From positions 62,001-126,000 of the forward strand of contig JAIUOK010000003.1 in assembly GCA_020161245.1 (NCBI GenBank): a stretch of DNA of 64,000 nucleotides, given 5' to 3'. Source of the DNA: Actinomycetota bacterium. Lineage in GTDB: Bacteria > Actinomycetota > Actinomycetes > S36-B12 > CAIYMF01. Below the pieces are notes generated by a model, which was given only the letters and a program-made list of their open reading frames with translations, did not search any database and had not been told where the DNA came from. Positions 1 to 64,000 of the stretch are shown here, piece by piece. Each line of letters starts with the position of its first letter. The stretch's first letter is position 1. The position numbers were made by a program, and so were the translations under genes.

Positions 1-26
1 GGGCCGCCCGCCCGTAGGGGCCGCGC

Positions 27-995
27 TCAGATGTCGTCGCGGTCGGCGTTGCCGCCGCGTCGGAGGTAGTCGCGCAGGCTCGGCGGGGTGTCCGGGCCGG
101 GCAGCGCCGGCGGGGCGCCGTCGACCAGCACGCCGTCGCGCCGCAGCCACCTGGCCAGCGCGCCGTCGCCCTCGCACAGCACCGGGCCGAGGGCGGCCGC
201 GCCGACGAGCAGGAAGCCGAAGCCGACGAACCACGTCACGAACGACATGCCGACGCCGACGAAGCCGAACTGCTCGACGTTGCCCTCGAGCACGCGCGGC
301 ATCCAGATGCGGGCCGCGCCGGCGTAGATCGCGGCACCGAGGCCGGTGATCAGGCCGGTCGGCAGCAGCGGCCGCCAGCGGACGTGGCCGCGCAGGAACT
401 GGTGCGACGACCACCACCACAGCCCGACGGCCCCGGCGACGCCGACCAGCCACGACAGCACCGACGCCGGCCCGACGAGCAGCCGCCCGATCGAGCCGAC
501 GGTCGCGAGGAAGGCGCACGTGCCGGCGAGCCAGGTGAGCGCGCGCCGCTTGTCCTGGATCGCGCCCGCGGCCGGGCGCCGCCACGCCCTCAGGTAGACC
601 CGCTGCACCGCGGTGGTGAACGAGATGGCGAACAGCACCGTGAGCAGCAGGCCCAGCAGGCTGGTCGAGGCCTTGATGTCGTCGGCCGAGGCGAACGCGC
701 CCTGGATGAAGCTGAGGCTGTCGCCAGACAGGCCGAGCCGCTCGGCGAGCTCGTCGAGCACGCCGCGCTGGAGGCGGGGCGGCAGGAACGCTGCGACGAC
801 GAGGAGCAGGGGCAGCAGCGAGACGAACGCCTTGGCCGCGAGGGCGATCGAGCGCTCGACGAACTCCATCTCGAGCAGCCGCGCCCACAGGCGCCCGACG
901 ACGGACTCGTCGAGCCACTCGACGACGGGCGCGGCACGCTCCCGGGCCGAGGCGAGCAGCCCCGGCCCGGGCGGCGGAGATCCGGTCCCCGCCAT
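27..995 (-). CDS. YihY/BrkB-family integral membrane protein
   Basis: The 322-residue protein has a short basic N-terminal region, then about six hydrophobic segments (near residues 50-70, 110-130, 155-175, 180-200, 210-230 and 245-275) and a charged C-terminal tail. This layout and the segment order match the YihY/virulence factor BrkB family. Members are inner-membrane proteins of unsettled function; the old 'ribonuclease BN' label is not supported. The start ATG lies 3 bases after the stop of the upstream membrane-protein gene, so the two are probably cotranscribed. The family call rests on topology and overall resemblance, not on a catalytic motif. Confidence 0.75.
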   Translation of the reverse strand: MAGTGSPPPGPGLLASARERAAPVVEWLDESVVGRLWARLLEMEFVERSIALAAKAFVSLLPLLLVVAAFLPPRLQRGVLDELAERLGLSGDSLSFIQGAFASADDIKASTSLLGLLLTVLFAISFTTAVQRVYLRAWRRPAAGAIQDKRRALTWLAGTCAFLATVGSIGRLLVGPASVLSWLVGVAGAVGLWWWSSHQFLRGHVRWRPLLPTGLITGLGAAIYAGAARIWMPRVLEGNVEQFGFVGVGMSFVTWFVGFGFLLVGAAALGPVLCEGDGALARWLRRDGVLVDGAPPALPGPDTPPSLRDYLRRGGNADRDDI

Positions 996-998
996 GGA

Positions 999-2312
999 TC
1001 AGCCGGCGCCGACCCCGGCGGGCTCCTCGTCGGCCGCGACGGCGCCGTCGGCCTCTGCTGCCTCGACCGCACGTCCCGTGGCCACGAAGAACTCGAGCAC
1101 CACCAGCGCGATCACCGCGAAGAACGTCGTCCACAGCAGCAGCGAGCCCGTGACCTGGTCGGAGGTCAGCACCACGGCGACGGCGATACCGATGATGAGC
1201 ACGCGCCACACGCCCGCGCTCTTGGCGAAGAACGAGCCGATCGGCGCGAGCGGGCCGTGGGCCGCCCGCCCGCCGGCGCCGCCGAGGCCGCCGGAGAGCG
1301 CACCGCGCACCGCGGTGGCGGCGGCGCCCTTGCTCAGGAACCAGCCGATGATCACGAGGATCAGGCCGAGCACGAACCCGGCGCGGACGGCGTCGAGCAG
1401 GAACGAGGTGAGGATGATGAAGAACGCCCGCTCGGCCAGCGCGAACGGCGTGTTCTGCAGGCTCAGCGACACCTCGTTCTGGCCCCACACCATGCCGAGG
1501 CGGATGACGAGCATCCCGAGGATGATCGCGACGCCGACGGCGATGGTCATCTTCGGACGGTTCCGAGAGAGCAGGATCGCGCCGACGAACATGAGCAGGA
1601 CGACGTAGATCAGCCACTGCGCGACCGGCTGCCCGAGCTGGTAGAAGGTCTGCGCCCGCTGGAGCTCCTGCGACTGCAGCAGGACGATCTGGCGGTCGGC
1701 CACCGGCGGCACGGGGATGTTGGCCGCGAACGACAGGCCACGGTCCACGAGGGCCTGCTTCACCAGGGTGATGAGCTCGCCGGTGTCGAGGACGACCTGC
1801 CCGTTGGTGACCGTCACGGCGCCGTCGGTCTTGCCCTCGAGGGCGTTGACGATCGCCTGCTGCGCCTGGCGGTTGATGGTGACCCAGACGTTGGCGAACT
1901 GGTCGCTGTCGAGGACCTCGGTCACGGTGCGCTGCACGAGGCTGTTGACGCCCGAGGCGATCGGCACCGAGAGGGCCGAGAGCTTCGGGTAGTCGACGAG
2001 CAGCTCCTGGATCCGCTGCTGCGCGTTCAGCTGGTCGATCAGCACCGTGCTGACCTTGGTGCCGACCGCCTCCTTGATGGTGGGGTCCTGCGCCAGCGGC
2101 GCGACGGTGGCGACGTAGCGCTCGGTGTCGGTGATCGTTCGCTGGGCCCAGAAGGCGGTGAGCGCCAGCGGCAGCAGCAGCGCCGCGACGATGAGCACCA
2201 CCCAGGCGCCGAAGCTCCTGCCGTCGAACCGGCGCTTGTGCGCCAGCTGCTCGTTGCTCGCCTCCAGCTCCGCGATGCGGGCCTTGAGCTCGTTGACGTC
2301 CTGGTCCGACAC
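999..2312 (-). CDS. Actinobacterial polytopic membrane protein with N-terminal coiled coil
   Basis: This 437-residue protein starts at GTG, with a good AGGAGG-type ribosome binding site just upstream. Residues 1-25 form a short heptad-like coiled coil (LKARIAELEASNEQL). A transmembrane helix follows (about 36-55), then a ~170-residue extracytoplasmic region rich in Gln and Val, then about five helices from residue 225 to 415 and an acidic tail. It resembles actinobacterial proteins annotated only as 'integral membrane protein' and has no enzymatic motif. It is probably cotranscribed with the YihY gene 3 bases downstream. The function is unknown. Confidence 0.7.
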   Translation of the reverse strand: MSDQDVNELKARIAELEASNEQLAHKRRFDGRSFGAWVVLIVAALLLPLALTAFWAQRTITDTERYVATVAPLAQDPTIKEAVGTKVSTVLIDQLNAQQRIQELLVDYPKLSALSVPIASGVNSLVQRTVTEVLDSDQFANVWVTINRQAQQAIVNALEGKTDGAVTVTNGQVVLDTGELITLVKQALVDRGLSFAANIPVPPVADRQIVLLQSQELQRAQTFYQLGQPVAQWLIYVVLLMFVGAILLSRNRPKMTIAVGVAIILGMLVIRLGMVWGQNEVSLSLQNTPFALAERAFFIILTSFLLDAVRAGFVLGLILVIIGWFLSKGAAATAVRGALSGGLGGAGGRAAHGPLAPIGSFFAKSAGVWRVLIIGIAVAVVLTSDQVTGSLLLWTTFFAVIALVVLEFFVATGRAVEAAEADGAVAADEEPAGVGAG

Positions 2313-2340
2313 GGCGAACCCCCTCCTCGTGACGCCCGTG

Positions 2341-2346
2341 AGCCTA
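2341..2346 (-). promoter_or_regulatory. Candidate -10 hexamer for the 2312-999 membrane protein operon
   Basis: Read on the minus strand this is TAGGCT, fitting the actinobacterial TANNNT -10 element. It lies about 28 bases before the GTG, leaving room for a short leader that holds the AGGAGG ribosome binding site. No convincing -35 is visible. Confidence 0.45.
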
Positions 2347-2422
2347 GGGGTCGCCGTCCCGGGGCATCCTCACCTCCCCAGGATTACGCCGAGCCGTGAC
2401 CTGCCGGCCCCGCCGGCCCGGC

Positions 2423-3739
2423 TCAGTCGGGGAGGGCCTGAGGATCGGCGGCCCAGCGGCTCGCCGGGTCGCGCCGCTCGCGCGAGAGGGCCCACCAGGC
2501 CCCGACGACGGCCAGCGCCGCGAGCCACGCCGACACGAAGGCCGACTGGCCGGTGAGGGGCGCCGTGAAGGCCGCTGCGGTGAGGCCCGCGACGATGGCG
2601 ACGTTCACCGCGACGTCGTAGAGGGAGAACACGCGGCCGCGCGCGGTGTCGTCGACGTCCTCCTGGACGATCGTGTCCGAGGCGACCTTGACCGCCTGGC
2701 CGCCGAGGCCGATGAAGAAGCCCGCGAGCAGCAGGCCCGGCAGGGATCCCAGCGACGAGCCGATCGCGGCGACGACGCCGCCGAGCACGAGCATGACGGC
2801 CTGCCACACGACGATGCCGACGGCCTTGCTGGCCTTGGGCGTCGCGACGGCACCCACGAACGCGCCCGCGCCGGCCGCCCCGATCGTCAGGGTGAGCGCC
2901 CCGATCGCCTTCTCGGTGTCGTCGGGGAACAGCAGCCCGCGGCACTGCAGCACCGCGAGGCACGTCGCGATGCCGAACATGACGCGGTGCACCATGACCA
3001 GGCCGATCGCACGCGCGGCGGGCCGCCGCTCCGCCAGGTGGCGGGCGCCGGCCACCAGGCCGCGGACGACGTCGCCGGCGCTCTCGACGGTGGCGCCCTC
3101 GTCGGGCCCGAGCTGGTCGCGGCGCAGCCGCTGGGCCACCCCGGAGGCGAGGACGTAGGCCCCGGCCGCGCACGCGAGCACCACGACCGACCCCTGGTCG
3201 CCGCCGCCCGCGACGCTGCGGATCCCGACGCCGAGCACACCTCCGAGCACCGAGGCGATCGTGCCCGCCGTGGGCGCGACGGCGTTGCCGGTGACGAGGT
3301 AGCGGTCGGCCACCACGTGCGGCAGGCCGGCCGACAGCGCGGCGAGGATGAACCGGTTGACGCCGAGGGTCACCAGCACCCAGAGGGCCAGCAGCCAGTC
3401 GTCGCGCCCCGAGGCGACGACGACGCCGAGCCCCACGACCAGCACCGCGCGGACGAGGTTGGCGTAGACGAGCACCGACCGGCGCCGCCAGCGGTCGAGG
3501 AAGACGCCGGCGAACGGGCCGATGAGCGAGTAGGGCAGCAGCAGGATCGCGAAGGCGAGCGCCACCGCGCCGGCCGTCGGCTGCCGCTCGGGGGAGAACA
3601 GGACGAAGGTCGCGAGCGAGGCCTGCACGAGGCCGTCGCCGAGCTGGCCGGCCAGGCGCGCGCCGACGATGAGCCGGAACCCGCGCACGCCGAGGATCGC
3701 GCGCAGGCCGACGCCGTCGGTCCCGGTGCGGCCAGCCAT
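2423..3739 (-). CDS. MFS transporter
   Basis: A 438-residue polytopic protein with about twelve hydrophobic segments and a loop between helices 2 and 3 containing DRWRRR, the MFS motif-A region. It resembles actinobacterial MFS proteins of the drug-exporter/MFS_3 type; the substrate cannot be told from sequence. I chose the ATG at 3739 although the frame stays open upstream. The upstream residues are arginine- and proline-rich non-coding-like sequence, and a TAGCGT -10 hexamer sits exactly 7 bases before this ATG, which suggests a leaderless mRNA. The terminator of the ino1 operon lies just upstream. Confidence 0.85.
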   Translation of the reverse strand: MAGRTGTDGVGLRAILGVRGFRLIVGARLAGQLGDGLVQASLATFVLFSPERQPTAGAVALAFAILLLPYSLIGPFAGVFLDRWRRRSVLVYANLVRAVLVVGLGVVVASGRDDWLLALWVLVTLGVNRFILAALSAGLPHVVADRYLVTGNAVAPTAGTIASVLGGVLGVGIRSVAGGGDQGSVVVLACAAGAYVLASGVAQRLRRDQLGPDEGATVESAGDVVRGLVAGARHLAERRPAARAIGLVMVHRVMFGIATCLAVLQCRGLLFPDDTEKAIGALTLTIGAAGAGAFVGAVATPKASKAVGIVVWQAVMLVLGGVVAAIGSSLGSLPGLLLAGFFIGLGGQAVKVASDTIVQEDVDDTARGRVFSLYDVAVNVAIVAGLTAAAFTAPLTGQSAFVSAWLAALAVVGAWWALSRERRDPASRWAADPQALPD

Positions 3740-3746
3740 GCCGGGG

Positions 3747-3752
3747 ACGCTA
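3747..3752 (-). promoter_or_regulatory. -10 hexamer for leaderless transcription of the MFS gene
   Basis: The minus-strand sequence is TAGCGT, followed by 7 bases and the ATG at 3739. This spacing puts the transcription start at or next to the first codon. Confidence 0.5.
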
Positions 3753-3825
3753 ACAGCACGCCTGCGGCCCGCCACCGCACCGCCGCCACCCGGCGGGAGC
3801 GGCGGCGGCGTCCGCCCGCAACGGC

Positions 3826-3859
3826 AGGAGGCCGGCCCCCTCGCGGGGACCGGCCTCCT
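3826..3859 (-). terminator. Intrinsic-type hairpin downstream of ino1
   Basis: A GC-rich inverted repeat with arms AGGAGGCCGG and CCGGCCTCCT enclosing CCCC/GGGG pairs and a short loop. It lies about 40 bases past the ino1 stop on the minus strand and has no U-tract, as is usual in high-GC actinobacteria. Confidence 0.75.
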
Positions 3860-3898
3860 CAAGCCGAACGGTCGAGCTGGTCGGGCATGCGCCCGGCG

Positions 3899-4978
3899 TC
3901 AGCGCTCGACGGTGCCGGCGATGAAGTCCTCGACGGCCTGCTTGGCCTGCTCGTCGGTGTACTGCACCGGCGGCGACTTCATGAAGTACGACGACGCCGA
4001 GAGGATCGGGCCGCCGATGCCGCGGTCCTTGGCGATCTTCGCCGCGCGGATGGCGTCGATGATGATGCCGGCCGAGTTCGGGGAGTCCCACACCTCGAGC
4101 TTGTACTCGAGCGAGAGCGGGATGTCGCCGAAGTTGCGGCCCTCGAGGCGCACGAACGCCCACTTGCGGTCGTCGAGCCACGCGACGTAGTCGGACGGGC
4201 CGATGTGGACGTTGCGCGGGGCGATCTCGTCCTTGAGCTGCGAGGTGACCGACTGGGTCTTGGAGATCTTCTTGGACTCCAGGCGCTCGCGCTCGAGCAT
4301 GTTCATGAAGTCCATGTTGCCGCCGACGTTGAGCTGGTAGGTCCGGTCGACGGTGACGCCGCGGTCCTCGAACAGCTTCGCGAGCACGCGGTGCGTGATG
4401 GTCGCGCCGACCTGCGACTTGATGTCGTCGCCGACGATCGGCACACCGGCGTCCTCGAACTTCTTCGCCCACTCGGGGGTGCCGGCGATGAAGACGGGCA
4501 GCGCGTTGACGAACGCGACCTTGGCGTCGATGGCGCACTGCGCGTAGAAGCGCGCGGCGTCCTCGGAGCCCACGGGCAGGTAGCAGACGAGGACGTCGGC
4601 CTGCACCTCGCGGAGGCGGGCGACGACGTCGACCGGCTCGAGCTCGGACTCGGTGACCATCTCGCGGTAGTACTTGCCGAGGCCGTCGTAGGTGTGGCCG
4701 CGCTCGACGGTCACGCCGGTCGGCGGGACGTCGCAGATCTTGATGGTGTTGTTCTGGCTGGCGCCGATGGCGTCAGCGAGGTCGAGGCCGACCTTCTTGC
4801 CGTCGACGTCGAAAGCGGCGACCCACTCGATGTCGTTGACGTGGTAGTCGCCGAACTGGACGTGCATCAGGCCGGGGACCGTGCCGCTCGGGTCGGCGTC
4901 CTTGTAGTACTCGACGCCCTGAACCAGCGACGCGGCGCAGTTGCCGACGCCGACGATGGCTACGCGTACCGAACCCAT
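3899..4978 (-). CDS. ino1: Inositol-1-phosphate synthase
   Basis: This enzyme converts glucose 6-phosphate to 1D-myo-inositol 3-phosphate using NAD, the first step toward phosphatidylinositol and mycothiol in actinobacteria. The 359-residue protein begins with an NAD-binding Rossmann motif ([15 protein letters not shown], residues 3-17). It carries the conserved actinobacterial Ino1 segments [12 protein letters not shown] and [10 protein letters not shown] in the middle, and [14 protein letters not shown] and [18 protein letters not shown] near the C-terminus. I used the ATG at 4978, which has an AGAGGA ribosome binding site, rather than a start 21 bases further upstream. The gene follows the PadR regulator gene after 13 bases, the same arrangement as in Mycobacterium (Rv0047c-Rv0046c). 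Confidence 0.97.
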
Positions 4979-4991
4979 CGGGATTCCTCTC

Positions 4992-5675
4992 TCACTCACC
5001 GTGGGCGGTCGGGTAGGTCCCGGCCCCGGACGAGGTGGTCACCGGCTGCCCCGACGGGGTACCGGACTTCTTCGTGGTGTGGCTGGTGGTGGTGCTGGTC
5101 TGGCTGTTCTCGGCGCGGTCGCTGCTGCGCTCGGTCGCGATGAGCTCGTCGAGCCATCGGACCTCGCGCTCGACGCTGTCGAGGCCGTGCTGCTGCAGCT
5201 CGAGGGTGTAGCTGTCGAGCCGCTCGCGGCTGCGCGCCAGCGACTGCTTGAGGGTGTCGAGGCGCTCCTCGAGGCGCGACCGGCGCCCCTCGAGGATTCG
5301 CATGCGCACCGACGCCTCGGTGCGGCCGAAGAACGCCAGGCGGACGCCGAAGCGCTCGTCCTCCCAGGTGTCCGGGCCGGCCTCGCCGATCAGCTGCTGG
5401 AACTGCTCCTTGCCCTCCGCGGTGAGGCGGTACACGATCCGTGCGCGCTTGCCGGACAGGCCGCCGGCCTCGCCCTCGCCGTCCTCGACCAGCCACCCGC
5501 GGGCGACGAGGTCCTTGAGGCAGGGGTAGAGCGAGCCGTACGAGATCGTGTGGAAGGGCCCGAGCACGCCCGAGAGCCGCTTGCGCAGCTCGTAGCCGTG
5601 CATCGGGGACTGGTCGAGCAGCCCGAGGATGGCGAGCTCGAGGACGCCGCTGCGCTTGGTGCTGCGCGGAGCCAT
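4992..5675 (-). CDS. PadR-family transcriptional regulator, first gene of the ino1 operon
   Basis: The 227-residue protein has an N-terminal PadR winged helix (residues 10-95: [20 protein letters not shown], then [17 protein letters not shown]). A long C-terminal coiled-coil region (about 110-185) follows, and then a disordered Ser/Thr-rich tail not typical of the family core. A strong GAGGAGG ribosome binding site precedes the ATG. A perfect 10-bp inverted repeat lies 30 bases upstream, so negative autoregulation and joint control of ino1 are likely. The placement equals mycobacterial Rv0047c. The ligand is unknown; a link to inositol or carbon status is inference from the operon. Confidence 0.92.
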
Positions 5676-5704
5676 CGGGCCACCTCCTCACCGATCGGGT
5701 CGTT

Positions 5705-5727
5705 CGATGTATCGGATCGATACATCG
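5705..5727. promoter_or_regulatory. Palindromic operator, probable PadR site
   Basis: CGATGTATCG is followed by three bases and then CGATACATCG, a perfect 10-bp inverted repeat. It contains ATGT...ACAT, the half-sites typical of PadR-family operators. It sits 30 bases upstream of the PadR start in the PadR/DUF5318 divergent region. Binding by the adjacent regulator is inferred. Confidence 0.8.
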
Positions 5728-5949
5728 AGCCGGACTGTACGGCGCTCGGCGTCCGGCTGCAAACTCCGGCAAGCACCCCCGCGTGTCGCCGTCCGGCCAC
5801 CGGTGCTCCGCCGCCGGTTCCGCCGCAGGTCAGGGCCCGTTCACCCCGCCTCCGAGACCTCGGTCACGCGTCAGGGGGACACGCCCTCCGGAGGCGGGGG
5901 ACCCTCCCCTCGGCGTCCGAGGCCCGGGGCGGCGGCGGCCTGCGCCGCC

Positions 5950-5955
5950 TAGGCT
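5950..5955 (+). promoter_or_regulatory. -10 hexamer for leaderless DUF5318 mRNA
   Basis: TAGGCT is followed by exactly six bases and the ATG at 5962. There is no Shine-Dalgarno sequence, which fits leaderless initiation. Confidence 0.55.
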
Positions 5956-5961
5956 TGCGGG

Positions 5962-6474
5962 ATGGCAGCACCCCGCCAGCCGTCGCACCGGGCCAGCCGC
6001 ATCCGCGGCGACCGCCCGGCCGAGCCGTCGCGCGCACCGCTGCCCGAGCCCGAGCAGGTGGCCGATCCCGCGCGGCCCCGCCACCTCGTCGACCACGGCC
6101 TCGCCATCCGCGGCATCGTCGAGCGCATCCGCACGGGCGACCTCCTGCTCCGCGAGGAGCACACCGACGCCGACGACTACCTGCTGCGGGCCGCGCGCAA
6201 CCACGGCGAGGCCACCGAGCGGCCGTGCCCCCTGTGCCGCTCCGAGGAGCTCGTGCACGTCACGTACGTGTTCGGCGACGAGCTCGGCCCCTACTCCGGC
6301 CGCGTCAAGGCGTCGGCCGAGCTGCCGGTGATGGCCTACGAGCACGGCTTCTTCCGCGTGTACGTCGTCGAGGTGTGCACGAGCTGCCGGTGGAACCACA
6401 TCACGCTCGACTACGTGCTCGGCGACGGCGTGCCCCGCCGTCCGATCCGCCGGCCGGCAGACCTCCTCGACTGA
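5962..6474 (+). CDS. DUF5318 family protein with a zinc-ribbon-like Cys pattern
   Basis: A 170-residue soluble protein matching the conserved actinobacterial family found next to ponA (mycobacterial Rv0049 position). Residues 1-45 are basic and proline-rich and probably disordered. The core begins at VDHGLAIRGIVERIRTGDLL and has two CxxC pairs (CPLC near residue 88, CTSC near 138), which suggests a zinc ribbon. No catalytic function is known. The start is supported by the TAGGCT hexamer 6 bases upstream. Synteny with the penicillin-binding protein gene downstream suggests, but does not prove, a cell-envelope role. Confidence 0.82.
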   Translation: MAAPRQPSHRASRIRGDRPAEPSRAPLPEPEQVADPARPRHLVDHGLAIRGIVERIRTGDLLLREEHTDADDYLLRAARNHGEATERPCPLCRSEELVHVTYVFGDELGPYSGRVKASAELPVMAYEHGFFRVYVVEVCTSCRWNHITLDYVLGDGVPRRPIRRPADLLD

Positions 6475-6697
6475 CCCAGGTGCCCGGCGCCACGGTTGGC
6501 GGCGTCCCGCAGGGGGTAGACGACGTCCGGTGAGCGGTCCTCCCGCCGTCCCGACGCACCCGAGTCGGTCGCGCGCGTGAGCACCGCCACACCGCCACGG
6601 ATTTCGTGACCGGGCCCGCAACCTGGGACCGTCGTCGTACGTCGCACCCTTGTGCGCTCCGACCAGGAGCGCCGCTTCCCCAGCTGAGGATGACCGC

Positions 6698-8800
6698 GTG
6701 AAGATCGACTACCCCCGCGCCGGACGCACCGGCGTGCGCCGCTGGCTGCCGTCGTGGCGGCTCGTCGTCGGGGTCATCACCCTCGGCGTCGTCGGCGCTG
6801 TCGCGCTCTTCGCGTTCCTGGTCTGGCGCACGGAGGTGCCCGAGCCCAACGAGCTCGCCACCGCCCAGACGTCGATCGTCTACTGGAGCGACGGCACCAC
6901 CGAGATGGGCCGCATCGGCGACGCCAACCGTGTGTCGGTGCCGCTGTCGGAGGTGCCTCTCGACACCCAGCACGCCGTCCTCGCCGCGGAGGACCGCGAC
7001 TTCTACGAGCACGGCGGCTTCTCGCCGACGGGCATCGGCCGCGCGATCTGGAACAACGTGTCCGGCGGCGACGTCCAGGGCGGCTCGACCATCACCCAGC
7101 AGTACGCGAAGAACGCGTTCCTCACCCAAGAGCGCAGCTTCACGCGCAAGGCCCAGGAGCTGCTGCTCGCCGTCAAGCTCGAGACCTCGGTGAGCAAGGA
7201 CCAGATCCTCGAGGACTACCTCAACACCATCTACTTCGGCCGCGGCGCCTACGGCATCCAGGTCGCGTCGCAGCAGTACTTCGGCAAGGACGTCGCCGAG
7301 CTCACCGTGTCGGAGTCGGCTGCGCTCGCCGCGATCATCCGCTCCCCCGGCAACTACGACCCGGCCGACAAGGACAACGTCGAGCGCCTCAAGGGCCGCT
7401 GGAACTACGTCCTGGACGGCATGGTGGCCAAGGGGTGGCTGACGCAGGAGCAGAAGGACGCCACGGAGTTCCCGGAGTTCCAGGAGTCCAAGCCCGCCAA
7501 CAAGTTCGCCGGCCCCAACGGCTACCTGCTGCAGTCGGTGCTGCGCGACCTCGAGGCCAAGGGCATCGCCACCGAGGACGAGCTCAACCGCGGCGGCCTG
7601 CGCATCGTGTCGACCTTCCAGCGCAAGGCGCAGATCGCCGCGCTCGAGGCCGTGCGCGACGAGGCGCCGACGTCGGGCACCAAGGGCCTGCGCATCGGCA
7701 TGGTGGCCGTGAAGCCGGGCACCGGCGAGGTCGTCGCGATGTACGGCGGCAAGGACTACCTGACCAACCAGGTCAACAACGCCACCCAGGCCATCGGCCA
7801 GGCGGGCTCGACGTTCAAGCCCTTCGCCCTCGCCGCAGGCGTCGAGAAGGGCATCTCGCTCGACTCCACCTGGAACGGCGACAGCGGCATCTCCATCGAC
7901 GACTACGTCGTGAACAACTACGGCGACCGGTCCTGGGGCAAGATCTCGCTGCTCAAGGGCACCGAGGAGTCGGTCAACTCCGTGTATGTCGCGCTGTCGA
8001 AGGAGGTCGGCTACGACGCCGTCGCCGACGCCGCCCGCCGCGCCGGCATCACCACCGACACCCTGCAGCCCGTGCGCTCCGTCGCGCTGGGCGTCGCCTC
8101 GCCGCATGTCATCGAGATCGCCGACTCCTACGCCACCTTCGCCGCCCGCGGCGTGCACGTCGACTACACGTTCGTCTCGGAGGTGCGCGGCCCCAACGGC
8201 GGCGTGCTGTTCAAGTACGACGCCGTGCAGGTGCAGGCCTTCGACTCCAACACCGCCGACGTCGTGAACTACGCGCTGCGCCGCGTCGTCACCGACGGCA
8301 CCGGCTTCGCGGCCAAGGCGCTCGGCCGGCCCGCGGCCGGCAAGACCGGCACGACCAACGGCAACAAGTCGGCGTGGTTCGCCGGCTACACGCCCGACCT
8401 CGCGGCGGCGGTGATGCTGGTCAAGGACGGCGCCGACGGCAAGCCCACCACCCTGTCCGGCGTCGGCGGCATGTCGTCGGTGACGGGCGGCTCGTTCCCC
8501 GCGCGGATCTGGACGGCGTTCATGCGCGGGGCCCTCGAGGGCACCGAGGCCACGCCGTTCGTCGAGCCGGCAGACTTGCCGACCGCCGAGCCGACCGTGT
8601 CGGTCACGGCGTCGCCCACCGCGACCGCCACGCCGACCCCCACGACGTCGTCCGCGACCCCGACGCCCACGACGTCGTCGGCCCCGCCGACCCCGACCGA
8701 CTCGCCCACCCCCACGCCGACATCGGACTCGCCGACGCCCACCGCGACCGCGACCGCCACCCCGGCAGCGTCCGCGGCCGGCGCAGCAGCGGGACCCTGA
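6698..8800 (+). CDS. ponA: Bifunctional class A penicillin-binding protein (transglycosylase/transpeptidase)
   Basis: This enzyme polymerises lipid II and cross-links peptidoglycan outside the membrane. The 700-residue protein has a short basic cytoplasmic end and one helix (about residues 20-42). The GT51 transglycosylase domain follows, with catalytic EDRDFYEHGG at 98-107 and GGSTITQQYAKN near 128-139. The transpeptidase domain has STFK at 371-374, SVN at 425-427 and KTG at 549-551, so all catalytic motifs are intact. The last ~75 residues are a Pro/Thr/Ser-rich tail. I chose the GTG at 6698, which has a GAGGA ribosome binding site 8 bases upstream, over a TTG 48 bases earlier. Its position between DUF5318 and a GT87 gene matches mycobacterial ponA1. 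Confidence 0.95.
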   Translation: MKIDYPRAGRTGVRRWLPSWRLVVGVITLGVVGAVALFAFLVWRTEVPEPNELATAQTSIVYWSDGTTEMGRIGDANRVSVPLSEVPLDTQHAVLAAEDRDFYEHGGFSPTGIGRAIWNNVSGGDVQGGSTITQQYAKNAFLTQERSFTRKAQELLLAVKLETSVSKDQILEDYLNTIYFGRGAYGIQVASQQYFGKDVAELTVSESAALAAIIRSPGNYDPADKDNVERLKGRWNYVLDGMVAKGWLTQEQKDATEFPEFQESKPANKFAGPNGYLLQSVLRDLEAKGIATEDELNRGGLRIVSTFQRKAQIAALEAVRDEAPTSGTKGLRIGMVAVKPGTGEVVAMYGGKDYLTNQVNNATQAIGQAGSTFKPFALAAGVEKGISLDSTWNGDSGISIDDYVVNNYGDRSWGKISLLKGTEESVNSVYVALSKEVGYDAVADAARRAGITTDTLQPVRSVALGVASPHVIEIADSYATFAARGVHVDYTFVSEVRGPNGGVLFKYDAVQVQAFDSNTADVVNYALRRVVTDGTGFAAKALGRPAAGKTGTTNGNKSAWFAGYTPDLAAAVMLVKDGADGKPTTLSGVGGMSSVTGGSFPARIWTAFMRGALEGTEATPFVEPADLPTAEPTVSVTASPTATATPTPTTSSATPTPTTSSAPPTPTDSPTPTPTSDSPTPTATATATPAASAAGAAAGP
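8610..8775 (+). repeat. Low-complexity Pro/Thr/Ser-coding repeat in the ponA tail
   Basis: Degenerate direct repeats built on CACGACGTCGTC and GACCCCGAC-type units encode repeated PTP/TSS residues at the end of the penicillin-binding protein. Such tracts vary in length between strains and probably form a flexible wall-spanning tail. Confidence 0.7.
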
Positions 8801-8877
8801 TGCCCGTCGTGCGCCGGCGTCCGGCTGGGCGCCCCACGGCGCGCCCGACCGCCGTCGACGCACGCCGGTAGGGCACG

Positions 8878-10413
8878 ATGACGGGCGTGAGCGAGCACGA
8901 CGCCGGGCGCGGCCAGACCCTCGAGCACGGCGCCGGTGCCGCCACGACGGGCGTCGGCACGGTTCCTCTCGACGCCGTCGTCCTGCCCTCCGAGCACGAC
9001 CCCTTGGTCGCAGGCGCGGTCGAGCGCATCGGCGGCCCGCTCGGGCGGCGCGTGCGCGGCTGGGCGACCTGGTGGTCGCCGCTGCGGATCCTCGTCGTCC
9101 TGTCGGTGTTCTCGTTCCTGCTGGCCTACCTGCAGAAGCTGCCCTGCCGGCTCGAGGGCTTCGCCGGCGACGCCAGCTACGTGAAGCTCTGCTACTCCGA
9201 CATCCCGCCGCTGTTCGTCGGCCGCGGCTTCGCCGACGGGTTCTTCCCCTACATCCAGAACTTCGGCGACCGCCCGCTCGAGTACCCGGTGCTGACCGGC
9301 TACTTCATGCAGGTCGCGTCCTGGCTGACCGGCAGCGACGGCACCGACCGCGGCCTGGCGTTCTTCGACTGGAACGCCCTGCTGCTGTTCGCCTGCCTGC
9401 TCGTCACCGTGATCGCCGTCGCGCTCACCGTGCGGCGCCGTCCGTGGGACGCGGCGATGGTCGCGCTCGCACCGGGCGTGATCCTCTGCCTGCTCATCAA
9501 CTGGGACATGCTCGCCGTCGCGCTCACCGCGGTGTCGATGCTGCTCTGGTCGCGCCGCCACCCCTTCTGGGCCGGCGTCATCCTCGGCCTCGCGATCGCC
9601 GCGAAGTTCTACCCGCTGCTGCTCCTCGGCCCGCTGTTCGTGCTGTGCCTGCGGGCGGGCCGGCTGCGGGAGTTCTTCGGCACGGCCGCGGCAGCGCTCG
9701 GCGCGTGGGCGATGGTCAACGTGCCGGTCATGTACGTCTCGTTCGACGGCTGGTACGAGTTCTACCGGTTCAGCTCCGAGCGCGGCGTCGACTGGGGCTC
9801 GTTCTGGTACTTCCTCGTGATCCTGGGCCACGGCGTTCCGGCCGACTACGTCAACACCGTCGCCGTCGGCCTGCTCGGGCTCCTGTGCATCGGCATCGCG
9901 GCCCTCGCCCTCGGGGCCCGCCGCCGTCCGCGCTACGCGCAGCTGGCGTTCCTCGTCGTCGCGGCCTTCTGCGTGACCAACAAGGTCTACTCGCCGCAGT
10001 ACGTGCTGTGGCTGATCCCGCTCGCGGTGCTGGCCCGCCCGCGCTGGCGCGACTTCCTGATCTGGCAGGCCGGCGAGGTCGTGTACTTCGCGGCCATCTG
10101 GTACTTCCTGCTCGGTTACGGCAACGACAACAACAAGGCGCTGCCGGAGGGCTGGTACGCCGCCGCGATCCTCACCCACATCGTGGCGACGCTGTGGTTC
10201 GCCGCGATGATCGTGCGCGACATCCTGCGCCCCGAGCACGACCCCATCCGCTCCGACGGCGTCCCCGAGCACGCCGACGACCCCGGCGGCGGCGTCCTCG
10301 ACGGAGCCCCCGACCTCTGGGGCAGCCGCCTCTACGACGACCGCCCGTCAGACCCCTCCGACGACCTCTCCTCCCCCGACCAGCTCCACGCCACCGCAAC
10401 CGACCGCCCCTGA
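8878..10413 (+). CDS. GT87 (DUF2029) family membrane glycosyltransferase
   Basis: A 511-residue polytopic protein with about ten to twelve hydrophobic segments. It is related to polyprenyl-phosphate-mannose-dependent mannosyltransferases (GT-C fold) and corresponds in position and type to mycobacterial Rv0051. Conserved features include RPLEYPVLTGYFM near residue 138, INWDM near 203, AIAAKFYPLLLLGPL near 239 and NKVYSPQYVLWLIPL near 372. The first ~60 and last ~60 residues are polar and probably cytoplasmic or disordered. The acceptor is unknown; envelope glycan or lipoglycan assembly fits the neighbouring ponA. An alternative GTG start lies three codons downstream. Confidence 0.87.
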   Translation: MTGVSEHDAGRGQTLEHGAGAATTGVGTVPLDAVVLPSEHDPLVAGAVERIGGPLGRRVRGWATWWSPLRILVVLSVFSFLLAYLQKLPCRLEGFAGDASYVKLCYSDIPPLFVGRGFADGFFPYIQNFGDRPLEYPVLTGYFMQVASWLTGSDGTDRGLAFFDWNALLLFACLLVTVIAVALTVRRRPWDAAMVALAPGVILCLLINWDMLAVALTAVSMLLWSRRHPFWAGVILGLAIAAKFYPLLLLGPLFVLCLRAGRLREFFGTAAAALGAWAMVNVPVMYVSFDGWYEFYRFSSERGVDWGSFWYFLVILGHGVPADYVNTVAVGLLGLLCIGIAALALGARRRPRYAQLAFLVVAAFCVTNKVYSPQYVLWLIPLAVLARPRWRDFLIWQAGEVVYFAAIWYFLLGYGNDNNKALPEGWYAAAILTHIVATLWFAAMIVRDILRPEHDPIRSDGVPEHADDPGGGVLDGAPDLWGSRLYDDRPSDPSDDLSSPDQLHATATDRP

Positions 10414-10432
10414 CCCACACCCGGCCCGTCGT

Positions 10433-10618
10433 TACGGGTGAAGGTGCCCCTGCTTGCGATAGAAGCAAGGAAAGCGCCCCAGGCTGTCCACACCCGCGGC
10501 GTGTCGTGGCTGTGGACGGACCGGGCGGCCTCGGCTGAGAAACGCCGGGCAGAGTCCGCCTGTGGACAGCCTGGGGCGGAAAACTTGCTTCTAAGGCAAG
10601 CAGGGGCACCTTCACCCC
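10433..10618. repeat. Family-1 palindromic element, copy A (orientation alpha-to-beta)
   Basis: A MITE-like element of about 186 bp in the gap between two convergent genes. The outer arms are inverted repeats of about 55 bp that begin GGTGAAGGTGCCCC, contain a small hairpin CTTGC...GCAAG, and end CAGGCTGTCCACA. The arms differ consistently. The left 'alpha' arm has GCGATAGAAGCAAGGAA before GCGCCCC; the right 'beta' arm, read inward, has CCTTAGAAGCAAGTTTT before CCGCCCC. About 68 bp lie between them. The element encodes no transposase. Compare 18700-18890 and 51091-51875. Confidence 0.85.
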
Positions 10619-10643
10619 GAACGGCGCTGGCCGAGGGGCGGGG

Positions 10644-11939
10644 TCAGTCGAGGCCGTGGACGCGGTCGGGGTGGATGCCGGTGAGGCGGACGTCGACGTC
10701 GAGCTCGTCGCCGACGGCGGGCAGGACGACGCCGGCCGGCACGCGGACGAGCGAGACCTGCATGTGCGGGGGCTCGGCGAACCACCGCTGGGCGCCGTCG
10801 AGATGGAACGGCGAGAGCGCCCGGCCCGCTGCGTCGAGGACGCCGGTGCCGGCGACGACCGCGCGCTGGCGCAGCGACGTGACGGCGCTCGGGGCCTCCA
10901 TCGCGACGCCGTGCGCGGTGCCGCCGCCGACCACGACCACCGCGCCGTCGCGCGACGCCCGCCGCTGCCGGTAGCCGCTGGCCTCGCCCTTGCGCACGTC
11001 GTGCACGGCGAGCACCGTGCCGCGGGCCCGCAGCGCGCCGCGGTCGCCGAGCCACAGCCGGGTGCCGATGCGCGGGTAGACCGCGATGTCGGGCAGGGCC
11101 GAGCGCAGCGACGCGAGCTCGACGTCCTCGAGGTGGCTGACCCACAGCGACGCCGCCGACGTCAGTCCGGTGACGGCGTCCTCGGCGCCGGACGCCGACA
11201 GGCGCTCGCTCAGGTCGGCGAGCAGCGCCTGCCAGCCCAGCCCCCAGGCCAGCGCCTCCTGCACCCGCGCGCTGGCACCGGCGGGCGGCGCCGGCGCGAC
11301 GACGGCGTCCTTCCAGCGCGCGCCGGGCACGGCGCGGTGGTCGGTCGAGGGCTGCGAGATCGGCAGGTGCAGCGCGAGCCCCTCCACGACGACGGCGCCC
11401 GAGGCCAGGGCCGACGACGTCGAGGAGTCCGACAGCAGCCCGGCGAGGTCGTCGCTGCGCAGACCGAAGCGACCCATCGAGGTCAGGCCCTCGAGCACGA
11501 CGCGCACCGGGCCGTGTCCGGCGGCCAGGGCGTCCCAGCCGGAACGCGACCCGACCGTGCGCAGCAGCCGCGCGGCGTGGGGCCCGCCGGCGAGCAGCGA
11601 CCACTCCTCCGCCGCGGCGGCATCGGCCGGCTCGAACGGCGTCAGCACGAGCACGTCGCCGTCGTAGGACCCCAGGACGTCGGCCGCCTCGAACACCGTG
11701 CCGACGGCGATGCGGGTGAGGCCGAGGCGCGCGGCCTCGCGCACGCAGCGGGAGATGCCCACTGCGTACCCGTTGCCCTTGGCCACCGGCACGAGGTCGC
11801 CGAGTGCGAGGTGGTGGTGAGCCTCGTCGCCGGACGCCGCACCGCCCGGCACGGACCCGATCGCGGCTCGGACGGCGTCGCGCACGCCAGCGGTGTGCGC
11901 GCGCCAGCGCTCGGCGTCGACGTGCAGCGTGAACGTCAT
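10644..11939 (-). CDS. Alanine racemase-like PLP enzyme
   Basis: The 431-residue protein resembles fold-III alanine racemases. LVPVAKGNGYAVGI near residues 49-62 corresponds to the PLP-lysine motif (K in place of the usual KADAYGHG context). The C-terminal beta domain has YPRIGTRLWLG and DVRKGEASGYRQR, where the tyrosine aligns with the catalytic tyrosine of the partner subunit. It is longer and more divergent than canonical Alr (about 370 residues), so a racemase for another amino acid, or a specialised Alr, is possible. The nearby FemX gene suggests a peptidoglycan role, perhaps D-alanine supply. A TAGGGT -10 hexamer lies 6 bases before the ATG, so the mRNA is probably leaderless. Confidence 0.72.
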   Translation of the reverse strand: MTFTLHVDAERWRAHTAGVRDAVRAAIGSVPGGAASGDEAHHHLALGDLVPVAKGNGYAVGISRCVREAARLGLTRIAVGTVFEAADVLGSYDGDVLVLTPFEPADAAAAEEWSLLAGGPHAARLLRTVGSRSGWDALAAGHGPVRVVLEGLTSMGRFGLRSDDLAGLLSDSSTSSALASGAVVVEGLALHLPISQPSTDHRAVPGARWKDAVVAPAPPAGASARVQEALAWGLGWQALLADLSERLSASGAEDAVTGLTSAASLWVSHLEDVELASLRSALPDIAVYPRIGTRLWLGDRGALRARGTVLAVHDVRKGEASGYRQRRASRDGAVVVVGGGTAHGVAMEAPSAVTSLRQRAVVAGTGVLDAAGRALSPFHLDGAQRWFAEPPHMQVSLVRVPAGVVLPAVGDELDVDVRLTGIHPDRVHGLD

Positions 11940-11945
11940 GGCTCG

Positions 11946-11951
11946 ACCCTA
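11946..11951 (-). promoter_or_regulatory. -10 hexamer for leaderless racemase mRNA
   Basis: The minus-strand sequence TAGGGT is followed by six bases and the ATG at 11939. No ribosome binding site is present. Confidence 0.5.
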
Positions 11952-12104
11952 GCGAGCCGGGCTGCACCTCCCCCGGGCCATCGTTGTTGCGACACCGTGA
12001 TCCCCGACGGCGGATGCCGGCCGCCTTCCGACCACGTCCGCGGGCTACCGTCGTACGACGGGGTTGCGCAGGCACTGCCCCACGACACGAGGGGCGGTCC
12101 ACCG

Positions 12105-12845
12105 ATGCGTGGCGCACGCGCACTGGCCGGGACGGCGATCGCCGCCGCGGCGCTCATCACAATCGCGGGCTGCGGCAGCAGCTCCGGCGGCACTGCGACG
12201 ACGACGCCGAGCGGGGGCACGAGCGCGTCGGCGTCGCAGCCGCAGGGCAACGGGCTCGCGGACAAGTCGCCGGACGAGATCCTCGAGGCTGCCGCCGCTG
12301 CGGCGAAGGCGCAGTCGTCGGTCCACGTGGCCGGCTCCATCACGCAGGGCAGCGAGACCATCTCGATGGACCTCCGGCTCGACAAGTCGGCGGGCGGCAC
12401 GGGGACGCTCACCGTCGAGGGCGCCACGTTCGAGATCATCGCGACGCCGGACGCCGCCTACGTGCGTGCCGACGCCGCCACCTGGGAGAAGCAGTTCGGG
12501 GCCGGCGCCGGCGAGCTGCTCGGCGACAAGTGGATCAAGGCCACCAAGGGCGACGGCCTCGAGGAGCTCGCGTCGCTGGCCGACTACTCCGGCTTCATGT
12601 CGCAGATCCTCGACAACCCGGCGAGCCTGTCGAAGACGGCCACGACCACCGTCGACGGCGTCGAGGTCGTGGGACTCAAGGACAAGTCCGGGACGCTGTA
12701 CGTCGCGACGCAGGGCGAGCCGCTGCCAGTGGCGCTCGACGGCGGCAAGAACGGCTCCGTGGCCTTCACCGACTGGGGCGCGAAGGTCGTCATCGAGGAG
12801 CCCGCGGCCAAGGATGTCATCGACCCGAGCAAGCTCGGACAGTAG
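12105..12845 (+). CDS. Lipoprotein, LppX/LprG-like
   Basis: A 246-residue secreted lipoprotein. Residues 1-23 form a basic signal peptide ending in a lipobox (TIAGC). A Ser/Gly/Thr-rich linker follows, then a ~190-residue domain beginning SPDEILEAAAAAAKAQSSVHVAG and continuing with alternating beta strands. The layout is like the half-barrel LppX_LprAFG lipoproteins that carry glycolipids in mycobacteria, but identity with that family is inferred. A GAGGGG ribosome binding site lies upstream. The gene is divergent from the racemase and convergent with femX, with a strong hairpin at its 3' end. Confidence 0.7.
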   Translation: MRGARALAGTAIAAAALITIAGCGSSSGGTATTTPSGGTSASASQPQGNGLADKSPDEILEAAAAAAKAQSSVHVAGSITQGSETISMDLRLDKSAGGTGTLTVEGATFEIIATPDAAYVRADAATWEKQFGAGAGELLGDKWIKATKGDGLEELASLADYSGFMSQILDNPASLSKTATTTVDGVEVVGLKDKSGTLYVATQGEPLPVALDGGKNGSVAFTDWGAKVVIEEPAAKDVIDPSKLGQ

Positions 12846-12863
12846 CCTGCCGCGCTCGGCTCC

Positions 12864-12899
12864 AGGGCCGCAGGGGATCGCGAGATCCCTTGCGGGCCT
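12864..12899. terminator. Bidirectional terminator hairpin between lipoprotein and femX genes
   Basis: Arms AGGGCCGCAGGGGATC and GATCCCTTGCGGGCCT pair over 16 bp with two mismatches around a GCGA tetraloop. It lies between two convergent genes and can serve both. Confidence 0.8.
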
Positions 12900-12917
12900 T
12901 GCTGATGCGGCGTCGGA

Positions 12918-14063
12918 TCAGCGCCGGTCGAGGTAGGCCTCGACGGCGCGGGCCATCATCGGGCGCAGCCGGAGATCCCACTCGCCGAGGTACTCGAGGG
13001 CATGCCCGCCCGTGCCCAGCTTGAACTGGATCAGGCCGAAGAGGTGGTCGTCCGGGTCGAGGGTGTCGCTGATGCCGCGCAGGTCGTAGACGTCGCTGCC
13101 GGCCGCCAGCGAGTCGCGCACCATCGCCCACTGCACGGCGTTGGACGGGCGGACGTCGCGGCCCTCGTTGGACGACGCGCCGTAGGAGTACCAGGAGTGC
13201 CGGCCCACGCGGACGAGCGTGGTCGCGGCGAGCACCCGGCCCTCGTGGCGCGCGAGGAACAGCCGGATACGGTCGGGATCCTCGGACGCCATCGCCCGCC
13301 ACATCCGCTGGAAGTAGGCGAGGCCGCGCGGCGTGAACCGGTCGCGGGCCGCGGTCTCGACGTACACCTCGTGGAAGGCGGGCAGGTCGTCGAACCCCCC
13401 GAGCACGACCTCGACGCCGGCCTTGTCGGCCTTCTTGATGTTGCGCCGCCACAGCTGGTTGAACCCGGCGAGCAGGTCGGCCTCGCTGCGGCCGGACAGC
13501 GGCACCTGGAACACGTAGCGCGGCTGGACGTCGCCGAAACCGGCGCCGGTGTCGGGCTTCTGAGACCACCCCAGCGCGCGCAGGCGCTCGGCGACTGCGA
13601 GCCCGGACTCGGACACCTCGTCGGCCTCGACGTCGCGCAGCCGCTTGGCCGTGCCGTCGGCGATGGCGGCCTTGAGGGTGTCGGCGGTCCAGCGGCGCAC
13701 CGGGACCATCGGCCCCATCTTGATCGCGAACGCGCCGACCTTCTTTAGATGCTCGGCCAGGGGCGCGAGCTGCTCGGCGAGGTCGCGGCCGGTGCGGTCG
13801 CCGGTCCAGTCGAGGTCCGGGCCCTCGGGCAGGTAGGCGAGGAACCGCTTGACCCGCGGCACCTGCCGCAGCAGGACGAGCCCGGCGCCGACGAGCTCGT
13901 CGCCGTCGAACCAGCCGAGGCTCTCGTGCTGCCACTCGGCCTTGACCCCGCCCCAGCTCGGCACCTGCAGGAACGAGACGTCGCCGCCGGCGTCGGTGCG
14001 TCCCCGCACGTAGGCGAGGTGCTCCTCGGACGTGATGCGGCGGACGACGAGCGGGCTGGGCAC
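12918..14063 (-). CDS. femX: FemAB/FemX-family aminoacyl transferase (peptidoglycan bridge)
   Basis: FemX-type enzymes use aminoacyl-tRNA to add the first bridge residue (Gly in LL-DAP actinobacteria) to lipid II on the cytoplasmic side. The 381-residue protein has the two-GNAT architecture. The N-terminal half contains FLQVPSWGGVKAEW and VKRFLAYLPEGPDLDW; the second half has FNQLWRRNIKKADKAGVEV, LFLARHEGRVLAATTLVRVG, SYGASSNEGRDVRPSNAVQW and LFGLIQFKLGTGG, all typical of the family. The start is GTG, 7 bases after a TAGGGT hexamer, so leaderless initiation is likely. Its nearness to an alanine racemase-like gene supports a cell-wall role. Confidence 0.9.
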   Translation of the reverse strand: MPSPLVVRRITSEEHLAYVRGRTDAGGDVSFLQVPSWGGVKAEWQHESLGWFDGDELVGAGLVLLRQVPRVKRFLAYLPEGPDLDWTGDRTGRDLAEQLAPLAEHLKKVGAFAIKMGPMVPVRRWTADTLKAAIADGTAKRLRDVEADEVSESGLAVAERLRALGWSQKPDTGAGFGDVQPRYVFQVPLSGRSEADLLAGFNQLWRRNIKKADKAGVEVVLGGFDDLPAFHEVYVETAARDRFTPRGLAYFQRMWRAMASEDPDRIRLFLARHEGRVLAATTLVRVGRHSWYSYGASSNEGRDVRPSNAVQWAMVRDSLAAGSDVYDLRGISDTLDPDDHLFGLIQFKLGTGGHALEYLGEWDLRLRPMMARAVEAYLDRR

Positions 14064-14070
14064 GTGGTGA

Positions 14071-14076
14071 ACCCTA
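14071..14076 (-). promoter_or_regulatory. -10 hexamer for leaderless femX mRNA
   Basis: The minus-strand sequence TAGGGT is followed by seven bases and the GTG at 14063. Confidence 0.5.
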
Positions 14077-14112
14077 CGGCCCGCGCGGCGGGTCCACGGC
14101 CGCCCAGCGCCG

Positions 14113-14178
14113 TAGAGTGGCGGGCGGCACGGCGCGGGTAGGCGCCGTGCGACCTGTCAGCCCCGGAGGACCCCCGCC
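14113..14178 (+). promoter_or_regulatory. cysD promoter -10 and leader hairpin
   Basis: TAGAGT at 14113-14118 is a likely -10. It is followed by a strong hairpin at 14127-14150 (GCACGGCGC / GCGCCGTGC with a six-base loop), and then the GGAGGA ribosome binding site of cysD. An 11-codon frame from GTG at 14147 ends in a TGA overlapping the cysD GTG. It is proline-rich and has no cysteine codons, so a cysteine-responsive uORF is not supported. The hairpin may affect leader folding. Confidence 0.45.
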
Positions 14179-15075
14179 GTGACCGACGTCCTGGACGCAC
14201 TCGAGGCCGAGGCGATCTGGGTCCTGCGCGAGACCGCTGCCGCGTTCCGCAAGCCGGTGATGCTCTACTCCATCGGCAAGGACTCGGGGGTGCTGCTGCA
14301 CCTCGCCCGCAAGGCCTTCCACCCCGGGCGGATCCCGTTCCCCGTCATGCACATCGACACGACGTGGAAGTTCCGCGAGATGATCGAGTTCCGCGGCCGC
14401 ATGGTCGAGGAGTACGACCTCGACCTGCTGGTGTCGACCAACCACGACGCCGTGGCCGAGGGCGTGACCCCGTTCACCCACGGGGCGCAGGAGTACACGC
14501 GGCTGATGAAGACCGTCGCGCTGCGCGCCGGCCTCGACCTGCACGGGTTCGACGTCGCCATCGGCGGCTCCCGGCGCGACGAGGAGCGCAGCCGGGCCAA
14601 GGAGCGCATCTTCAGCCTGCGCATGCCGGGCCACCGCTGGGAGCCGCGCCGCCAGCGCCCCGAGCTGTGGCACACGGTCAACGCCGAGCTGGCCGAGGGC
14701 CAGACCATGCGCTCGTTCCCGCTCTCCAACTGGACCGAGCTCGACGTCTGGCGCTACATCCGCCGGGAGAACCTCCCCGTGGTGCCGCTGTACTTCGCCG
14801 ACGAGCGGCCCACGGTCGTGCGCGACGGCCAGCTCATCGTCCTCGACGACGACCGCATGCCGCTCGAGCCCGGCGAGACCCCGGTGATGCGACGCGTGCG
14901 CTTCCGGTCGCTCGGCTGCTACCCGCTCACGGCGGCCATGGAGAGCGACGTCGTCGACGTCGACGGCATCGTCGCCGACCTCGAGGCCACCAACATGTCC
15001 GAGCGCGCGGGCCGCATGATCGACGGCGACGGCGGCGCCTCGATGGAGGCCAAGAAGGTCGAGGGCTACTTCTGA
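14179..15075 (+). CDS. cysD: Sulfate adenylyltransferase subunit 2
   Basis: CysD forms the ATP-sulfurylase with CysN, making adenylylsulfate from sulfate and ATP. The 298-residue protein has the PP-loop region ([19 protein letters not shown], about residues 31-49), then [35 protein letters not shown] and [11 protein letters not shown], all hallmarks of CysD. The length is normal. The GTG start has a GGAGGA ribosome binding site 8 bases upstream. The stop overlaps the ATG of cysNC (TGATG), showing translational coupling. The gene is the first of a three-gene sulfur operon. Confidence 0.97.
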
Positions 15076-16922
15076 TGACGGCCCCCTCCCCCCTCATCCG
15101 CGTCGTCGCGTGCGGCAGCGTCGACGACGGCAAATCCACGCTCATCGGCCGGCTGCTCGCCGAGACCGGCTCCGTGCCCGAGGACCAGCTCGAGACCGCC
15201 CGGCGGGTCCGGCGCGCCGGCTCGGTGATCCCGGTCGGCGAGGTCGACTTCACCCTGCTCACCGACGGCCTCGAGGCCGAGCGCGAGCAGGGCATCACCA
15301 TCGACGTCGCCTACCGCCACCTGCTGCTGCCCTCGGGCCGGCGGGCGGTGCTCGCGGACGCGCCGGGCCACGAGCAGTACACGCGCAACATGGCGGTGGC
15401 GGCGTCGACGGCCGATGTCGCGATCCTGCTGGTCGACGCCGAGCGCGGCCTCAAGGCTCAGACCTTCCGCCACCTCACGATCTGCGCGCTCATGGGCGTG
15501 CGCCACGTCGTCATCGCGGTGAACAAGCTCGACGCCGTCGGCTTCGACCGGGCGGTCTACGACCAGCTCGCCGGCCAGGTCGCCGGGGCGGCCGCGCGCA
15601 TGGAGATGCAGCGCGTGCAGGTGGTACCGGTCAGCGCTCTGTCGGGCGACAACGTGGTGGCTCGCAGCACGCGTACCCCGTGGTACGACGGCCCCACGGT
15701 GCTCGAGGCGCTCGAGTCGGCCGACCACGCGTCCGACGCCGAGGCCGGCGTGCGGCTGCCCGTGCAGTCGATCATCCGGGCCACGAACTTCCGCGGCATC
15801 GCGGGCACCCTCGTGCGGGGCACGGTGTCGGTGGGCGACACGCTCGACGTCGCCGGCGCCGCCACCCCCGGCGTCGTGAAGCGCATCGCGCACCTCGACG
15901 GCGACCGGCAGACCGCCGTGGCGGGCGAGGCCGTGTGCCTCGAGCTCGAGCCCGACCTCGACGTCACGCGCGGCGACCTGCTCGAGGCGCCCGACGACCG
16001 CTGCACGCCGGCGGACCGCTTCGCCGCCGACGTCGTGTGGCTCGGCGACGAGCCGCTGGCGCACGGCCGCAGCTACCTGCTCGTGTGCGGCCCGCTGCGC
16101 GTGCCCGCGACCGTCACGTCGGTGCGCCACCGCCGCGACGTCGAGACCGGGCGCGAGGACGCCGCGCGCGTCCTGCGGCTCAACGAGGTGGGCCGCATCG
16201 AGCTCGCTGTCGACCGCGCGATCCCGCTCGACGCGTACGACCGCAGCCGCCACACCGGCGGCTTCGTCCTCGTCGACCGCGTCTCGGCCGACACCGTGGC
16301 CGCGGGCATGACCCGCTTCGCGCTGCGCCGCTCGGCCAACGTCACACCGCACGGATACGCCGTCGACCGCGGTGCTCGCGAGCGGATGAACGGCCACCGC
16401 GCCCGCGTGCTGTGGTTCACCGGGCTGTCGGGCTCGGGCAAGTCGACCGTCGCCGACGCGGTCGAGCGGCGCCTGCACACCCTCGGCTACCGCACGCTCG
16501 TCCTCGACGGCGACAACGTGCGCTCCGGTCTCAACAAGGACCTCGGCTTCACCGCCGAGGACCGCGCCGAGAACGTGCGCCGCGTGGCCGAGGCCGCGCG
16601 CCTGCTCGTCGAGGCCGGCGTCGTCGTCCTCGTCGCGCTGGTGTCGCCGTTCCGCTCCGACCGCCGGTCGGCCCGCGACCTGTTCGACCCGGGCGACTTC
16701 GTCGAGGTCTACGTCGACACGCCCCTCGAGGTGTGCGCCGAGCGCGATCCGAAGGGCCTGTACCGCAAGGCATCCGCGGGCGAGCTGCCCAACCTCACCG
16801 GCGTCGGGCAGGAGTACGAGCCGCCGCTGTCGCCGGAGGTCGTGGTCACCGGTGTCGGCGAGGTCGACGACTCGGCCACGCGCGTGATCGATGCGCTGCT
16901 CGCCCTCGAGCGCGCGACGTGA
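15075..16922 (+). CDS. cysNC: Fused sulfate adenylyltransferase GTPase subunit and APS kinase
   Basis: A 615-residue two-domain protein. Residues 1-430 are the EF-Tu-like GTPase CysN, which drives sulfate adenylylation, with GSVDDGKST (P-loop K20), DAPGHEQY and NKLD intact. Residues 440-615 are APS kinase CysC, producing PAPS, with P-loop GLSGSGKST (K456), DGDNVRSGLNKDLGF and FVEVYVDTPLEVCAERDPKG. The fusion, known from mycobacterial CysNC and rhizobial NodQ, couples activation to phosphorylation. The ATG overlaps the cysD stop, and the stop overlaps the GTG of the tauE gene (GTGA). Both halves look functional. Confidence 0.96.
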   Translation: MTAPSPLIRVVACGSVDDGKSTLIGRLLAETGSVPEDQLETARRVRRAGSVIPVGEVDFTLLTDGLEAEREQGITIDVAYRHLLLPSGRRAVLADAPGHEQYTRNMAVAASTADVAILLVDAERGLKAQTFRHLTICALMGVRHVVIAVNKLDAVGFDRAVYDQLAGQVAGAAARMEMQRVQVVPVSALSGDNVVARSTRTPWYDGPTVLEALESADHASDAEAGVRLPVQSIIRATNFRGIAGTLVRGTVSVGDTLDVAGAATPGVVKRIAHLDGDRQTAVAGEAVCLELEPDLDVTRGDLLEAPDDRCTPADRFAADVVWLGDEPLAHGRSYLLVCGPLRVPATVTSVRHRRDVETGREDAARVLRLNEVGRIELAVDRAIPLDAYDRSRHTGGFVLVDRVSADTVAAGMTRFALRRSANVTPHGYAVDRGARERMNGHRARVLWFTGLSGSGKSTVADAVERRLHTLGYRTLVLDGDNVRSGLNKDLGFTAEDRAENVRRVAEAARLLVEAGVVVLVALVSPFRSDRRSARDLFDPGDFVEVYVDTPLEVCAERDPKGLYRKASAGELPNLTGVGQEYEPPLSPEVVVTGVGEVDDSATRVIDALLALERAT

Positions 16923-17833
16923 TCGAGCAGCTCGACATCCTGCTGGCCCTCGGCGGCCTCGTCGCCGGCCTCATGGTCGGCCTCACCGGCATGGGCGGCG
17001 CGGTGCTCGTGACCCCGCTGCTCGTGCTCGGGTTCGGCATCCCGGCGTCGACCGCGGTGTCGAGCGACGTCGTGGCCGGCGCGGTCGTGAAGCCCGTGGG
17101 CGCGACGGTGCACGGACGGCGCGGCACCGTGCACTGGGGGCTGGTTCAGTGGCTCTCGCTCGGATCCATCCCGGGTGTGCTCATCGGCACCCTGATGTTC
17201 GCCCGCCTCGTCGACGCGGAGGGCGGCGGCCAGGGCACGATCAAGACGCTCCTCGGCGTCGTGCTGCTGGTCGCGCTCGGTGCCACGCTGGCTCGCGGCT
17301 ACCTGGCCCGGCGCAACGCCGCGCTCGCGCCGGACTCGGACGATGTGCGTACGGGTCCGCACGCGCCGGTGAAGCGCGTGCCGACGGTGATCATCGGCTT
17401 CGTCGTCGGTGTGCTGGTGGGAACGACCTCGGTGGGGTCCGGCTCGCTCATCGTCACGTCGCTGCTGCTCCTCTACCCGCTGCTGCGCCCGTCGGTGCTC
17501 GTCGGCACGGATCTCATGCAGGCCGTGCCGATGCTGGTGACCGGTGCGATCGCGCACATGGGTCTGGGCGACGTCGACTGGCGGCTCACTCTCGCGCTGC
17601 TGTGCGGCCAGATCCCCGGCGTGTGGATCGGTGCGCGGCTGTCGTCGCGCTACGACGGCGTCGCGCTGCGCTGGCTGCTCATGGTCGTGCTGGCCGCGAC
17701 GTCGCTGCGCCTGCTGGGCGTGCCGATCATCGTGTCGGCCGTCGTCGCCGTCGGCGGTGTGCTCGTCGTGACCTTCCTCATCGTCCGTGAGCGCATGCAC
17801 GCCCGCGACGAGGCCGCAGCCGCCCGTTCCTGA
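16919..17833 (+). CDS. TauE/SafE-family sulfite/sulfonate exporter-like permease
   Basis: A 304-residue membrane protein with about eight hydrophobic segments and two internally similar halves, as in the TauE/SafE (DUF81) family. The first half opens GLVAGLMVGLTGMGGAVLVTP and the second has IGFVVGVLVGTTSVGSGSL. Members move small sulfur or organic anions. Being coupled to cysNC by a GTGA overlap, it may export sulfite or act as a sulfate-linked anion carrier; the direction is not visible in the sequence. The GTG at 16919 is chosen because of that overlap, since the same frame has no plausible earlier start. Confidence 0.88.
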   Translation: MIEQLDILLALGGLVAGLMVGLTGMGGAVLVTPLLVLGFGIPASTAVSSDVVAGAVVKPVGATVHGRRGTVHWGLVQWLSLGSIPGVLIGTLMFARLVDAEGGGQGTIKTLLGVVLLVALGATLARGYLARRNAALAPDSDDVRTGPHAPVKRVPTVIIGFVVGVLVGTTSVGSGSLIVTSLLLLYPLLRPSVLVGTDLMQAVPMLVTGAIAHMGLGDVDWRLTLALLCGQIPGVWIGARLSSRYDGVALRWLLMVVLAATSLRLLGVPIIVSAVVAVGGVLVVTFLIVRERMHARDEAAAARS

Positions 17834-17873
17834 CGCTGCCGGCTCGGTCCGGTGCGATGAGCCGGACGGTCAG
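17831..17873. terminator. Hairpin between convergent tauE-like and xth genes
   Basis: CCGGCTC (17839-17845) pairs with GAGCCGG (17859-17865), and imperfect outer pairs run into TGAC...GTCA. It overlaps both stop codons. A bidirectional terminator is likely. Confidence 0.55.
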
Positions 17874-18664
17874 AGGGCGACGTCGACGACGACCGGCGCG
17901 TGGTCCGACGGCGGCGTCGTCCCCTTCGCGCCGGGCTTGCGCGCGTCGCGGTCGACGTAGGCGTCCTCGACCTTCTGGGCGAACGACGGCGATCCGAAGA
18001 CGAGGTCGATGCGCATGCCGGTGTTCTTGGGGAACGCCAGCTGGCGGTAGTCCCAGTAGGTGTAGGGCGTGTCGTACTTGAGCGCGCGCGGCACGACCTC
18101 GACCAGGCCCGCAGCGCGCAGGTCGTCGAGGGCGGCACGCTCGGCCGGCGTCACGTGGGTGCTGTTGTCGAAGAGGCTGATGTCCCAGACGTCGGCGTCG
18201 GTGGGCGCGACGTTGAAGTCGCCGAGCACGACCCACGGCACGCCGATGCCCTTCTCGCTCTCGGCGGTGTCGCGCAGGGTGCGCAGCCACTCGAGCTTGT
18301 AGGCGTAGTGGGGGTCGTCGACCGTGCGGCCGTTGGGCACGTACACCGACCAGATGCGCACGCCGCCGCAGGTGGCGCCGATCGCGCGCGGCTCCACCGC
18401 GCCGTCGAACTCAGGCTGGCCGGGCAGGCCGCGCACGACGTCGTCGATGCCGACCTTGGACAGGATCGCGACGCCGTTCCAGCGCCCGTCGCCGTGGGCG
18501 GCCACCTCGTAGCCGGCCTCGCGGACGGCGTCGACGGGGAACTGCTCGGCCGCGACCTTGAGCTCCTGCAGGCACAGGACGTCCGGCGCCGCCTTCTCCA
18601 GCCACGCCACCAGCCGATCGGTCCGCACCGTCACCGAGTTGATGTTCCACGTCGCGATCCGCAC
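17870..18664 (-). CDS. xth: Exodeoxyribonuclease III family AP endonuclease
   Basis: A 264-residue member of the exonuclease/endonuclease/phosphatase superfamily acting in base-excision repair at abasic sites. Motifs in order: IATWNINSV, the metal-binding glutamate in LCLQELK, NGVAILSK, SVYVPNGR, GDFNVAPTDADVWD, YTYWDYR, MRIDLVF and the catalytic PPSDHAPV. Two GTG codons are adjacent. I chose the second (18664), because the first residues are then MRIATWN as in other Xth proteins, and a TAGGAT hexamer lies exactly 6 bases upstream. It is convergent with the sulfur operon. Confidence 0.93.
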   Translation of the reverse strand: MRIATWNINSVTVRTDRLVAWLEKAAPDVLCLQELKVAAEQFPVDAVREAGYEVAAHGDGRWNGVAILSKVGIDDVVRGLPGQPEFDGAVEPRAIGATCGGVRIWSVYVPNGRTVDDPHYAYKLEWLRTLRDTAESEKGIGVPWVVLGDFNVAPTDADVWDISLFDNSTHVTPAERAALDDLRAAGLVEVVPRALKYDTPYTYWDYRQLAFPKNTGMRIDLVFGSPSFAQKVEDAYVDRDARKPGAKGTTPPSDHAPVVVDVAL

Positions 18665-18670
18665 CACCCG

Positions 18671-18676
18671 ATCCTA
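18671..18676 (-). promoter_or_regulatory. -10 hexamer for leaderless xth mRNA
   Basis: The minus-strand sequence TAGGAT is followed by six bases and the GTG at 18664. Confidence 0.5.
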
Positions 18677-18699
18677 GGCAGAACCCCGGACCTCGGCTT

Positions 18700-18890
18700 T
18701 ACAGGTGAAGGTGCCCCCACTTGCCTTAGAAGCAAGTTTTCCGCCCCAGGCTGTCCACAGCTCTTCCGCGACGGCGTGTCCCGGTCGGATCCGTGCGCCG
18801 TCGTCCACATCAGCGACACGCCGTCGCTGTGGACGGCCTGGGGCGCATTCCTTGCCTCTATCGCAAGCAGGGGCACCTTCACCCGTTATA
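18700..18890. repeat. Family-1 palindromic element, copy B (orientation beta-to-alpha)
   Basis: The same element as copy A, but inverted. Here the beta arm (CCTTAGAAGCAAGTTTT) is on the left and the alpha arm (GCGATAGAGGCAAGGAA read inward) is on the right. Next to the alpha arm the interior also matches copy A (GGCGTGTCG followed by TGTGGACG), so the two copies are homologous over more than the arms. It lies downstream of the MalY-type gene and upstream of xth. Confidence 0.85.
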
Positions 18891-18940
18891 GGAGGCCCGC
18901 GGAGGGTGTGGACGCGATCGGGTGATGCGGTGCTGCGGGG

Positions 18941-20068
18941 TCAGAGGCTGGTGGCCATGCGGTGGACGGCGTCGGCGAGGGTGGTGCGGCTCGCCGCGAG
19001 GTTGAGGCGGACGAAGCCGCGGCCGGCGTCGCCGAAGGTCGGGCCGGAGTTGAGCGCCACGCGCCCGCGCTCGAGGAAGGCCGCGGCCGGGTCGTCGCCG
19101 AGGCCGAGAGCGCGGCAGTCGAGCCACGCCAGGTACGTCGACTCCGGACGCCGGTACACCACGCCCGGCAGCTCGGCGGCGAGCAGCTCGTCCAGGTAGC
19201 CCGCGTTGTCGACGACCGCGGCGTTGACCGCCTCGAGCCAGTCGTCGCCGCCCGACCACGCCGCGAGGTGCGTGCGCTGCCCGACGTACGACGCGCCGTA
19301 GGGCATCGACTCGGGGAACCCGGCCCGCAGCGATGCCGACGCCGGCCCCGCGATCACCACGCCGGCCTTGAGCCCGGCCAGGTTGTAGGCCTTGGACGCC
19401 GACGTCACCACCAGGCCCGCATCGGCGACCGACAGCCAGGGGACGAACGCCGTACCGGACGGCACGAGCAGCGCGTGGATCTCGTCGACGATCACCGTGA
19501 CGCCGTGCTCGGACGCCAGAGCGGCCACAGCCCGCAGCTCGTCGGCGGTGTGCACCACGCCGGTCGGGTTGTGCGGGCTGCAGAGCAGCAGCGCGGTGGC
19601 CGACGGCGACGCCAGCGCGACGTCGAGCGCCGTGAGGTCGAGGCGGCCCTCCGGCGTGCACGGCACCTGAGCGACCTCGCGCCCGGCCTCGGCGGGGAGC
19701 ATGAGCAGCGGCGGGTACACCGGCGTCGGGACGACGACGGTCTCCCCCGCCCGCGTCGCGACGCCGATCGCCCGCGCGACGCCGGTGATCACGTCGGCGC
19801 ACGCGCTCGTCAGCTCGAGATCGAACTCCCAGCCCCAGCGACGGCTCGCGATGTCGAGCAGCCCGGCGGCGTACGCCGTGCCCAGGGGCGGGTAGCCGAG
19901 GTCGCCGGACGTCGCCATCGCGACGAGCTCGGCGACCACGGGCTGCGGCGGCATCGCGTCCATCTCCGCGATCCACAGCGGCAGCACGTCGGCGTCGTAC
20001 TGGCGCCACTTGATGGAGCCGTGCGCGCGCAGCTCCTCGACCGACAGCTCCTCGAACGGCGACGTCAC
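18941..20068 (-). CDS. MalY/PatB-type aminotransferase (cystathionine beta-lyase-like C-S lyase)
   Basis: A 375-residue fold-I PLP enzyme. It has WIAEMDAMPPQPV near the N-terminus, CSPHNPTGVVHT around residue 160, VIVDEIHALLVP, and the PLP lysine in SASKAYNLAGLKAG. The SNWMN-like start and this motif set are typical of MalY/PatB proteins, which split cystathionine to homocysteine or act as general C-S lyases. A role in sulfur amino-acid metabolism fits the cys genes nearby. The frame is open further upstream, but the GTG at 20068 has an AGGG ribosome binding site and starts just before the conserved region; sequence upstream is palindromic repeat and non-coding. Confidence 0.88.
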   Translation of the reverse strand: MTSPFEELSVEELRAHGSIKWRQYDADVLPLWIAEMDAMPPQPVVAELVAMATSGDLGYPPLGTAYAAGLLDIASRRWGWEFDLELTSACADVITGVARAIGVATRAGETVVVPTPVYPPLLMLPAEAGREVAQVPCTPEGRLDLTALDVALASPSATALLLCSPHNPTGVVHTADELRAVAALASEHGVTVIVDEIHALLVPSGTAFVPWLSVADAGLVVTSASKAYNLAGLKAGVVIAGPASASLRAGFPESMPYGASYVGQRTHLAAWSGGDDWLEAVNAAVVDNAGYLDELLAAELPGVVYRRPESTYLAWLDCRALGLGDDPAAAFLERGRVALNSGPTFGDAGRGFVRLNLAASRTTLADAVHRMATSL

Positions 20069-20117
20069 GGCGAGCACCCTGCCAGCCCGCCCGCCCCCGC
20101 GCATGCCCTTGGGCGAC

Positions 20118-20180
20118 CGAGTAACTGCCCGAATCCTCAGTTCGGAGCCCCCGCAACCGAGGATTCGAGCAGTTACTCGC
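20118..20180. repeat. Family-2 palindrome, copy 1
   Basis: An imperfect palindrome of about 62 bp with ends GAGTAACTGC and GCAGTTACTC, and inner halves resembling CGAATCCTC and GAGGATTCG. It lies in the divergent region between the C-S lyase and the PadR gene. A second copy occurs at 54365-54430. Confidence 0.8.
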
Positions 20181-20207
20181 GGCCTGGCGGTGCTGGACGC
20201 GGTCATG

Positions 20208-20233
20208 CATACCGGGTATACATACGCGGTATG
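20208..20233. promoter_or_regulatory. Palindromic operator overlapping the PadR start codon
   Basis: A 26-bp imperfect palindrome reading CATACCG, one base, GTAT, two bases, ATAC, one base, CGGTATG. Only the two single bases and the central pair break symmetry. It contains a TATACA -10-like hexamer and ends in the ATG of the PadR gene. A bound repressor would block the promoter and start region directly. Confidence 0.7.
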
Positions 20234-20808
20234 GCGATCCGACAGGGGCTGCTGGCCCTGCTCGACGAGGGGCCGGCGTACGGCTACCAGCTCAAGGCGG
20301 CCTTCGAGGAGCGCACCGGCGGCACCTGGCCGCTCAACATCGGGCAGGTCTACACAACCCTCGCCCGGGCCGAGCGCGACGGCCTCGTGGCCCAGCTCGA
20401 GACCGACGATGACGGCCGGGTCGTCTACGAGATCACCGCCGCGGGCCGCACCGAGGTGGCCCAGTGGTTCCAGGAGCCGGTACGCCGCGAGACAGCACCC
20501 CGCGACGAGCTGGCCATCAAGCTCGCGGTCGCCGTCACGGCACCGGACGTCGACGTCACCGCGATCGTCCAGACGCAACGGGGGGAAACGATGCGCACGC
20601 TCCAGCAGCTCACCCGGCTCAAGCGCGACGCCGACGAGGACGCCGACCTCGCCTGGCTGCTCGTGCTCGACCGCCTCATCTTCGACGCCGAGGCCGAGGC
20701 CCGCTGGCTCGACCACTGCGAGTCGCGGCTGGCCCGCAAGGCCGGCGAGAAGGCGGTGCGCCGTCCGGCCTCGGGGCGCAGCCCTCGCGCGGCGCAGGGG
20801 AGCGCGCG

Positions 20809-20812
<4 letters not shown>
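20231..20812 (+). CDS. PadR-family regulator of the adjacent ABC transporter
   Basis: A 193-residue protein with a PadR winged helix (residues 1-85: IRQGLLALLDEGPAYGYQLK and NIGQVYTTLARAERDGLV) and the C-terminal Vir_act_alpha_C-type helical dimerisation region (about 90-180). The ATG has no ribosome binding site and lies inside a 26-bp palindrome, so leaderless expression with autorepression is likely. The stop overlaps the ATG of the ATPase gene (ATGA). PadR-ATPase-FtsX operons commonly respond to antimicrobial peptides or envelope stress; the inducer here is unknown. Confidence 0.9.
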
Positions 20813-21536
<724 letters not shown>

Positions 21537-21540
<4 letters not shown>

Positions 21541-24401
21541 CCGCCGTCCTCGACCGGCCGTCCGCGCCGGTCACGCCACCGTCCGTGCCCCGCCACGGGC
21601 GCCTGCGCACCTGGCTCGGCCAGTGGCGGGTGGCGCTGCGCCTGGCGCGCCGCGATGCCTGGCGCTCGAAGGGCCGCTCGCTGCTGGTGCTGCTGATCGT
21701 CGGGCTGCCGGTGCTCATCGTGAGCGGCGTGATCCTCTGGGGTTACCAGTCGATCGCAGCCAACCAGCCGCGCGCCTACGCGGAGCTCCGTCTCCAGGGA
21801 GGGGCCGACGCCGTCGTCGCGCCGCAGATCGCCCCGGTCGAGCAGTCGCTGTACGGCGACGTCACCAACACCCTCACCGGTCCTGCTCCGACGGAGGCGA
21901 CGATCCGCGCTGCGCTGCCGGAGGGTTCGCGCCTGGTCGCCATGCCCGACCAGACGCGGGAGCTCATCCTCGAGAACGGCGACTGGGGCGTGACCGGCGG
22001 CTTCGTCTCCTCGGAGATGTCCGACCCGCTGCTGCGGGGCTACTGGCGCAACCTGGAGGGCACCTTCCCGAAGGCGCGCGGCCAGGTGCTGCTCGACGCC
22101 TCTCTCGCCCGGCGCCTGCACGCCGGCCTCGGCACGACGATCACCGTGAGCGGCACGGGCGACCAGCGCAGCCTGAGCCGCGAGCTGCTGGTGGTCGGTC
22201 TCGCCGACCCCAACCCCATGTTCTGGTCCACCGGCGTGGTCTGGCCCGGCGACCTGCCGGTGGTGCGGGACGCCGGTCCGACGACCACCCTGCCGCCCTT
22301 CTACCTCGTCGACTCCCCGGCGCCGATCACCTGGGACGTCGTCCGCCAGGTCAACAAGGCCGGGGCGTTCGTCACCAGCCGGGCGGTGGTCGACGACCCG
22401 CCCACCTTCTGCTCGTCGAGCGAGATCTGCCTGGACGACGGACCGGCCCCGGGGCAGGAGCCCGGCATGGTGTCGTCGCCGACGTCGCCCGACGCCGCGC
22501 GCGAGGCCGCGCTGGGCGGCGTCGTCATCGTGCTGGTGATCCTGCAGATCGCGCTGCTCGCCGGGCCGGCGTTTGCTGTGCAGCTGCGACGCCGGCAGCG
22601 CGAGCTCGGCCTCGTGGGCGCGTCCGGCGGCGACGCGAAGGTGCTGCGCCGCACGGTGCTGGCCTCCGGTGTCGTCCTGGGTGTGGCCGCGTCGGTCGGC
22701 GGTGCGGTGCTCGCGTGGGCCGCGATAGCGGTGATGACGAAGAACGAGTCGCTGCTGGCCCTCTTCTCCTACCCCGGCATCCCGCCCCTGCCGCCGTTCC
22801 CTCCCGAGCTGTTCGGCGTCATGGCAGTGGGCATCGTGGCCTCGATCGCCGCCGCGATGGTGCCAGCAGTCGTCGCGGGGCGCGGGGACGTCGTCGACAC
22901 GCTGCGCGGACGACGTCCCCTGCCGGCCCTGCGCCGGAGCCTGCCGCTCGTCGGCCTCGCGACCGGCGGCCTCGGGCTGCTCGTCATGGTCTACGGCGTG
23001 CTGCAGCTCGACGCGGTGATCCTCGGCGTCGGCGTGGTGCTCGGCGAGCTCGGCATCGTGCTGCTGATGCCGTGGATCATCGTGCAGACCGGGCGCTTCG
23101 GCGGGCGGCTGCCGCTGGCCGGGCGGCTCGCCGTGCGCGACTCCGGCCGGCACCGCATGCGCACGGCCGCCGCCGCGTGTGCCGTCGCAGCCGCAGCGGC
23201 TGCTGCCGTCGGCGTCTCCGCGGCGTACGGCGCCACGGCCACGTACGCGACGAGCACCGATGTCGCGACGCTGCCCGATGTCTCCGTGGTCTACCTGCCG
23301 CTCGAGCAGTACGACGAGATGGGCCAGCCCGTCCCGGTCGACGCCGACAAGGTCGTCGCCGAGACGCGCGCCGTCGTCCGGGCTGCCGACCCGGATGCCC
23401 GGACAGCGCTGCTCCGCGACGTCGCGCCCGCCGGCCGGCCGCAGTCCGTGCAGGCCGGTGCGGCTTACATCAGCTGCGGGCCGGCCGACGCCGGGATCCT
23501 CAGCGACCCGAGCCAGATCCCGTGCTACGGGCGCCAGCCCCAGACATTCCTGCCGAGCAGCTCGTCCGTTGTCGAGGTGTCTCCCGACGATCTGCCCCTC
23601 ATCCTCGGCCCGGCCGCGCCGCTCGACGAGGCCCGCGCCGCCCTCGAGGAGGGCAAGGCCGTGGTGCTGCAGCCGAACGGCGTCGTCGACGGCAAGGTCA
23701 CGCTGACGGCGTCGTGGAGCGATCCGGAGACGGGCGCGATGTCGGCGGCCCAGTCGGTCGACGTCCCGGCGATCGAGGTGCTGCGGGGGACGCTGCCGGC
23801 GACCGTGCTGGTCTCGTCGCAGACCCTGGCGCGCCCCGACGTCGCGAAGGTGCTGGGCCCGGGTACCTCGGGGCTCATGCTCGCCCAGCCCTCGGAGGCC
23901 GATTCCGGGGACCGGCCCACGTTCGTCGAGCGGGTGAACCTCGAGATGGCCCGCAGCGAGCTCGGCGCCGGGGTGAGCGAGTCGCTCGCCCAGACCGACA
24001 TGACCCTCATCGTGCTGCTGGCCGGCGTCGGCGCCACCGCTCTGCTCGCGCTGCTGGCGGGGCTCATGGTGACGGCGCTCGCGCTGGCCGACGGCCGGGC
24101 CGACCACGCCACGCTGCAGGCCGTCGGTGCCGCGCCCCGGGTGCGGCGGGCCGTCGCCGCGGCCACGGCCGGCTACGTCGCCGGGCTCGGCTGCATCGTG
24201 GGCGCGGCGTCGGGGCTGGTCGGCTCCTACGTCCTGCTGCCGCTGCTCACCGACGGCCGAGGCTTCGGCGCCCAGAACACGTGGTCGATCCCCTGGCCGA
24301 TGGTGGGGCTCATCGTCGTCGCCGTGCCGCTGATCACCGCGGGAGTCGCGTGGCTGACGACGCGGTCGCGGGTGGAGCTGACCCGCCGCCTGGACTCGTG
24401 A
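21537..24401 (+). CDS. FtsX-like permease of ABC transporter
   Basis: A 954-residue permease. A first helix at about residues 45-68 is followed by a ~250-residue extracytoplasmic MacB-PCD-like domain. Three helices with a cytoplasmic loop follow (about 320-450), then a linking pair of helices, a second large external domain (about 570-810) and three final helices. This duplicated FtsX arrangement is standard for actinobacterial ~850-950-residue permeases. It probably extracts or exports an envelope substrate such as a lipoprotein or peptide. The GTG start overlaps the ATPase stop. A terminator-like hairpin lies 40 bases after the stop. Confidence 0.92.
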
Positions 24402-24439
24402 TCACCTACCTGCCTGCCTGATCGGTAGGCTTCCGGACC

Positions 24440-24483
24440 GACGCCGGTCGCGCCCCCAGCGGGGGTCGGGTGCGACCGGCGTC
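24440..24483 (+). terminator. Terminator hairpin after the PadR-ABC operon
   Basis: Arms GACGCCGGTCGC and GCGACCGGCGTC pair perfectly over 12 bp, with an inner CCCCC/GGGGG pairing. It lies 39 bases past the permease stop. Confidence 0.8.
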
Positions 24484-24569
24484 GCCATGCCCGGGGCGGA
24501 TCCCGGCCTGCGAGACCGGCGTCGTCCACCGCTCTGACCTGCGGATTCGGGGCTGGCCGTGCGGGCCGG

Positions 24570-24689
24570 TACCCTTCTCCGTGGCGTGCTGGCGCATCCC
24601 CCGTCCGGGGGCCCGCCCGGCACGACGACGCACAACCCTCCTGCCACGGAGAGACCGTGGCCGCCAAGTCCAGAGGAGGTGGGTATCGC
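24570..24689 (+). promoter_or_regulatory. rpsF promoter and structured leader
   Basis: TACCCT at 24570-24575 is a plausible -10, giving a leader of about 107 bases. The leader contains two hairpins: CCCCCG/CGGGGG at 24598-24611, and GCCACGG/CCGTGGC with loop AGAGA at 24643-24661. A strong AGAGGAGGT ribosome binding site follows at 24673. In many bacteria the S6:S18 complex binds the rpsF leader and represses the operon. A conserved CCG in a bulge is needed for that, and I cannot confirm it here. Confidence 0.45.
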
Positions 24690-24980
24690 ATGCGTCATTA
24701 CGAGGTCATGGTGATCCTCGACCCCGATCTCGAGGAGCGCACCGTCGCCCCGAGTCTCGACACGTTCCTCAACGTGGTGAAGCAGGACGGGGGCACCGTC
24801 GACAAGGTCGACATCTGGGGCCGCCGCCGTCTGTCCTTCGAGATCAACAAGAAGGCCGAGGGCATCTACGCCGTCCTCGACCTCACCTGCACCCCGGCTG
24901 CCGTCCAGGAGCTCGACCGCCAGCTCAACCTCAACGAGGCCGTGCTGCGCACCAAGGTCATGCGCCCGGACGCCAAGTAA
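24690..24980 (+). CDS. rpsF: 30S ribosomal protein S6
   Basis: A 96-residue protein with the S6 signature [16 protein letters not shown] at the N-terminus, [18 protein letters not shown] in the middle and VLRTKVMRP at the end. It binds the 30S platform with S18. The ATG is chosen by its AGAGGAGGT ribosome binding site. It is the first gene of rpsF-ssb-rpsR-rplI, the standard actinobacterial order. Confidence 0.98.
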
Positions 24981-25113
24981 GCAGGACGTCCCCCGTGGAC
25001 GCCGCCCGGCGCGTCGTCCACAGTCCGCGCCCCGGCCGATCGCGATGATCGTCGGAGCGCATCCGTAAGGTCCGGCCCACCAAGCCACTTCTTCCACGCA
25101 GAGGTCAGCACTC

Positions 25114-25665
25114 ATGGCACAGGGCGACATCAACGTCACGATCGTCGGCAACCTCACGGGCGACCCCGAGCTGCGGTTCACGCCGTCCGGCTCGGCCGTG
25201 GCGAACTTCACCGTCGCCTCGAGCTCGCGCGTGCTCGACCGCCAGACCAACGAGTGGAAGGACGGCGACACCGTCTTCATGCGCTGCAGCGTGTGGCGGC
25301 AGTACGCCGAGAACGTCGCCGAGTCGCTCACCCGCGGCACGCGCGTCATCGTCACCGGCCGTCTCAAGCAGCGCAGCTACGAGACCCCGCAGGGCGAGAA
25401 GCGCACCGTGGTCGAGCTCGAGGTCGACGACGTCGGCCCGGCTCTGCGCTACGCCACGGCCAAGGTCAACAAGGTCGCGCGCAGCGACGGCGGGGGCTTC
25501 GGCGGCGGCGGTGGCGGCCAGCAGGGCGGCGGCTCGTGGGGCGGCAACCAGGGCGGCCAGCAGGCCGACGACCCCTGGGCGTCCTCCGGCCCCGCCAACG
25601 GCGGCGGCCAGCAGGGCGGCGGCTCGTGGGGCGGCGGCGCGTCGTACGACGAGCCCCCGTTCTAG
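25114..25665 (+). CDS. ssb: Single-stranded DNA-binding protein
   Basis: A 183-residue SSB. The OB fold is at residues 1-115 ([55 protein letters not shown]). A Gly/Gln-rich disordered linker follows, and the acidic tip ends DEPPF, which recruits replication and repair partners. It is homotetrameric in known members. Its place between rpsF and rpsR is conserved. The linker contains a 33-bp exact DNA direct repeat. Confidence 0.98.
25513..25635 (+). repeat. 33-bp direct repeat in the ssb linker
   Basis: The segment at 25513-25545 recurs exactly at 25603-25635, 90 bases later and in frame. Recombination or slippage between the copies would delete 30 residues of linker without a frameshift, so length variation between strains is expected. 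Confidence 0.8.
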
Positions 25666-25782
25666 TCCGGACCAGCTCGACCCGCGTTCCGGCGCGGCAG
25701 CCGGCGGTGCCCGCACCTCCGGCGTCCATCCGACCGACCCCATCCCGGCATGACGCCGGGCTCCCACACAAGGAGCACCACG

Positions 25783-26019
25783 ATGGCCAAGCCTGCTCTT
25801 CGTAAGCCGAAGAAGAAGGTCTGCGTCTTCTGCAAGGAGAAGATCGCGCACGTCGACTACAAGGACACGGCGCTGCTTCGGAAGTACATCTCCGACCGCG
25901 GCAAGATCCGTGCCCGTCGCGTGAGCGGCAACTGCACCCAGCACCAGCGCGACGTCGCGACCGCGGTCAAGAACGCCCGCGAGATGGCGCTGCTGCCCTA
26001 CACCTCGACCGCCCGCTAA
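25783..26019 (+). CDS. rpsR: 30S ribosomal protein S18, zinc-binding (C+) form
   Basis: A 78-residue S18 with the conserved core [17 protein letters not shown] and [12 protein letters not shown]. It keeps the cysteines CVFC near residue 14 and C at about 51, so it is a zinc-ribbon (C+) type. Actinobacteria often also encode a zinc-independent paralogue used under zinc starvation; that gene is not in this window. An AGGAG ribosome binding site lies upstream. Confidence 0.97.
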
Positions 26020-26039
26020 CTCGAAGGAGGCGAACCCAG

Positions 26040-26486
26040 ATGAAGCTCATCCTGACCCAGGACGTCAGCGGTCTCGGCGCCCCCGGCGATGTCGTCGAGG
26101 TGAAGGACGGCTACGGCCGCAACTTCCTGCTCCCGCGCGGTCTCGCGACCCCGTGGACCAAGGGCGGGGAGAAGCAGGTCGCCCAGATCAAGCGCGCCCG
26201 CGAGGTGCGCGAGGTCCGCGACCTCGACGCCGCCCAGGCGATCAAGGCCTCGCTCGAGGGCCTCAAGGTCAAGGTCCCGGCCCGCGCCGGCGACACCGGC
26301 CGCCTGTTCGGTGCGATCACCGTGTCCGACGTCGTCTCCGCGGTCGAGGCCGCGGGCGGCCCGGCCGTCGACAAGCGCAAGGTCACGATCGTCTCGCCGA
26401 TCAAGACCACCGGCTCGCACAAGGTCGAGGTCCGCGTGCACCCCGAGGTGCTCGCCAACCTCACCGTCGACGTCGTCAGCGCCTGA
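26040..26486 (+). CDS. rplI: 50S ribosomal protein L9
   Basis: A 148-residue L9 with the N-terminal motif [34 protein letters not shown] (split around residue 20), the connecting helix and the C-terminal domain ([25 protein letters not shown]). A perfect AAGGAGG ribosome binding site is present. It is the last gene of the operon and is followed by a strong terminator. Confidence 0.98.
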
Positions 26487-26500
26487 CACAACCCGCGCAC

Positions 26501-26534
26501 GAAGGCCGCCGCCCCGCGAGGGGCGGCGGCCTTC
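26501..26534 (+). terminator. Terminator of the rpsF-rplI operon
   Basis: A perfect 15-bp stem (GAAGGCCGCCGCCCC with its complement) capped by a GCGA tetraloop, 15 bases past the rplI stop. Confidence 0.92.
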
Positions 26535-26550
26535 GCCGTCCCTGAGGTCC

Positions 26551-26614
26551 GCGTGTAACACCAGCATGTGCGGCAAAACCGAGGCGCTTTGCTGCACATG
26601 CTGGTGTTACGTGC
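26551..26614. repeat. Family-3 palindrome, copy 1
   Basis: A 64-bp palindrome with arms GTGTAACACCAGCATGTGC and GCACATGCTGGTGTTAC, plus inner GGCAAAACC and GCTTTGC-type pairing. A closely similar palindrome lies at 27659-27723, so the two bracket a single gene. Confidence 0.85.
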
Positions 26615-26679
26615 GTGTCGTCCCCAGGTGCGGGCTTTCTCCCCCGAGGGAGGGCGTGTTGTCGACCCACCCTCCCGGC

Positions 26680-27666
26680 ATGACACAGCATGTGAGGTCC
26701 GCTCAGGTCGTTCAGGAACTGGCATCGGCGCTCGGCCCCGGGCCTTGGACCGTCGGACAGGTGCTGGCCGCCGGGTGGTCGCGCGGGCAGCTGCGCAGCG
26801 CCGTGACAGCCGGCCGGCTTGTGCGGCCGCACAAGGGTGCGGTGGATCTCCCGTCCGGCGCCGGGAGCACCGCCGCCACCGCGCGAGCCGCGCTGCTGAC
26901 GCTCTCCCGTCGCGCCGCGCTCAGCCACAGCACGGCGGGTACCGAGCAACGCTTGTGGCTGCCACGCCGGCCGGATCCTCATGAGCACGTGACGGCGCCG
27001 GGCGACGCCGACGATCTGCGGAACACCGTCCGAATCCACGGCTGCTCGTTGCCCGAGGAGTGGGTCACGGTGAGGAACGGCGTGAGGATGACGTCTCCTG
27101 CGAGGACGGCGGTCGACCTGGCGCGGGGCGCCAGTTTGCCTGACGCCCTCATCGTCCTCGACTCCTTTCTGCGGCTGTGCATCGGCGACGATCCGTCCGA
27201 CCCTGCACTGGCACGTGGAGACGAGCTCCGTCGCGAAGCCCGCCGCCGCGGCGTGCCGCTTCTGGAGGCGGCGTACCTCGGCGAGTTCGGATGGCCGGGC
27301 ACGGTCGTGGTCCGCGACGGCATTCCGCTCGCAGATGCAGGGTCGGAGTCGCCGCTCGAGAGCTGGTCGAGGGGCGTCATGATCAAGGAGGCGCTCCCAC
27401 GCCCCGTCATCGGCGCCCATGTCCAAGGCGCCTCTGGTGCTTGGTACTGGGTGGACTTCCTCTGGGCAGGTGCCGGCGTGATCGGCGAGGCTGACGGCAT
27501 CGGGAAGTACGGCACCACCGACGACGACGTGCGTCAGGCCATGACTGCAGAACGACGTCGTCAGGCCGACCTCGAGGCGGCCGGCTACGTCGTGATCCGC
27601 TGGACCTGGTCGGAGCCCACTGGCCAGTGGCTCAGGCGGCTCAGGCGAGCTCTGGGACGCGCGTAA
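26680..27666 (+). CDS. AbiEi-like winged-helix plus PD-(D/E)XK nuclease-like protein
   Basis: A 328-residue protein of a family frequent in actinobacteria, often annotated 'type IV toxin-antitoxin AbiEi antitoxin domain protein' or DUF559. Residues 1-60 look like a winged helix (WTVGQVLAAGWSRGQLRSAV...RLVRPHKGAV). The C-terminal half contains SPLESWSRGVM, a hydrophobic strand VDFLWAGAGVIGEADGIGKY and a closing strand YVVIRWTW. This E / D / GExDGxxKY pattern resembles VSR-type nucleases. No AbiEii toxin gene is adjacent, so a toxin-antitoxin role is not supported. The TAA stop lies within the second flanking palindrome. Upstream there is no clear ribosome binding site. Confidence 0.65.
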   Translation: MTQHVRSAQVVQELASALGPGPWTVGQVLAAGWSRGQLRSAVTAGRLVRPHKGAVDLPSGAGSTAATARAALLTLSRRAALSHSTAGTEQRLWLPRRPDPHEHVTAPGDADDLRNTVRIHGCSLPEEWVTVRNGVRMTSPARTAVDLARGASLPDALIVLDSFLRLCIGDDPSDPALARGDELRREARRRGVPLLEAAYLGEFGWPGTVVVRDGIPLADAGSESPLESWSRGVMIKEALPRPVIGAHVQGASGAWYWVDFLWAGAGVIGEADGIGKYGTTDDDVRQAMTAERRRQADLEAAGYVVIRWTWSEPTGQWLRRLRRALGRA

Positions 27667-27723
27667 CACCAGCAAGTGCAGCAAACACGGCCGGTTTTGC
27701 TGCACTTGCTGGTGTTACACGCG
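27659..27723. repeat. Family-3 palindrome, copy 2
   Basis: CGCGTAACACCAGCAAGTGC pairs with GCACTTGCTGGTGTTACACG around a GCAAA.../...TTTTGC inner stem. It contains the stop codon of the preceding gene and ends 4 bases before the stop of the convergent phosphatase gene, so it may also terminate transcription from both sides. Confidence 0.85.
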
Positions 27724-27726
27724 GCC

Positions 27727-28242
27727 CTAGACCCGGTCGCGGAGGAGCTGGCGGATGTGGGCGACGGTGCCGGGGGTGGCGCGCTCGACCATGGCCAGGA
27801 CGTCCTCGAAGCCGTCCATGCCGCCGTAGTACGGGTCGGGGACGTCGAGGTCGGACGACGGGTGCGGCAGATCGGCGAGGTCCGGGTCGAAGCGGCGCAT
27901 CATGACCACCTCGGCGTGCGGGGCGAGCCGGCGCAGGTCGTCGTAGTGCGTGGCGTCCATGGCCAGCAGCAGGTCGGGCTCGTCGTGCGTGGAGAACCAC
28001 CGCCGGGTGATCTGCTGCGCCCGGTGAGGGTCGCCGTCGTAGCCGTGGGCGCGCAGCACCTCGCGCGTACGCCGGTCGGCCGGATCCCCGACGTGCCACG
28101 CGCCGATGCCCGCGGAGTCGACGACGACGTCGTCGCCGAGACCGGCCTCCTCCACCGCGCGCCGCAGCACGTACTCCGCGATCGGCGAGCGGCAGATGTT
28201 GCCCGAGCACACCGTCGTGACCCGCAGCGGACGCCGGCTCAT
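27727..28242 (-). CDS. Low-molecular-weight protein-tyrosine phosphatase
   Basis: A 171-residue LMW-PTP with the P-loop VCSGNICRSP (nucleophile C12, R18) at the N-terminus, VDSAGIGAWHVGDPAD, and the general-acid loop DVPDPYYGG near residue 137. In actinobacteria such enzymes (PtpA-like) dephosphorylate tyrosine-phosphorylated proteins, and some are secreted. The ATG overlaps the stop of the upstream VOC gene (ATGA), so they are cotranscribed. All catalytic residues are present. Confidence 0.93.
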   Translation of the reverse strand: MSRRPLRVTTVCSGNICRSPIAEYVLRRAVEEAGLGDDVVVDSAGIGAWHVGDPADRRTREVLRAHGYDGDPHRAQQITRRWFSTHDEPDLLLAMDATHYDDLRRLAPHAEVVMMRRFDPDLADLPHPSSDLDVPDPYYGGMDGFEDVLAMVERATPGTVAHIRQLLRDRV

Positions 28243-28622
28243 CGGTCGCCCCCGACGAGGCGTCCGGGGTGCAGCGCCGTGTACTCGACGACGCAGAACT
28301 CCGTGCCCTCGACGTCGGCGAGCACCTCGACCGTGCCCTCGGGGTAGACGTGCTGCTCGCCCGTGCGCGAGCCGCCGAGGCCCTCCACGAGCGCGATGGC
28401 GGCCTCGAGGTCGTCGACCTCGAGGTCGAGGTGCAGGCGGGTCTTGGCCGTCTTGGGCTCGGGCACGGGCTGGAAGGTGATGTGCGGACGGTCGGGCACC
28501 TCGAGCCGCCGCCAGCCCGGCAGCGGCTCGGAGAGCTCGCCCCCGAGCAGCCCCTGCCAGAACGCCGCGACCCGCACGGGGTCGAGGCAGTCGAGCGTCA
28601 CCTCGATCCAGCGCACCTGCAT
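28239..28622 (-). CDS. VOC (glyoxalase-like) family protein
   Basis: A 127-residue single-domain protein with two beta-alpha-beta-beta-beta modules: QVRWIEVTLDCLDPVRVAAFWQ, and HLDLEVDDLEAAIALVEGLG, ending VLADVEGTEFCVVEY. This is the 'Glyoxalase_6' type with a D-P-x-x-V-A-x-F-W pattern. The substrate is unknown. The ATG at 28622 has a GGAGGAT ribosome binding site; an in-frame ATG slightly upstream lacks one. It is coupled to the phosphatase gene downstream. Confidence 0.85.
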   Translation of the reverse strand: MQVRWIEVTLDCLDPVRVAAFWQGLLGGELSEPLPGWRRLEVPDRPHITFQPVPEPKTAKTRLHLDLEVDDLEAAIALVEGLGGSRTGEQHVYPEGTVEVLADVEGTEFCVVEYTALHPGRLVGGDR

Positions 28623-28702
28623 GGACCCATCCTCCGACATGCGCGGCTCCGTACCGACGCCGCCGTCTGCCGATCCGCCGAAGCCATAGGGCCCAGGGGG
28701 AT

Positions 28703-30127
28703 TCAGCCGCCGGCGTCGCCCAGGGCCGCGGACGCCGGTGCCGACGGGTCGGCCGACGACCGCAGCCACCCGTCGCCGCGCGAGCGCCACCACAGCAGCG
28801 CGCCGCGCACGCACATGAACCACGTCAGCGCCCACCACAGCGCGACGACGCCGAGGTCGCGCGCGAGCACCAGCCACGCGGCCGGCAGGAACGCGGCGAG
28901 CATCACCAGCCCGGCGCCCGCCAGCCAGCGGCCGTCGCCTGCCCCGATGAGGACGCCGTCGAGCACGAACACCGGCGACGCCAGCGGCTGCATCACCGCG
29001 ACCACCACGAGCGACGACGCGATGAGCGACCGCACGGCGGGGTCGGAGGAGAACAGGCCGGGCAGCCACGGCGTCGAGAGCAGGACCAGGACGCCGAGCA
29101 CCGCGCCCGTCGCCGCACCGAGCCGCACGAGCCGCGACGTCACGCCGCGTGCGCCGACCGGGTCGCCCGCGCCGAGGTAGCGCCCGAGCAGCGCCATGCC
29201 GGCGATGGCCAGCGCATCGGCCGCGAGCGCGAGCAGCATCCAGACCTGGAAGCTCACGTGGTACGCCGCGAGGTCGACGGCGCCGAGCCGCGCCGCCACC
29301 GCCGCGGCCACGAGGAACACGGCACGGAGCACGACGGTGCGCACGAACAGCGGGCCGCCGGTGCGGGCAGCCGAGAGCATCCCCACGCCCGACGGCCGCA
29401 GGCCCACTCCGGCGCGGCGCGCCACGCGCCACAGCACCCACCCGTACGCCGCGGCCTGCACCACCTCGGCCGCCGCCGTGGCCGCGGCGGAGCCGCCGAT
29501 CCCGTAGCCGAGGCCGAGCACGAGCAGCAGGGCCAGCACCAGGTTCGTGCCGACGGCGACGAGGGTGATCAGCAGCGTCGTGCGGGTGTCCTGCAGCCCG
29601 CGCAGCACGCCGACGCCGGCCATGGCCATGAGCGCGGCCGGGAAGCCGAGCGCGACCACGTGCAGGTAGGTGACGGCGTACGGGACGACGTCGGGCGGCG
29701 CTCCGAGCGCGACGACGAGCGGCTCGGCCAGCAGCCAGGTCAGCAGGGCGACGACGACCCCGAGGCCGAGCCCGAGCGCCATGCCCTCGACGCCCTCGGA
29801 GACCGCGGCGTCCATCCGGCCCTCGCCGACCCGCCGCGCGACCGACGACGTCGTGGCGTAGGCGAGGAAGATGCACAGGCCCAGGACGAGGCTCACCAGC
29901 GTGGACGCCGCGCCCAGCCCGGCCAGCGGGAGGGTGCCCAGGGTGCCGACGACGGCGGCGTCGACGAGGAGGAACAGCGGCTGCGCTACGAGCGCGCCGA
30001 GGGCCGGCACCGCGAGGCGCAGGATCTCCCGCAGCGACCCGGGCTCCCGCCGCGCCGGCCCTCCGGCCGGCGTCCCGTCGTCCGGCCGGAGCGGGACGGA
30101 GGGGTCGTCGGGCGTCACCCGCGACAT
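28703..30127 (-). CDS. MATE-family efflux transporter (DinF-like)
   Basis: A 474-residue protein with about twelve helices in two six-helix halves. It has AVPALGALVAQPLFLLVDAAVVG at the start and RTTLLITLVAVGTNLVLALLLV, matching actinobacterial DinF/MATE antiporters that export drugs or metabolites by Na+ or H+ exchange. A MATE gene between rplI and dnaB is also found in Streptomyces. I chose the ATG at 30127. A GTG three codons later has a better-spaced AGGA and is a real alternative. Upstream in-frame residues are non-coding in character. Confidence 0.9.
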   Translation of the reverse strand: MSRVTPDDPSVPLRPDDGTPAGGPARREPGSLREILRLAVPALGALVAQPLFLLVDAAVVGTLGTLPLAGLGAASTLVSLVLGLCIFLAYATTSSVARRVGEGRMDAAVSEGVEGMALGLGLGVVVALLTWLLAEPLVVALGAPPDVVPYAVTYLHVVALGFPAALMAMAGVGVLRGLQDTRTTLLITLVAVGTNLVLALLLVLGLGYGIGGSAAATAAAEVVQAAAYGWVLWRVARRAGVGLRPSGVGMLSAARTGGPLFVRTVVLRAVFLVAAAVAARLGAVDLAAYHVSFQVWMLLALAADALAIAGMALLGRYLGAGDPVGARGVTSRLVRLGAATGAVLGVLVLLSTPWLPGLFSSDPAVRSLIASSLVVVAVMQPLASPVFVLDGVLIGAGDGRWLAGAGLVMLAAFLPAAWLVLARDLGVVALWWALTWFMCVRGALLWWRSRGDGWLRSSADPSAPASAALGDAGG

Positions 30128-30619
30128 CCTGCCGGGCGCGCCTCCCGCGGCGTCCGCCCGGCCGTCCTCGATGCCGCACGCTGAGCCACGGACAGGGGCC
30201 GGGTAGGGACGCCGCCCACTCGAGCGGGTACGGCACGAGTCGAGCACCCGGGTCGGCGTGAGACGTACCCGTCTCGCCCACCGGTCGCGACGGGCGCCCG
30301 GGCGTTCACCTGCTGGACACCCGCACGAAGTTTCTTCCCTCCCCAGGGGGTGGACAGCATCGCCGCAGGTCAGCGGGCTGCCCCGGAAGCGGGGACACAG
30401 TTATCCCCGGGTTGTCCACATGCCGCCCACGGCCCCGCCCCGCACCATCCCCAGGGTTGTCCACACCCTTGTCCCCAGGGCGGATTGAGCCCGGACGGCA
30501 CGCGCACCTAGGTTCCGGCGGGTGCCTGTCGGACCCCCGGCGTAGATCTTGTCGCGGGACCGCGACGGGCGGGCGTGGCGAGCGAGGACCCACCGGTCCC
30601 GACGAGGAGGATGTCCAGC
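30128..30619. other. dnaB upstream intergenic region with DnaA-box-like cluster
   Basis: This 490-base gap has no credible gene. Between 30349 and 30477 it holds two exact TTGTCCACA sequences (30412-30420 and 30457-30465), the high-GC actinobacterial DnaA-box consensus. Near-matches are TTATCCCCG at 30401, TTGTCCCCA at 30469 and CTGTCCACC on the minus strand at 30349-30357. The dnaB promoter follows. Confidence 0.55.
30485..30514 (+). promoter_or_regulatory. dnaB promoter
   Basis: TTGAGC at 30485-30490 and TAGGTT at 30509-30514 are separated by 18 bases, a good housekeeping sigma-70-type promoter. The leader to the chosen GTG is about 100 bases. The DnaA-box-like sequences end 8 bases upstream of the -35, so DnaA could regulate it. 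Confidence 0.6.
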
Positions 30620-31993
30620 GTGAGCGTCGTCGAGCTGCCCCCGCGCGACGATCAGGCGCCCGGCGGCCAGGGCGACCCGGGCCGCACCCCGCCGCAGGAC
30701 GTCGCCGCCGAGCAGTCCGTCATCGGCGCGATGCTGCTGAGCAAGGACGCCATCGCCGACGTCGTGGAGACCCTCCGCGAGCAGGACTTCTACCGTCCGG
30801 CCCACCAGCTGATCTACGGCACGATCCTCGACCTCTACGGCCGCGGCGAGCCGGCCGACGCCGTCACCGTGTCCGCCGAGCTGACCAAGATCGGCGAGCT
30901 CGGCCGCGTCGGCGGGGCGCCGTACCTGCACACCCTCGTGGCCTCGGTGCCCACCGCCGCCAACGCCGGCTACTACGCGCGCATCGTCCAGGAGCGCGCG
31001 GTGCTGCGCCGCCTCGTCGAGGCCGGCACCCGCATCGTGCAGATGGGCTACACCGGCGACGGCGAGGTCGACCAGATCGTCGACCGCGCGCAGGCCGCGG
31101 TGTACGACGTCACCGACAAGCGCACGAGCGAGGACTACCTGCCGCTGTCCGCCGTCATGGAGGGCACGCTCGCCGAGATCGACGCGATCGCCAACCGGGG
31201 CGGCGTGCTCGCCGGCGTCCCGACGGGGTTCGCCGACCTCGACGGCCTCACCAACGGCCTGCACTCCGGCCAGATGATCGTCGTGGCCGCCCGTCCCGCG
31301 ATCGGCAAGTCCACGCTCGGCCTCGACTTCGCGCGGGCGGCGTCGATCAAGCACGGGCTCACCAGCGCCATCTTCAGCCTGGAGATGAGCCGCAACGAGA
31401 TCGCGATGCGCCTGCTGTCGGCCGAGGCGCAGATCTCGCTGTCCAACCTGCGCGGCGGCACCATGTCCGACAACGACTGGCAGAAGCTCGCGCGCAAGAT
31501 GAGTGCCGTCGCCGAGGCGCCGCTGTTCATCGACGACTCGCCGAACATGACGATGATGGAGATCCGCGCGAAGTGCCGGCGGCTCAAGCAGCGCCACGAC
31601 CTCCGCCTCGTCATCATCGACTACCTCCAGCTGATGACGTCCGGCAAGAAGGTCGAGAGCCGCCAGCAGGAGGTGTCGGAGTTCTCCCGGTCGCTCAAGC
31701 TGCTGGCCAAGGAGCTCGAGGTCCCCGTGGTCGCGATCTCCCAGCTCAACCGCGGTCCGGAGCAGCGCACCGACAAGCGCCCCATGGTCAGCGACCTCCG
31801 CGAAAGTGGTTCGATCGAGCAGGACGCCGACATGGTGATCCTGCTGCACCGCGAGGACGCCTACGAGCGCGAGTCGCCGCGCGCGGGCGAGGCCGACTTC
31901 ATCGTGGCCAAGCACCGCAACGGCCCCACCGCCACCGTCACGGTCGCATTCCAGGGCCACTACTCCCGCTTCGTCGACATGGCCCAGACCTGA
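30620..31993 (+). CDS. dnaB: Replicative DNA helicase
   Basis: The hexameric helicase unwinding DNA ahead of the replisome. The 457-residue protein has an N-terminal DnaG-binding domain (about 25-130: PPQDVAAEQSVIGAMLLS), a linker, and a RecA-like ATPase domain. That domain carries Walker A ARPAIGKST (K230), FSLEMSRNEIAMRLL, Walker B VIIDYLQLM and the DnaB signature LNRGPEQR...DLRESGSIEQDAD. No intein interrupts it, unlike dnaB in several mycobacteria. GTG at 30620 is chosen because GAGGAGG lies 9 bases upstream; an ATG 9 bases earlier would leave no spacing. Confidence 0.97.
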   Translation: MSVVELPPRDDQAPGGQGDPGRTPPQDVAAEQSVIGAMLLSKDAIADVVETLREQDFYRPAHQLIYGTILDLYGRGEPADAVTVSAELTKIGELGRVGGAPYLHTLVASVPTAANAGYYARIVQERAVLRRLVEAGTRIVQMGYTGDGEVDQIVDRAQAAVYDVTDKRTSEDYLPLSAVMEGTLAEIDAIANRGGVLAGVPTGFADLDGLTNGLHSGQMIVVAARPAIGKSTLGLDFARAASIKHGLTSAIFSLEMSRNEIAMRLLSAEAQISLSNLRGGTMSDNDWQKLARKMSAVAEAPLFIDDSPNMTMMEIRAKCRRLKQRHDLRLVIIDYLQLMTSGKKVESRQQEVSEFSRSLKLLAKELEVPVVAISQLNRGPEQRTDKRPMVSDLRESGSIEQDADMVILLHREDAYERESPRAGEADFIVAKHRNGPTATVTVAFQGHYSRFVDMAQT

Positions 31994-32009
31994 CCGCGGC
32001 CGGTATCCC

Positions 32010-32552
32010 ATGAGCGCGTTGGACTTCCGGCTTGCTCTGTCGGCGCCCGAGCTGGTGGCTGCTCCGGTCGCAGCCGCGCTGCAGGCTCTGCCAGCCGACG
32101 TCGCGGCGCGGATCGAGGCCGCGGCGATCGATCCGGGCCTCGCCGACACCGCGGAGTTCTGCGCCGCGTACGACCAGCCGCTTGAGGCCTCGGCCAACTG
32201 CATCGTCGTCGCAGGCCGGCGCGGCGAGACGACGACCTACGCCGCGTGCGTCGTGCTGGCCACCACGCGCGCCGACGTCAACGGCACGGTGCGCCGCCTG
32301 CTGGGCGCCAGGCGGGCGAGCTTCGCGCCGATGGACGACGCCGTGGCCCTCACGGGCATGGAGTACGGCGGCATCACGCCGATCGGCCTGCCCGACGACT
32401 GGCGGCTGCTGATCGACAGCCGGGTGACGACGGTCGGCCGCGCGATCATCGGCGCCGGCATCCGCGGAGCCAAGCTGTGGCTGCCGGGCGAGGTGCTCGC
32501 ACAGCTGCCACAGGCAGAGGTCGTCGACGGCCTCGCCGCTCCGCTGGCTTGA
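32010..32552 (+). CDS. YbaK/EbsC-domain protein (prolyl-tRNA editing-like)
   Basis: A 180-residue protein resembling the YbaK/aminoacyl-tRNA-deacylase domain. The core contains ANCIVVAGRRGETTTYAACVVLATTRADVNGTVRRLLGARR and TGMEYGGITPIGLPDDW (each longer than shown here), typical of EbsC/YbaK proteins that hydrolyse mischarged tRNA such as Cys-tRNA(Pro). The conserved lysine of bona fide YbaK is replaced by an arginine-rich stretch, so activity is uncertain. It lies 16 bases after dnaB in the same direction and may be read through. No good ribosome binding site is visible. Confidence 0.8.
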   Translation: MSALDFRLALSAPELVAAPVAAALQALPADVAARIEAAAIDPGLADTAEFCAAYDQPLEASANCIVVAGRRGETTTYAACVVLATTRADVNGTVRRLLGARRASFAPMDDAVALTGMEYGGITPIGLPDDWRLLIDSRVTTVGRAIIGAGIRGAKLWLPGEVLAQLPQAEVVDGLAAPLA

Positions 32553-32647
32553 GCCGGCGAGCCTGAGCCGGAACATGCCCGCACTGGAGGGGTGAGGCGT
32601 CGGTTTGCCGACGCGTCACCCATCCCAAGCGAGGACGCCGGCGCGCC

Positions 32648-32653
32648 TAAGGT
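32648..32653 (+). promoter_or_regulatory. -10 hexamer for leaderless VOC-protein mRNA
   Basis: TAAGGT is followed by six bases (GAGGCC) and the ATG at 32660. Confidence 0.5.
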
Positions 32654-32659
32654 GAGGCC

Positions 32660-33097
32660 ATGGTGCGTGCGAGCTGGTTCGAGATCCCCGTGACCGACCT
32701 CGACCGGGCGGTGGCCTTCTACGAGGCCGTGTTCGCGGTGACCCTCGAGCGCGATGCCAGCGAGGGCGAGGAGGCCGCGTACTTCCCCGCCGGAGACGGG
32801 CCCGTCGGCTCGGCCGGCGCGCTCGTGAAGGGCGAGTCCTACGTGCCGTCGATCGACGGCACCCGGGTCTACCTCGAGTTCGCCGACATCGACGGCGCGG
32901 TCGAGCGGGCTGTCGCCGCGGGCGGCTCCGTGCTGTTCGCGCCCACCGAGGTCGACGACACCCTGGTCGCGGAGATCCGCGACTCGGAGGGCAACCGGGT
33001 CGCCCTGCGCGCCGACCTCGAGGACCCCGACGACGACCTCGACGACGAGCTCGAGCGTCTCCTCGACACCGACGGCGACGACGCGCTCGACACCTGA
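32660..33097 (+). CDS. VOC (glyoxalase-like) family protein with acidic tail
   Basis: A 145-residue protein. Residues 1-115 form a VOC domain (WFEIPVTDLDRAVAFYEAVF at the start, YLEFADIDGAVERAVAAGG and IRDSEGNRVALRA later), most like the YdcJ/'glyoxalase superfamily PhnB-like' enzymes. The last 25 residues are almost all Asp, Glu and Leu. It is probably metal dependent, with unknown substrate. Transcription is likely leaderless from the TAAGGT hexamer. Confidence 0.85.
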   Translation: MVRASWFEIPVTDLDRAVAFYEAVFAVTLERDASEGEEAAYFPAGDGPVGSAGALVKGESYVPSIDGTRVYLEFADIDGAVERAVAAGGSVLFAPTEVDDTLVAEIRDSEGNRVALRADLEDPDDDLDDELERLLDTDGDDALDT

Positions 33098-33226
33098 GCA
33101 CGGCCGGGTGCGCATATCCATCGCCCGCGCGGGGTGACGGCGCGGCGTCCGGCAAGGGGTGGGATGGGGTCGAGGGGGGACCTCGTCGCCCGGCCTGTGC
33201 CGGGCCTGTCGGAGGGGTGGTTCCAC

Positions 33227-33649
33227 ATGGCACAGAGCCCGTCGGTGGTCAGGACGAGCGGCTGGGTGTCGTTCGCCGGCTGGATGCTCCTGCTCGCCGG
33301 GATCTGGCAGGGCTTCCTCGGCCTGCTCGGCGTGGTGGGCGACGACTTCTACGTCGTCGGGCAGAACTGGATCGCCAAGCTCGACGTCACCACGTGGGGC
33401 TGGATCCACCTGGCGCTGGGCGTCCTGCTGTTCGTCACCGGCATCTTCGTCCAGCTCGGCCGTCCCTGGGCCACGTGGCTGGGCATCATCGCCGCGGGGC
33501 TGTCGGCGATCGGCCTGTTCGTCTGGGCGCCGTACTACCCGGTGTGGGCGGTCACCGTCCTTGTCGTCGACGTGCTGGTGATCTACGGCCTGGCCGCCCA
33601 CGGCGGGGAGGTGGGCAACGAGAGCCCGGGCGGGATCCCCGGCCTCTGA
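33227..33649 (+). CDS. DUF7144-type four-helix membrane protein
   Basis: A 140-residue protein with four hydrophobic helices (about 12-32, 52-78, 82-103 and 106-126). It carries WVSFAGWMLLLAGIWQGFLG and TTWGWIHLALGVLLFVTG, a pattern common to small actinobacterial membrane proteins now grouped as DUF7144. The function is unknown. A GGAGGGG ribosome binding site precedes the ATG. The C-terminus is short, polar and Gly-rich. Confidence 0.8.
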   Translation: MAQSPSVVRTSGWVSFAGWMLLLAGIWQGFLGLLGVVGDDFYVVGQNWIAKLDVTTWGWIHLALGVLLFVTGIFVQLGRPWATWLGIIAAGLSAIGLFVWAPYYPVWAVTVLVVDVLVIYGLAAHGGEVGNESPGGIPGL

Positions 33650-33663
33650 GGCCTGTCCATACG

Positions 33664-33697
33664 CCACGCTGTGCAGCCGCCCGGCTGCACAGCGTGG
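33664..33697. terminator. Strong 16-bp palindrome after the DUF7144 gene
   Basis: CCACGCTGTGCAGCCG and its exact complement CGGCTGCACAGCGTGG are separated by CC, 14 bases after the stop. Position and strength fit a terminator; it could equally be a single copy of another palindromic repeat family. Confidence 0.7.
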
Positions 33698-33784
33698 TAT
33701 CCGGCTCGCTCGGACGGCCGAATCCGCTGTGACATCGTTTACATCGCCGTCATGTCCCGGACCCCCGAGGGCCTGGGCTGTGCC

Positions 33785-33790
33785 TACCCT
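33785..33790 (+). promoter_or_regulatory. -10 hexamer for leaderless kinase-like mRNA
   Basis: TACCCT is followed by six bases and the GTG at 33797. Confidence 0.5.
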
Positions 33791-33796
33791 CGAAGG

Positions 33797-34477
33797 GTGA
33801 TCAGCACGCCCGCACCCGAGCCCACCCCCTCCGGCTGGGCCGTCCGCGACGCCCGCCTGGTGGTGCGCCGCCTGCTCGACGTCGCCGGCGACACCGGCAC
33901 CCGCCCGGTCGTGGTCGCCGTCGACGGCCGCTCCGGCAGCGGCAAGTCGACCGTCGCCGACCGCATCGCCGCGCTGGTTCCGGGCGCTGTCGTCGTCCGC
34001 ACCGACGACGTGGCCTGGCAGCACTCCTTCTTCGACTGGGACGCCCTGCTCGCCGAGCACGTGCTCGAGCCGGTGCGCAGCGGCGACGACGTCGAGTTCC
34101 GGCCGCCGGGCTGGGAGGCCCACGACCGCGACGGCGCGATCGAGGTGCCCGCGGGCGCCAGCCTCGTCGTCGTCGAGGGCGTCGGCGCCTCCCGGGGGGC
34201 CCTGGCCGACCAGTACGACGCGATCGTGTGGGTGTCGTCCGACGAGGACGAGCGCCGGCGCCGCGGACTGCTGCGCGACGTCGAGCTCGGCCGCACCCCG
34301 GACGAGGCCGAGGCGTTCTGGGACGAGTGGGATGCGGCCGAGGTGCCCTTCCTCGCTGACGACCGGCCCTGGGAGCGGGCGCACGTCGTCGTGTGCGGAA
34401 CACCCGAGCTCATCGGCCTCGCGCCGGACGACGACGACCTCGTCGTGGTCTCGTCGGCCGCGCGGGCTGCTGCCTGA
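33797..34477 (+). CDS. Uridine kinase-like P-loop protein
   Basis: A 226-residue protein with Walker A GRSGSGKST near residue 50, then VVVRTDDVAWQHSFFDW (the acidic substrate-binding region of the uridine kinase/PRK fold), VEGVGASRGALADQYDAIVWV, and a basic lid segment DEDERRRRGLLRD. It matches the '(d)NMP/uridine kinase family protein' group common in actinobacteria. The substrate is unproven. The GTG start is supported by the TACCCT hexamer 6 bases upstream; an in-frame ATG 45 bases earlier has no initiation signals. Confidence 0.83.
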   Translation: MISTPAPEPTPSGWAVRDARLVVRRLLDVAGDTGTRPVVVAVDGRSGSGKSTVADRIAALVPGAVVVRTDDVAWQHSFFDWDALLAEHVLEPVRSGDDVEFRPPGWEAHDRDGAIEVPAGASLVVVEGVGASRGALADQYDAIVWVSSDEDERRRRGLLRDVELGRTPDEAEAFWDEWDAAEVPFLADDRPWERAHVVVCGTPELIGLAPDDDDLVVVSSAARAAA

Positions 34478-34480
34478 TCC

Positions 34481-35473
34481 CTACGCCGCGGGCGGGGGCT
34501 GCTTGCCCAGCCGCTCGCCGCTGACCACGAGCGCCACGCCGGCGACCACCACGGCGCCGCCGAGCAGGAGCCCGGCCGTGAGCGGCTCGCCGAGCACGAG
34601 CGCCCCCAGAGCCACCGCGACCACGGGGTTGACGTAGGCGTAGGTGCTCACGAGCGAGAGCGGCGCGTGGTCGATCAGCCAGACGAACGCCGAGAACGTG
34701 ATGAGCGAGCCGACGACGACGAGGTAGACCCAGCCCGCCCACGACCGCGGCGTGGCGTCGAGCATCTGGCCGATCTGCTCGCCGCGCAGCAGCCCGACGA
34801 GCACGAGGGCGAGGCCGCCGAAGAGCATCTCGTAGGTGCTCATCACCAGCGGATCGCGCGGCGTGGGGATGCGCGGCTGCAGGAACGACCCGCCGGCCCA
34901 GCTCGCGGCACCGATGACGATGAGCAGCGACCAGAACGCCCGCTGCGACGACGTCGCGTCGCCGACGGTGGCGACGTCCGAGCTCGGCAGCACGAGGATC
35001 GCGACGCCGAGCAGGCCCGTGCCGACGCCGAGCCAGGTCACCAGCCGCGGCCGGTCGCCGGTGAACGTGCGCAGCAGGACGATCCACACCGGGGTGACCG
35101 CGACGAGCAGCGCCGCGACCCCTGTGGGCACGTAGCGCTCCGCCAGCGTCACCGTGCTCATGCCGACGCCGAGCAGCATGACGCCGACCAGCGCCGCGCC
35201 CCCCAGCTCGGCGCGCGTGACCCGCAGCCGGCCGGCTCCTTGGCGCGCCACCACGATCAGGCCGAGGATCGGCGCGGCCACGAGGAAGCGCAGCCCGATC
35301 GACACCTGTGGCGGCATCGACTCGATCGCCAGCCGGATCCCGAGGTAGGTCGAGCCCCAGACGAGGTAGACCAGCCACAGGGCGGCCCAGACCTTCGCCG
35401 GCGACGCGGGGAGCGGGGCGCCGCGGCGGGCTGGCGGCTCGGCGAGCTCCTCGAACTCCGGGACGGCGGTCAC
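34481..35473 (-). CDS. EamA/DMT-superfamily transporter (YedA-like)
   Basis: A 330-residue protein with ten helices in two EamA repeats. It has WLVYLVWGSTYLGIRLAIES and IGLRFLVAAPILGLIV in the first half, and WAGWVYLVVVGSLITFSAFVW with TYAYVNPVVAVALGALVLGE in the second. DMT proteins usually export amino acids or other metabolites. The start is GTG with AGGATGA upstream. The stop lies 3 bases from the stop of the kinase-like gene, a tail-to-tail arrangement without room for a terminator between them. Confidence 0.9.
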   Translation of the reverse strand: MTAVPEFEELAEPPARRGAPLPASPAKVWAALWLVYLVWGSTYLGIRLAIESMPPQVSIGLRFLVAAPILGLIVVARQGAGRLRVTRAELGGAALVGVMLLGVGMSTVTLAERYVPTGVAALLVAVTPVWIVLLRTFTGDRPRLVTWLGVGTGLLGVAILVLPSSDVATVGDATSSQRAFWSLLIVIGAASWAGGSFLQPRIPTPRDPLVMSTYEMLFGGLALVLVGLLRGEQIGQMLDATPRSWAGWVYLVVVGSLITFSAFVWLIDHAPLSLVSTYAYVNPVVAVALGALVLGEPLTAGLLLGGAVVVAGVALVVSGERLGKQPPPAA

Positions 35474-35756
35474 GGGCGCTCATCCTGCACCCTTCGGGCC
35501 CGAACGATGCAGGCGCCCTGAGCGTTCCCGGAGATTCGCGCCGCAAGTGGTGCGACTGCGACCACCGTCGGTGACGACTCAGGTCGGCCTAACCGAGCAC
35601 TGGGCGATCTGCACGGGAGGGGGCCCGTCCTGCTCGCAGGTGAGCCTTGCCTGGGCGATCCAGTTCACAGCGATATGCGGGAGAAGCCCGGTCGTTCGGG
35701 AGCAAAGTGACCACAGCACATTCCGCGTGCGTCTTTTGTCCGTGAGGGGTTGCCCT

Positions 35757-37163
35757 ATGAACGCGCTCGATCTTGCGCGGTGGCAGTTCGGTATCACGAC
35801 CGTCTACCACTTCCTCTTCGTGCCGCTGACCATCGGCACATCGATGCTCGTCGCCATCATGCAGACCGCCTGGGTCCGCACCGGCGACGAGAAGTGGCTC
35901 AAGGCCACCAAGTTCTTCGGCAAGCTGTTCCTGATCAACTTCGCGATGGGTGTCGTCACCGGCATCGTCCAGGAGTTCCAGTTCGGCATGTCGTGGAGCG
36001 ACTACTCCCGCTTCGTCGGCGACATCTTCGGCGCGCCGCTGGCCGTCGAGGGCCTGGCGTCGTTCTTCCTCGAGTCGACCTTCCTCGGCCTGTGGATCTT
36101 CGGCTGGGACCGCCTGCCCAAGAAGCTGCACCTCGCGACCATCTGGGCCGCCGCGATCGGCACGATGCTGTCGGCGTACTTCATCCTCGCCGCCAACTCG
36201 TTCATGCAGCACCCCGTGGGTTACACGTTCAACCCTGAGACGAACCGGGCCGAGCTGATCGACTTCGGTGCAGTGCTCTTTCAGAACACGACCGTAGCGA
36301 CGTTCTTCCACGTGATCGCATCGGCGTTCCTGGTCTCCGGCGTCATGCTCGTCGGCGTCAGTCTGCTGCTCATGATGAGCGGCAAGGCGGCGGACGCCAT
36401 GCGCAAGAGCCTGACGGTCGGCATCATTTCGACGATCATCGCCGGCATCGCCGTCATGTACACCGGCGACGTGCAGGCGAAGATCATGGTGCAGCAGCAG
36501 CCGATGAAGATGGCGGCCGCCGAGGCGCTGTACGAGACGCAGGAGAACGCGCCGTTCAGCCTCATCACGATCGGCAACCTCGACGGGTCCGAGGCGTACT
36601 GGGCGATTGACATTCCCGGCCTGCTCTCGTTCATGGCGACCGGCAACTGGACCGGCCCCGAGAGCACCGTTCAGGGCATCAACAACCTTCAGGCGGAGTA
36701 CGAGCAGAAGTACGGCCCCGGTGAGTACGCGCCGTACGTGCCCCTCGTGTTCTGGGCGTTCCGCGCGATGATCGGGCTCGGCATGCTCGGCGTGCTGTTC
36801 GCGCTGTTCGTGTGGTGGCGCACCCGTAAGGGCAAGCTCCCCTCTGGCCGCTGGCTCAAGGTCGCGGCAGGCTCCGCGCTGCTGTTCCCGCTCATCGGGA
36901 TCTCCGCGGGCTGGATCTTCACCGAGATGGGCCGCCAGCCGTGGATCGTATACAGCCTGATGAAGACCGAGGCCGGCGTGTCGCCGACCCTCACCACGAC
37001 TCAGGTCTGGATCTCGATCATCACGTTCACGCTTCTCTACGGAGCACTCGCGGTGGTCACCGTGGGTTTGATGATCCGTCAGGTGAAGATCGGTCCTCCC
37101 GAGAGCGACCAGCTCGAGACGGCCGATGCCAACTCCGGTCAGCCCCTGACCTTCTCGTACTGA
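35757..37163 (+). CDS. cydA: Cytochrome bd ubiquinol/menaquinol oxidase subunit I
   Basis: The catalytic subunit of the high-affinity terminal oxidase, reducing O2 with menaquinol without pumping protons. The 468-residue protein has the haem ligand H18 (VYHFLFVPLTIG), the glutamate-containing region GIVQEFQFGMSWSDYSRFVG, a short Q-loop (about 245-330) and GRQPW at 392-396. Its length is that of the short-Q-loop class. The GAGGGGT ribosome binding site precedes the ATG. The ~280 bases upstream carry no clear Rex or CRP palindrome, although the gene is expected to respond to low oxygen. Confidence 0.97.
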   Translation: MNALDLARWQFGITTVYHFLFVPLTIGTSMLVAIMQTAWVRTGDEKWLKATKFFGKLFLINFAMGVVTGIVQEFQFGMSWSDYSRFVGDIFGAPLAVEGLASFFLESTFLGLWIFGWDRLPKKLHLATIWAAAIGTMLSAYFILAANSFMQHPVGYTFNPETNRAELIDFGAVLFQNTTVATFFHVIASAFLVSGVMLVGVSLLLMMSGKAADAMRKSLTVGIISTIIAGIAVMYTGDVQAKIMVQQQPMKMAAAEALYETQENAPFSLITIGNLDGSEAYWAIDIPGLLSFMATGNWTGPESTVQGINNLQAEYEQKYGPGEYAPYVPLVFWAFRAMIGLGMLGVLFALFVWWRTRKGKLPSGRWLKVAAGSALLFPLIGISAGWIFTEMGRQPWIVYSLMKTEAGVSPTLTTTQVWISIITFTLLYGALAVVTVGLMIRQVKIGPPESDQLETADANSGQPLTFSY

Positions 37164-37183
37164 TGGATAGGGAGTAACTGACC

Positions 37184-38248
<1,065 letters not shown>

Positions 38249-38266
38249 CTCGCGAGAGTCACCGCT

Positions 38267-38272
38267 TAACCT
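38267..38272 (+). promoter_or_regulatory. -10 hexamer giving cydDC its own leaderless promoter
   Basis: TAACCT is followed by six bases and the GTG at 38279. It allows cydDC to be made independently of cydAB. Confidence 0.45.
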
Positions 38273-38278
38273 AGGCCG

Positions 38279-39925
38279 GTGCCACGACCGCTCGACCCTC
38301 GACTGCTGCGATACGCACGCGGAGTCCGCAGCCTTCTGATCGGGTCGGTGGCCGTGGCGGCCGGGACGGCGGTACTGGTCGTCGCCCAGGCTTTCTGCCT
38401 GGGCGACGCCATTTCCGGGGTGTTCATCGACGGCGAGAGCCTGTCCGACGTCCTGCCGGTCATCGGGCTGCTCGCCGCCATCGTGCTGGGCCGTGCGCTG
38501 CTGTCGAGCGCGGGCGACGTGCTCGCGCAGCGCATGGCCACCCGCACGTCGCGCGAGCTGCGCGCGCAGCTGCTCGCGCACGTGGTGCGGCTCGGCCCGG
38601 TGTGGCTGTCCGGCGAGCGCCGCGGCCAGGTGGCCACGCTCGCCACGCGCGGCATCGACTCGGTCGAGCCCTACGTCGCGCGCTACCTGCCGCAGCTGGT
38701 CATCGCCGTCGTCGTGCCGATCACGGTCGGCTTCGCGATCCTCACCCAGGACCTGCTCGCCGCTGTGCTCGTCGCGGTCACCGCGCCGCTGATCCCGGTG
38801 TTCATGGCGCTCATCGGCATGTACACGCAGTCGGCGACCGCCAAGCAGTGGTCGACGCTGGGCGTGCTGTCCGGCCACTTCCTCGACGTCGTCGCCGGCC
38901 TGCCCACGCTCAAGGCCTTCCGCCGCGAGGGTGCGCAGTCCGACCGCATGGCCGAGGTCGACCGGCAGTACCGCAAGGCCACCATGGGCGTGCTGCGGGT
39001 GTCGTTCCTGTCGTCGTTCGCCCTCGAGCTGCTGGCCACGCTGTCGGTGGCGATCATCGCGGTGGCCATCGGCCTGCGGCTGGTCAACGGCGAGATGGAT
39101 CTGCGCACCGGCCTCGTCGTCCTCATCCTCGCCCCGGAGGTCTACCTGCCGATCCGCCAGGTCGGCGCCCAGTTCCACGCCGCGGCCGACGGCATCGACG
39201 CCGCCGAGCAGGTCTTCGCCGTGCTCGGCACCGAGCCCGCGACGTCGGGCACCCGCACCGACGTGCCGCCGGGCCCCGTCGTGGTGGACGGCGTCTCGGT
39301 GGTCTACCCGGGCTCCGACCTGGTGTCGCTGGCCCCCGTGTCGCTCGCGCTCGAGCCGGGGCGCGTCGTCGCGGTCGTCGGGCCGTCAGGTGCCGGCAAG
39401 ACCACGCTGCTCGCCGCGCTGCAGGGCTTCGTCGCGCCGTCGGGCGGGTCGATCACCGCGGGCGGAGTCGACCTGCGCGACCTCGACCCCGCGACGTGGC
39501 GCGCACGGCTCGGCGTCGTCGCGCAGGACCCGGTGCTCGTCGGCCCCACGGTGGCCGACGACGTGCGGCTGCGTCGGCCGTCGGCGTCCGACGCCGAGGT
39601 GGAGGCCGCCCTGCGCGGCGCGGGCCTCGACCCCGCGACCCTGCCCGCCGGCGCCGCGACCCGCGTGGGCGACCTCGCCTCCGATGTGTCGGCCGGCCAG
39701 CGCCGCCGGGTCGCACTGGCCCGCGTGCTGCTCGACCGCCCACCGCTGGTGCTCCTCGACGAGCCGACGGCCGGCCTCGACGACATCGCCGAATCGGAGG
39801 TCGTGTCGGCCGTGCGCCGGCTCGCGGCCGACGGCAGCGCGGTGGTCGTCGTGGCGCACCGGCCGTCGCTGGTCGAGGCCGGCGACACCGTCGTCGAGCT
39901 CAGTGCGGCGGAGGTGACGTCGTGA
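38279..39925 (+). CDS. cydD: Thiol reductant ABC exporter subunit CydD
   Basis: A 548-residue half-transporter with six helices (about 1-310) and an ATPase domain. The ATPase has Walker A GPSGAGKTT, the signature variant VSAGQRRRVALARVL and Walker B PLVLLDEPTAGLDD. CydDC exports cysteine or low-molecular-weight thiols and is needed for cytochrome bd assembly. It has the conserved segment LPTLKAFRREGAQS. It follows cydB by 30 bases and overlaps cydC by four (GTGA). The start is GTG. Confidence 0.95.
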   Translation: MPRPLDPRLLRYARGVRSLLIGSVAVAAGTAVLVVAQAFCLGDAISGVFIDGESLSDVLPVIGLLAAIVLGRALLSSAGDVLAQRMATRTSRELRAQLLAHVVRLGPVWLSGERRGQVATLATRGIDSVEPYVARYLPQLVIAVVVPITVGFAILTQDLLAAVLVAVTAPLIPVFMALIGMYTQSATAKQWSTLGVLSGHFLDVVAGLPTLKAFRREGAQSDRMAEVDRQYRKATMGVLRVSFLSSFALELLATLSVAIIAVAIGLRLVNGEMDLRTGLVVLILAPEVYLPIRQVGAQFHAAADGIDAAEQVFAVLGTEPATSGTRTDVPPGPVVVDGVSVVYPGSDLVSLAPVSLALEPGRVVAVVGPSGAGKTTLLAALQGFVAPSGGSITAGGVDLRDLDPATWRARLGVVAQDPVLVGPTVADDVRLRRPSASDAEVEAALRGAGLDPATLPAGAATRVGDLASDVSAGQRRRVALARVLLDRPPLVLLDEPTAGLDDIAESEVVSAVRRLAADGSAVVVVAHRPSLVEAGDTVVELSAAEVTS

Positions 39926-41577
39926 GCGCCCCCGCCGTGACCTCCGGCTCGCCCGTGCGCCGCCTGCTGCCGTGGCTCGCGTCCTACCGCGGACGCCTCG
40001 GCCTCGGGATCTTCCTCGGCTTCATGGCGATCGGCTGCGGGGTCGCGCTGCTCGCGACGTCGGCCTGGCTCATCTCGTCGGCCGCGCTGATGCCGCCGAT
40101 CCTCACCCTCGAGGTGGCGATCGTCGGCGTCCGCGCGTTCGGCATCGGCAAGGGCGTCTTCCGCTACGCCGAGCGGATCGTGTCGCACGACGCCGCGTTC
40201 CGGGCGCTGTCGAAGCTGCGGCTCGCGGTCTACGACCGGCTCGCCGTCGTCGCGCCCGCGGGCGTGCCGGCGTACCGCCGCGGCGACCTGCTCGAGCGGC
40301 TCGTGCGCGACGTCGACGCGACGCAGGACCTCCCGCTGCGCGTGGTGCTCCCCTACGCGTCGGGCGCGCTCGTCGCGCTGGCCTCGGTGGTGCTCGCGTT
40401 CTTCATCCTGCCCGTGGCCGCGGTCGTGCTCGGCGTCTCGCTGCTGCTCGCGGCCACGCTCGTGCCCTGGATCACCGCGCGCGCCGCGGCCGACGCCGAG
40501 CGCGCGAGCGCCCCGGCGAGGGGTGCGATGAACGCCGACGTGCTCACGCTGCTCGACGGCGTTGCCGACCTGTCGGTGTCGGGCGCCGCGCCTGCGTGGC
40601 TCGACCGGCTCGCCGCCGACGACCGCCGCATCGACGGGCTGTCGGCGCGGTCGGCGCGCGCGTCGGGGCTCGCGTCCTTCCTCGGGATCCTGCTGTCGGG
40701 CGGCGCCGTCGTGGTGATGCTGCTCGTCGCCATCCCGGCGGTGCGCTCCGGCGAGCTGGTCGGCGTCAACCTCGCGGTGCTCGCGCTGCTGCCCCTCGCG
40801 ACGTACGAGGCCGTCGTCGCGATGCCCACTGCTGCACTGGCTCTCGGCCGTGTGCGGGGATCTGCGCAGCGGGTCGTCGAGGTGCTCGACGCCGTCGACC
40901 CCGTTCCGGACCCCGTGTCGCCGGCTGCTCCGCCGTCCGGCGTCGTGGGGGTGGCCCTCGCGTCGCTGTCGGCGTCGTGGCCGTCCGGGCCGCGGGTGCT
41001 CGACGGGCTCTCCCTCGACGTCGGCGCGGGCGAGCGCGTGGGGATCGTCGGCGCGTCGGGCTCCGGCAAGTCCACCTTGCTCGCGGTGCTGGCCGGGTTC
41101 CTGCCGTACGAGGGGTCGGTGCGGCTCGGCGGGGTGGAGCTGCGCGACATGCGCGGATCCGACGTACGCGGCGTCGTCGGCTGGTGCCCGCAGCTGCCGC
41201 ACGTGTTCGACACCTCCGTCGTCGAGAACGTCCGGCTCGCGCGACCGGACGCGTCGGACGACGACATCCGCGCTGCTGTCGACGCCGTCGGGCTCGGCCC
41301 CTGGATCGACGCCCAGCCGCACGGCCTGTCGACGTCGGTGGGCGACCACGGCGCGCTGATGTCCGCCGGCCAGCGTCAGCGCCTCGGCGTCGCGCGGGTG
41401 CTGCTCGGCGGGCACCCCGTCGTCCTGCTCGACGAGCCCACGGAGCACCTCGACGAGGAGACCGCCGAGGTCGTCGCCGCCGAGCTGCTCCGCGCGCTCG
41501 AGGGCCGCACCGTCCTGTGGGTGGCCCACCGCCCCCACGGCCTCGCCGCCCTCGACCGGACGATCCGCCTCGACTGA
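39922..41577 (+). CDS. cydC: Thiol reductant ABC exporter subunit CydC
   Basis: A 551-residue half-transporter, partner of CydD. The membrane domain contains GCGVALLATSAWLISSAAL and VRAFGIGKGVFRYAERIVSH, the CydC signature. The ATPase has Walker A GASGSGKST, signature MSAGQRQRLGVARVL and Walker B PVVLLDEPTEHLD. The GTG start overlaps the cydD stop. Together cydABDC is a complete single-operon set as in mycobacteria and Bacillus. Confidence 0.95.
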   Translation: MSAPAVTSGSPVRRLLPWLASYRGRLGLGIFLGFMAIGCGVALLATSAWLISSAALMPPILTLEVAIVGVRAFGIGKGVFRYAERIVSHDAAFRALSKLRLAVYDRLAVVAPAGVPAYRRGDLLERLVRDVDATQDLPLRVVLPYASGALVALASVVLAFFILPVAAVVLGVSLLLAATLVPWITARAAADAERASAPARGAMNADVLTLLDGVADLSVSGAAPAWLDRLAADDRRIDGLSARSARASGLASFLGILLSGGAVVVMLLVAIPAVRSGELVGVNLAVLALLPLATYEAVVAMPTAALALGRVRGSAQRVVEVLDAVDPVPDPVSPAAPPSGVVGVALASLSASWPSGPRVLDGLSLDVGAGERVGIVGASGSGKSTLLAVLAGFLPYEGSVRLGGVELRDMRGSDVRGVVGWCPQLPHVFDTSVVENVRLARPDASDDDIRAAVDAVGLGPWIDAQPHGLSTSVGDHGALMSAGQRQRLGVARVLLGGHPVVLLDEPTEHLDEETAEVVAAELLRALEGRTVLWVAHRPHGLAALDRTIRLD

Positions 41578-41583
41578 CCGGAC

Positions 41584-41647
41584 GCGTGTAACAGCCTGAG
41601 ATGGGCCAAAGCCCGGCTCTTCTGCCCCACTTCAGGGTGTGACACGC
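41584..41647. repeat. Family-3-related degenerate palindrome
   Basis: GCGTGTAACAGCCTGA and its imperfect complement TCAGGGTGTGACACGC enclose TGGGCCAAA and TTCTGCCCC-type halves. The ends match the family-3 palindromes at 26.5 and 27.7 kb (GTGTAACA...), while the centre differs. It lies 7 bases after cydC. Confidence 0.65.
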
Positions 41648-41663
41648 GGACCTCTCCGGCCGT

Positions 41664-41690
41664 GCAACCTTTCTGGCGGGCTCGGGCGTG
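41664..41690 (+). promoter_or_regulatory. ECF-type promoter upstream of the sigma-factor gene
   Basis: GCAACC at 41664-41669 and CGTG at 41687-41690 are spaced by 17 bases, resembling the -35 AAC and -10 CGT core of ECF/SigE-family promoters. This suggests the sigma factor activates its own gene. Confidence 0.6.
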
Positions 41691-41738
41691 ACAGTGGGTG
41701 GAGGACGGCGGGGAGCCGTCCCGCGAGAGGGGCAGTCG

Positions 41739-42257
41739 ATGACCACCAGGCCGGAGTTCGCGGAGTTCGTCTCCGCGCGCTCGCCGGCGCTGCTGCGGAC
41801 GGCGTACCTGCTGACGGGCGACTGGGCCCTCGGCGAGGACCTGCTGCAGACCGCGCTCGCGAACTGCTGGCGGAGGTGGGACCGGCTCTCCGACCATCCG
41901 GAGCCCTACGTCCGCCAGGCCATGCTCACGACGTTCCTCTCGTGGCGGCGCCGTCGGTGGAACGGCGAGGTGCCGACCGGCGAGATGCCCGAGCACGGGT
42001 ACGCCGACAGCACCGGCGCGGTCGACGAGCGCGACGCCGTGTGGGCGGCGCTGCGCCGGCTGCCCAAGCGGCAGCGGGCCGTCGTCGTCCTGCGCTACTT
42101 CGACGACCTCAGCGAGCAGGAGACCGCGCGCCTGCTCGGGGTGACGGTCGGCACCGTGAAGAGCCAGGCGAGCCGCGCGCTCGCTGCGCTCCGGGTCGAC
42201 GCCGAGCTGGCGGACGGCCGCACCGCAGACGTGACGACGATGGGCGAGGTGGGTTGA
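41739..42257 (+). CDS. SigE-family RNA polymerase sigma-70 factor (ECF-like)
   Basis: A 172-residue sigma factor. Region 2 is at residues 5-75 (FVSARSPALLRTAYLLTGDW...AEDLLQ-like GEDLLQTALANCWRRW). Region 4 is at about 105-155 (RLPKRQRAVVVLRYFDDLSE, then ARLLGVTVGTVKSQASRALA with the helix-turn-helix). It belongs to the Streptomyces-type SigE family (ECF41-unrelated group of TIGR02983). The next gene starts 1 base after its stop and probably encodes the membrane-bound anti-sigma partner. A candidate autoregulatory ECF promoter lies 48 bases upstream. Confidence 0.92.
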   Translation: MTTRPEFAEFVSARSPALLRTAYLLTGDWALGEDLLQTALANCWRRWDRLSDHPEPYVRQAMLTTFLSWRRRRWNGEVPTGEMPEHGYADSTGAVDERDAVWAALRRLPKRQRAVVVLRYFDDLSEQETARLLGVTVGTVKSQASRALAALRVDAELADGRTADVTTMGEVG

Positions 42258-42258
42258 G

Positions 42259-43485
42259 ATGCCGATGACCGAGGACGAGCTGCGCGCCGCACTGCGCAGC
42301 CGCACCGACTCCGCGCCGAGCACGCCCGGCCTCGCCGACCGCGCCGAGCGCCAGGGACGCCGTCAGCAGACCGGCGCCCGCGCCGCCGGAGCCGTGGCGC
42401 TCGTGGCGGTGATGGCCGTGGCAGCAGCCGCAGTGCTGCCGCGGATCACCGCGCAGACGCCGGTCCCGCCCGCCACCAGCAGCCCGTCGCCGTCCGAGTC
42501 CCAGCCGGGCCAGCCGACGGACGGTTCCCGCTACGAGGCCACCGCCACGATCGACGGTCTGGCGACGACCGCCTCCGGGCCGCAGAAGGTCGACGGCACC
42601 GGGCCCTTCGAGGTCGAGCTCACGGTGGAGAACCGCTCGGGCTCGGCGTGGACGGGCACCATCGGCGTCGGCGTGGTCGCCACGACCGCAGTGCCGGGCT
42701 GGTACGACGGCGCCATCTTCGAGCTGGCTCCCGACGCCGACCTCGAGAAGGCCGGCAACTTCGGCGCGACCCTGCTCGAGGACGACCGGCAGTTCCAGGG
42801 CGTCATGTTCCAGGAGGACGCCAGCGCCCTGCCCATCACGATCCCTGCGGGCGACTCCCGCACGTGGAAGGTCGCGCTCGCGCGCAACACCGGTACGGCC
42901 GTCCTGGGCCCGGTGACGGGCTGGGTCGCGTTTGTGCAGCGACAGGGCAGCGGGACGACGCCGGTCGACGTCGGGTCCGGCTACCCCGTCACCGTGACCC
43001 CGGCGACCAGCGACCTCCCCTGCGCGACGGTGAGCATCTCCAGCTTCGACAAGGGCGCGCCCGGACCGTGGGGCCTCGACTATGCCGCGACGACGACCGT
43101 CGGCTCGAACGGCAAGGCGACGTGGACCGAGATTCCCGGCGTCGACTCCGGCGGCGGCTCGAACGTCGACTCGACGCAGGGGAGCGACGTCCGCACTACC
43201 ACCGTCATCCGCGCTCTCGCCGATGCCGGGGCGGGCGAGGCGACCGGGTACGGCGCCGGCCGGCCCGACCAGCCGTCGAGCATGGCCCCGGGCTCCTATG
43301 TCGCCTACAGCGCCGTGCGCACCGTCCAGATCACCTTCTCCGGCACCTGCGGCCCGAGCGGCGAGCCGATCTCGGGCACCTGGACGACGTACGCCGACAC
43401 TACCGAGGCCGTGCTCGACTGCTCGACGCCTCCGGCACCGGGCACTGCTGCGGCCAAGGCCAAGGCCTACTGCCCGAAGGACTGA
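42259..43485 (+). CDS. Single-pass membrane protein, putative anti-sigma partner
   Basis: A 408-residue protein with a ~40-residue cytoplasmic N-terminus (TEDELRAALRSRTDSAP...) and one helix at about 42-62. A Pro/Ser-rich linker follows, then a long extracytoplasmic region rich in beta strands with a DUF-like repeated pattern and several cysteines near the C-terminus (LPCATVS, GTCGPSG, VLDCSTP, AYCPKD). It is cotranscribed with the sigma factor. The N-terminus 'LRxxLRxRxxxAP' resembles those of membrane proteins paired with SigE-family factors, but there is no HxxxCxxC zinc anti-sigma motif, so the anti-sigma role is inferred from context. Confidence 0.6.
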   Translation: MPMTEDELRAALRSRTDSAPSTPGLADRAERQGRRQQTGARAAGAVALVAVMAVAAAAVLPRITAQTPVPPATSSPSPSESQPGQPTDGSRYEATATIDGLATTASGPQKVDGTGPFEVELTVENRSGSAWTGTIGVGVVATTAVPGWYDGAIFELAPDADLEKAGNFGATLLEDDRQFQGVMFQEDASALPITIPAGDSRTWKVALARNTGTAVLGPVTGWVAFVQRQGSGTTPVDVGSGYPVTVTPATSDLPCATVSISSFDKGAPGPWGLDYAATTTVGSNGKATWTEIPGVDSGGGSNVDSTQGSDVRTTTVIRALADAGAGEATGYGAGRPDQPSSMAPGSYVAYSAVRTVQITFSGTCGPSGEPISGTWTTYADTTEAVLDCSTPPAPGTAAAKAKAYCPKD

Positions 43486-43502
43486 GCCGCTGACCCTCTG
43501 CT

Positions 43503-43558
43503 GAGACTGATCGTGTGGGGGCTTCCCCCGGGGTGTAAACGCCCGCACGATCAGTCTC
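43503..43558. repeat. Family-4 palindrome, copy 1
   Basis: GAGACTGATCGTG pairs with CACGATCAGTCTC (13 bp, perfect) around a ~30-base interior that includes GGGGGC/GCCC pairing. It lies between convergent genes and may act as a terminator. A related palindrome is at 61593-61641. Confidence 0.75.
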
Positions 43559-43567
43559 GGCTGTGGG

Positions 43568-43975
43568 CTAGAACGTCCAGACCTCGGTGATGGTCGGCTT
43601 CTCGACGGCGCCTGTGCTGCGATACGTGGCGCGGGCGCCGTCGTTGTCGGGCTCGGTCGAGGTCCACGCGCCGTAGCAGCCGCGCTCCCGTGCGACGTCG
43701 AGGATCGCCTCGACCAGGGCCCGTCCGATGCCGCGGCCCCGGGCGGCCTCGTCGACGCCGAGCTCGTAGACGAACAGCTCGCGGCCCTTGTCCGGGTGCA
43801 CCATCTCGACGCCGGTGACGAAGCCGACCGGCCGGCCGGCGTCCCAGGCGAGCAGCAGGTGGTGGCCGGGCTCGGCGAGGAAGGCCGCCGTCGCCTCGGG
43901 GGTCGGGAGGCCGTCGAACAGACGCGCCGCCGCCCGCACCTCGGGCGCTGACGTGGCCCGCCGGATCTCCACCAC
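43568..43975 (-). CDS. GNAT-family N-acetyltransferase (AAC(3)-I-like)
   Basis: A 135-residue protein whose order of elements resembles the AAC(3)-I/'GNAT acetyltransferase' group: HHLLLAWDAGRPVGFVTGVE, then MVHPDKGRELFVYELGVDEAARGRGIGRALV with the acetyl-CoA-binding R-G-x-G-I/A loop, then TSTEPDNDGARATYRSTGA. Possible substrates are aminoglycosides or unrelated amines; resistance cannot be claimed from sequence alone. The start is one of two adjacent GTG codons. Confidence 0.83.
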   Translation of the reverse strand: MVEIRRATSAPEVRAAARLFDGLPTPEATAAFLAEPGHHLLLAWDAGRPVGFVTGVEMVHPDKGRELFVYELGVDEAARGRGIGRALVEAILDVARERGCYGAWTSTEPDNDGARATYRSTGAVEKPTITEVWTF

Positions 43976-44056
43976 GCCACCATGGTCCGACGCCGGCCCC
44001 CTCCGCGCCTGGGGATTTCCCTCCGCATGAGGGCACCCCCTGTCCGGTTCTATGAG

Positions 44057-44095
44057 TCATGGGGACCCCTCATCATTGATGAGGGGTCCCCATGA
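44057..44095. repeat. Perfect 39-bp palindrome between divergent genes
   Basis: TCATGGGGACCCCTCATCA, a single T, and its exact complement. It lies 82 bases upstream of the GNAT start and 67 bases upstream of the photolyase start, so it is in a divergent promoter region rather than a termination site. It could be an operator, an extruded cruciform or a mobile palindrome. Confidence 0.8.
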
Positions 44096-44161
44096 CCAGT
44101 AGAGCCGGACGACAGCGCCACCCATGGCGGACGTGGCCCGGCCCGTGAGGGGGCGGTCGAG

Positions 44162-45667
44162 GTGCGGGGCGGCGCATCCGCCGGGACGATCGACGGCGTG
44201 AGGCTGCTGTTCGCCGACCAGCTCGGTCCGCACTTCTACGCCGACCTGGCCGACGACGAGCAGGTGCTCCTCGTCGAGTCCCGCCAGGCGTTCCGACGCC
44301 GTCGCGCTCACCGGCAGAAGGCCCACATCATCCTGACTGCCCTGCGCCGCCTCGCCCACGATCTCGACGGCCGGGCCATCCTCGTCAGCGCGCCGTCGTA
44401 CGGCGAGGCGCTGGCCGGCCTCGGGATCGATCCGCGCGAGGTCAGCGTCGTCGACCCCACGTCGTACGCCGCGCGGCGCTGGGTGCGCGAGCAGGGCATG
44501 ACGGTCCTGCCCGCCCGGGGATTCACCCTGGGGGAGAACGACTTCCAGGACTGGCTGGGCACGCGCCGGCCGATCTTGGAGGACTTCTACCGCTGGCAGC
44601 GGCGCCGTCTCGGCATCCTCATGGAGCCCGACGGCGAGCCCGAGGGCGGCCGGTGGAACTTCGACGCCGACAACCGCCTGCCGCCGCCGAAGAAGCAGCG
44701 AACCCTCGGCCTGCCGGAGCCGGCGTACCCGGTCGAGGACTCGATCGACGCCGAGGTGCGCGCAGAGCTCGACACGTGGGACGACGTCGTCCTCGTGGGC
44801 GACGACGGGCCGCGCCGGTTCGCGTCCGGCCGAGCCGAGGCGCTCGCCGCTCTCGACGACTTCGTGACGTACCGCCTCGCGACGTTCGGGCCCTACGAGG
44901 ACGCCGTCCTCGAGGGCGACTGGGTGATGGCGCACAGCCTGCTCTCGGTGCCGATGAACCTCGGCCTGCTCGACCCGCTCGAGGTGGTCGATGCCGTCGT
45001 CGAGGCGTACCGCGCCGGCGGCATCCCGCTGCAGAGCGCCGAGGCGATGGTGCGCCAGGTCGTCGGCTGGCGCGAGTGGGCCTGGCAGCTCTACTGGGCG
45101 CTCGGCGAGGAGTACGCCGACGGCAACGCCCTCGGCGCGACGACGCCGCTGCCGGACTGGTTCGCCGAGCTCGACGCCGACGCCGTGCAGGCCGCGTGCC
45201 TGCGCAGCGCGCTGCGCGACGTGCGCGACCGCGGCTGGTCGCACCACATCGTGCGGCTCATGGTGCTGGGCAGCTGGGCGCTGCAGCGCGGATACGAGCC
45301 GCGCCAGACAGCGGCGTGGTTCCGCGACTCGTTCCTCGACGGCTACGACTGGGTGATGGTCACCAACGTCGTCGGCATGGCGCTCTACGCCGACGGCGGG
45401 CGGATGGCCACCAAGCCCTACGCGTCGGGCGGCGCCTACCTCGACCGGATGACCGACCACTGCAGGGGCTGCGTCTACTCGCCGAAGGTGCGGGTGGGGC
45501 CCACCGCGTGCCCGTTCACCGCGGGCTACTGGGCCTTCCTCGACCGCCACGAGCCGCAGCTGCGCGGCAACCACCGGCTCGCCCAGCCCTACGCCGGCCT
45601 GCGGCGGCTCGCCGACCGCGACGCCGTCGTCGCCCAGGAGCACGCCCGAGGGACCGCCGCCCCCTGA
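44162..45667 (+). CDS. FeS-cluster bacterial cryptochrome/photolyase (PhrB/CryPro family)
   Basis: A 501-residue member of the prokaryotic (6-4) photolyase group, which binds FAD, a lumazine-type antenna and a [4Fe-4S] cluster. The N-terminus (VRLLFADQLGPHFYADL) is the DUF523/alpha-beta antenna domain. The helical FAD domain contains WVMAHSLLSVPMNLGLLDPLE and REWAWQLYWA. Four cysteines occur at 346, 434, 437 and 450; their spacing (88, 3 and 13) equals that of Agrobacterium PhrB (C350, C438, C441, C454), so cluster binding is well supported. The start is uncertain: GTG 44162 has a GAGGGGG upstream, but GTG 44198 would begin directly at the conserved VRLLF. Confidence 0.92.
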   Translation: MRGGASAGTIDGVRLLFADQLGPHFYADLADDEQVLLVESRQAFRRRRAHRQKAHIILTALRRLAHDLDGRAILVSAPSYGEALAGLGIDPREVSVVDPTSYAARRWVREQGMTVLPARGFTLGENDFQDWLGTRRPILEDFYRWQRRRLGILMEPDGEPEGGRWNFDADNRLPPPKKQRTLGLPEPAYPVEDSIDAEVRAELDTWDDVVLVGDDGPRRFASGRAEALAALDDFVTYRLATFGPYEDAVLEGDWVMAHSLLSVPMNLGLLDPLEVVDAVVEAYRAGGIPLQSAEAMVRQVVGWREWAWQLYWALGEEYADGNALGATTPLPDWFAELDADAVQAACLRSALRDVRDRGWSHHIVRLMVLGSWALQRGYEPRQTAAWFRDSFLDGYDWVMVTNVVGMALYADGGRMATKPYASGGAYLDRMTDHCRGCVYSPKVRVGPTACPFTAGYWAFLDRHEPQLRGNHRLAQPYAGLRRLADRDAVVAQEHARGTAAP

Positions 45668-46106
45668 GCGCAGCCGCACGCAGCGACCCCGGCACCCCGA
45701 ACCGCTCCGGCCATGAAGGCAACCGAGCAGAGGGGGCCTTCACGAGGCAGCGGCGCCGGGGGCGGCCCGGGGCCGGGCTGTCGGTCCCCCGTCGCCCGAC
45801 AGCCCGACCGGCTCGGGGTGAGGCGCGGGGCCCGGCGGGGCAGTGCCGGGCCCCGGTGGCTGCCGCGCATCCGCACGTCACCTGGGGGCAGCTGACGCAC
45901 GGGGTCCATGGCACTGTCCCCGGGCGGCAGCCACGAGCCGCCGTGCGAACCAGGGGCCAGCCGCACGGAGGACTCCGCCTCCTCACCAGCATCGGTTGCC
46001 ACCCGCTGTCGGAGAAACCTCGACGCGTGGCGGGTTCACGCCGTGGCGCGATCGCGCCACGTCCGCGTCGTTCCCCGCCACGACGGCCGCGGGTTAGAAC
46101 CGCTGC
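45668..46106. other. Intergenic region with terminator-like hairpins before the subtilase
   Basis: No credible gene in 439 bases. Two GC-rich hairpins stand out: CGGGCTGTCGG with its complement at 45774-45806 and GGGGCCCGGC with its complement at 45827-45854. GTGGCTGCCGC near 45856 also recurs inverted near 45924. A TTAGAA sequence lies about 10 bases before the subtilase ATG. Confidence 0.55.
45774..45806 (+). terminator. Hairpin downstream of the photolyase gene
   Basis: An 11-bp perfect stem (CGGGCTGTCGG / CCGACAGCCCG) with an 11-base loop, about 105 bases past the stop; a second 10-bp stem follows at 45827-45854. Confidence 0.6.
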
Positions 46107-49931
<3,825 letters not shown>

Positions 49932-50086
49932 GCGGCGGTCGTGCGCGGCATGAGCGCTGCGGGTCGAGGGGTCCCGTGGTGAGCCCCGGCGGCCGCGAGG
50001 TGGCTGACGTCACCTCCGGCCGCCGGAACGCCCCCTTGGCAGGTGCCGTCCGAGTTCTCCGAGGACCTGGAGAGCGAAGGGGCAAC

Positions 50087-51076
50087 ATGCTGGGCGCCGT
50101 CGGACTCGACGCCGTGGAGGAGGAGGTCTACCGCCAGCTCGTGCTGGGCGGTGAGACCACGCCTGCCGCGCTGTCGTCGACCCTCGGGCGCAGCGCCGCC
50201 GAGGTGTCGGAAGTGCTGGACCGGCTCGCGCGGGCCGGTCTCGTCGTCGCGGCTCCTGGCTCCGGCAGCGGTGCGACGGCGTACGTCGCCGCTCCGCCCG
50301 CCGTCGCGCTCGGGGCCCTGCTGCGCGAGCAGCGCGACGCGCTCTACTCCGCCGAGCTCGATCTGGCCGAGCTGGCCGATGCGCATCGCAGCGCCCTGGC
50401 GACCGCGACCACGGCCGACGTCATGGAGGTCATCACCGACCCCGCGGCGGTGCGCCACCGGTTCGCCCAGCTGCAGCGCGGCGCGCAGCACGAGGTGCGG
50501 TCGATGATGGTGCCGAACCTGTCGGTCGTGCCCTACGACGAGAACGACGCCGGCTACGAGTCGATGCGCCGCGGCATCCGCTACCGCGCCATCCTCGACC
50601 GGTCCGCCCTCTCGCAGCCCGGCATCGTGCAGGCGATCCTGCGCGACCTCGACCGCGGCGAGCAGATCCGGGTGGCCGACCACGTCCCGGTGAAGCTCGT
50701 CATCGCCGACGAGTCGCTCGCGATGCTGCCGCTGTCGGCCGAGCGCAACACCGCGCCCGAGTCGGTGCTCGTGCACGCGGGCGGCGTCCTGTCGGCGCTC
50801 ATCGCCTACTTCGAGGCGGCCTGGGAGCGGGCCTACCCGCTGTGGCCCAACCGCGAGGGCGACGACCTCGTCGAGATGCGGCCGGGCGAGATCGACTCCG
50901 TCGACGAGCGCATCCTCGCGCTGCTGCTCGCCGGCATGACCGACCAGGCCCTCGCCGGCCAGCTCGGCCTGTCCCTGCGCACGGTCCAGCGCCGCATCCG
51001 CGGCCTCATGGACACCGCCGGCGTCGACACCCGCATCCAGCTCGGCTGGTACGCAGCCCGAGCCGGCTGGGCCTGA
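50087..51076 (+). CDS. TrmB/LuxR-type transcriptional regulator
   Basis: A 329-residue protein. Residues 1-65 are a TrmB-like winged helix (LDAVEEEVYRQLVLGGETT, VLDRLARAGLVVAA). A ~190-residue effector-like region follows (VMVPNLSVV, RYRAILDRSAL). The C-terminal LuxR/GerE helix-turn-helix is at about 265-325 (VDERILALLLAGMTDQALAGQ, then LSLRTVQRRIRGLMDTAGVDTR). This double-HTH design is common in actinobacteria. Its gene follows the secreted subtilase in the same direction, which suggests shared control of protease genes. The ATG has a GAAGGGG ribosome binding site; the frame is open further upstream but without signals. Confidence 0.85.
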   Translation: MLGAVGLDAVEEEVYRQLVLGGETTPAALSSTLGRSAAEVSEVLDRLARAGLVVAAPGSGSGATAYVAAPPAVALGALLREQRDALYSAELDLAELADAHRSALATATTADVMEVITDPAAVRHRFAQLQRGAQHEVRSMMVPNLSVVPYDENDAGYESMRRGIRYRAILDRSALSQPGIVQAILRDLDRGEQIRVADHVPVKLVIADESLAMLPLSAERNTAPESVLVHAGGVLSALIAYFEAAWERAYPLWPNREGDDLVEMRPGEIDSVDERILALLLAGMTDQALAGQLGLSLRTVQRRIRGLMDTAGVDTRIQLGWYAARAGWA

Positions 51077-51362
51077 CCCCGCCCTTCTTTACGGGTGAAG
51101 GTGCCCCCGCTTGCGATAGAAGCAAGGAAGGCGCCCCAGGCTGTCCACAGGCGCAGCGGCGGGAGGGTCGTCGTCCCCAGATCCGGGTGCACCTCCCGGC
51201 ATGCCTCTGTCGGATGACCTAGCCGGATCGGGCCGTTCTGCAGCCCATCGGCGCGATCCGCGCCCAGCGCTGTTCCGGCGCTCGCGGCGCCGGGGTACAC
51301 AGGGACGTACCCGGGTGGGCGGTACCCGCGGCTGTCACTCACTTAGACGGTCGGGGGACGAC

Positions 51363-51656
51363 ATGACTGCTCAGCACCGCTCAACCCGCGCGAGCCGCCT
51401 CACCCGCTGCGCCCTCGTGGCGTCCACGGCCGGCCTCCTGATGCTCGGGCTCGCTGGATGCGGCTCCGACTCCGGAGCGCAGGCACTCGACGTGACCTCG
51501 GCCACCGCCGTGGCCCCGAGCGACGCCAGCCGGAGCTGCTCGGCGTATGTCCGTCAGGCACGGCGCGGCGACGTCGTCGTCAGTCACCGCGGCGTCCCCA
51601 AGCGTGCTCGGGCGACGGTCCCCTGTGCGGCTGCGATCTCCGTCGGGTCCCGCTGA
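51363..51656 (+). CDS. Small lipoprotein inside the repeat-bounded cassette
   Basis: A 97-residue protein with a basic signal peptide and a lipobox (MLGLAGC, lipidated C33). The mature part is only about 65 residues and has two further cysteines (SRSCSAY and TVPCAAA) that could form a disulfide. I do not recognise the family. The ATG lacks a strong ribosome binding site (GGGGGAC lies about 9 bases upstream). A 15-bp perfect terminator stem follows, so the gene is likely an expressed unit carried between the repeat arms. Confidence 0.6.
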   Translation: MTAQHRSTRASRLTRCALVASTAGLLMLGLAGCGSDSGAQALDVTSATAVAPSDASRSCSAYVRQARRGDVVVSHRGVPKRARATVPCAAAISVGSR

Positions 51657-51718
51657 GCCTGGCCATACGGCGCGGCACGACGGCCAGGCGCCTCTAGCAG
51701 CCGACCTCACGCGGAGGA

Positions 51719-51763
51719 GCCCTCCGGGTCGCGGCACGGGGGATGTGTCGCGACCCGGAGGGC
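51719..51763 (+). terminator. Terminator of the cassette lipoprotein gene
   Basis: GCCCTCCGGGTCGCG and its exact complement form a 15-bp stem with a 15-base loop, 62 bases past the stop. Confidence 0.8.
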
Positions 51764-51897
51764 TGCCTGTGGATGGCCTGGGGCGCCTTCCTTGCTTCTA
51801 TCGCAAGCGGAGATGGGCCCCCGCTGGTCGGGGCGGAGGAACGACGCCGCGGCCAGTAGGGGACTTCACCTGTAACGCGGTGACCACCTTGTAACGG

Positions 51898-53316
51898 TCA
51901 GCGGAGGGCGTGGCCGAGGCGGAAGAGGTTGTGGGGGTCGACCTCGTCCTTGAGGGCCAGGAGGCGCTCGAGGGTCTGCGGGTCGTAGGCCTTCCGCAGG
52001 CGCTCGGGGTCGCCGTTGCCTACGGCTCCGAGGAAGTTCGGCAGCACGGTCGAGGTCTGCCACGGACGGGTCGCGTCCAGGATCGACTCGACGACGTGCG
52101 GCGTCACCTGCTCGAGGCCCGGGGCCATGACGCCGATCGCGAACAGCGACCACGCGGCGTCGCGGCCCTGCACCGCGTTGGGCGACTCCGGCTGGCGCGA
52201 CAGAGCACCGCCCAGCTGGCGCAGCTCCACGACGACGACGGGGATGTCGTGCTGCGGCCCGGCGACGTCGACGATCGCGTCGATCGTCTCCTCGGTCAGG
52301 TCGTGCAGCAGCGCGCCGGCGTCGTGGAACGGCAGCGGGTCGACGGGATCCATGTGGACCATGTCGGTCGCGTGCGGGTCGATCTCGCCCGTCATCGCCA
52401 TGACCACCGGTGCCGCCGCCATCATCGGTGCCAGCAGCGCCTCGGCCTCCGCGGGATCGCCGCAGTGCGTGTAGCGCAGGTGGACGACGAACTTGCCGCG
52501 GATCGGCTCCGGCACGGTCTCCAGCGGAGGCACGCGCAGCAGCGCGATCGAGGTCATGGCCTCCTCCGGCAGCGTGGCGGTCCAGGTGCGGTACGCCGCG
52601 AGCACCTCGCGGACGTGGGCGCCGTCGAAGATCACCGGGCCGCCCCAGAGACGGGCCGGCACCAGCTCCACGGTCATCGAGGTGACGACGCCGAAGTTGC
52701 TCCGGCTGCCGCGCATTCCCCAGAACAGCTCGGGCTCGCTCTCGGCGTCGACGTGGCGGACGACGCCGTCGGCGGTGACAACCTGCAGGCTGCGCACCTT
52801 GTCGGCGGCCCAGCCGTGCTTGCGGGCGAACAGGTTCAGCCCGCCGCCGAGGGTGTAGCCGAACGCGCCGACGCCCTGGCTCGAGCCGACCATGGGCATG
52901 AGCCCGTGGGGCGCCGAGACGGCGACGACGTCGCGCCAGCGCACACCGGCCTCGAGCGTCGCGGTGCCCTCGACGGGGTCGACCGAGACGGCGGTCATCC
53001 GCGAGGTGGTGATGACGACGGCGTCGACGAGCGCGGCGCCGCCGTGGCCGGTCGACTGGACGGCGACGGGCAGGCCCTGCTCGCCGGCCCAGCGGACCGC
53101 GGCCGCGACGTCGTGGGCGCTCGTGGCGCCGACGACGACGGCGGGGCGGTGGACGACGGCGAGCTGGAAGCCGGCGATCTCGGCGGCGGCCTCGTACGAG
53201 CCGCCCTCGAGGACCGGGCCTTCGACCGACGCGACGAGCGCGTCGAAGGCCTCGCGGGTCACGGATCCGGCAGGGGCCTCGTGAGCCCCGTCGTGCCGGG
53301 TCGGTGCGATGGTCAT
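51898..53316 (-). CDS. FAD-binding oxidoreductase of the BBE/PCMH (berberine-bridge-like) family
   Basis: A 472-residue flavoprotein. The FAD_binding_4 domain (about 55-225) includes VAVQSTGHGGAALVDAVVI, GVRWRDVVAVSAPHGLMPMV and GYTLGGGLNLFARKHGW. The BBE segment at the C-terminus reads LKDEVDPHNLFRLGHAL. Enzymes of this type oxidise sugars or secondary metabolites. The usual second flavin-linking cysteine is absent from the GVGAFGYTLGGG loop, so attachment is at most through the N-terminal histidine. It is divergent from a LysR gene with 148 bases between, the classic regulator-target arrangement. A GGAGAGAG ribosome binding site precedes the ATG. Confidence 0.9.
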   Translation of the reverse strand: MTIAPTRHDGAHEAPAGSVTREAFDALVASVEGPVLEGGSYEAAAEIAGFQLAVVHRPAVVVGATSAHDVAAAVRWAGEQGLPVAVQSTGHGGAALVDAVVITTSRMTAVSVDPVEGTATLEAGVRWRDVVAVSAPHGLMPMVGSSQGVGAFGYTLGGGLNLFARKHGWAADKVRSLQVVTADGVVRHVDAESEPELFWGMRGSRSNFGVVTSMTVELVPARLWGGPVIFDGAHVREVLAAYRTWTATLPEEAMTSIALLRVPPLETVPEPIRGKFVVHLRYTHCGDPAEAEALLAPMMAAAPVVMAMTGEIDPHATDMVHMDPVDPLPFHDAGALLHDLTEETIDAIVDVAGPQHDIPVVVVELRQLGGALSRQPESPNAVQGRDAAWSLFAIGVMAPGLEQVTPHVVESILDATRPWQTSTVLPNFLGAVGNGDPERLRKAYDPQTLERLLALKDEVDPHNLFRLGHALR

Positions 53317-53411
53317 GGTGGTTCTCTCTCCGGGTTCCGCGGGCCTGGTTGCCCTGCGGGCCGCCCGCCTCAGGGCGACGAGCGACGACGGTGGCGCAAG
53401 CCGCCAGGGGC

Positions 53412-53465
53412 TGACCAGAAAAATGGCGCTCACGGGCATGAGGCGATGGCTAACGTTGCTGGTCA
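53412..53465. promoter_or_regulatory. Candidate LysR regulatory site and promoter
   Basis: TGACCAG at 53412-53418 and its complement CTGGTCA at 53459-53465 are 40 bases apart, the second touching the lysR ATG. A TAACGT -10-like hexamer lies at 53451-53456, 8 bases before the ATG. Binding is inferred. Confidence 0.4.
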
Positions 53466-54373
53466 TGGAGCTGCGGCTGCTGCGCGCGTACGTCGCGGTC
53501 GCCGAGGAGAAGCACTTCGGCCGGGCCGCGGCACGGCTGTTCATCACGCCGCCCTCGCTCTCGCAGCAGATCAAGACGCTCGAGAAGTCGCTCGGCGTCC
53601 GGCTCTTCGACCGCGACCCGCGCGGAGTGCGGCTCACGCGGGCGGGCGAGGCCCTGCTCGAGCAGGCCCGAGCCACCCTGGAGCAGGCCGACCGCCTCGA
53701 GGAGATGGCCGCGATGCAGGCTGGCAGCGTCACGGCCGAGCCGCTCGTCGTCGGGTTCCTGCTGTTCTCGCTGACGGCGGTCTCCCGCGGGCTCCTGGCG
53801 GAGTACGGCCGGGTGCATCCCGAGGTCGTGATCCACGTCCGGCAGTACGAGTGGGACGACCCGTCCGCGGGCCTGCTGTCCGGCGCGGTCGACGTCGCCC
53901 TGGTGCGCCCGCCGTTCCGCGGCGCCGAACGCCTGCGATCCGTCGAGCTCGACCGCGACCCGCTGCTCGCTCTGGTGCCCGCCGACCACCCCATCGCCCT
54001 CGACGGCGGCCCGGTACGCGCCGGCCGCCTCGTGCGCGAGCCGTTCCTCGAGGTCACGCTCGTCAACGACCCCGTGTTCGCCGCCGCGTGGTACCTGCAC
54101 GACCTGCGCGACGACCAGTGCCCGGCCCCGGTGATGAGCCGTGCGACGACCAGCGAGGAGTGGCTGGCCGAGGTCTCGCTCGGGCGCGGGGTCGACGTCG
54201 TCCCCGAGTCGGTCGCCCAGGACTACGTGCGGCCGGGCCTGGCCTTCGTCCCCATCGAGGACCTGCCGCCGTCGCGCCTGGTGCTGGCCTGGGACCCTGG
54301 CCGGATCTCCGAGGCCGGACGCCGGTTCGTCCGCTACGTCCAGCGCCGCAGCCCCGCCGACTCCCGCGAGTAA
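53465..54373 (+). CDS. LysR-family transcriptional regulator
   Basis: A 302-residue protein with the LysR winged helix at residues 1-60 (LRLLRAYVAVAEEKHFGRAA, LSQQIKTLEKSLGVRLFDRD) and a periplasmic-binding-like effector domain after residue 90. It is divergent from the FAD oxidoreductase and likely controls it. The last two codons and the TAA stop (54371-54373) lie inside a family-2 palindrome, so the C-terminus has probably been reset by insertion of the repeat. Initiation may be near-leaderless. Confidence 0.93.
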   Translation: MELRLLRAYVAVAEEKHFGRAAARLFITPPSLSQQIKTLEKSLGVRLFDRDPRGVRLTRAGEALLEQARATLEQADRLEEMAAMQAGSVTAEPLVVGFLLFSLTAVSRGLLAEYGRVHPEVVIHVRQYEWDDPSAGLLSGAVDVALVRPPFRGAERLRSVELDRDPLLALVPADHPIALDGGPVRAGRLVREPFLEVTLVNDPVFAAAWYLHDLRDDQCPAPVMSRATTSEEWLAEVSLGRGVDVVPESVAQDYVRPGLAFVPIEDLPPSRLVLAWDPGRISEAGRRFVRYVQRRSPADSRE

Positions 54374-54430
54374 CTGCCGGAGTCCTCGGTTTCCGGGCGT
54401 CGAAACCGAGGACAACGGCAGTTACTCGCG
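54365..54430. repeat. Family-2 palindrome, copy 2
   Basis: CGCGAGTAACTGCC pairs exactly with GGCAGTTACTCGCG. The inner arms TCCTCGGTTTC and GAAACCGAGGA pair perfectly around a short loop. It supplies the stop codon of the LysR gene. It is related to the copy at 20118-20180 by the outer GAGTAACTGC and the inner CCTC...GAGG. Confidence 0.85.
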
Positions 54431-54577
54431 GCCGGAGGGGGACCGGGAGTGGCACACCGGACGCCGGGAAGATGCCAGGATGCGCGGGAGAACGCGCAGC
54501 GCAGCGCGGGGGAGCCGGCGATCCCGGGAGCCCGCGGGGCGCTCCGCCCGACACGGCAACCGCCAGGAGGTCCACCC

Positions 54578-55660
54578 ATGACCGCAGACGGAGGCCCCGA
54601 GCTCGTCCAGCTCCTCACCCCTGAGGGCGAGCGGGTCCACCATCCCGACTACGACGTCGACCTGACGCCGGACGAGCTGCGCGGGCTCTACCGCGACCTC
54701 GTCCTCGTGCGCAGGGTCGACGCCGAGGCCACCGCGCTGCAGCGCCAGGGCGAGCTCGGCCTCTGGGCCCAGCTGCTCGGCCAGGAGGCCGCGCAGGTCG
54801 GATCGGGACGGGCCCTGCGCCCCACCGACATGGCCTTCCCGACCTACCGCGAGCACGGCGTCGCGTGGACGCGCGACGTCGACCCGCTGCAGCTGCTGGG
54901 CCTGTTCCGCGGCGTGACCAACGGTGGCTGGGACCCCCACGAGCACAACTTCGCGCTCTACACGATCGTCATCGGCGACCAGTGCCTGCACGCGGTCGGC
55001 TATGCGATGGGCGTGCAGCGCGACGGCACCGACGACGCCGTGATCGTGTACTTCGGCGACGGCGCCACCAGCCAGGGCGACGTCAACGAGTCGTTCGTGT
55101 TCGCCTCGGTCTACAACGCGCCGGTCGTGTTCTTCTGCCAGAACAACCAGTGGGCGATCTCCGAGCCGCTCGAGCGCCAGACGCGCATCCCGCTCTACAA
55201 GCGCGCGCACGGCTTCGGCTTCCCCGGCGTCCGCGTCGACGGCAACGACGTCCTCGCGGTGCTCGCCGTGACCAAGGCCGCGCTGCAGAACGCGCGCGAG
55301 GGCAACGGCCCCACGCTCATCGAGGCCTTCACCTACCGCATGGGCGCGCACACGACGTCCGACGACCCCACGCGCTACCGCGTCGCCGCCGACCTCGAGG
55401 CGTGGAAGCTCAAGGACCCGATCGAGCGCCTCAAGGTGTACCTCGCGCGCAACGGTCACGCCGACCACGCGTTCTTCGACGCCGTCGAGGCCGAGAGCGA
55501 GGCGCTCGCGGTGCGGCTGCGGGAGGGCTGCCGGTCGATGCCCGACCCCGCGCCCGACTCGCTGTTCGACCACGTCTACGCCGAGCCCCATCCGCTGGTG
55601 GACGAGGAGCGCGAGCAGTTCGTGCGCTACCACGCGTCGTTCGCGGGAGGGGAGCACTGA
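54578..55660 (+). CDS. 2-oxoacid dehydrogenase E1 component, alpha subunit
   Basis: A 360-residue TPP-dependent subunit with the thiamine motif beginning GDG at 160-162 and ending QNNQW, plus MAFPTYREHGVAW and FTYRMGAHTTSDDPTRYR, all typical of PdhA/BkdA. The complex oxidatively decarboxylates pyruvate or branched-chain 2-oxoacids. The length and the E1alpha-E1beta-E2 order suit the branched-chain (Bkd) type of actinobacteria, but pyruvate cannot be excluded. An AGGAGG ribosome binding site 7 bases upstream fixes the ATG at 54578. The stop overlaps the next ATG. Confidence 0.92.
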   Translation: MTADGGPELVQLLTPEGERVHHPDYDVDLTPDELRGLYRDLVLVRRVDAEATALQRQGELGLWAQLLGQEAAQVGSGRALRPTDMAFPTYREHGVAWTRDVDPLQLLGLFRGVTNGGWDPHEHNFALYTIVIGDQCLHAVGYAMGVQRDGTDDAVIVYFGDGATSQGDVNESFVFASVYNAPVVFFCQNNQWAISEPLERQTRIPLYKRAHGFGFPGVRVDGNDVLAVLAVTKAALQNAREGNGPTLIEAFTYRMGAHTTSDDPTRYRVAADLEAWKLKDPIERLKVYLARNGHADHAFFDAVEAESEALAVRLREGCRSMPDPAPDSLFDHVYAEPHPLVDEEREQFVRYHASFAGGEH

Positions 55661-56643
55661 TGGCTGTCACGACCATGGCCAAGGCGCTCAACGCCGGTCT
55701 GCGCAAGGCGCTCGAGCGCGACGAGAAGGTCCTGCTCATGGGCGAGGACATCGGCAAGCTCGGCGGCGTCTTCCGGGTGACCGACGGCCTGCAGAAGGAC
55801 TTCGGCGAAGCCCGCGTCATCGACTCGCCGCTGGCCGAGAGCGGCATCATGGGCACCGCCGTCGGCCTCGCGATGGCCGGCTACCGGCCCGTCGTCGAGA
55901 TCCAGTTCGACGGCTTCGTCTACCCGGCGTTCGACCAGATCGTGTCGCAGATCGCCAAGCACCGCGCCCGCTCCGGCGGGCGGACGCCGATGCCCGTGAC
56001 GATCCGGCTGCCCTTCGGCGGCGGCATCGGCGCGGTGGAGCACCACAGCGAGTCGCCCGAGGCGTACTTCGCCCACACCGCCGGACTGCGCGTGGTGTCG
56101 CCGTCCAACCCGATGGACGCCTACGTGATGATCCAGCAGGCGATCGCGTGCGACGACCCGGTGGTGATCCTCGAGCCGAAGCGCCGCTACTGGGACAAGG
56201 CCGACGTCGACGAGAGTGTCGACATCGCCTCTGCCCCTTCGCCTTTCACGGCGCGTGTCGTGCGGCCCGGCACCACCGCGACGGTCGCCTGCTACGGCCC
56301 GATGGTGCGCACGTGCCTCGAGGCGGCGCTCGCCGGAGAGGCCGACGGCCTCGACCTCGAGGTGATCGACCTGCGCTCGGTGTCGCCCCTCGACATCCCC
56401 ACGGTGGCGGCGTCGGTGCGCAAGACCGGCCGGCTAGTGGTCGTGCACGAGGCGTCGGTGTTCCTCGGGGTGGGCGCCGAGCTGGCCGCGCGCATCACCG
56501 AGGAGTGCTTCTACTCCCTCGAGGCGCCGGTGCTGCGCGTCGGCGGCTACCACACCCCCTACCCGCCGTCCCGGCTCGAGGAGGAGTACCTCCCCGACCT
56601 CGACCGCGTGCTCGACGCCGTCGATCGCGCGCTGGCGTACTGA
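55660..56643 (+). CDS. 2-oxoacid dehydrogenase E1 component, beta subunit
   Basis: A 327-residue transketolase-type subunit with LMGEDIGKLGGVFRVTDGL, VIDSPLAESGIMGTAVGLAM, EIQFDGFVYPAFDQIVSQ and PFGGGIGAVEHHSESPEAYF, the typical E1beta signatures. It forms the alpha2beta2 E1 heterotetramer with the upstream product. The start overlaps the E1alpha stop (TGATG). The end lies 11 bases before the E2 gene. Confidence 0.94.
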   Translation: MAVTTMAKALNAGLRKALERDEKVLLMGEDIGKLGGVFRVTDGLQKDFGEARVIDSPLAESGIMGTAVGLAMAGYRPVVEIQFDGFVYPAFDQIVSQIAKHRARSGGRTPMPVTIRLPFGGGIGAVEHHSESPEAYFAHTAGLRVVSPSNPMDAYVMIQQAIACDDPVVILEPKRRYWDKADVDESVDIASAPSPFTARVVRPGTTATVACYGPMVRTCLEAALAGEADGLDLEVIDLRSVSPLDIPTVAASVRKTGRLVVVHEASVFLGVGAELAARITEECFYSLEAPVLRVGGYHTPYPPSRLEEEYLPDLDRVLDAVDRALAY

Positions 56644-56654
56644 GGGGGAGCGAG

Positions 56655-58091
56655 ATGACCGAGATCAAGACCTTCCTGCTCCCCGACGTCGGCGAGGGCC
56701 TCACCGAGGCCGAGATCCTCGCCTGGCATGTGAAGCCCGGCGACGAGGTGGCGGTCAACCAGACGATCGTGGAGATCGAGACGGCGAAGGCCGCCGTCGA
56801 GCTCCCGTGCCCCTTCGCCGGGACGGTCGCCGAGGTGTTCGTGTCCGAGGGCGACACCGTCGAGGTCGGCAGGCCCATCCTGTCGATCGCCCTGCCCGGC
56901 GCGCAGATCCCGGCGGCGCCGTCGCCGACGAGCGAGGCGCCCGAGGCCGCCGTCGACGCCACCCCCGCGGCACCGCCGGCCGAGAAGGCCGTCGAGCGCG
57001 AGGCGGTGCTCGTCGGCTACGGCGTCAAGCAGACGAGCGCACCGGCCCGGCGGGCACGAGTGCCGCACGTGACGCCGCACGGGGCGCCGCACACCGAGGC
57101 GGGCCCGCCCGGCGAGGCCGCGCGACCGGTCCGGTACGGGTCGCTGGAGGTGGGCCGGCACACCGAGGAGGTGCTGTCGCGCCGCAGCCCGGTGCTGGCC
57201 AAGCCGCCGGTGCGCAAGCTCGCCAAGGACCTCGATGTCGACCTCGCGACGGTGGATCCCACCGGCGAGGACGGCTCCATCACGCGCGCCGACGTCGAGC
57301 GGGCCGCTCGGCTGACGGTCGCGGGGGCGTCCGCGGCATCGACGTCGTCCCTGCCGGGCGGTCGGGCCGTGGCCCCGGCGTGGACCGGCGCCCGGGAGGA
57401 GCGCACGCCGGTCAAGGGCGTGCTCAAGATGATGTCGGAGGCGATGGTCTCCAGCGCCTTCACCGCCCCCCACGTCACCGAGTGGGTCGAGGTCGACGTC
57501 ACGCGCACGGTCGAGCTCGTCGAGCGGCTGAAGTCACGGCCGGAGTTCGACGGCGTCAAGGTGTCGCCGCTGCTGCTGGTCGCCGCCGGCGTCGTCCGCG
57601 CCGCGCGCAGGCATGCCGGCATCAACTCGGTGTTCGACGCCGACGCAGGGCAGGTCGTCGTCAAGCACTACGTCAACCTCGGGATCGCCGCGGCCACTCC
57701 GCGCGGCCTCGTGGTGCCCAACATCAAGGACGCCGACCGGCTCGACCTCCTGCAGCTCGCCCGTGCGCTGCAGGACCTCGTCGAGACGGCGAAGGCGGGC
57801 CGCACCCAGCCCGCCGACATGGCCGGCGGCACGATCACCATCACCAACGTCGGCGTCTTCGGCGTCGACGGCGGCACGCCCATCATCAACCCCGGCGAGT
57901 CGGCGATCCTGGCGATGGGCCGGGCCGTCCTCAAGCCCTGGGTGGTGGACGGCGCCGTGGTGCCGCGCCACGTCATGCAGCTGACCCTGTCGTTCGACCA
58001 CCGCCACGTCGACGGCGCCCTGGGCTCCCAGGTCCTCGCCGACGTGGCCCGCTTCCTGGAGGATCCCGCTGTCGAGCTCGCACTCGGCTGA
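56655..58091 (+). CDS. 2-oxoacid dehydrogenase E2 component, dihydrolipoyl acyltransferase
   Basis: A 478-residue E2 with one lipoyl domain (residues 1-80, lipoyl lysine K45 in EIETAKAAVEL). An Ala/Pro-rich linker follows, then a peripheral-subunit-binding domain (about 178-212: PPVRKLAKDLDVDLATVDPT) and the catalytic domain ending in DHRHVDG (H449, D453). All key residues are present. No E3 lipoamide dehydrogenase gene is nearby, so E3 must be shared. A downstream gene begins within its last 23 bases, in another frame. Confidence 0.95.
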   Translation: MTEIKTFLLPDVGEGLTEAEILAWHVKPGDEVAVNQTIVEIETAKAAVELPCPFAGTVAEVFVSEGDTVEVGRPILSIALPGAQIPAAPSPTSEAPEAAVDATPAAPPAEKAVEREAVLVGYGVKQTSAPARRARVPHVTPHGAPHTEAGPPGEAARPVRYGSLEVGRHTEEVLSRRSPVLAKPPVRKLAKDLDVDLATVDPTGEDGSITRADVERAARLTVAGASAASTSSLPGGRAVAPAWTGAREERTPVKGVLKMMSEAMVSSAFTAPHVTEWVEVDVTRTVELVERLKSRPEFDGVKVSPLLLVAAGVVRAARRHAGINSVFDADAGQVVVKHYVNLGIAAATPRGLVVPNIKDADRLDLLQLARALQDLVETAKAGRTQPADMAGGTITITNVGVFGVDGGTPIINPGESAILAMGRAVLKPWVVDGAVVPRHVMQLTLSFDHRHVDGALGSQVLADVARFLEDPAVELALG

Positions 58092-59265
58092 CCCGCACGA
58101 GCACCCGTCCGGCCGCCTCGTCGAGGCGACCCGGACGGGCTCGACGGGCCGAGCCACCCTCGCCGACTGGCTCACCCCCGACCACATCGGCTGGTCGGTC
58201 CGGCATGCGCGCGAGCTGCTGCCCACCGAGCGGATCCGCTCGGCGCAGCAGCCGCGCGAGCTGCCGGAGGAGTTCCAGGACGACCTGCTGCTCGCCACGA
58301 TCGAGGCGCACGACGGCCCGATCGCGCTGCACGACCTCCTGCACGACCGCGAGCGCGACGCCCTCGTCGTGCTCAAGGACGGGAAGGTCGTCCTCGACTG
58401 GGCCGCGCCGGGCGTGCGCGACGACGAGCAGCACCTCATGTTCAGCGTCACCAAGGCCGTGACCGGCACGCTCGCGTGCGCTCTGGCGACGCGCGGGCTG
58501 CTCGACCTGTCGGCCGCCGCCTCCGACGTCGTGCCCGAGCTCGCGCCGTCCGCGCTGGGCAGCGCGACGGTCCGCCAGCTGATGGACATGGAAGCCGCGT
58601 TCGCCTACGTCGAGGACTACTCGCCGGGCGAGGACCTGCGGGCCTACCGCGAGGCCTGCGGCTGGTACCCCGCGCCGCCGGACGCCCGCTCGCTGCGCGA
58701 GTACCTGGTGCACCGGACACCCGACGGCCCGCACGGCGAGCGCTTCCGCTACCTCTCGCCCACCACCGAGGCGCTCGCCTGGGTGTGCGCGCGTGCGGCC
58801 GGCACGACCTGGGCCGAGGCCGTCGAGCGGCTGCTGTGGCTGCCGGCGGGGACCGAGCTCGGCGGCTACGTGACCCTCGATCGCGAGGGCACGCCGCGGG
58901 CCGCCGGCGGGCTGTGCGCCCTGCCCCGCGACGTGGCCCGCTTCGGCCTGCTCATGGCCGAGCGCAGCGACGTCGTGTCGCCGGAGCTGTGGGACGACAT
59001 CCTGCACGGCGGCAGCAAGCAGCGTTGGGCCGCAGGCGATTTCGCCGATCTGTTCCCCGGCGGCGCCTACCGGTCGGGCTGGTACACGCCCAACCTCGAC
59101 CCCGACGTCGCGCTCGGGATCGGCATCCACGGCCAGATGCTCTACGTCGACGTCCCGCGCCAGGTCGTGGTCGTGGTGCTGTCGTCGTTCAGCGACCCGG
59201 ACGCCGACGCCTGGCACCTCGACAACCACGCGCTCTGCCGCACCCTCGCCCACGCCCTCGCCTAG
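58069..59265 (+). CDS. Serine hydrolase of the beta-lactamase fold (NylB-like), probable CTG start
   Basis: A 398-residue protein if read from CTG 58069. Residues about 30-110 (TLADWLTPDHIGWSVRHARE, then LHDLLHDRERDALVVLKDGK) match the conserved N-terminus of 'serine hydrolase' proteins related to 6-aminohexanoate-dimer hydrolase. The catalytic SxxK is in FSVTKAVTG, with RYLSPTTEAL and a C-terminal GIGIHGQMLYVD. The frame has no ATG, GTG or TTG between an upstream stop and GTG 58369, which would delete ~100 conserved residues. CTG 58069 has GGAGG 6 bases upstream, inside the E2 gene end. Substrate unknown; the gene is coupled to the E1-E2 operon by overlap. Confidence 0.78.
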   Translation: MSSSHSADPHEHPSGRLVEATRTGSTGRATLADWLTPDHIGWSVRHARELLPTERIRSAQQPRELPEEFQDDLLLATIEAHDGPIALHDLLHDRERDALVVLKDGKVVLDWAAPGVRDDEQHLMFSVTKAVTGTLACALATRGLLDLSAAASDVVPELAPSALGSATVRQLMDMEAAFAYVEDYSPGEDLRAYREACGWYPAPPDARSLREYLVHRTPDGPHGERFRYLSPTTEALAWVCARAAGTTWAEAVERLLWLPAGTELGGYVTLDREGTPRAAGGLCALPRDVARFGLLMAERSDVVSPELWDDILHGGSKQRWAAGDFADLFPGGAYRSGWYTPNLDPDVALGIGIHGQMLYVDVPRQVVVVVLSSFSDPDADAWHLDNHALCRTLAHALA

Positions 59266-59274
59266 GAGGACTCC

Positions 59275-60120
59275 TCAGGGGGTGATGGCGAGGGCTTGGG
59301 GGAGGCGGGCGGCGAGGCCGGGGTCGCCGGAGAGCTCGATGCGGGCGAGGACGGCGGGATCGTCGGTGTCGAGGCGCCCGGCGGCCAGGCGCGCGTAGGT
59401 CTCCCAGTCGGTCGTGATGCCGATGGTCGGCGCGTCGACCGGCCCGCTGTCGCGCCCCTTGCCGTCGTCGGCCACGACGGCGTAGCGCTCGAAGGCGATC
59501 GGGCCGGTCACGGTGAGACGCACCGTCGTCCCGGTCGGGGCCCCCACGTTGCGCGAGAGGACGAAGCCCAGGGTGCGCGCCTCCTGCACCGCGGTCACCT
59601 GCGCGCCGGGGGAGGCGAGATTGGCGGGCAGCCCGGTGGCGCGCCGGATGTCCTGCTCGTGGGTCCACGAGTCGAAGGTGCGCATCCGGATCATCCGGTC
59701 GAAGGGCACGGGCGTGCCGAAGACGCCGGGCACCTCGGTCTCGAGAGTCAGCGGGTCGTTGGCCATGAGCTGGGCCAGCCGCACGTCGACGAGACCCGCG
59801 AGCTCGTCGCAGCACTCCTGCTGCGCCATGCCGCGCCGCGCCTCGACGCCGAGCTCGGTGGCCCGGCCGAAGTCGTTGGTCACGTGAGGGAAGCGCGACC
59901 AGTCCACCTCGGGCAGGTCCTGCAGCCGGCCCGCGAGGAACGACTCGATCCACGCGAGGTGCCGCACGATGTCGCCGCAGCTCCACCCCGGGCACTCGGT
60001 GGGCGCCTCCCACTGCTCCGGCGTCAGCCGCCGGCCGAGCTCGGCCACGGTCTGCAGCGTCGACTCCCACGCCGCGAGCAGCTGCTGGACGCCGTAGGAC
60101 TCCGCCTCGAGGGTGCTCAT
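59275..60120 (-). CDS. Maleylpyruvate isomerase-family mycothiol-dependent-type protein (DinB fold)
   Basis: A 281-residue protein of the TIGR03083 family. The N-terminal four-helix DinB/MDMPI domain includes QWEAPTECPGWSCGDIVRHL with the metal-ligand histidine H54, and FDSWTHEQDIRRATGLP with a second histidine. An SCP2-like C-terminal domain ends near PGLAARLPQALAI. Characterised members use mycothiol as cofactor, which fits an ino1-containing actinobacterium. The substrate is unknown. A TAGCGT hexamer 7 bases before the ATG suggests leaderless expression. Confidence 0.87.
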   Translation of the reverse strand: MSTLEAESYGVQQLLAAWESTLQTVAELGRRLTPEQWEAPTECPGWSCGDIVRHLAWIESFLAGRLQDLPEVDWSRFPHVTNDFGRATELGVEARRGMAQQECCDELAGLVDVRLAQLMANDPLTLETEVPGVFGTPVPFDRMIRMRTFDSWTHEQDIRRATGLPANLASPGAQVTAVQEARTLGFVLSRNVGAPTGTTVRLTVTGPIAFERYAVVADDGKGRDSGPVDAPTIGITTDWETYARLAAGRLDTDDPAVLARIELSGDPGLAARLPQALAITP

Positions 60121-60127
60121 GCCGCGG

Positions 60128-60133
60128 ACGCTA
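60128..60133 (-). promoter_or_regulatory. -10 hexamer for leaderless MDMPI-family mRNA
   Basis: The minus-strand sequence TAGCGT is followed by seven bases and the ATG at 60120. Confidence 0.5.
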
Positions 60134-60179
60134 CGCCCCGGCCGCCCCGGCAGGGGCGGCGTCCGGCGAGGATGGTCCC

Positions 60180-61598
60180 ATGACGCTCACCGCGGGGTGG
60201 GCCGCCCACTGGAGGGCGCGCCCGGACGACGTCGTGCTGCTCGACGCCGTCGACGGCACGGCACTGACCGGCACCGACGTCGACGATCGGACGGCGTCCC
60301 TCGCGGGCCGCCTCGCCGCAGCCGGTCTGCGCCCCGGCGACCGGGTGCTGCTCTCGTGCGGACCGTCGGTATCCACGGTGCTGGCCTATGCCGCGGTGCT
60401 GCGGCTCGGCGCCGTGGTCGTGCCGGCCAACACCGCGTACACGTCGTCGGAGCTCGGGCACATCGTCGGCGACGTGCGCCCGGTGCTCGCGGTGCTCGAC
60501 GACCCGGCGCGGCTCGACGGCCTCCCCCTCGGCAGCTGGGACGCGTCGTTCGAGGGCCTGCCCGGCGGCGACGAGGCGGCGCTCGACGCGGCGTCCGACG
60601 ACGACCTCGCGATGGTGGCCTACACGTCCGGGACGACCGGGCGGCCCAAGGGCGCGATGCTCTCGGCCGGCAACCTGCGCGCCGGCGCCGAGGCGCTGGT
60701 CGAGGCGTGGGGCTGGACGGCGTCGGACCGGCTCGTGCACGCGCTACCGATGTTCCACATGCACGGCCTCGGCGCAGCGCTCAACGGGACCTTCACCGCC
60801 GGCGCGTCGGCCGTGGTGATGCCGCGGTTCGAGGCGCACGCCGTCGTCGAGGCGGCCGACCGCTACGGCGCGACGATGTTCTTCGGCGTCCCCACCATGT
60901 ACGCGAGGCTGGCCGAGGCCGGCGCGCTGCCGGCGCTCGCGGGCCTCCGGCTGCTCGTCTCCGGCTCCGCGCCGCTCGACCCGCTGCTCTTCGAGCGGGT
61001 GCGCGCGGAGGCCGGCCAGGCCCCGGTCGAGCGCTACGGCATGAGCGAGACGGTGATGCTCTGCTCCAACTCCCTCGACGACCGCGTGCCGGGCTGCGTC
61101 GGCCGGCCGCTCCCCGGAGTCGGAGTGCGGCTCGGCGAGGGCGGCGCCGTGGAAGTCATGGGCCCCAACGTGTTCCGAGGCTACTGGGAGCGTCCCGAGG
61201 CCACCGCGGAGGCGTTCACCGACGACGGATGGTTCCGCACCGGCGACGTCGGGCGCTTCGACGGCGAGGGCCGCCTCTACCTCGTCGGGCGGGCCAGCGA
61301 CCTCATCATCACGGGCGGCTACAACGTCTACCCGCGCGAGGTCGAGGACGCGCTGCTGGCCCACGACGGCGTCGTCGATGCCGCGGTCGTCGGCCTCCCC
61401 GACCCCACGTGGGGCGAGACGGTCGCCGCGTTCCTCGTCGGCGACGCCGACCCCGACGCCGTGGCCGCGACTGCCGCAGAGCGCCTGGCCGCCTACAAGC
61501 GCCCGCGCGCGTGGTTCGTCGTCGACGAGCTGCCCCGCAACGCGATGGGCAAGGTGCGCCGCGACATCCTGCGCGACCAGGCCCTCCGCTCGGACTGA
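60180..61598 (+). CDS. AMP-forming acyl-CoA synthetase (malonyl-CoA synthetase-like)
   Basis: A 472-residue adenylating enzyme with YTSGTTGRPKGAML (P-loop), RYGMSETVMLCSN, DGWFRTGDVGRFDGEGRLYLVGR and the C-terminal catalytic lysine region PRNAMGKVRRDIL. It is shorter than fatty acyl-CoA ligases and most like MatB/CaiC-type synthetases for small or dicarboxylic acids; the true substrate is unknown. GAGGATGG precedes the ATG. The stop TGA lies at the beginning of a family-4 palindrome. Confidence 0.9.
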   Translation: MTLTAGWAAHWRARPDDVVLLDAVDGTALTGTDVDDRTASLAGRLAAAGLRPGDRVLLSCGPSVSTVLAYAAVLRLGAVVVPANTAYTSSELGHIVGDVRPVLAVLDDPARLDGLPLGSWDASFEGLPGGDEAALDAASDDDLAMVAYTSGTTGRPKGAMLSAGNLRAGAEALVEAWGWTASDRLVHALPMFHMHGLGAALNGTFTAGASAVVMPRFEAHAVVEAADRYGATMFFGVPTMYARLAEAGALPALAGLRLLVSGSAPLDPLLFERVRAEAGQAPVERYGMSETVMLCSNSLDDRVPGCVGRPLPGVGVRLGEGGAVEVMGPNVFRGYWERPEATAEAFTDDGWFRTGDVGRFDGEGRLYLVGRASDLIITGGYNVYPREVEDALLAHDGVVDAAVVGLPDPTWGETVAAFLVGDADPDAVAATAAERLAAYKRPRAWFVVDELPRNAMGKVRRDILRDQALRSD

Positions 61599-61641
61599 TC
61601 GCTTTCGCGTGAGGGCCCGGTAGACGCGGATCCGATCAGTC
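61593..61641. repeat. Family-4 palindrome, copy 2
   Basis: GACTGATCG pairs with CGATCAGTC, with an inner CGCGT/ACGCG pair. Related to 43503-43558 by GACTGATCG. It contains the stop codon of the preceding gene. Confidence 0.7.
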
Positions 61642-61677
61642 TCAGCGAGGGACCCGGCTGCTGAGAGGATGGAGGGC

Positions 61678-62451
61678 ATGAGCCGCGTCGCCGTGATCCA
61701 GCTCGACTCGTCCGACACCGAGCCGGCGGCCGAGCGCATCGAGCGCGCAGCCCGCATCGTCGAGGCGCTCGAGCGCGTCGACGTCGCCGTCCTGCCCGAG
61801 CTGTGGCACGTCGGGGCGTTCGACCTCGGGGCGGCCAAGGCGCACTCCGAGCCCATCGACGGCCCGCTCGTGACGCGGATGCGTGGGGCGGCGAAGGCTG
61901 CCGGCATCGTGCTCGACATGGGCTCGTTCGCCGAGCTCGAGGGCAGCCAGCGGTTCAACACCCGCGTCGTGATCGACGTCGACGGCGAGATCCTCGCGAC
62001 CTACCGCAAGCAGCACCTGTTCGGCTGGGAGGACGGCGAGCCCTCGGTGATGACGGCGGGCGACTCGCTCGTGGTGCTGCCGACGCCGCTCGGCGCCACC
62101 GGTCTCGCCACCTGCTACGACCTCCGCTTCCCGGAGATGTTCCGCCGCCTGCTCGATTCCGGCTCCGAGACGTTCCTCATCGCCTCGGGCTGGCCCGCAC
62201 TGCGCATCGAGCACTGGGCGGTGCTCAACCGCGCCCGGGCCATCGAGGACCAGTGCTGGGTGGTCGCCTGCAACGGGGCCGGGACCCACAACGGCGTCAC
62301 GCTGGGCGGCCGGTCGGTCGTAGTCGACCCGCGCGGCACCGTCGTGGCGGAGGCGGGCAGCGACGAGGAGATCCTGTTCGTCGACGTCGACACCGCGATC
62401 GTCCACGAGTGGCGCCGCGCCTTCCCCGTCCTCGCCGACCGCCGGCTGTAG
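61678..62451 (+). CDS. Nitrilase-superfamily carbon-nitrogen hydrolase (omega-amidase-like)
   Basis: A 257-residue amidohydrolase with the Glu-Lys-Cys triad E41 (LPELW), K111 (YRKQHLFGWEDGE) and C146 (GLATCYDLRFPEMFR). It resembles YafV/omega-amidase and NIT-type enzymes acting on deaminated glutamine or glutathione; the substrate is inferred only from family likeness. GGAGGG immediately upstream favours the ATG at 61678 over one 9 bases earlier. It ends 9 bases from the convergent DUF1801 gene. Confidence 0.9.
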   Translation: MSRVAVIQLDSSDTEPAAERIERAARIVEALERVDVAVLPELWHVGAFDLGAAKAHSEPIDGPLVTRMRGAAKAAGIVLDMGSFAELEGSQRFNTRVVIDVDGEILATYRKQHLFGWEDGEPSVMTAGDSLVVLPTPLGATGLATCYDLRFPEMFRRLLDSGSETFLIASGWPALRIEHWAVLNRARAIEDQCWVVACNGAGTHNGVTLGGRSVVVDPRGTVVAEAGSDEEILFVDVDTAIVHEWRRAFPVLADRRL

Positions 62452-62460
62452 CGGCCGGGC

Positions 62461-63027
62461 TCAGCGACCCTTGTCGGTCACTGTCGCGGGGGCGCCGGAG
62501 ACGTCGTAGGTGGTCCACTCGCCGACCTGGCGGCCGCGGTCGAAGGTGCCGCTGCGCAGGAGGGTGCCGTCCTTGCGCCACCACTGCCATGCGCCGTGCA
62601 GCTCGCCGTCCTTCATGCGGCCCTTGGCCTTCAGCCCGCCGTCGGGATAGAAGTCGCGCGTCGCTCCCTTGCTGTCCGGCACCATCGAGATCTCGGCGAA
62701 CCGCGCAGCGAGGAGCTTCTTGAGCAGGGTCTTCGGGAGGCTCGCATCGGCGCCGACCTTCACCGTGCCCTTGGTGACCTCGTAGCTGGAGAGCGCGTCG
62801 CCCAGCGCCTCGGTGACGCTGCCGGAGAACGGGGCGTAGGCCCAGTGGTTCTTCGCCGACACCACGCCGGCGACAGCGATGCCGCCGTCGACCTTCCATG
62901 CGGGCATGCCGTAGGCGAGGCCCTCCTCGGCGCGCGGCAGCAGCGCGCGGATCGCGGAGGCGGCCTCGGCCAGCCGCAGTCGCTGCGGCTCGGGCTGACG
63001 GGCGATGTAGTCGTCGATCTCGCTCAT
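62461..63027 (-). CDS. DUF1801 domain protein with C-terminal MORN/YwqK-like repeats
   Basis: A 188-residue fusion. Residues 1-115 form a DUF1801/YdhG-like domain (EIDDYIARQPEPQRLRLAEA, EGLAYGMPAWKVDGGIAVAG, YAPFSGSVTEALGDAL). The C-terminal ~70 residues contain MORN-type repeats (DFYPDGGLKAKGRMKDGELHG, WRKDGTLLRSGTFDRGRQVG), as in YwqK antitoxin-like proteins. Neither part has a proven biochemical role. It was kept as one gene because the frame is continuous with no internal stop. The ATG has AGGATG upstream. Confidence 0.8.
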   Translation of the reverse strand: MSEIDDYIARQPEPQRLRLAEAASAIRALLPRAEEGLAYGMPAWKVDGGIAVAGVVSAKNHWAYAPFSGSVTEALGDALSSYEVTKGTVKVGADASLPKTLLKKLLAARFAEISMVPDSKGATRDFYPDGGLKAKGRMKDGELHGAWQWWRKDGTLLRSGTFDRGRQVGEWTTYDVSGAPATVTDKGR

Positions 63028-63117
63028 GCCCACATCCTGCTCCGACGGCAGTCCCGGTGTCCGGAGTCCGCACGACGCGTCGGAATCCGCGGCACCGCCG
63101 TGGGGTTGGATACCTGC

Positions 63118-64000
63118 GTGACGACGCGTGCGCGGGTACGGGCCCCGGAGCTGGTGGGCCGGCAGGGCTGGCTCAACACGGGGGGCCGCGATCTGTCGCT
63201 GGCCGACCTCCGCGGCAAGATCGTGCTGCTCGACTTCTGGACCTTCTGCTGCGTCAACTGCCTGCATGTCCTCGACGAGCTGCGCCCGCTCGAGGAGAAG
63301 TACGCCGACGTGCTGGTGACCGTCGGCGTCCACTCGCCCAAGTTCGTCCACGAGGCCGAGCATGCGGCGGTCGTCGCCGCCGTCGAGCGGTACGGCGTCG
63401 AGCACCCGGTCCTCGACGACCCCGACCTCGCGACGTGGAAGCAGTACGCCGTCCGCGCGTGGCCCACGCTCGCCGTCGTCGATCCCGAGGGGTACGTCGT
63501 CGCGCAGATGAGCGGTGAGGGCCACGCGCATGCGCTCGATGCGCTCCTCGGCGAGCTTGTCGCGGAGCACGCCGCGAAGGGCACGCTGCACCGCGGCGAC
63601 GGGCCGTACGTGCCGCCGGCGCCGCGCGACGAGCTGCTGTCGTTCCCGGGCAAGGCCCTGGTGCTCGACGATGGCACCGTGCTCGTCAGCGACTCCGCGC
63701 ACCACTCGATCGCGCACCTCGAGGCCGACGGCGCCACGCTGATCCGACGGATCGGGGACGGCATCCGCGGACTGGCTGACGGGCCAGCCGGCTCCGCGCG
63801 GTTCAGCGAGCCCAACGGCCTGCTGCGGCTGCCGCCCGACGCCGCGGCCTCTGCGGGGTACGACGTCGTGATCGCCGACACCGTGAACCACGCGCTGCGC
63901 GGTCTCGACACCTCTACCTGGACCGTGCGCACCCTTGCCGGCACCGGGGCGCAGTGGATGCAGGGCGATCCGACGTCCGGCGCAGCGGTCGACGTCGCGC
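63118..64000 (+). CDS. Thioredoxin-like/NHL-repeat protein, truncated by the window edge
   Basis: The frame runs from GTG 63118 off the end of the window (294 codons visible). Residues 1-150 are a TlpA/AhpC-TSA-type thioredoxin fold with the active-site-like WTFCCVNCLHVLDELRPL. An NHL beta-propeller follows (KALVLDDGTVLVSDSAHHSI, EPNGLLRLP, DTVNHALRGLD). This combination is the bacterial NHLRC2-like family ('NHL domain-containing thioredoxin'). No signal peptide is visible, so it is probably cytoplasmic. The 3' part and its stop lie beyond 64000. Confidence 0.85.
   Translation, partial: MTTRARVRAPELVGRQGWLNTGGRDLSLADLRGKIVLLDFWTFCCVNCLHVLDELRPLEEKYADVLVTVGVHSPKFVHEAEHAAVVAAVERYGVEHPVLDDPDLATWKQYAVRAWPTLAVVDPEGYVVAQMSGEGHAHALDALLGELVAEHAAKGTLHRGDGPYVPPAPRDELLSFPGKALVLDDGTVLVSDSAHHSIAHLEADGATLIRRIGDGIRGLADGPAGSARFSEPNGLLRLPPDAAASAGYDVVIADTVNHALRGLDTSTWTVRTLAGTGAQWMQGDPTSGAAVDVA

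Follow-up and report, generated by a model that had tools for sequence, protein, structure and literature searches.

We identified a cassette consisting of a predicted nuclease gene between two matching palindromes in a 64,000-nucleotide stretch of actinobacterial DNA (referred to here as the window). The cassette is probably the gene-bearing copy of a two-part system, in which a resident nuclease gene and its cognate palindromes are accompanied by gene-less copies of the palindromes between other genes, and in which the enzyme spreads these copies. We observed the architecture, the pairing of each gene with its own palindromes, the dispersal of the palindromes within the same genome, the predicted fold, the conserved nuclease residues, and purifying selection on the protein. 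The architecture, specificity and dispersal of the system are well supported. We infer that the protein binds the palindrome and cuts DNA, and that cutting drives the spread.

A predicted nuclease gene bracketed by palindromes

The open reading frame (26680-27663, 328 aa) sits between two palindromes of 56-66 bp (Table 1). The upstream palindrome is separated from the start codon by 69 bp, and an arm of the downstream palindrome supplies the stop codon (TAA, 27664-27666). The arms pair at 22/23 and 23/23 positions. The initial annotation had described a 328-residue gene bracketed by two nearly identical palindromes. Both elements were located as claimed and the pair is real, but the wording was slightly too strong, as the two 56-nt cores are identical at 46/56 positions (47/56 in the inverted register). 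The arm motif, allowing up to 3 mismatches, occurs four times in the window, all within the bracketing pair, with 0 occurrences expected from 100 shuffles. The match between the upstream and downstream flanks of the gene scored 54.5, compared to 42 for the best of 600 control windows.

Table 1. Positions of the cassette, its boundary and related palindromes in the window
Feature	Position	Strand	Remarks
rplI terminator-like hairpin	26500..26535	.	upstream boundary of the cassette, outside it
Upstream cognate palindrome	26550..26615	.	core 26555-26610: 23-nt arm, 10-nt centre, 23-nt arm
Gene for 328-aa protein, AbiEi-like DNA-binding module and predicted VSR-like nuclease	26680..27666	+	
Downstream cognate palindrome	27657..27723	.	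core 27663-27718; extended form 27654-27727
Solo palindrome of the second family (cognate of the paralogue G000:C94:36696-37652)	54364..54431	.	
Diverged solo palindrome, clusters with the second family	20118..20179	.	

Upstream of the gene is rplI, and downstream is a gene resembling those for low-molecular-weight phosphatases. We named these neighbors, as well as ssb and dnaB, from recognizable sequence. The G+C content at third codon positions was 0.81 in the nuclease gene, compared to 0.97-0.98 in rplI, ssb and dnaB. Two relatives (G002 and G003) have rplI, a counterpart of the terminator-like hairpin, and then the phosphatase gene directly, with no palindrome at this empty site. The comparison agrees with the earlier view of a discrete cassette at this locus, flanked by rplI and the phosphatase gene. 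Another relative, the same-genus genome G010, has an orthologous nuclease gene (approximately 49% identity) at the rplI site with a different and weaker pair of palindromes (score 27.5, below the threshold of the flank test described next).

Matching flanks recur around homologous genes

We collected homologues from 60 relatives and from a named genome collection (best 80 of 209). The 114 matches were reduced to 81 distinct genes having both flanks by leaving out frame-broken genes (L088, L094, L144), duplicates, and loci where the flanks were short. We compared the two flanks of each gene and took as threshold the 99th percentile of scores from 600 control windows at these loci. Flanks matched for 58/81 homologues (median score 43.5 compared to 19.5 for controls), and 23/81 fell short. 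The matching flanks were mostly palindromic, and the sequence of the palindrome varied from gene to gene. The recurring pair around homologues that the initial annotation had suggested looking for was therefore found. The pattern also differs from the one that the initial annotation had named as a refutation, in which homologues would occupy a fixed location and lack flanking palindromes.

The family was found in 99 of 296 sampled actinobacterial genomes (E of 1e-15 or better). Hosts include Candidatus Nanopelagicales, Dietzia, Haloechinothrix, Geodermatophilaceae, Frankiales and Knoellia, among others; G010 carries one family gene that is identical to a gene from Candidatus Nanopelagicales. 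A phylum-wide flank set comprised 28 loci, two of which (the window gene and L109) were already in the first set, with L250 and L257 dropped due to short flanks. In this set, 12/28 loci were above the same threshold and 16/28 were below it (cross pairs, 2/756), a lower share than the 58/81 in the first set. Two distant members (L252 and L255) have matching repeats on both sides that are hardly palindromic.

We considered cargo of phages or plasmids as an origin of the gene. There were zero matches among 50,697 phage records, two weak matches among 72,556 plasmids, and none confirmed in IMG/VR, where one pattern was used. Cargo of this kind was ruled out on these grounds.

Palindromes are dispersed between genes in the same genome

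The genome containing the window (G000) has about ten more sites that match the window palindrome with both arms or with one good arm. For eleven sites of this family, the bracketing pair included, the position relative to genes could be determined. The sole paralogue of the nuclease gene in this genome is 46% identical (G000:C94:36696-37652) and is flanked by its own pair of 67-bp palindromes, which are unlike the window palindrome in sequence. The palindrome of this second family is the commoner of the two, with 55 half-sites (0 in a reversed-pattern control), 25 sites placed among genes, and at least 25 in the genome. A simple insertion sequence was set aside as a description of the cassette, since the two gene copies are diverged while the palindromes are multicopy.

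None of the 36 placed sites of the two families was inside a called gene. Gene calls came from a home-made caller that missed the nuclease gene itself. The solo copies are intergenic and often near the 3' ends of genes. Convergent gaps hold 11/32 of the non-bracketing sites compared to 18/136 in the background, an enrichment (Fisher p 0.008), and divergent gaps hold 2/32 compared to 33/136, a depletion (p 0.028). No shared target duplication was evident on inspection of the flanks at 13 sites.

Two solo copies of the window type, 1.1 kb apart on contig C79 (L036, 8067-8122 and 9187-9242), flank an unrelated gene that probably encodes a secreted protein; this arrangement could be due to chance or could be a cassette with a swapped gene. 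A third palindrome family in the same genome (CTGGAGGGGTGACGCGTCGG..., at L036:9666, L039:9342 and L040:5863) is without a recognized cognate gene. Similarly, G003 has two palindrome families (L310 and L317) without a recognized gene and a single member of the nuclease family.

The locations of the solo copies bear on the possibility that the palindromes are operators of the AbiEi type. In that case the upstream copy would serve in autorepression, and the others across the genome would be additional binding sites (a regulon or decoys) that arose with no copying driven by the enzyme. Both AbiEi and Rv2827c are described as autorepressors that act at 23-bp inverted repeats in their promoters (PMC7319586), and the window gene has a palindrome a short distance ahead of its start codon. 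Against operators stand the matching copy downstream, which lies over the stop codon, the scarcity of solo copies in divergent, promoter-bearing gaps and their placement near gene 3' ends, and the conservation of the nuclease core described below. On balance we consider operator function an unlikely explanation of the repeats.

Each genome matches its own palindrome

We compared 18 palindromes with 20 genomes in a joined query, in which the counts are rough and limited candidates were scored per genome. All 15 source genomes (15/15) carried matches, about 4-59 each on the two strands together, bracketing copies included. Among the matches listed, every genome matched its own palindrome only. 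Four genomes of the same genus in which the gene was not found at the threshold used (G004, G005, G006 and G008) had 0, 1, 0 and 0 matches. Another genome (G001) has a truncated family gene whose palindrome was outside the 18-palindrome query. The window palindrome, allowing up to 3 mismatches, was absent from 59 relatives.

Across 1596 pairs of 57 genes (a set that also left out L052, L060, L064, L143, L150 and genes scoring 35 or less), palindromes were recognizably alike only above approximately 60% protein identity. The likeness of the palindromes correlated weakly with protein similarity over residues 1-75 (rho 0.14) and 76-215 (rho 0.17), and not with similarity over residues 216-328 (rho 0.01). 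We set aside the p-values because the gene pairs are not independent. The weak correlation for the N-terminal and middle parts is in line with recognition of the palindrome by the AbiEi-like part of the protein. The motif GTNAC was present in the outer arm of 11/44 palindromes (mean of 2.1 in shuffles); we dropped it as a common core motif, as its recurrence possibly reflects shared ancestry.

Long palindromes were also sought de novo. Families of at least two members accounted for 2/19 long palindromes in 869 kb from three gene-less genomes and 20/33 in 680 kb from three gene-bearing samples, among which was the window. This comparison is weak because the G+C content (57-66% in the gene-less and 69-74% in the gene-bearing genomes, a confounding difference) and genome size differ, because the window was picked for its palindromes, and because one orphan family of G003, largely on one contig, contributes 5 of the 20.

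Genes stay in place while their palindromes change

Orthologous genes hold their position while both flanking palindromes change together. The gene was far more diverged than its flanks in five pairs of orthologues with changed palindromes: L046/L049 (flank 92%, gene 67-72%), L045/L079 (flanks 85% and 73%, gene 63-65%), L118/L138 (flank 87%, gene 70%, palindromes partly alike), L127/L128 (flank 86%, gene 64-74%) and L097/L107 (flank 95-96%, gene 67%, part of the N-terminal half being unalignable). In three other pairs (L110/L114, L101/L119 and L059/L102), the gene had no excess divergence over its flanks. Scores between palindromes of orthologues were left out, being partly inflated by flanking gene sequence (L032/L049). 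The N-terminal half of L097 appears to be replaced or hyper-diverged relative to L107, resembling a swap of specificity domains.

Two Dietzia species (approximately 95% identity) have 67 and 64 half-sites, with 1 and 0 in controls. These half-sites form direct arrays in steps of about 52 or 20 bp, with an inverted copy at the end. We queried twelve sites, of which ten had a usable counterpart and nine were filled in both species. Eight of these nine have unequal numbers of half-sites in the two species. Similar arrays were found around one of the family genes of G009. The arrays in Dietzia and G009 indicate that an arm by itself is a unit and that arrays change quickly, although the changes in array length could be due to ordinary slippage. 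There was no exact empty site for a solo copy among the Dietzia sites; at one of them (L260) approximately 1.1 kb of different DNA takes the place of the copy. No transposition with exact boundaries or a target duplication was caught at the sites compared.

The initial annotation had raised the possibility of a selfish element that is mobile by means of its palindromes, and had suggested comparing the region downstream of rplI in relatives. That comparison gave empty sites in G002 and G003 and an orthologue with other palindromes in G010. The mobility itself found no support: there is one gene per palindrome family in G000, and orthologues are at the same place in related species, a pattern closer to a resident gene accompanied by dispersed repeats than to an insertion sequence. 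Together, these patterns suggest that the enzyme and the matching repeats evolve together as a system.

The palindromes might alternatively be an older repeat of the host, into or beside which the cassette inserts so that a copy lies on each side, with the solo copies being unoccupied targets. In favor of this, solo copies outnumber the gene-bearing pairs, and there are orphan families, two in G003 and one in G000. We nevertheless regard it as improbable, as the empty rplI sites in G002 and G003 are without a palindrome, each gene has its own palindrome sequence that is not shared between genomes even within a genus, and orthologues at the same site carry different palindromes that are matched within each pair.

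The protein joins an AbiEi-like module to a VSR-like nuclease domain

Matches of the window protein to the Pfam families AbiEi_4, AbiEi_1 and DUF559 were each slightly below the cut-off. Among 53 aligned members of the family, AbiEi_4 was found in 40, DUF559 (PF04480) in 22, and REase_MTES_1575 (PF18741) in 12. The PADLOC AbiEi model PDLC02249 matched 53/53 aligned members; PADLOC AbiEi matches in the window protein span only residues 20-155.

An AlphaFold2 model of the window protein (pLDDT 93.8, pTM 0.89) was compared with known structures. The AbiEi antitoxin 6y8q aligned over 183 residues (Z 9.8, rmsd 5.5) with positions 6-219 of the window protein, the homing endonuclease I-Bth0305I over 93 residues (Z 12.5, rmsd 2.5) with positions 224-328, and VSR over 102 residues (Z 10.4, rmsd 2.4) with positions 173-328. 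With Foldseek, the two closest folds to the N-terminal part were Rv2827c (1.8e-4) and AbiEi (4.3e-4); E-values for the nuclease part were weak (0.1-0.5, probabilities 0.75-0.93). According to the model, then, an AbiEi-type module forms the N-terminal part (residues ~1-220) and a nuclease domain like those of VSR and I-Bth0305I the C-terminal part (residues 223-328), and the two together span the whole chain. This bears out the winged helix and VSR-like PD-(D/E)XK core recognized in the initial annotation.

The fold and the catalytic-type residues of the VSR-like PD-(D/E)XK superfamily are present in this predicted nuclease. E227, E270, D272 and K276 are invariant across 53 sequences, and D259 is kept in at least 90%. 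The ratio dN/dS was 0.15-0.28 across six orthologue pairs, indicating that the protein is maintained by purifying selection. No HUH/Y1 tyrosine transposase domain of the TnpA-REP kind was among the domains identified in the window protein.

That the protein is a stand-alone defense enzyme of the AbiEi or restriction type, with the palindromes as terminators or marks of self DNA, is very improbable: the PADLOC model matches all 53 aligned members and the nuclease part resembles the restriction enzymes AbaSI and PvuRts1I in structure comparison, but the PADLOC matches cover only part of the window protein, no toxin-like partner adjoins the gene in the window, so sparse a set of marks (for one family, about 11 sites across 4.3 Mb), different from one sister species to the next, would give poor protection, and with no phage match either, the defense role raised in the initial annotation gained no specific support.

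A proposed mechanism of palindrome spread

AbiEi is reported to bind two 23-bp inverted repeats spaced by 3 bp, and the Rv2827c promoter has 23-bp inverted repeats spaced by 13 bp (PMC7319586). The two arms of the window palindrome are also 23 bp long and are 10 bp apart. Given this geometry, the AbiEi-like N-terminal module probably binds each 23-bp arm as a half-site, with two protein molecules per palindrome. Two nuclease domains would thus be placed over or beside the center of the palindrome, and the VSR-like C-terminal domain would nick or cut DNA there or close by. Palindromes would be copied or homogenized when the break is repaired, which would let the repeats spread while remaining matched to their enzyme. 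The matched pairs, the concerted change of both palindromes, and the turnover of arrays would follow from cutting and repair off another copy. Several results weigh against this explanation: the homologues below the threshold of the flank test (23/81 and 16/28), the orphan palindrome families, the pair of solo copies around an unrelated gene, the de novo comparison confounded by G+C content, slippage as an ordinary cause of array change, and the failure to catch a transposition event with exact boundaries at the sites compared.

Comparison with known systems

In REPtrons, a resident and usually single-copy gene for a DNA-cutting enzyme adjoins its own palindromic repeats, many gene-less repeats lie between genes near gene 3' ends, and enzyme and repeat co-evolve (PMC8266576, PMC3733652). 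The window-type gene, flanked by cognate palindromes that are dispersed in the same genome, is like a REPtron (REP/RAYT) in these respects. It differs in the enzyme, which is a fusion of an AbiEi winged helix-turn-helix module and a VSR-like nuclease instead of a HUH tyrosine enzyme, in the repeats, which are double-arm palindromes of 56-70 bp, and in the host phylum, Actinomycetota. We noticed no common tetranucleotide tag of the REPtron type (GTAG or CGTC) within the arms of the palindromes compared. The logic of the system is REPtron-like and the enzyme is unrelated.

A broader reading, which we put forward tentatively and regard as possible more than expected, is that this is a second, independently evolved kind of REPtron-like system, present in about one third of sampled actinobacterial genomes. 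A sequence-specific VSR-type nuclease would spread and homogenize its own double-stranded palindromic sites, built of AbiEi half-sites, by break and repair, a form of homing aimed at short palindromes and not at the gene. The available text of a REP survey (PMC3733652) does not contain the term 'actinobacteri', and we found no description of such a nuclease-palindrome system in the open-access literature searched. In the sources available, the spread and retention of REP-type palindromes is an open question that has so far rested on one enzyme class (HUH). If our reading is correct, an unrelated nuclease with the same anatomy would mean that a REPtron-like arrangement evolved more than once, and the many independent pairs of enzyme and repeat would allow side-by-side tests of recognition, cutting and spread. 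A large group of proteins recognized only as AbiEi-like or DUF559 (99/296 genomes) would also gain a first biological context.

The cassette also resembles insertion sequences and MITEs, with a gene within inverted repeats and short gene-less copies. Unlike these, it has no recognized transposase domain and no near-identical multicopy gene. The fold of residues 223-328 and its acidic/lysine core are like those of VSR endonuclease and I-Bth0305I, whereas the nuclease here is joined to a DNA-binding module, is accompanied by cognate palindromes, and is encoded by a free-standing gene. Members of the family also match DUF559, a family of unknown function, and REase_MTES_1575; the link to palindromes sets them apart from the family descriptions consulted, in which it does not appear.

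Finally, residues ~1-220 have the fold of AbiEi antitoxins of the type IV toxin-antitoxin system AbiE, including Rv2827c, and likely share with them a site made of two 23-bp inverted repeats. The window protein differs from these antitoxins in its fusion to a nuclease and in having repeats on both sides of the gene and genome-wide. At the window locus, no AbiEii nucleotidyltransferase toxin is encoded beside the gene, whose neighbors are rplI and the phosphatase-like gene. Within the window protein itself, residues 62-218 resemble nucleotidyltransferases of the MenT/ANT(2'') type (MenT1, Z 9.3; TglT also matched).

Follow-up and report, generated by a model that had tools for sequence, protein, structure and literature searches.

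The window, that is the whole 64,000-nt stretch of DNA that was analysed, belongs to contig C64 of a genome of 4.29 Mb (G000; relatives are numbered in the same way), and in it a predicted lipoprotein gene (51363..51656, + strand) is enclosed by two inverted copies of a repeat which we call the alpha arm. The left arm (51089..51150, + strand) is a full copy of the alpha type, reading TTACG-GGTGAAGGTGCCCC-[CTTGC gatagaa GCAAG]-GAAGGCGCCCC-AGGCTGTCCACAG, with a P-type inner sequence. The right arm has an inverted alpha core (51765..51812, - strand), which comprises the inner part and corresponds to a truncated alpha arm at 51767-51812. It continues into a beta part (51813..51875, - strand) consisting of a second hairpin, CTGGCCGCGGCG-TCGTTCCT-CCGCCCCGACCAG, and an outer end, TTACAGGTGAAG. 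The alpha arms of the window are complementary at 96% over 46 nt with a spacing of 612 nt, and the inverted alpha pair that the original prediction had placed at the two ends is therefore real, with a full left arm and an alpha core on the right. The same prediction had taken the right arm to be split by about 46 bp, through age or a second event; what lies there instead is the alpha core followed by a recurrent hairpin. As the outer part (51813-51875) recurs 12 times in the genome, with several occurrences directly outside an alpha core as in the window, it is an arm type of its own (beta) and no accident inside an alpha arm. The C92 pair carries beta parts at each of its ends, and arms with a beta part are also found at C79 and C16. 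Beta hairpins of about 80-100 bp with TGAAG/CTTCA ends also stand alone, without an alpha core (L092-L096, around position 1500). On the 3' side of the lipoprotein gene is a GC-rich 24-bp hairpin (51714..51768, unstranded) which folds at -29.6 kcal/mol (z -8.2 against shuffles). It had been described as a perfect terminator, but this strong hairpin has no T tract and a terminator scan found no U-tract terminator at the cassette; no sigma-70 promoters were found at the cassette either.

The cassette is preceded by a gene for a TrmB-like/HTH regulator (50087..51076, + strand) and followed by a gene for an FAD-binding oxidoreductase (51898..53313, - strand, start not fixed) which is divergent from a LysR-type gene. 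The enclosed ORF encodes 97 residues with a signal peptide and the lipobox LAGC, and an ORF of this kind appeared in just 2 of 2,000 dinucleotide shuffles of the interval, in agreement with the proposal that a 97-residue lipoprotein gene lies between the arms. The GC content of the ORF by codon position (0.70/0.68/0.85) is unlike that of the neighbouring genes (0.78/0.49/0.96), so that the gene is atypical. The predicted lipoprotein is an orphan, with no match to a Pfam family and no credible homolog among 60 relatives. With no homolog in these 60 genomes, the gene was not met at the same place in arm-less relatives, an arrangement that was held in the original prediction to speak against capture. 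The only relative with the upstream regulator is G009 (77%), where the ortholog is directly followed by pdhA and the gap between regulator and pdhA contains no arm, lipoprotein, FAD oxidoreductase or LysR gene. A site without the cassette, as had been anticipated, is therefore seen in so far as arms and lipoprotein are missing from the gap, but the cassette is not the only difference, since the 2.5-kb FAD oxidoreductase/LysR block is missing too. Because the FAD oxidoreductase is not conserved beside the regulator in relatives, the lipoprotein locus could not be polarised. The comparison of sequences is compatible with the lipoprotein cassette having been gained at its site, which falls short of proof of the capture itself.

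The alpha arm is a structured hairpin repeat of about 52-62 nt with a conserved outer motif, TGAAGGTGCCCC, and the loop GMTAGR, and its copies in the genome number 49 by DNA match and 48 by a covariance model. Of these, some stand alone, and others form 11 short inward doublets (<260 bp) or seven longer inward pairs. The gene-less short inward doublets are 130-190 bp in length; the window itself holds two such two-arm alpha elements without a gene, a P-Y pair (10432..10620) and a Y-P pair (18699..18887), both unstranded. A single arm folds no better than its shuffles (z -0.26). In a set of 56 arms taken from several species, the inner stem had 58 two-sided cells of compensatory change vs 25.5 in shuffles, and its covariation score was 0.222 vs 0.079 when shuffled, with slid controls lower. 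The alpha arm has no credible match among the known RNA families in Rfam, and neither arms nor nuclease (see below) were found in the viral contigs scanned or in phage records. At 17 elements no target-site duplication was visible, and the comparisons turned up no exact empty site. In G000 and again in G002, clpB has an arm on its upstream side. Other repeats are also present in the window. A palindromic intergenic repeat, AGTAACTGCC...GGCAGTTACT, is found at 54364-54428 and 20118-20182, one copy being directly 3' of the LysR gene that adjoins the cassette block, and a third palindromic family, GTAACACCAGCA..., is found at 26550-26615, 27658-27723, and 41583-41648, its first two copies being close and the third diverged.

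The arrangement of the window is not unique within the genome. There are seven long inward arm pairs where 0.21 were expected (at most four in 20,000 simulations), and 7 of the 8 adjacent non-short arm pairs closer than 5 kb point inward. Besides the lipoprotein, they enclose an LLM-type oxidoreductase (FAH-[LLM]-AKR), an AbiEi-like nuclease with a 139-aa protein, sm139 (next to murA), a GNAT acetyltransferase (DUF4446-copA), galE with an inositol monophosphatase gene, imp (purC-[galE-imp]-purS), an AAA regulator with a globin (meth-topA; alpha-beta arms on both ends), and, in the C9 pair, 333 bp with no obvious gene. All six gene-bearing pairs have P-P inner sequences, and the short doublets are mostly P-Y. 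The search for the same arms around other cargo, as proposed originally, thus yielded five more gene-bearing pairs with mostly different genes.

Two like-type inverted ends around a complete gene are therefore a real and recurrent class, but the accompanying idea of capture does not hold as their general origin. Where relatives have no arms at the site, galE is found between purC and purS, together with imp in G009 and G010; LLM follows FAH in G001 and G003, where arms are absent at the site; and 11 of the 12 relatives examined have sm139 next after murA. Of the five gene-bearing pairs other than that of the window, three thus enclose at least one gene whose position is unchanged in arm-less relatives, so that the synteny which was to count against capture does occur among the sister cassettes. 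As galE/imp, LLM, and sm139 are residents, capture is not the general origin of the bracketed genes, and bracketing alone is no proof of cargo movement. Elsewhere the pattern looks like gain. The meth-topA gap of ten relatives is without the regulator and the globin, and several relatives carry pheA at DUF4446-copA, in the place taken by arm-GNAT-arm in G000; native pheA is missing from G000, the sole match being a divergent copy (37%; G000:C85:53913-54578). By gene order, the regulator and globin at meth-topA and the GNAT gene replacing pheA look like gained cargo. In the relatives examined, the murA-sm139 gap does not contain the AbiEi-like gene.

Orthologs of this AbiEi-like gene (54-58% identity) are present in G002, G005, G006, G007, and G009, and in all five the gene lies directly between inward arms in a unit of about 1.2 kb; the G006 ortholog beside an arm was predicted from arm presence and then found. 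The last 14 nt of the gene overlap the arm by the identical amount in 5/5 relatives, so that gene and arms form one unit. The insertion sites differ, with three or more loci (acs/nhaA, beside glyS, and pirin/alpha-galactosidase) and murA/sm139 in G000. The pirin/alpha-galactosidase site is common to G007 and G009, with the nuclease gene in opposite orientation (L174 3854-5030, L176 1823-2999). In G000, the downstream arm of the nuclease gene is displaced beyond the resident sm139, and the protein is without C-terminal residues common to the relatives. Arms number 37-73 in each of the six congeners that have the ortholog and 0-1 in the five that do not (exact p ~0.002); these counts rest on draft assemblies, and diverged arms could be missed by a covariance model derived from arm-bearing genomes. 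The prediction that held for G006 failed for G014, a genome 72% complete, in which 15 arms were found and the ortholog was not. Immediately internal to the G000 arms (e.g., 51141-51150 in the window) is a GTCCACAG box similar to the DnaA boxes of actinobacteria, and it is also present 5' of the nuclease genes in many relatives.

The N-terminus of the bracketed protein is an AbiEi_4-like winged helix (Pfam E 1e-5 to 0.02, mostly below the cut-off), and its C-terminus gives a weak match to MTES_1575/DUF559 (E 0.0003-0.05), for which the best score of 21.1 bits is below the curated threshold of 38.2. The C-terminal domain has a conserved D...ExDS...H pattern, and a profile search of the PDB with the protein gave no match. 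MTES_1575 has been described as a nuclease domain of the Vsr fold (PMC3710099), and AbiEi antitoxins bind inverted repeats (PMC7319586). The bracketed protein shares its AbiEi_4-like N-terminal domain with the AbiE type IV toxin-antitoxin system and differs from it in having an extra nuclease-like C-terminal domain and a gene placed between arms; inspection of the ORFs of the bracketed units L173-L176 revealed no AbiEii toxin partner.

More distant paralogs and homologs (31-50%) in G001, G010, G011, G013, G016, and G017, and others in G000, also have inverted arms, of different sequence. At G007 C185 the arms next to the gene point the same way and a third arm lies beyond them, and at G000 C59 one side of the gene is hidden by the contig end. 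Paralogs with a decayed nuclease motif (L198, L201, L202) have no bracketing arms. In a class-wide sample, the gene was found at E <= 1e-20 in 74 of 197 genomes, and a bracketing inverted repeat was present at 18 of 28 loci vs 2 of 113 control genes (Fisher p 9e-14, which overstates independence because the control genes come from the family of the window only, 3 of the 28 loci, L204-L206, repeat known cases, and some loci are of one genus). A homolog from Rhodococcus ruber (36%) likewise lies between hairpin arms; the hairpin sequence matches at 11 places in the 74-kb record, where a palindrome may count twice. A gene which we take to be MmcQ/YjbR-like accompanies the nuclease of one clade, and it was seen within or next to the arms in three genomes (L195 2578-3033, L199 883-1383, L200 1039-1458).

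We found no description of this arm-nuclease association in the open-licence PMC literature searched. The nearest likeness is to the REPtron, in which one enzyme gene is flanked by inverted structured repeats that are also dispersed in the genome (PMC6006769). As in the REPtron/RAYT systems (REP, BIME, REPIN), an enzyme gene lies between inverted dispersed repeats (5/5 relatives), tens of copies occur as singles and inverted doublets and co-occur with the enzyme (with the exception of G014), and the repeat sequence is genome-specific and patchily distributed (PMC6006769). Unlike them, there is no HUH/Y1 transposase here and a protein with an AbiEi-type winged helix and a weakly Vsr-like domain takes its place; the arms are larger, some doublets carry passenger genes, and the arm-nuclease element occupies several loci, whereas for REPtrons transposition as a unit is said not to occur. 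A RAYT/HUH transposase was considered as the mobiliser and rejected, as PF01797 was found in none of 30 genomes (G000 and 29 relatives) and in 5 of 14 controls. MIC/MICE and MITEs are non-autonomous elements bounded by inverted ends, and passenger genes are present in MICs and absent from MITEs (PMC5444012). The stretch 51089-51875 resembles a MIC in sharing its ends with an autonomous form in relatives and in having a passenger gene and no transposase inside. It differs in that the ends are hairpins apparently cognate to a nuclease-like protein and not TIRs of a DDE transposase, and no target-site duplication was seen.

We consider the feature in the window to be, with somewhat better than even confidence, a passenger-bearing, non-autonomous member of a REPtron-like repeat system with a non-HUH nuclease. 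The autonomous form would be the unit of about 1.2 kb, in which two inward arms enclose the gene for the AbiEi-type winged-helix/Vsr-like nuclease. The nuclease would recognise the hairpin of the arm, most likely in single-stranded or extruded form, and cut it, upon which arm doublets could be copied or moved in trans. Any gene between two compatible inward arms would then in principle be a mobilisable cassette, and the lipoprotein cassette may have moved in this way in the past. Among the derivatives, short doublets would resemble MITEs and gene-bearing pairs would resemble MICs. Speculatively, a doublet may lose or displace one of its arms and a distant arm become the partner, leaving a resident gene between arms.

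The most serious alternative, though a doubtful one, is that arms inserted independently on either side of a resident gene, in which case the pair would have no joint mobility and the lipoprotein would be a local gene. The residence of galE/imp, LLM, and sm139 in arm-less relatives and the many solo arms in the genome are what such insertions would leave. They are harder to reconcile with the inward orientation of 7 of 8 adjacent pairs against an expectation of 0.21, with the P-P type of all six gene-bearing pairs where short doublets are mostly P-Y, and with a lipoprotein that has no credible homolog in relatives. Composite capture, in which recombination of two short elements would have enclosed a foreign lipoprotein gene in a unit that later came to its present site, appears to us unlikely. 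The like-type arms of the window, the orthologous G009 gap without arms and lipoprotein, and the resemblance of the regulator and globin, and of GNAT beside DUF4446 in place of pheA, to gained cargo agree with it. Nevertheless, joining two short doublets would not obviously yield a P-P pair because doublets are mostly P-Y, three sister pairs enclose resident genes, and the G009 gap is also without the 2.5-kb FAD oxidoreductase/LysR block.

We give similarly little credence to the reading, drawn by analogy, that the arms may be host regulatory elements (terminators, or mRNA-stabilising or insulator hairpins) which the nuclease gene uses as operators. It would account for their intergenic position, for compensatory change that keeps the structure, and for the arm preceding clpB in both G000 and G002, and it has a parallel in the inverted repeats bound by AbiEi antitoxins (PMC7319586). 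Conversely, the patchy presence of arms tracks the nuclease, both sides of the gene carry them, their sequences are species-specific, and they have no T tract.

If our REPtron-like reading of the arms, with a non-HUH nuclease, is carried beyond the window, the chances are about even that AbiEi-type winged-helix/Vsr-like nucleases with their inverted arms constitute a widespread class of selfish elements in actinobacteria, spreading arms without HUH or DDE enzymes and possibly taking passengers along. Were this true, the dispersed hairpin repeats of many Actinomycetes would gain a candidate cognate enzyme, and the spread of REP-type repeats would not be confined to HUH transposases. A role would also be suggested for a common gene family that is usually noted only for its AbiEi-like domain. 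Ordinary genes would likewise have a route by which to end up between mobile ends.
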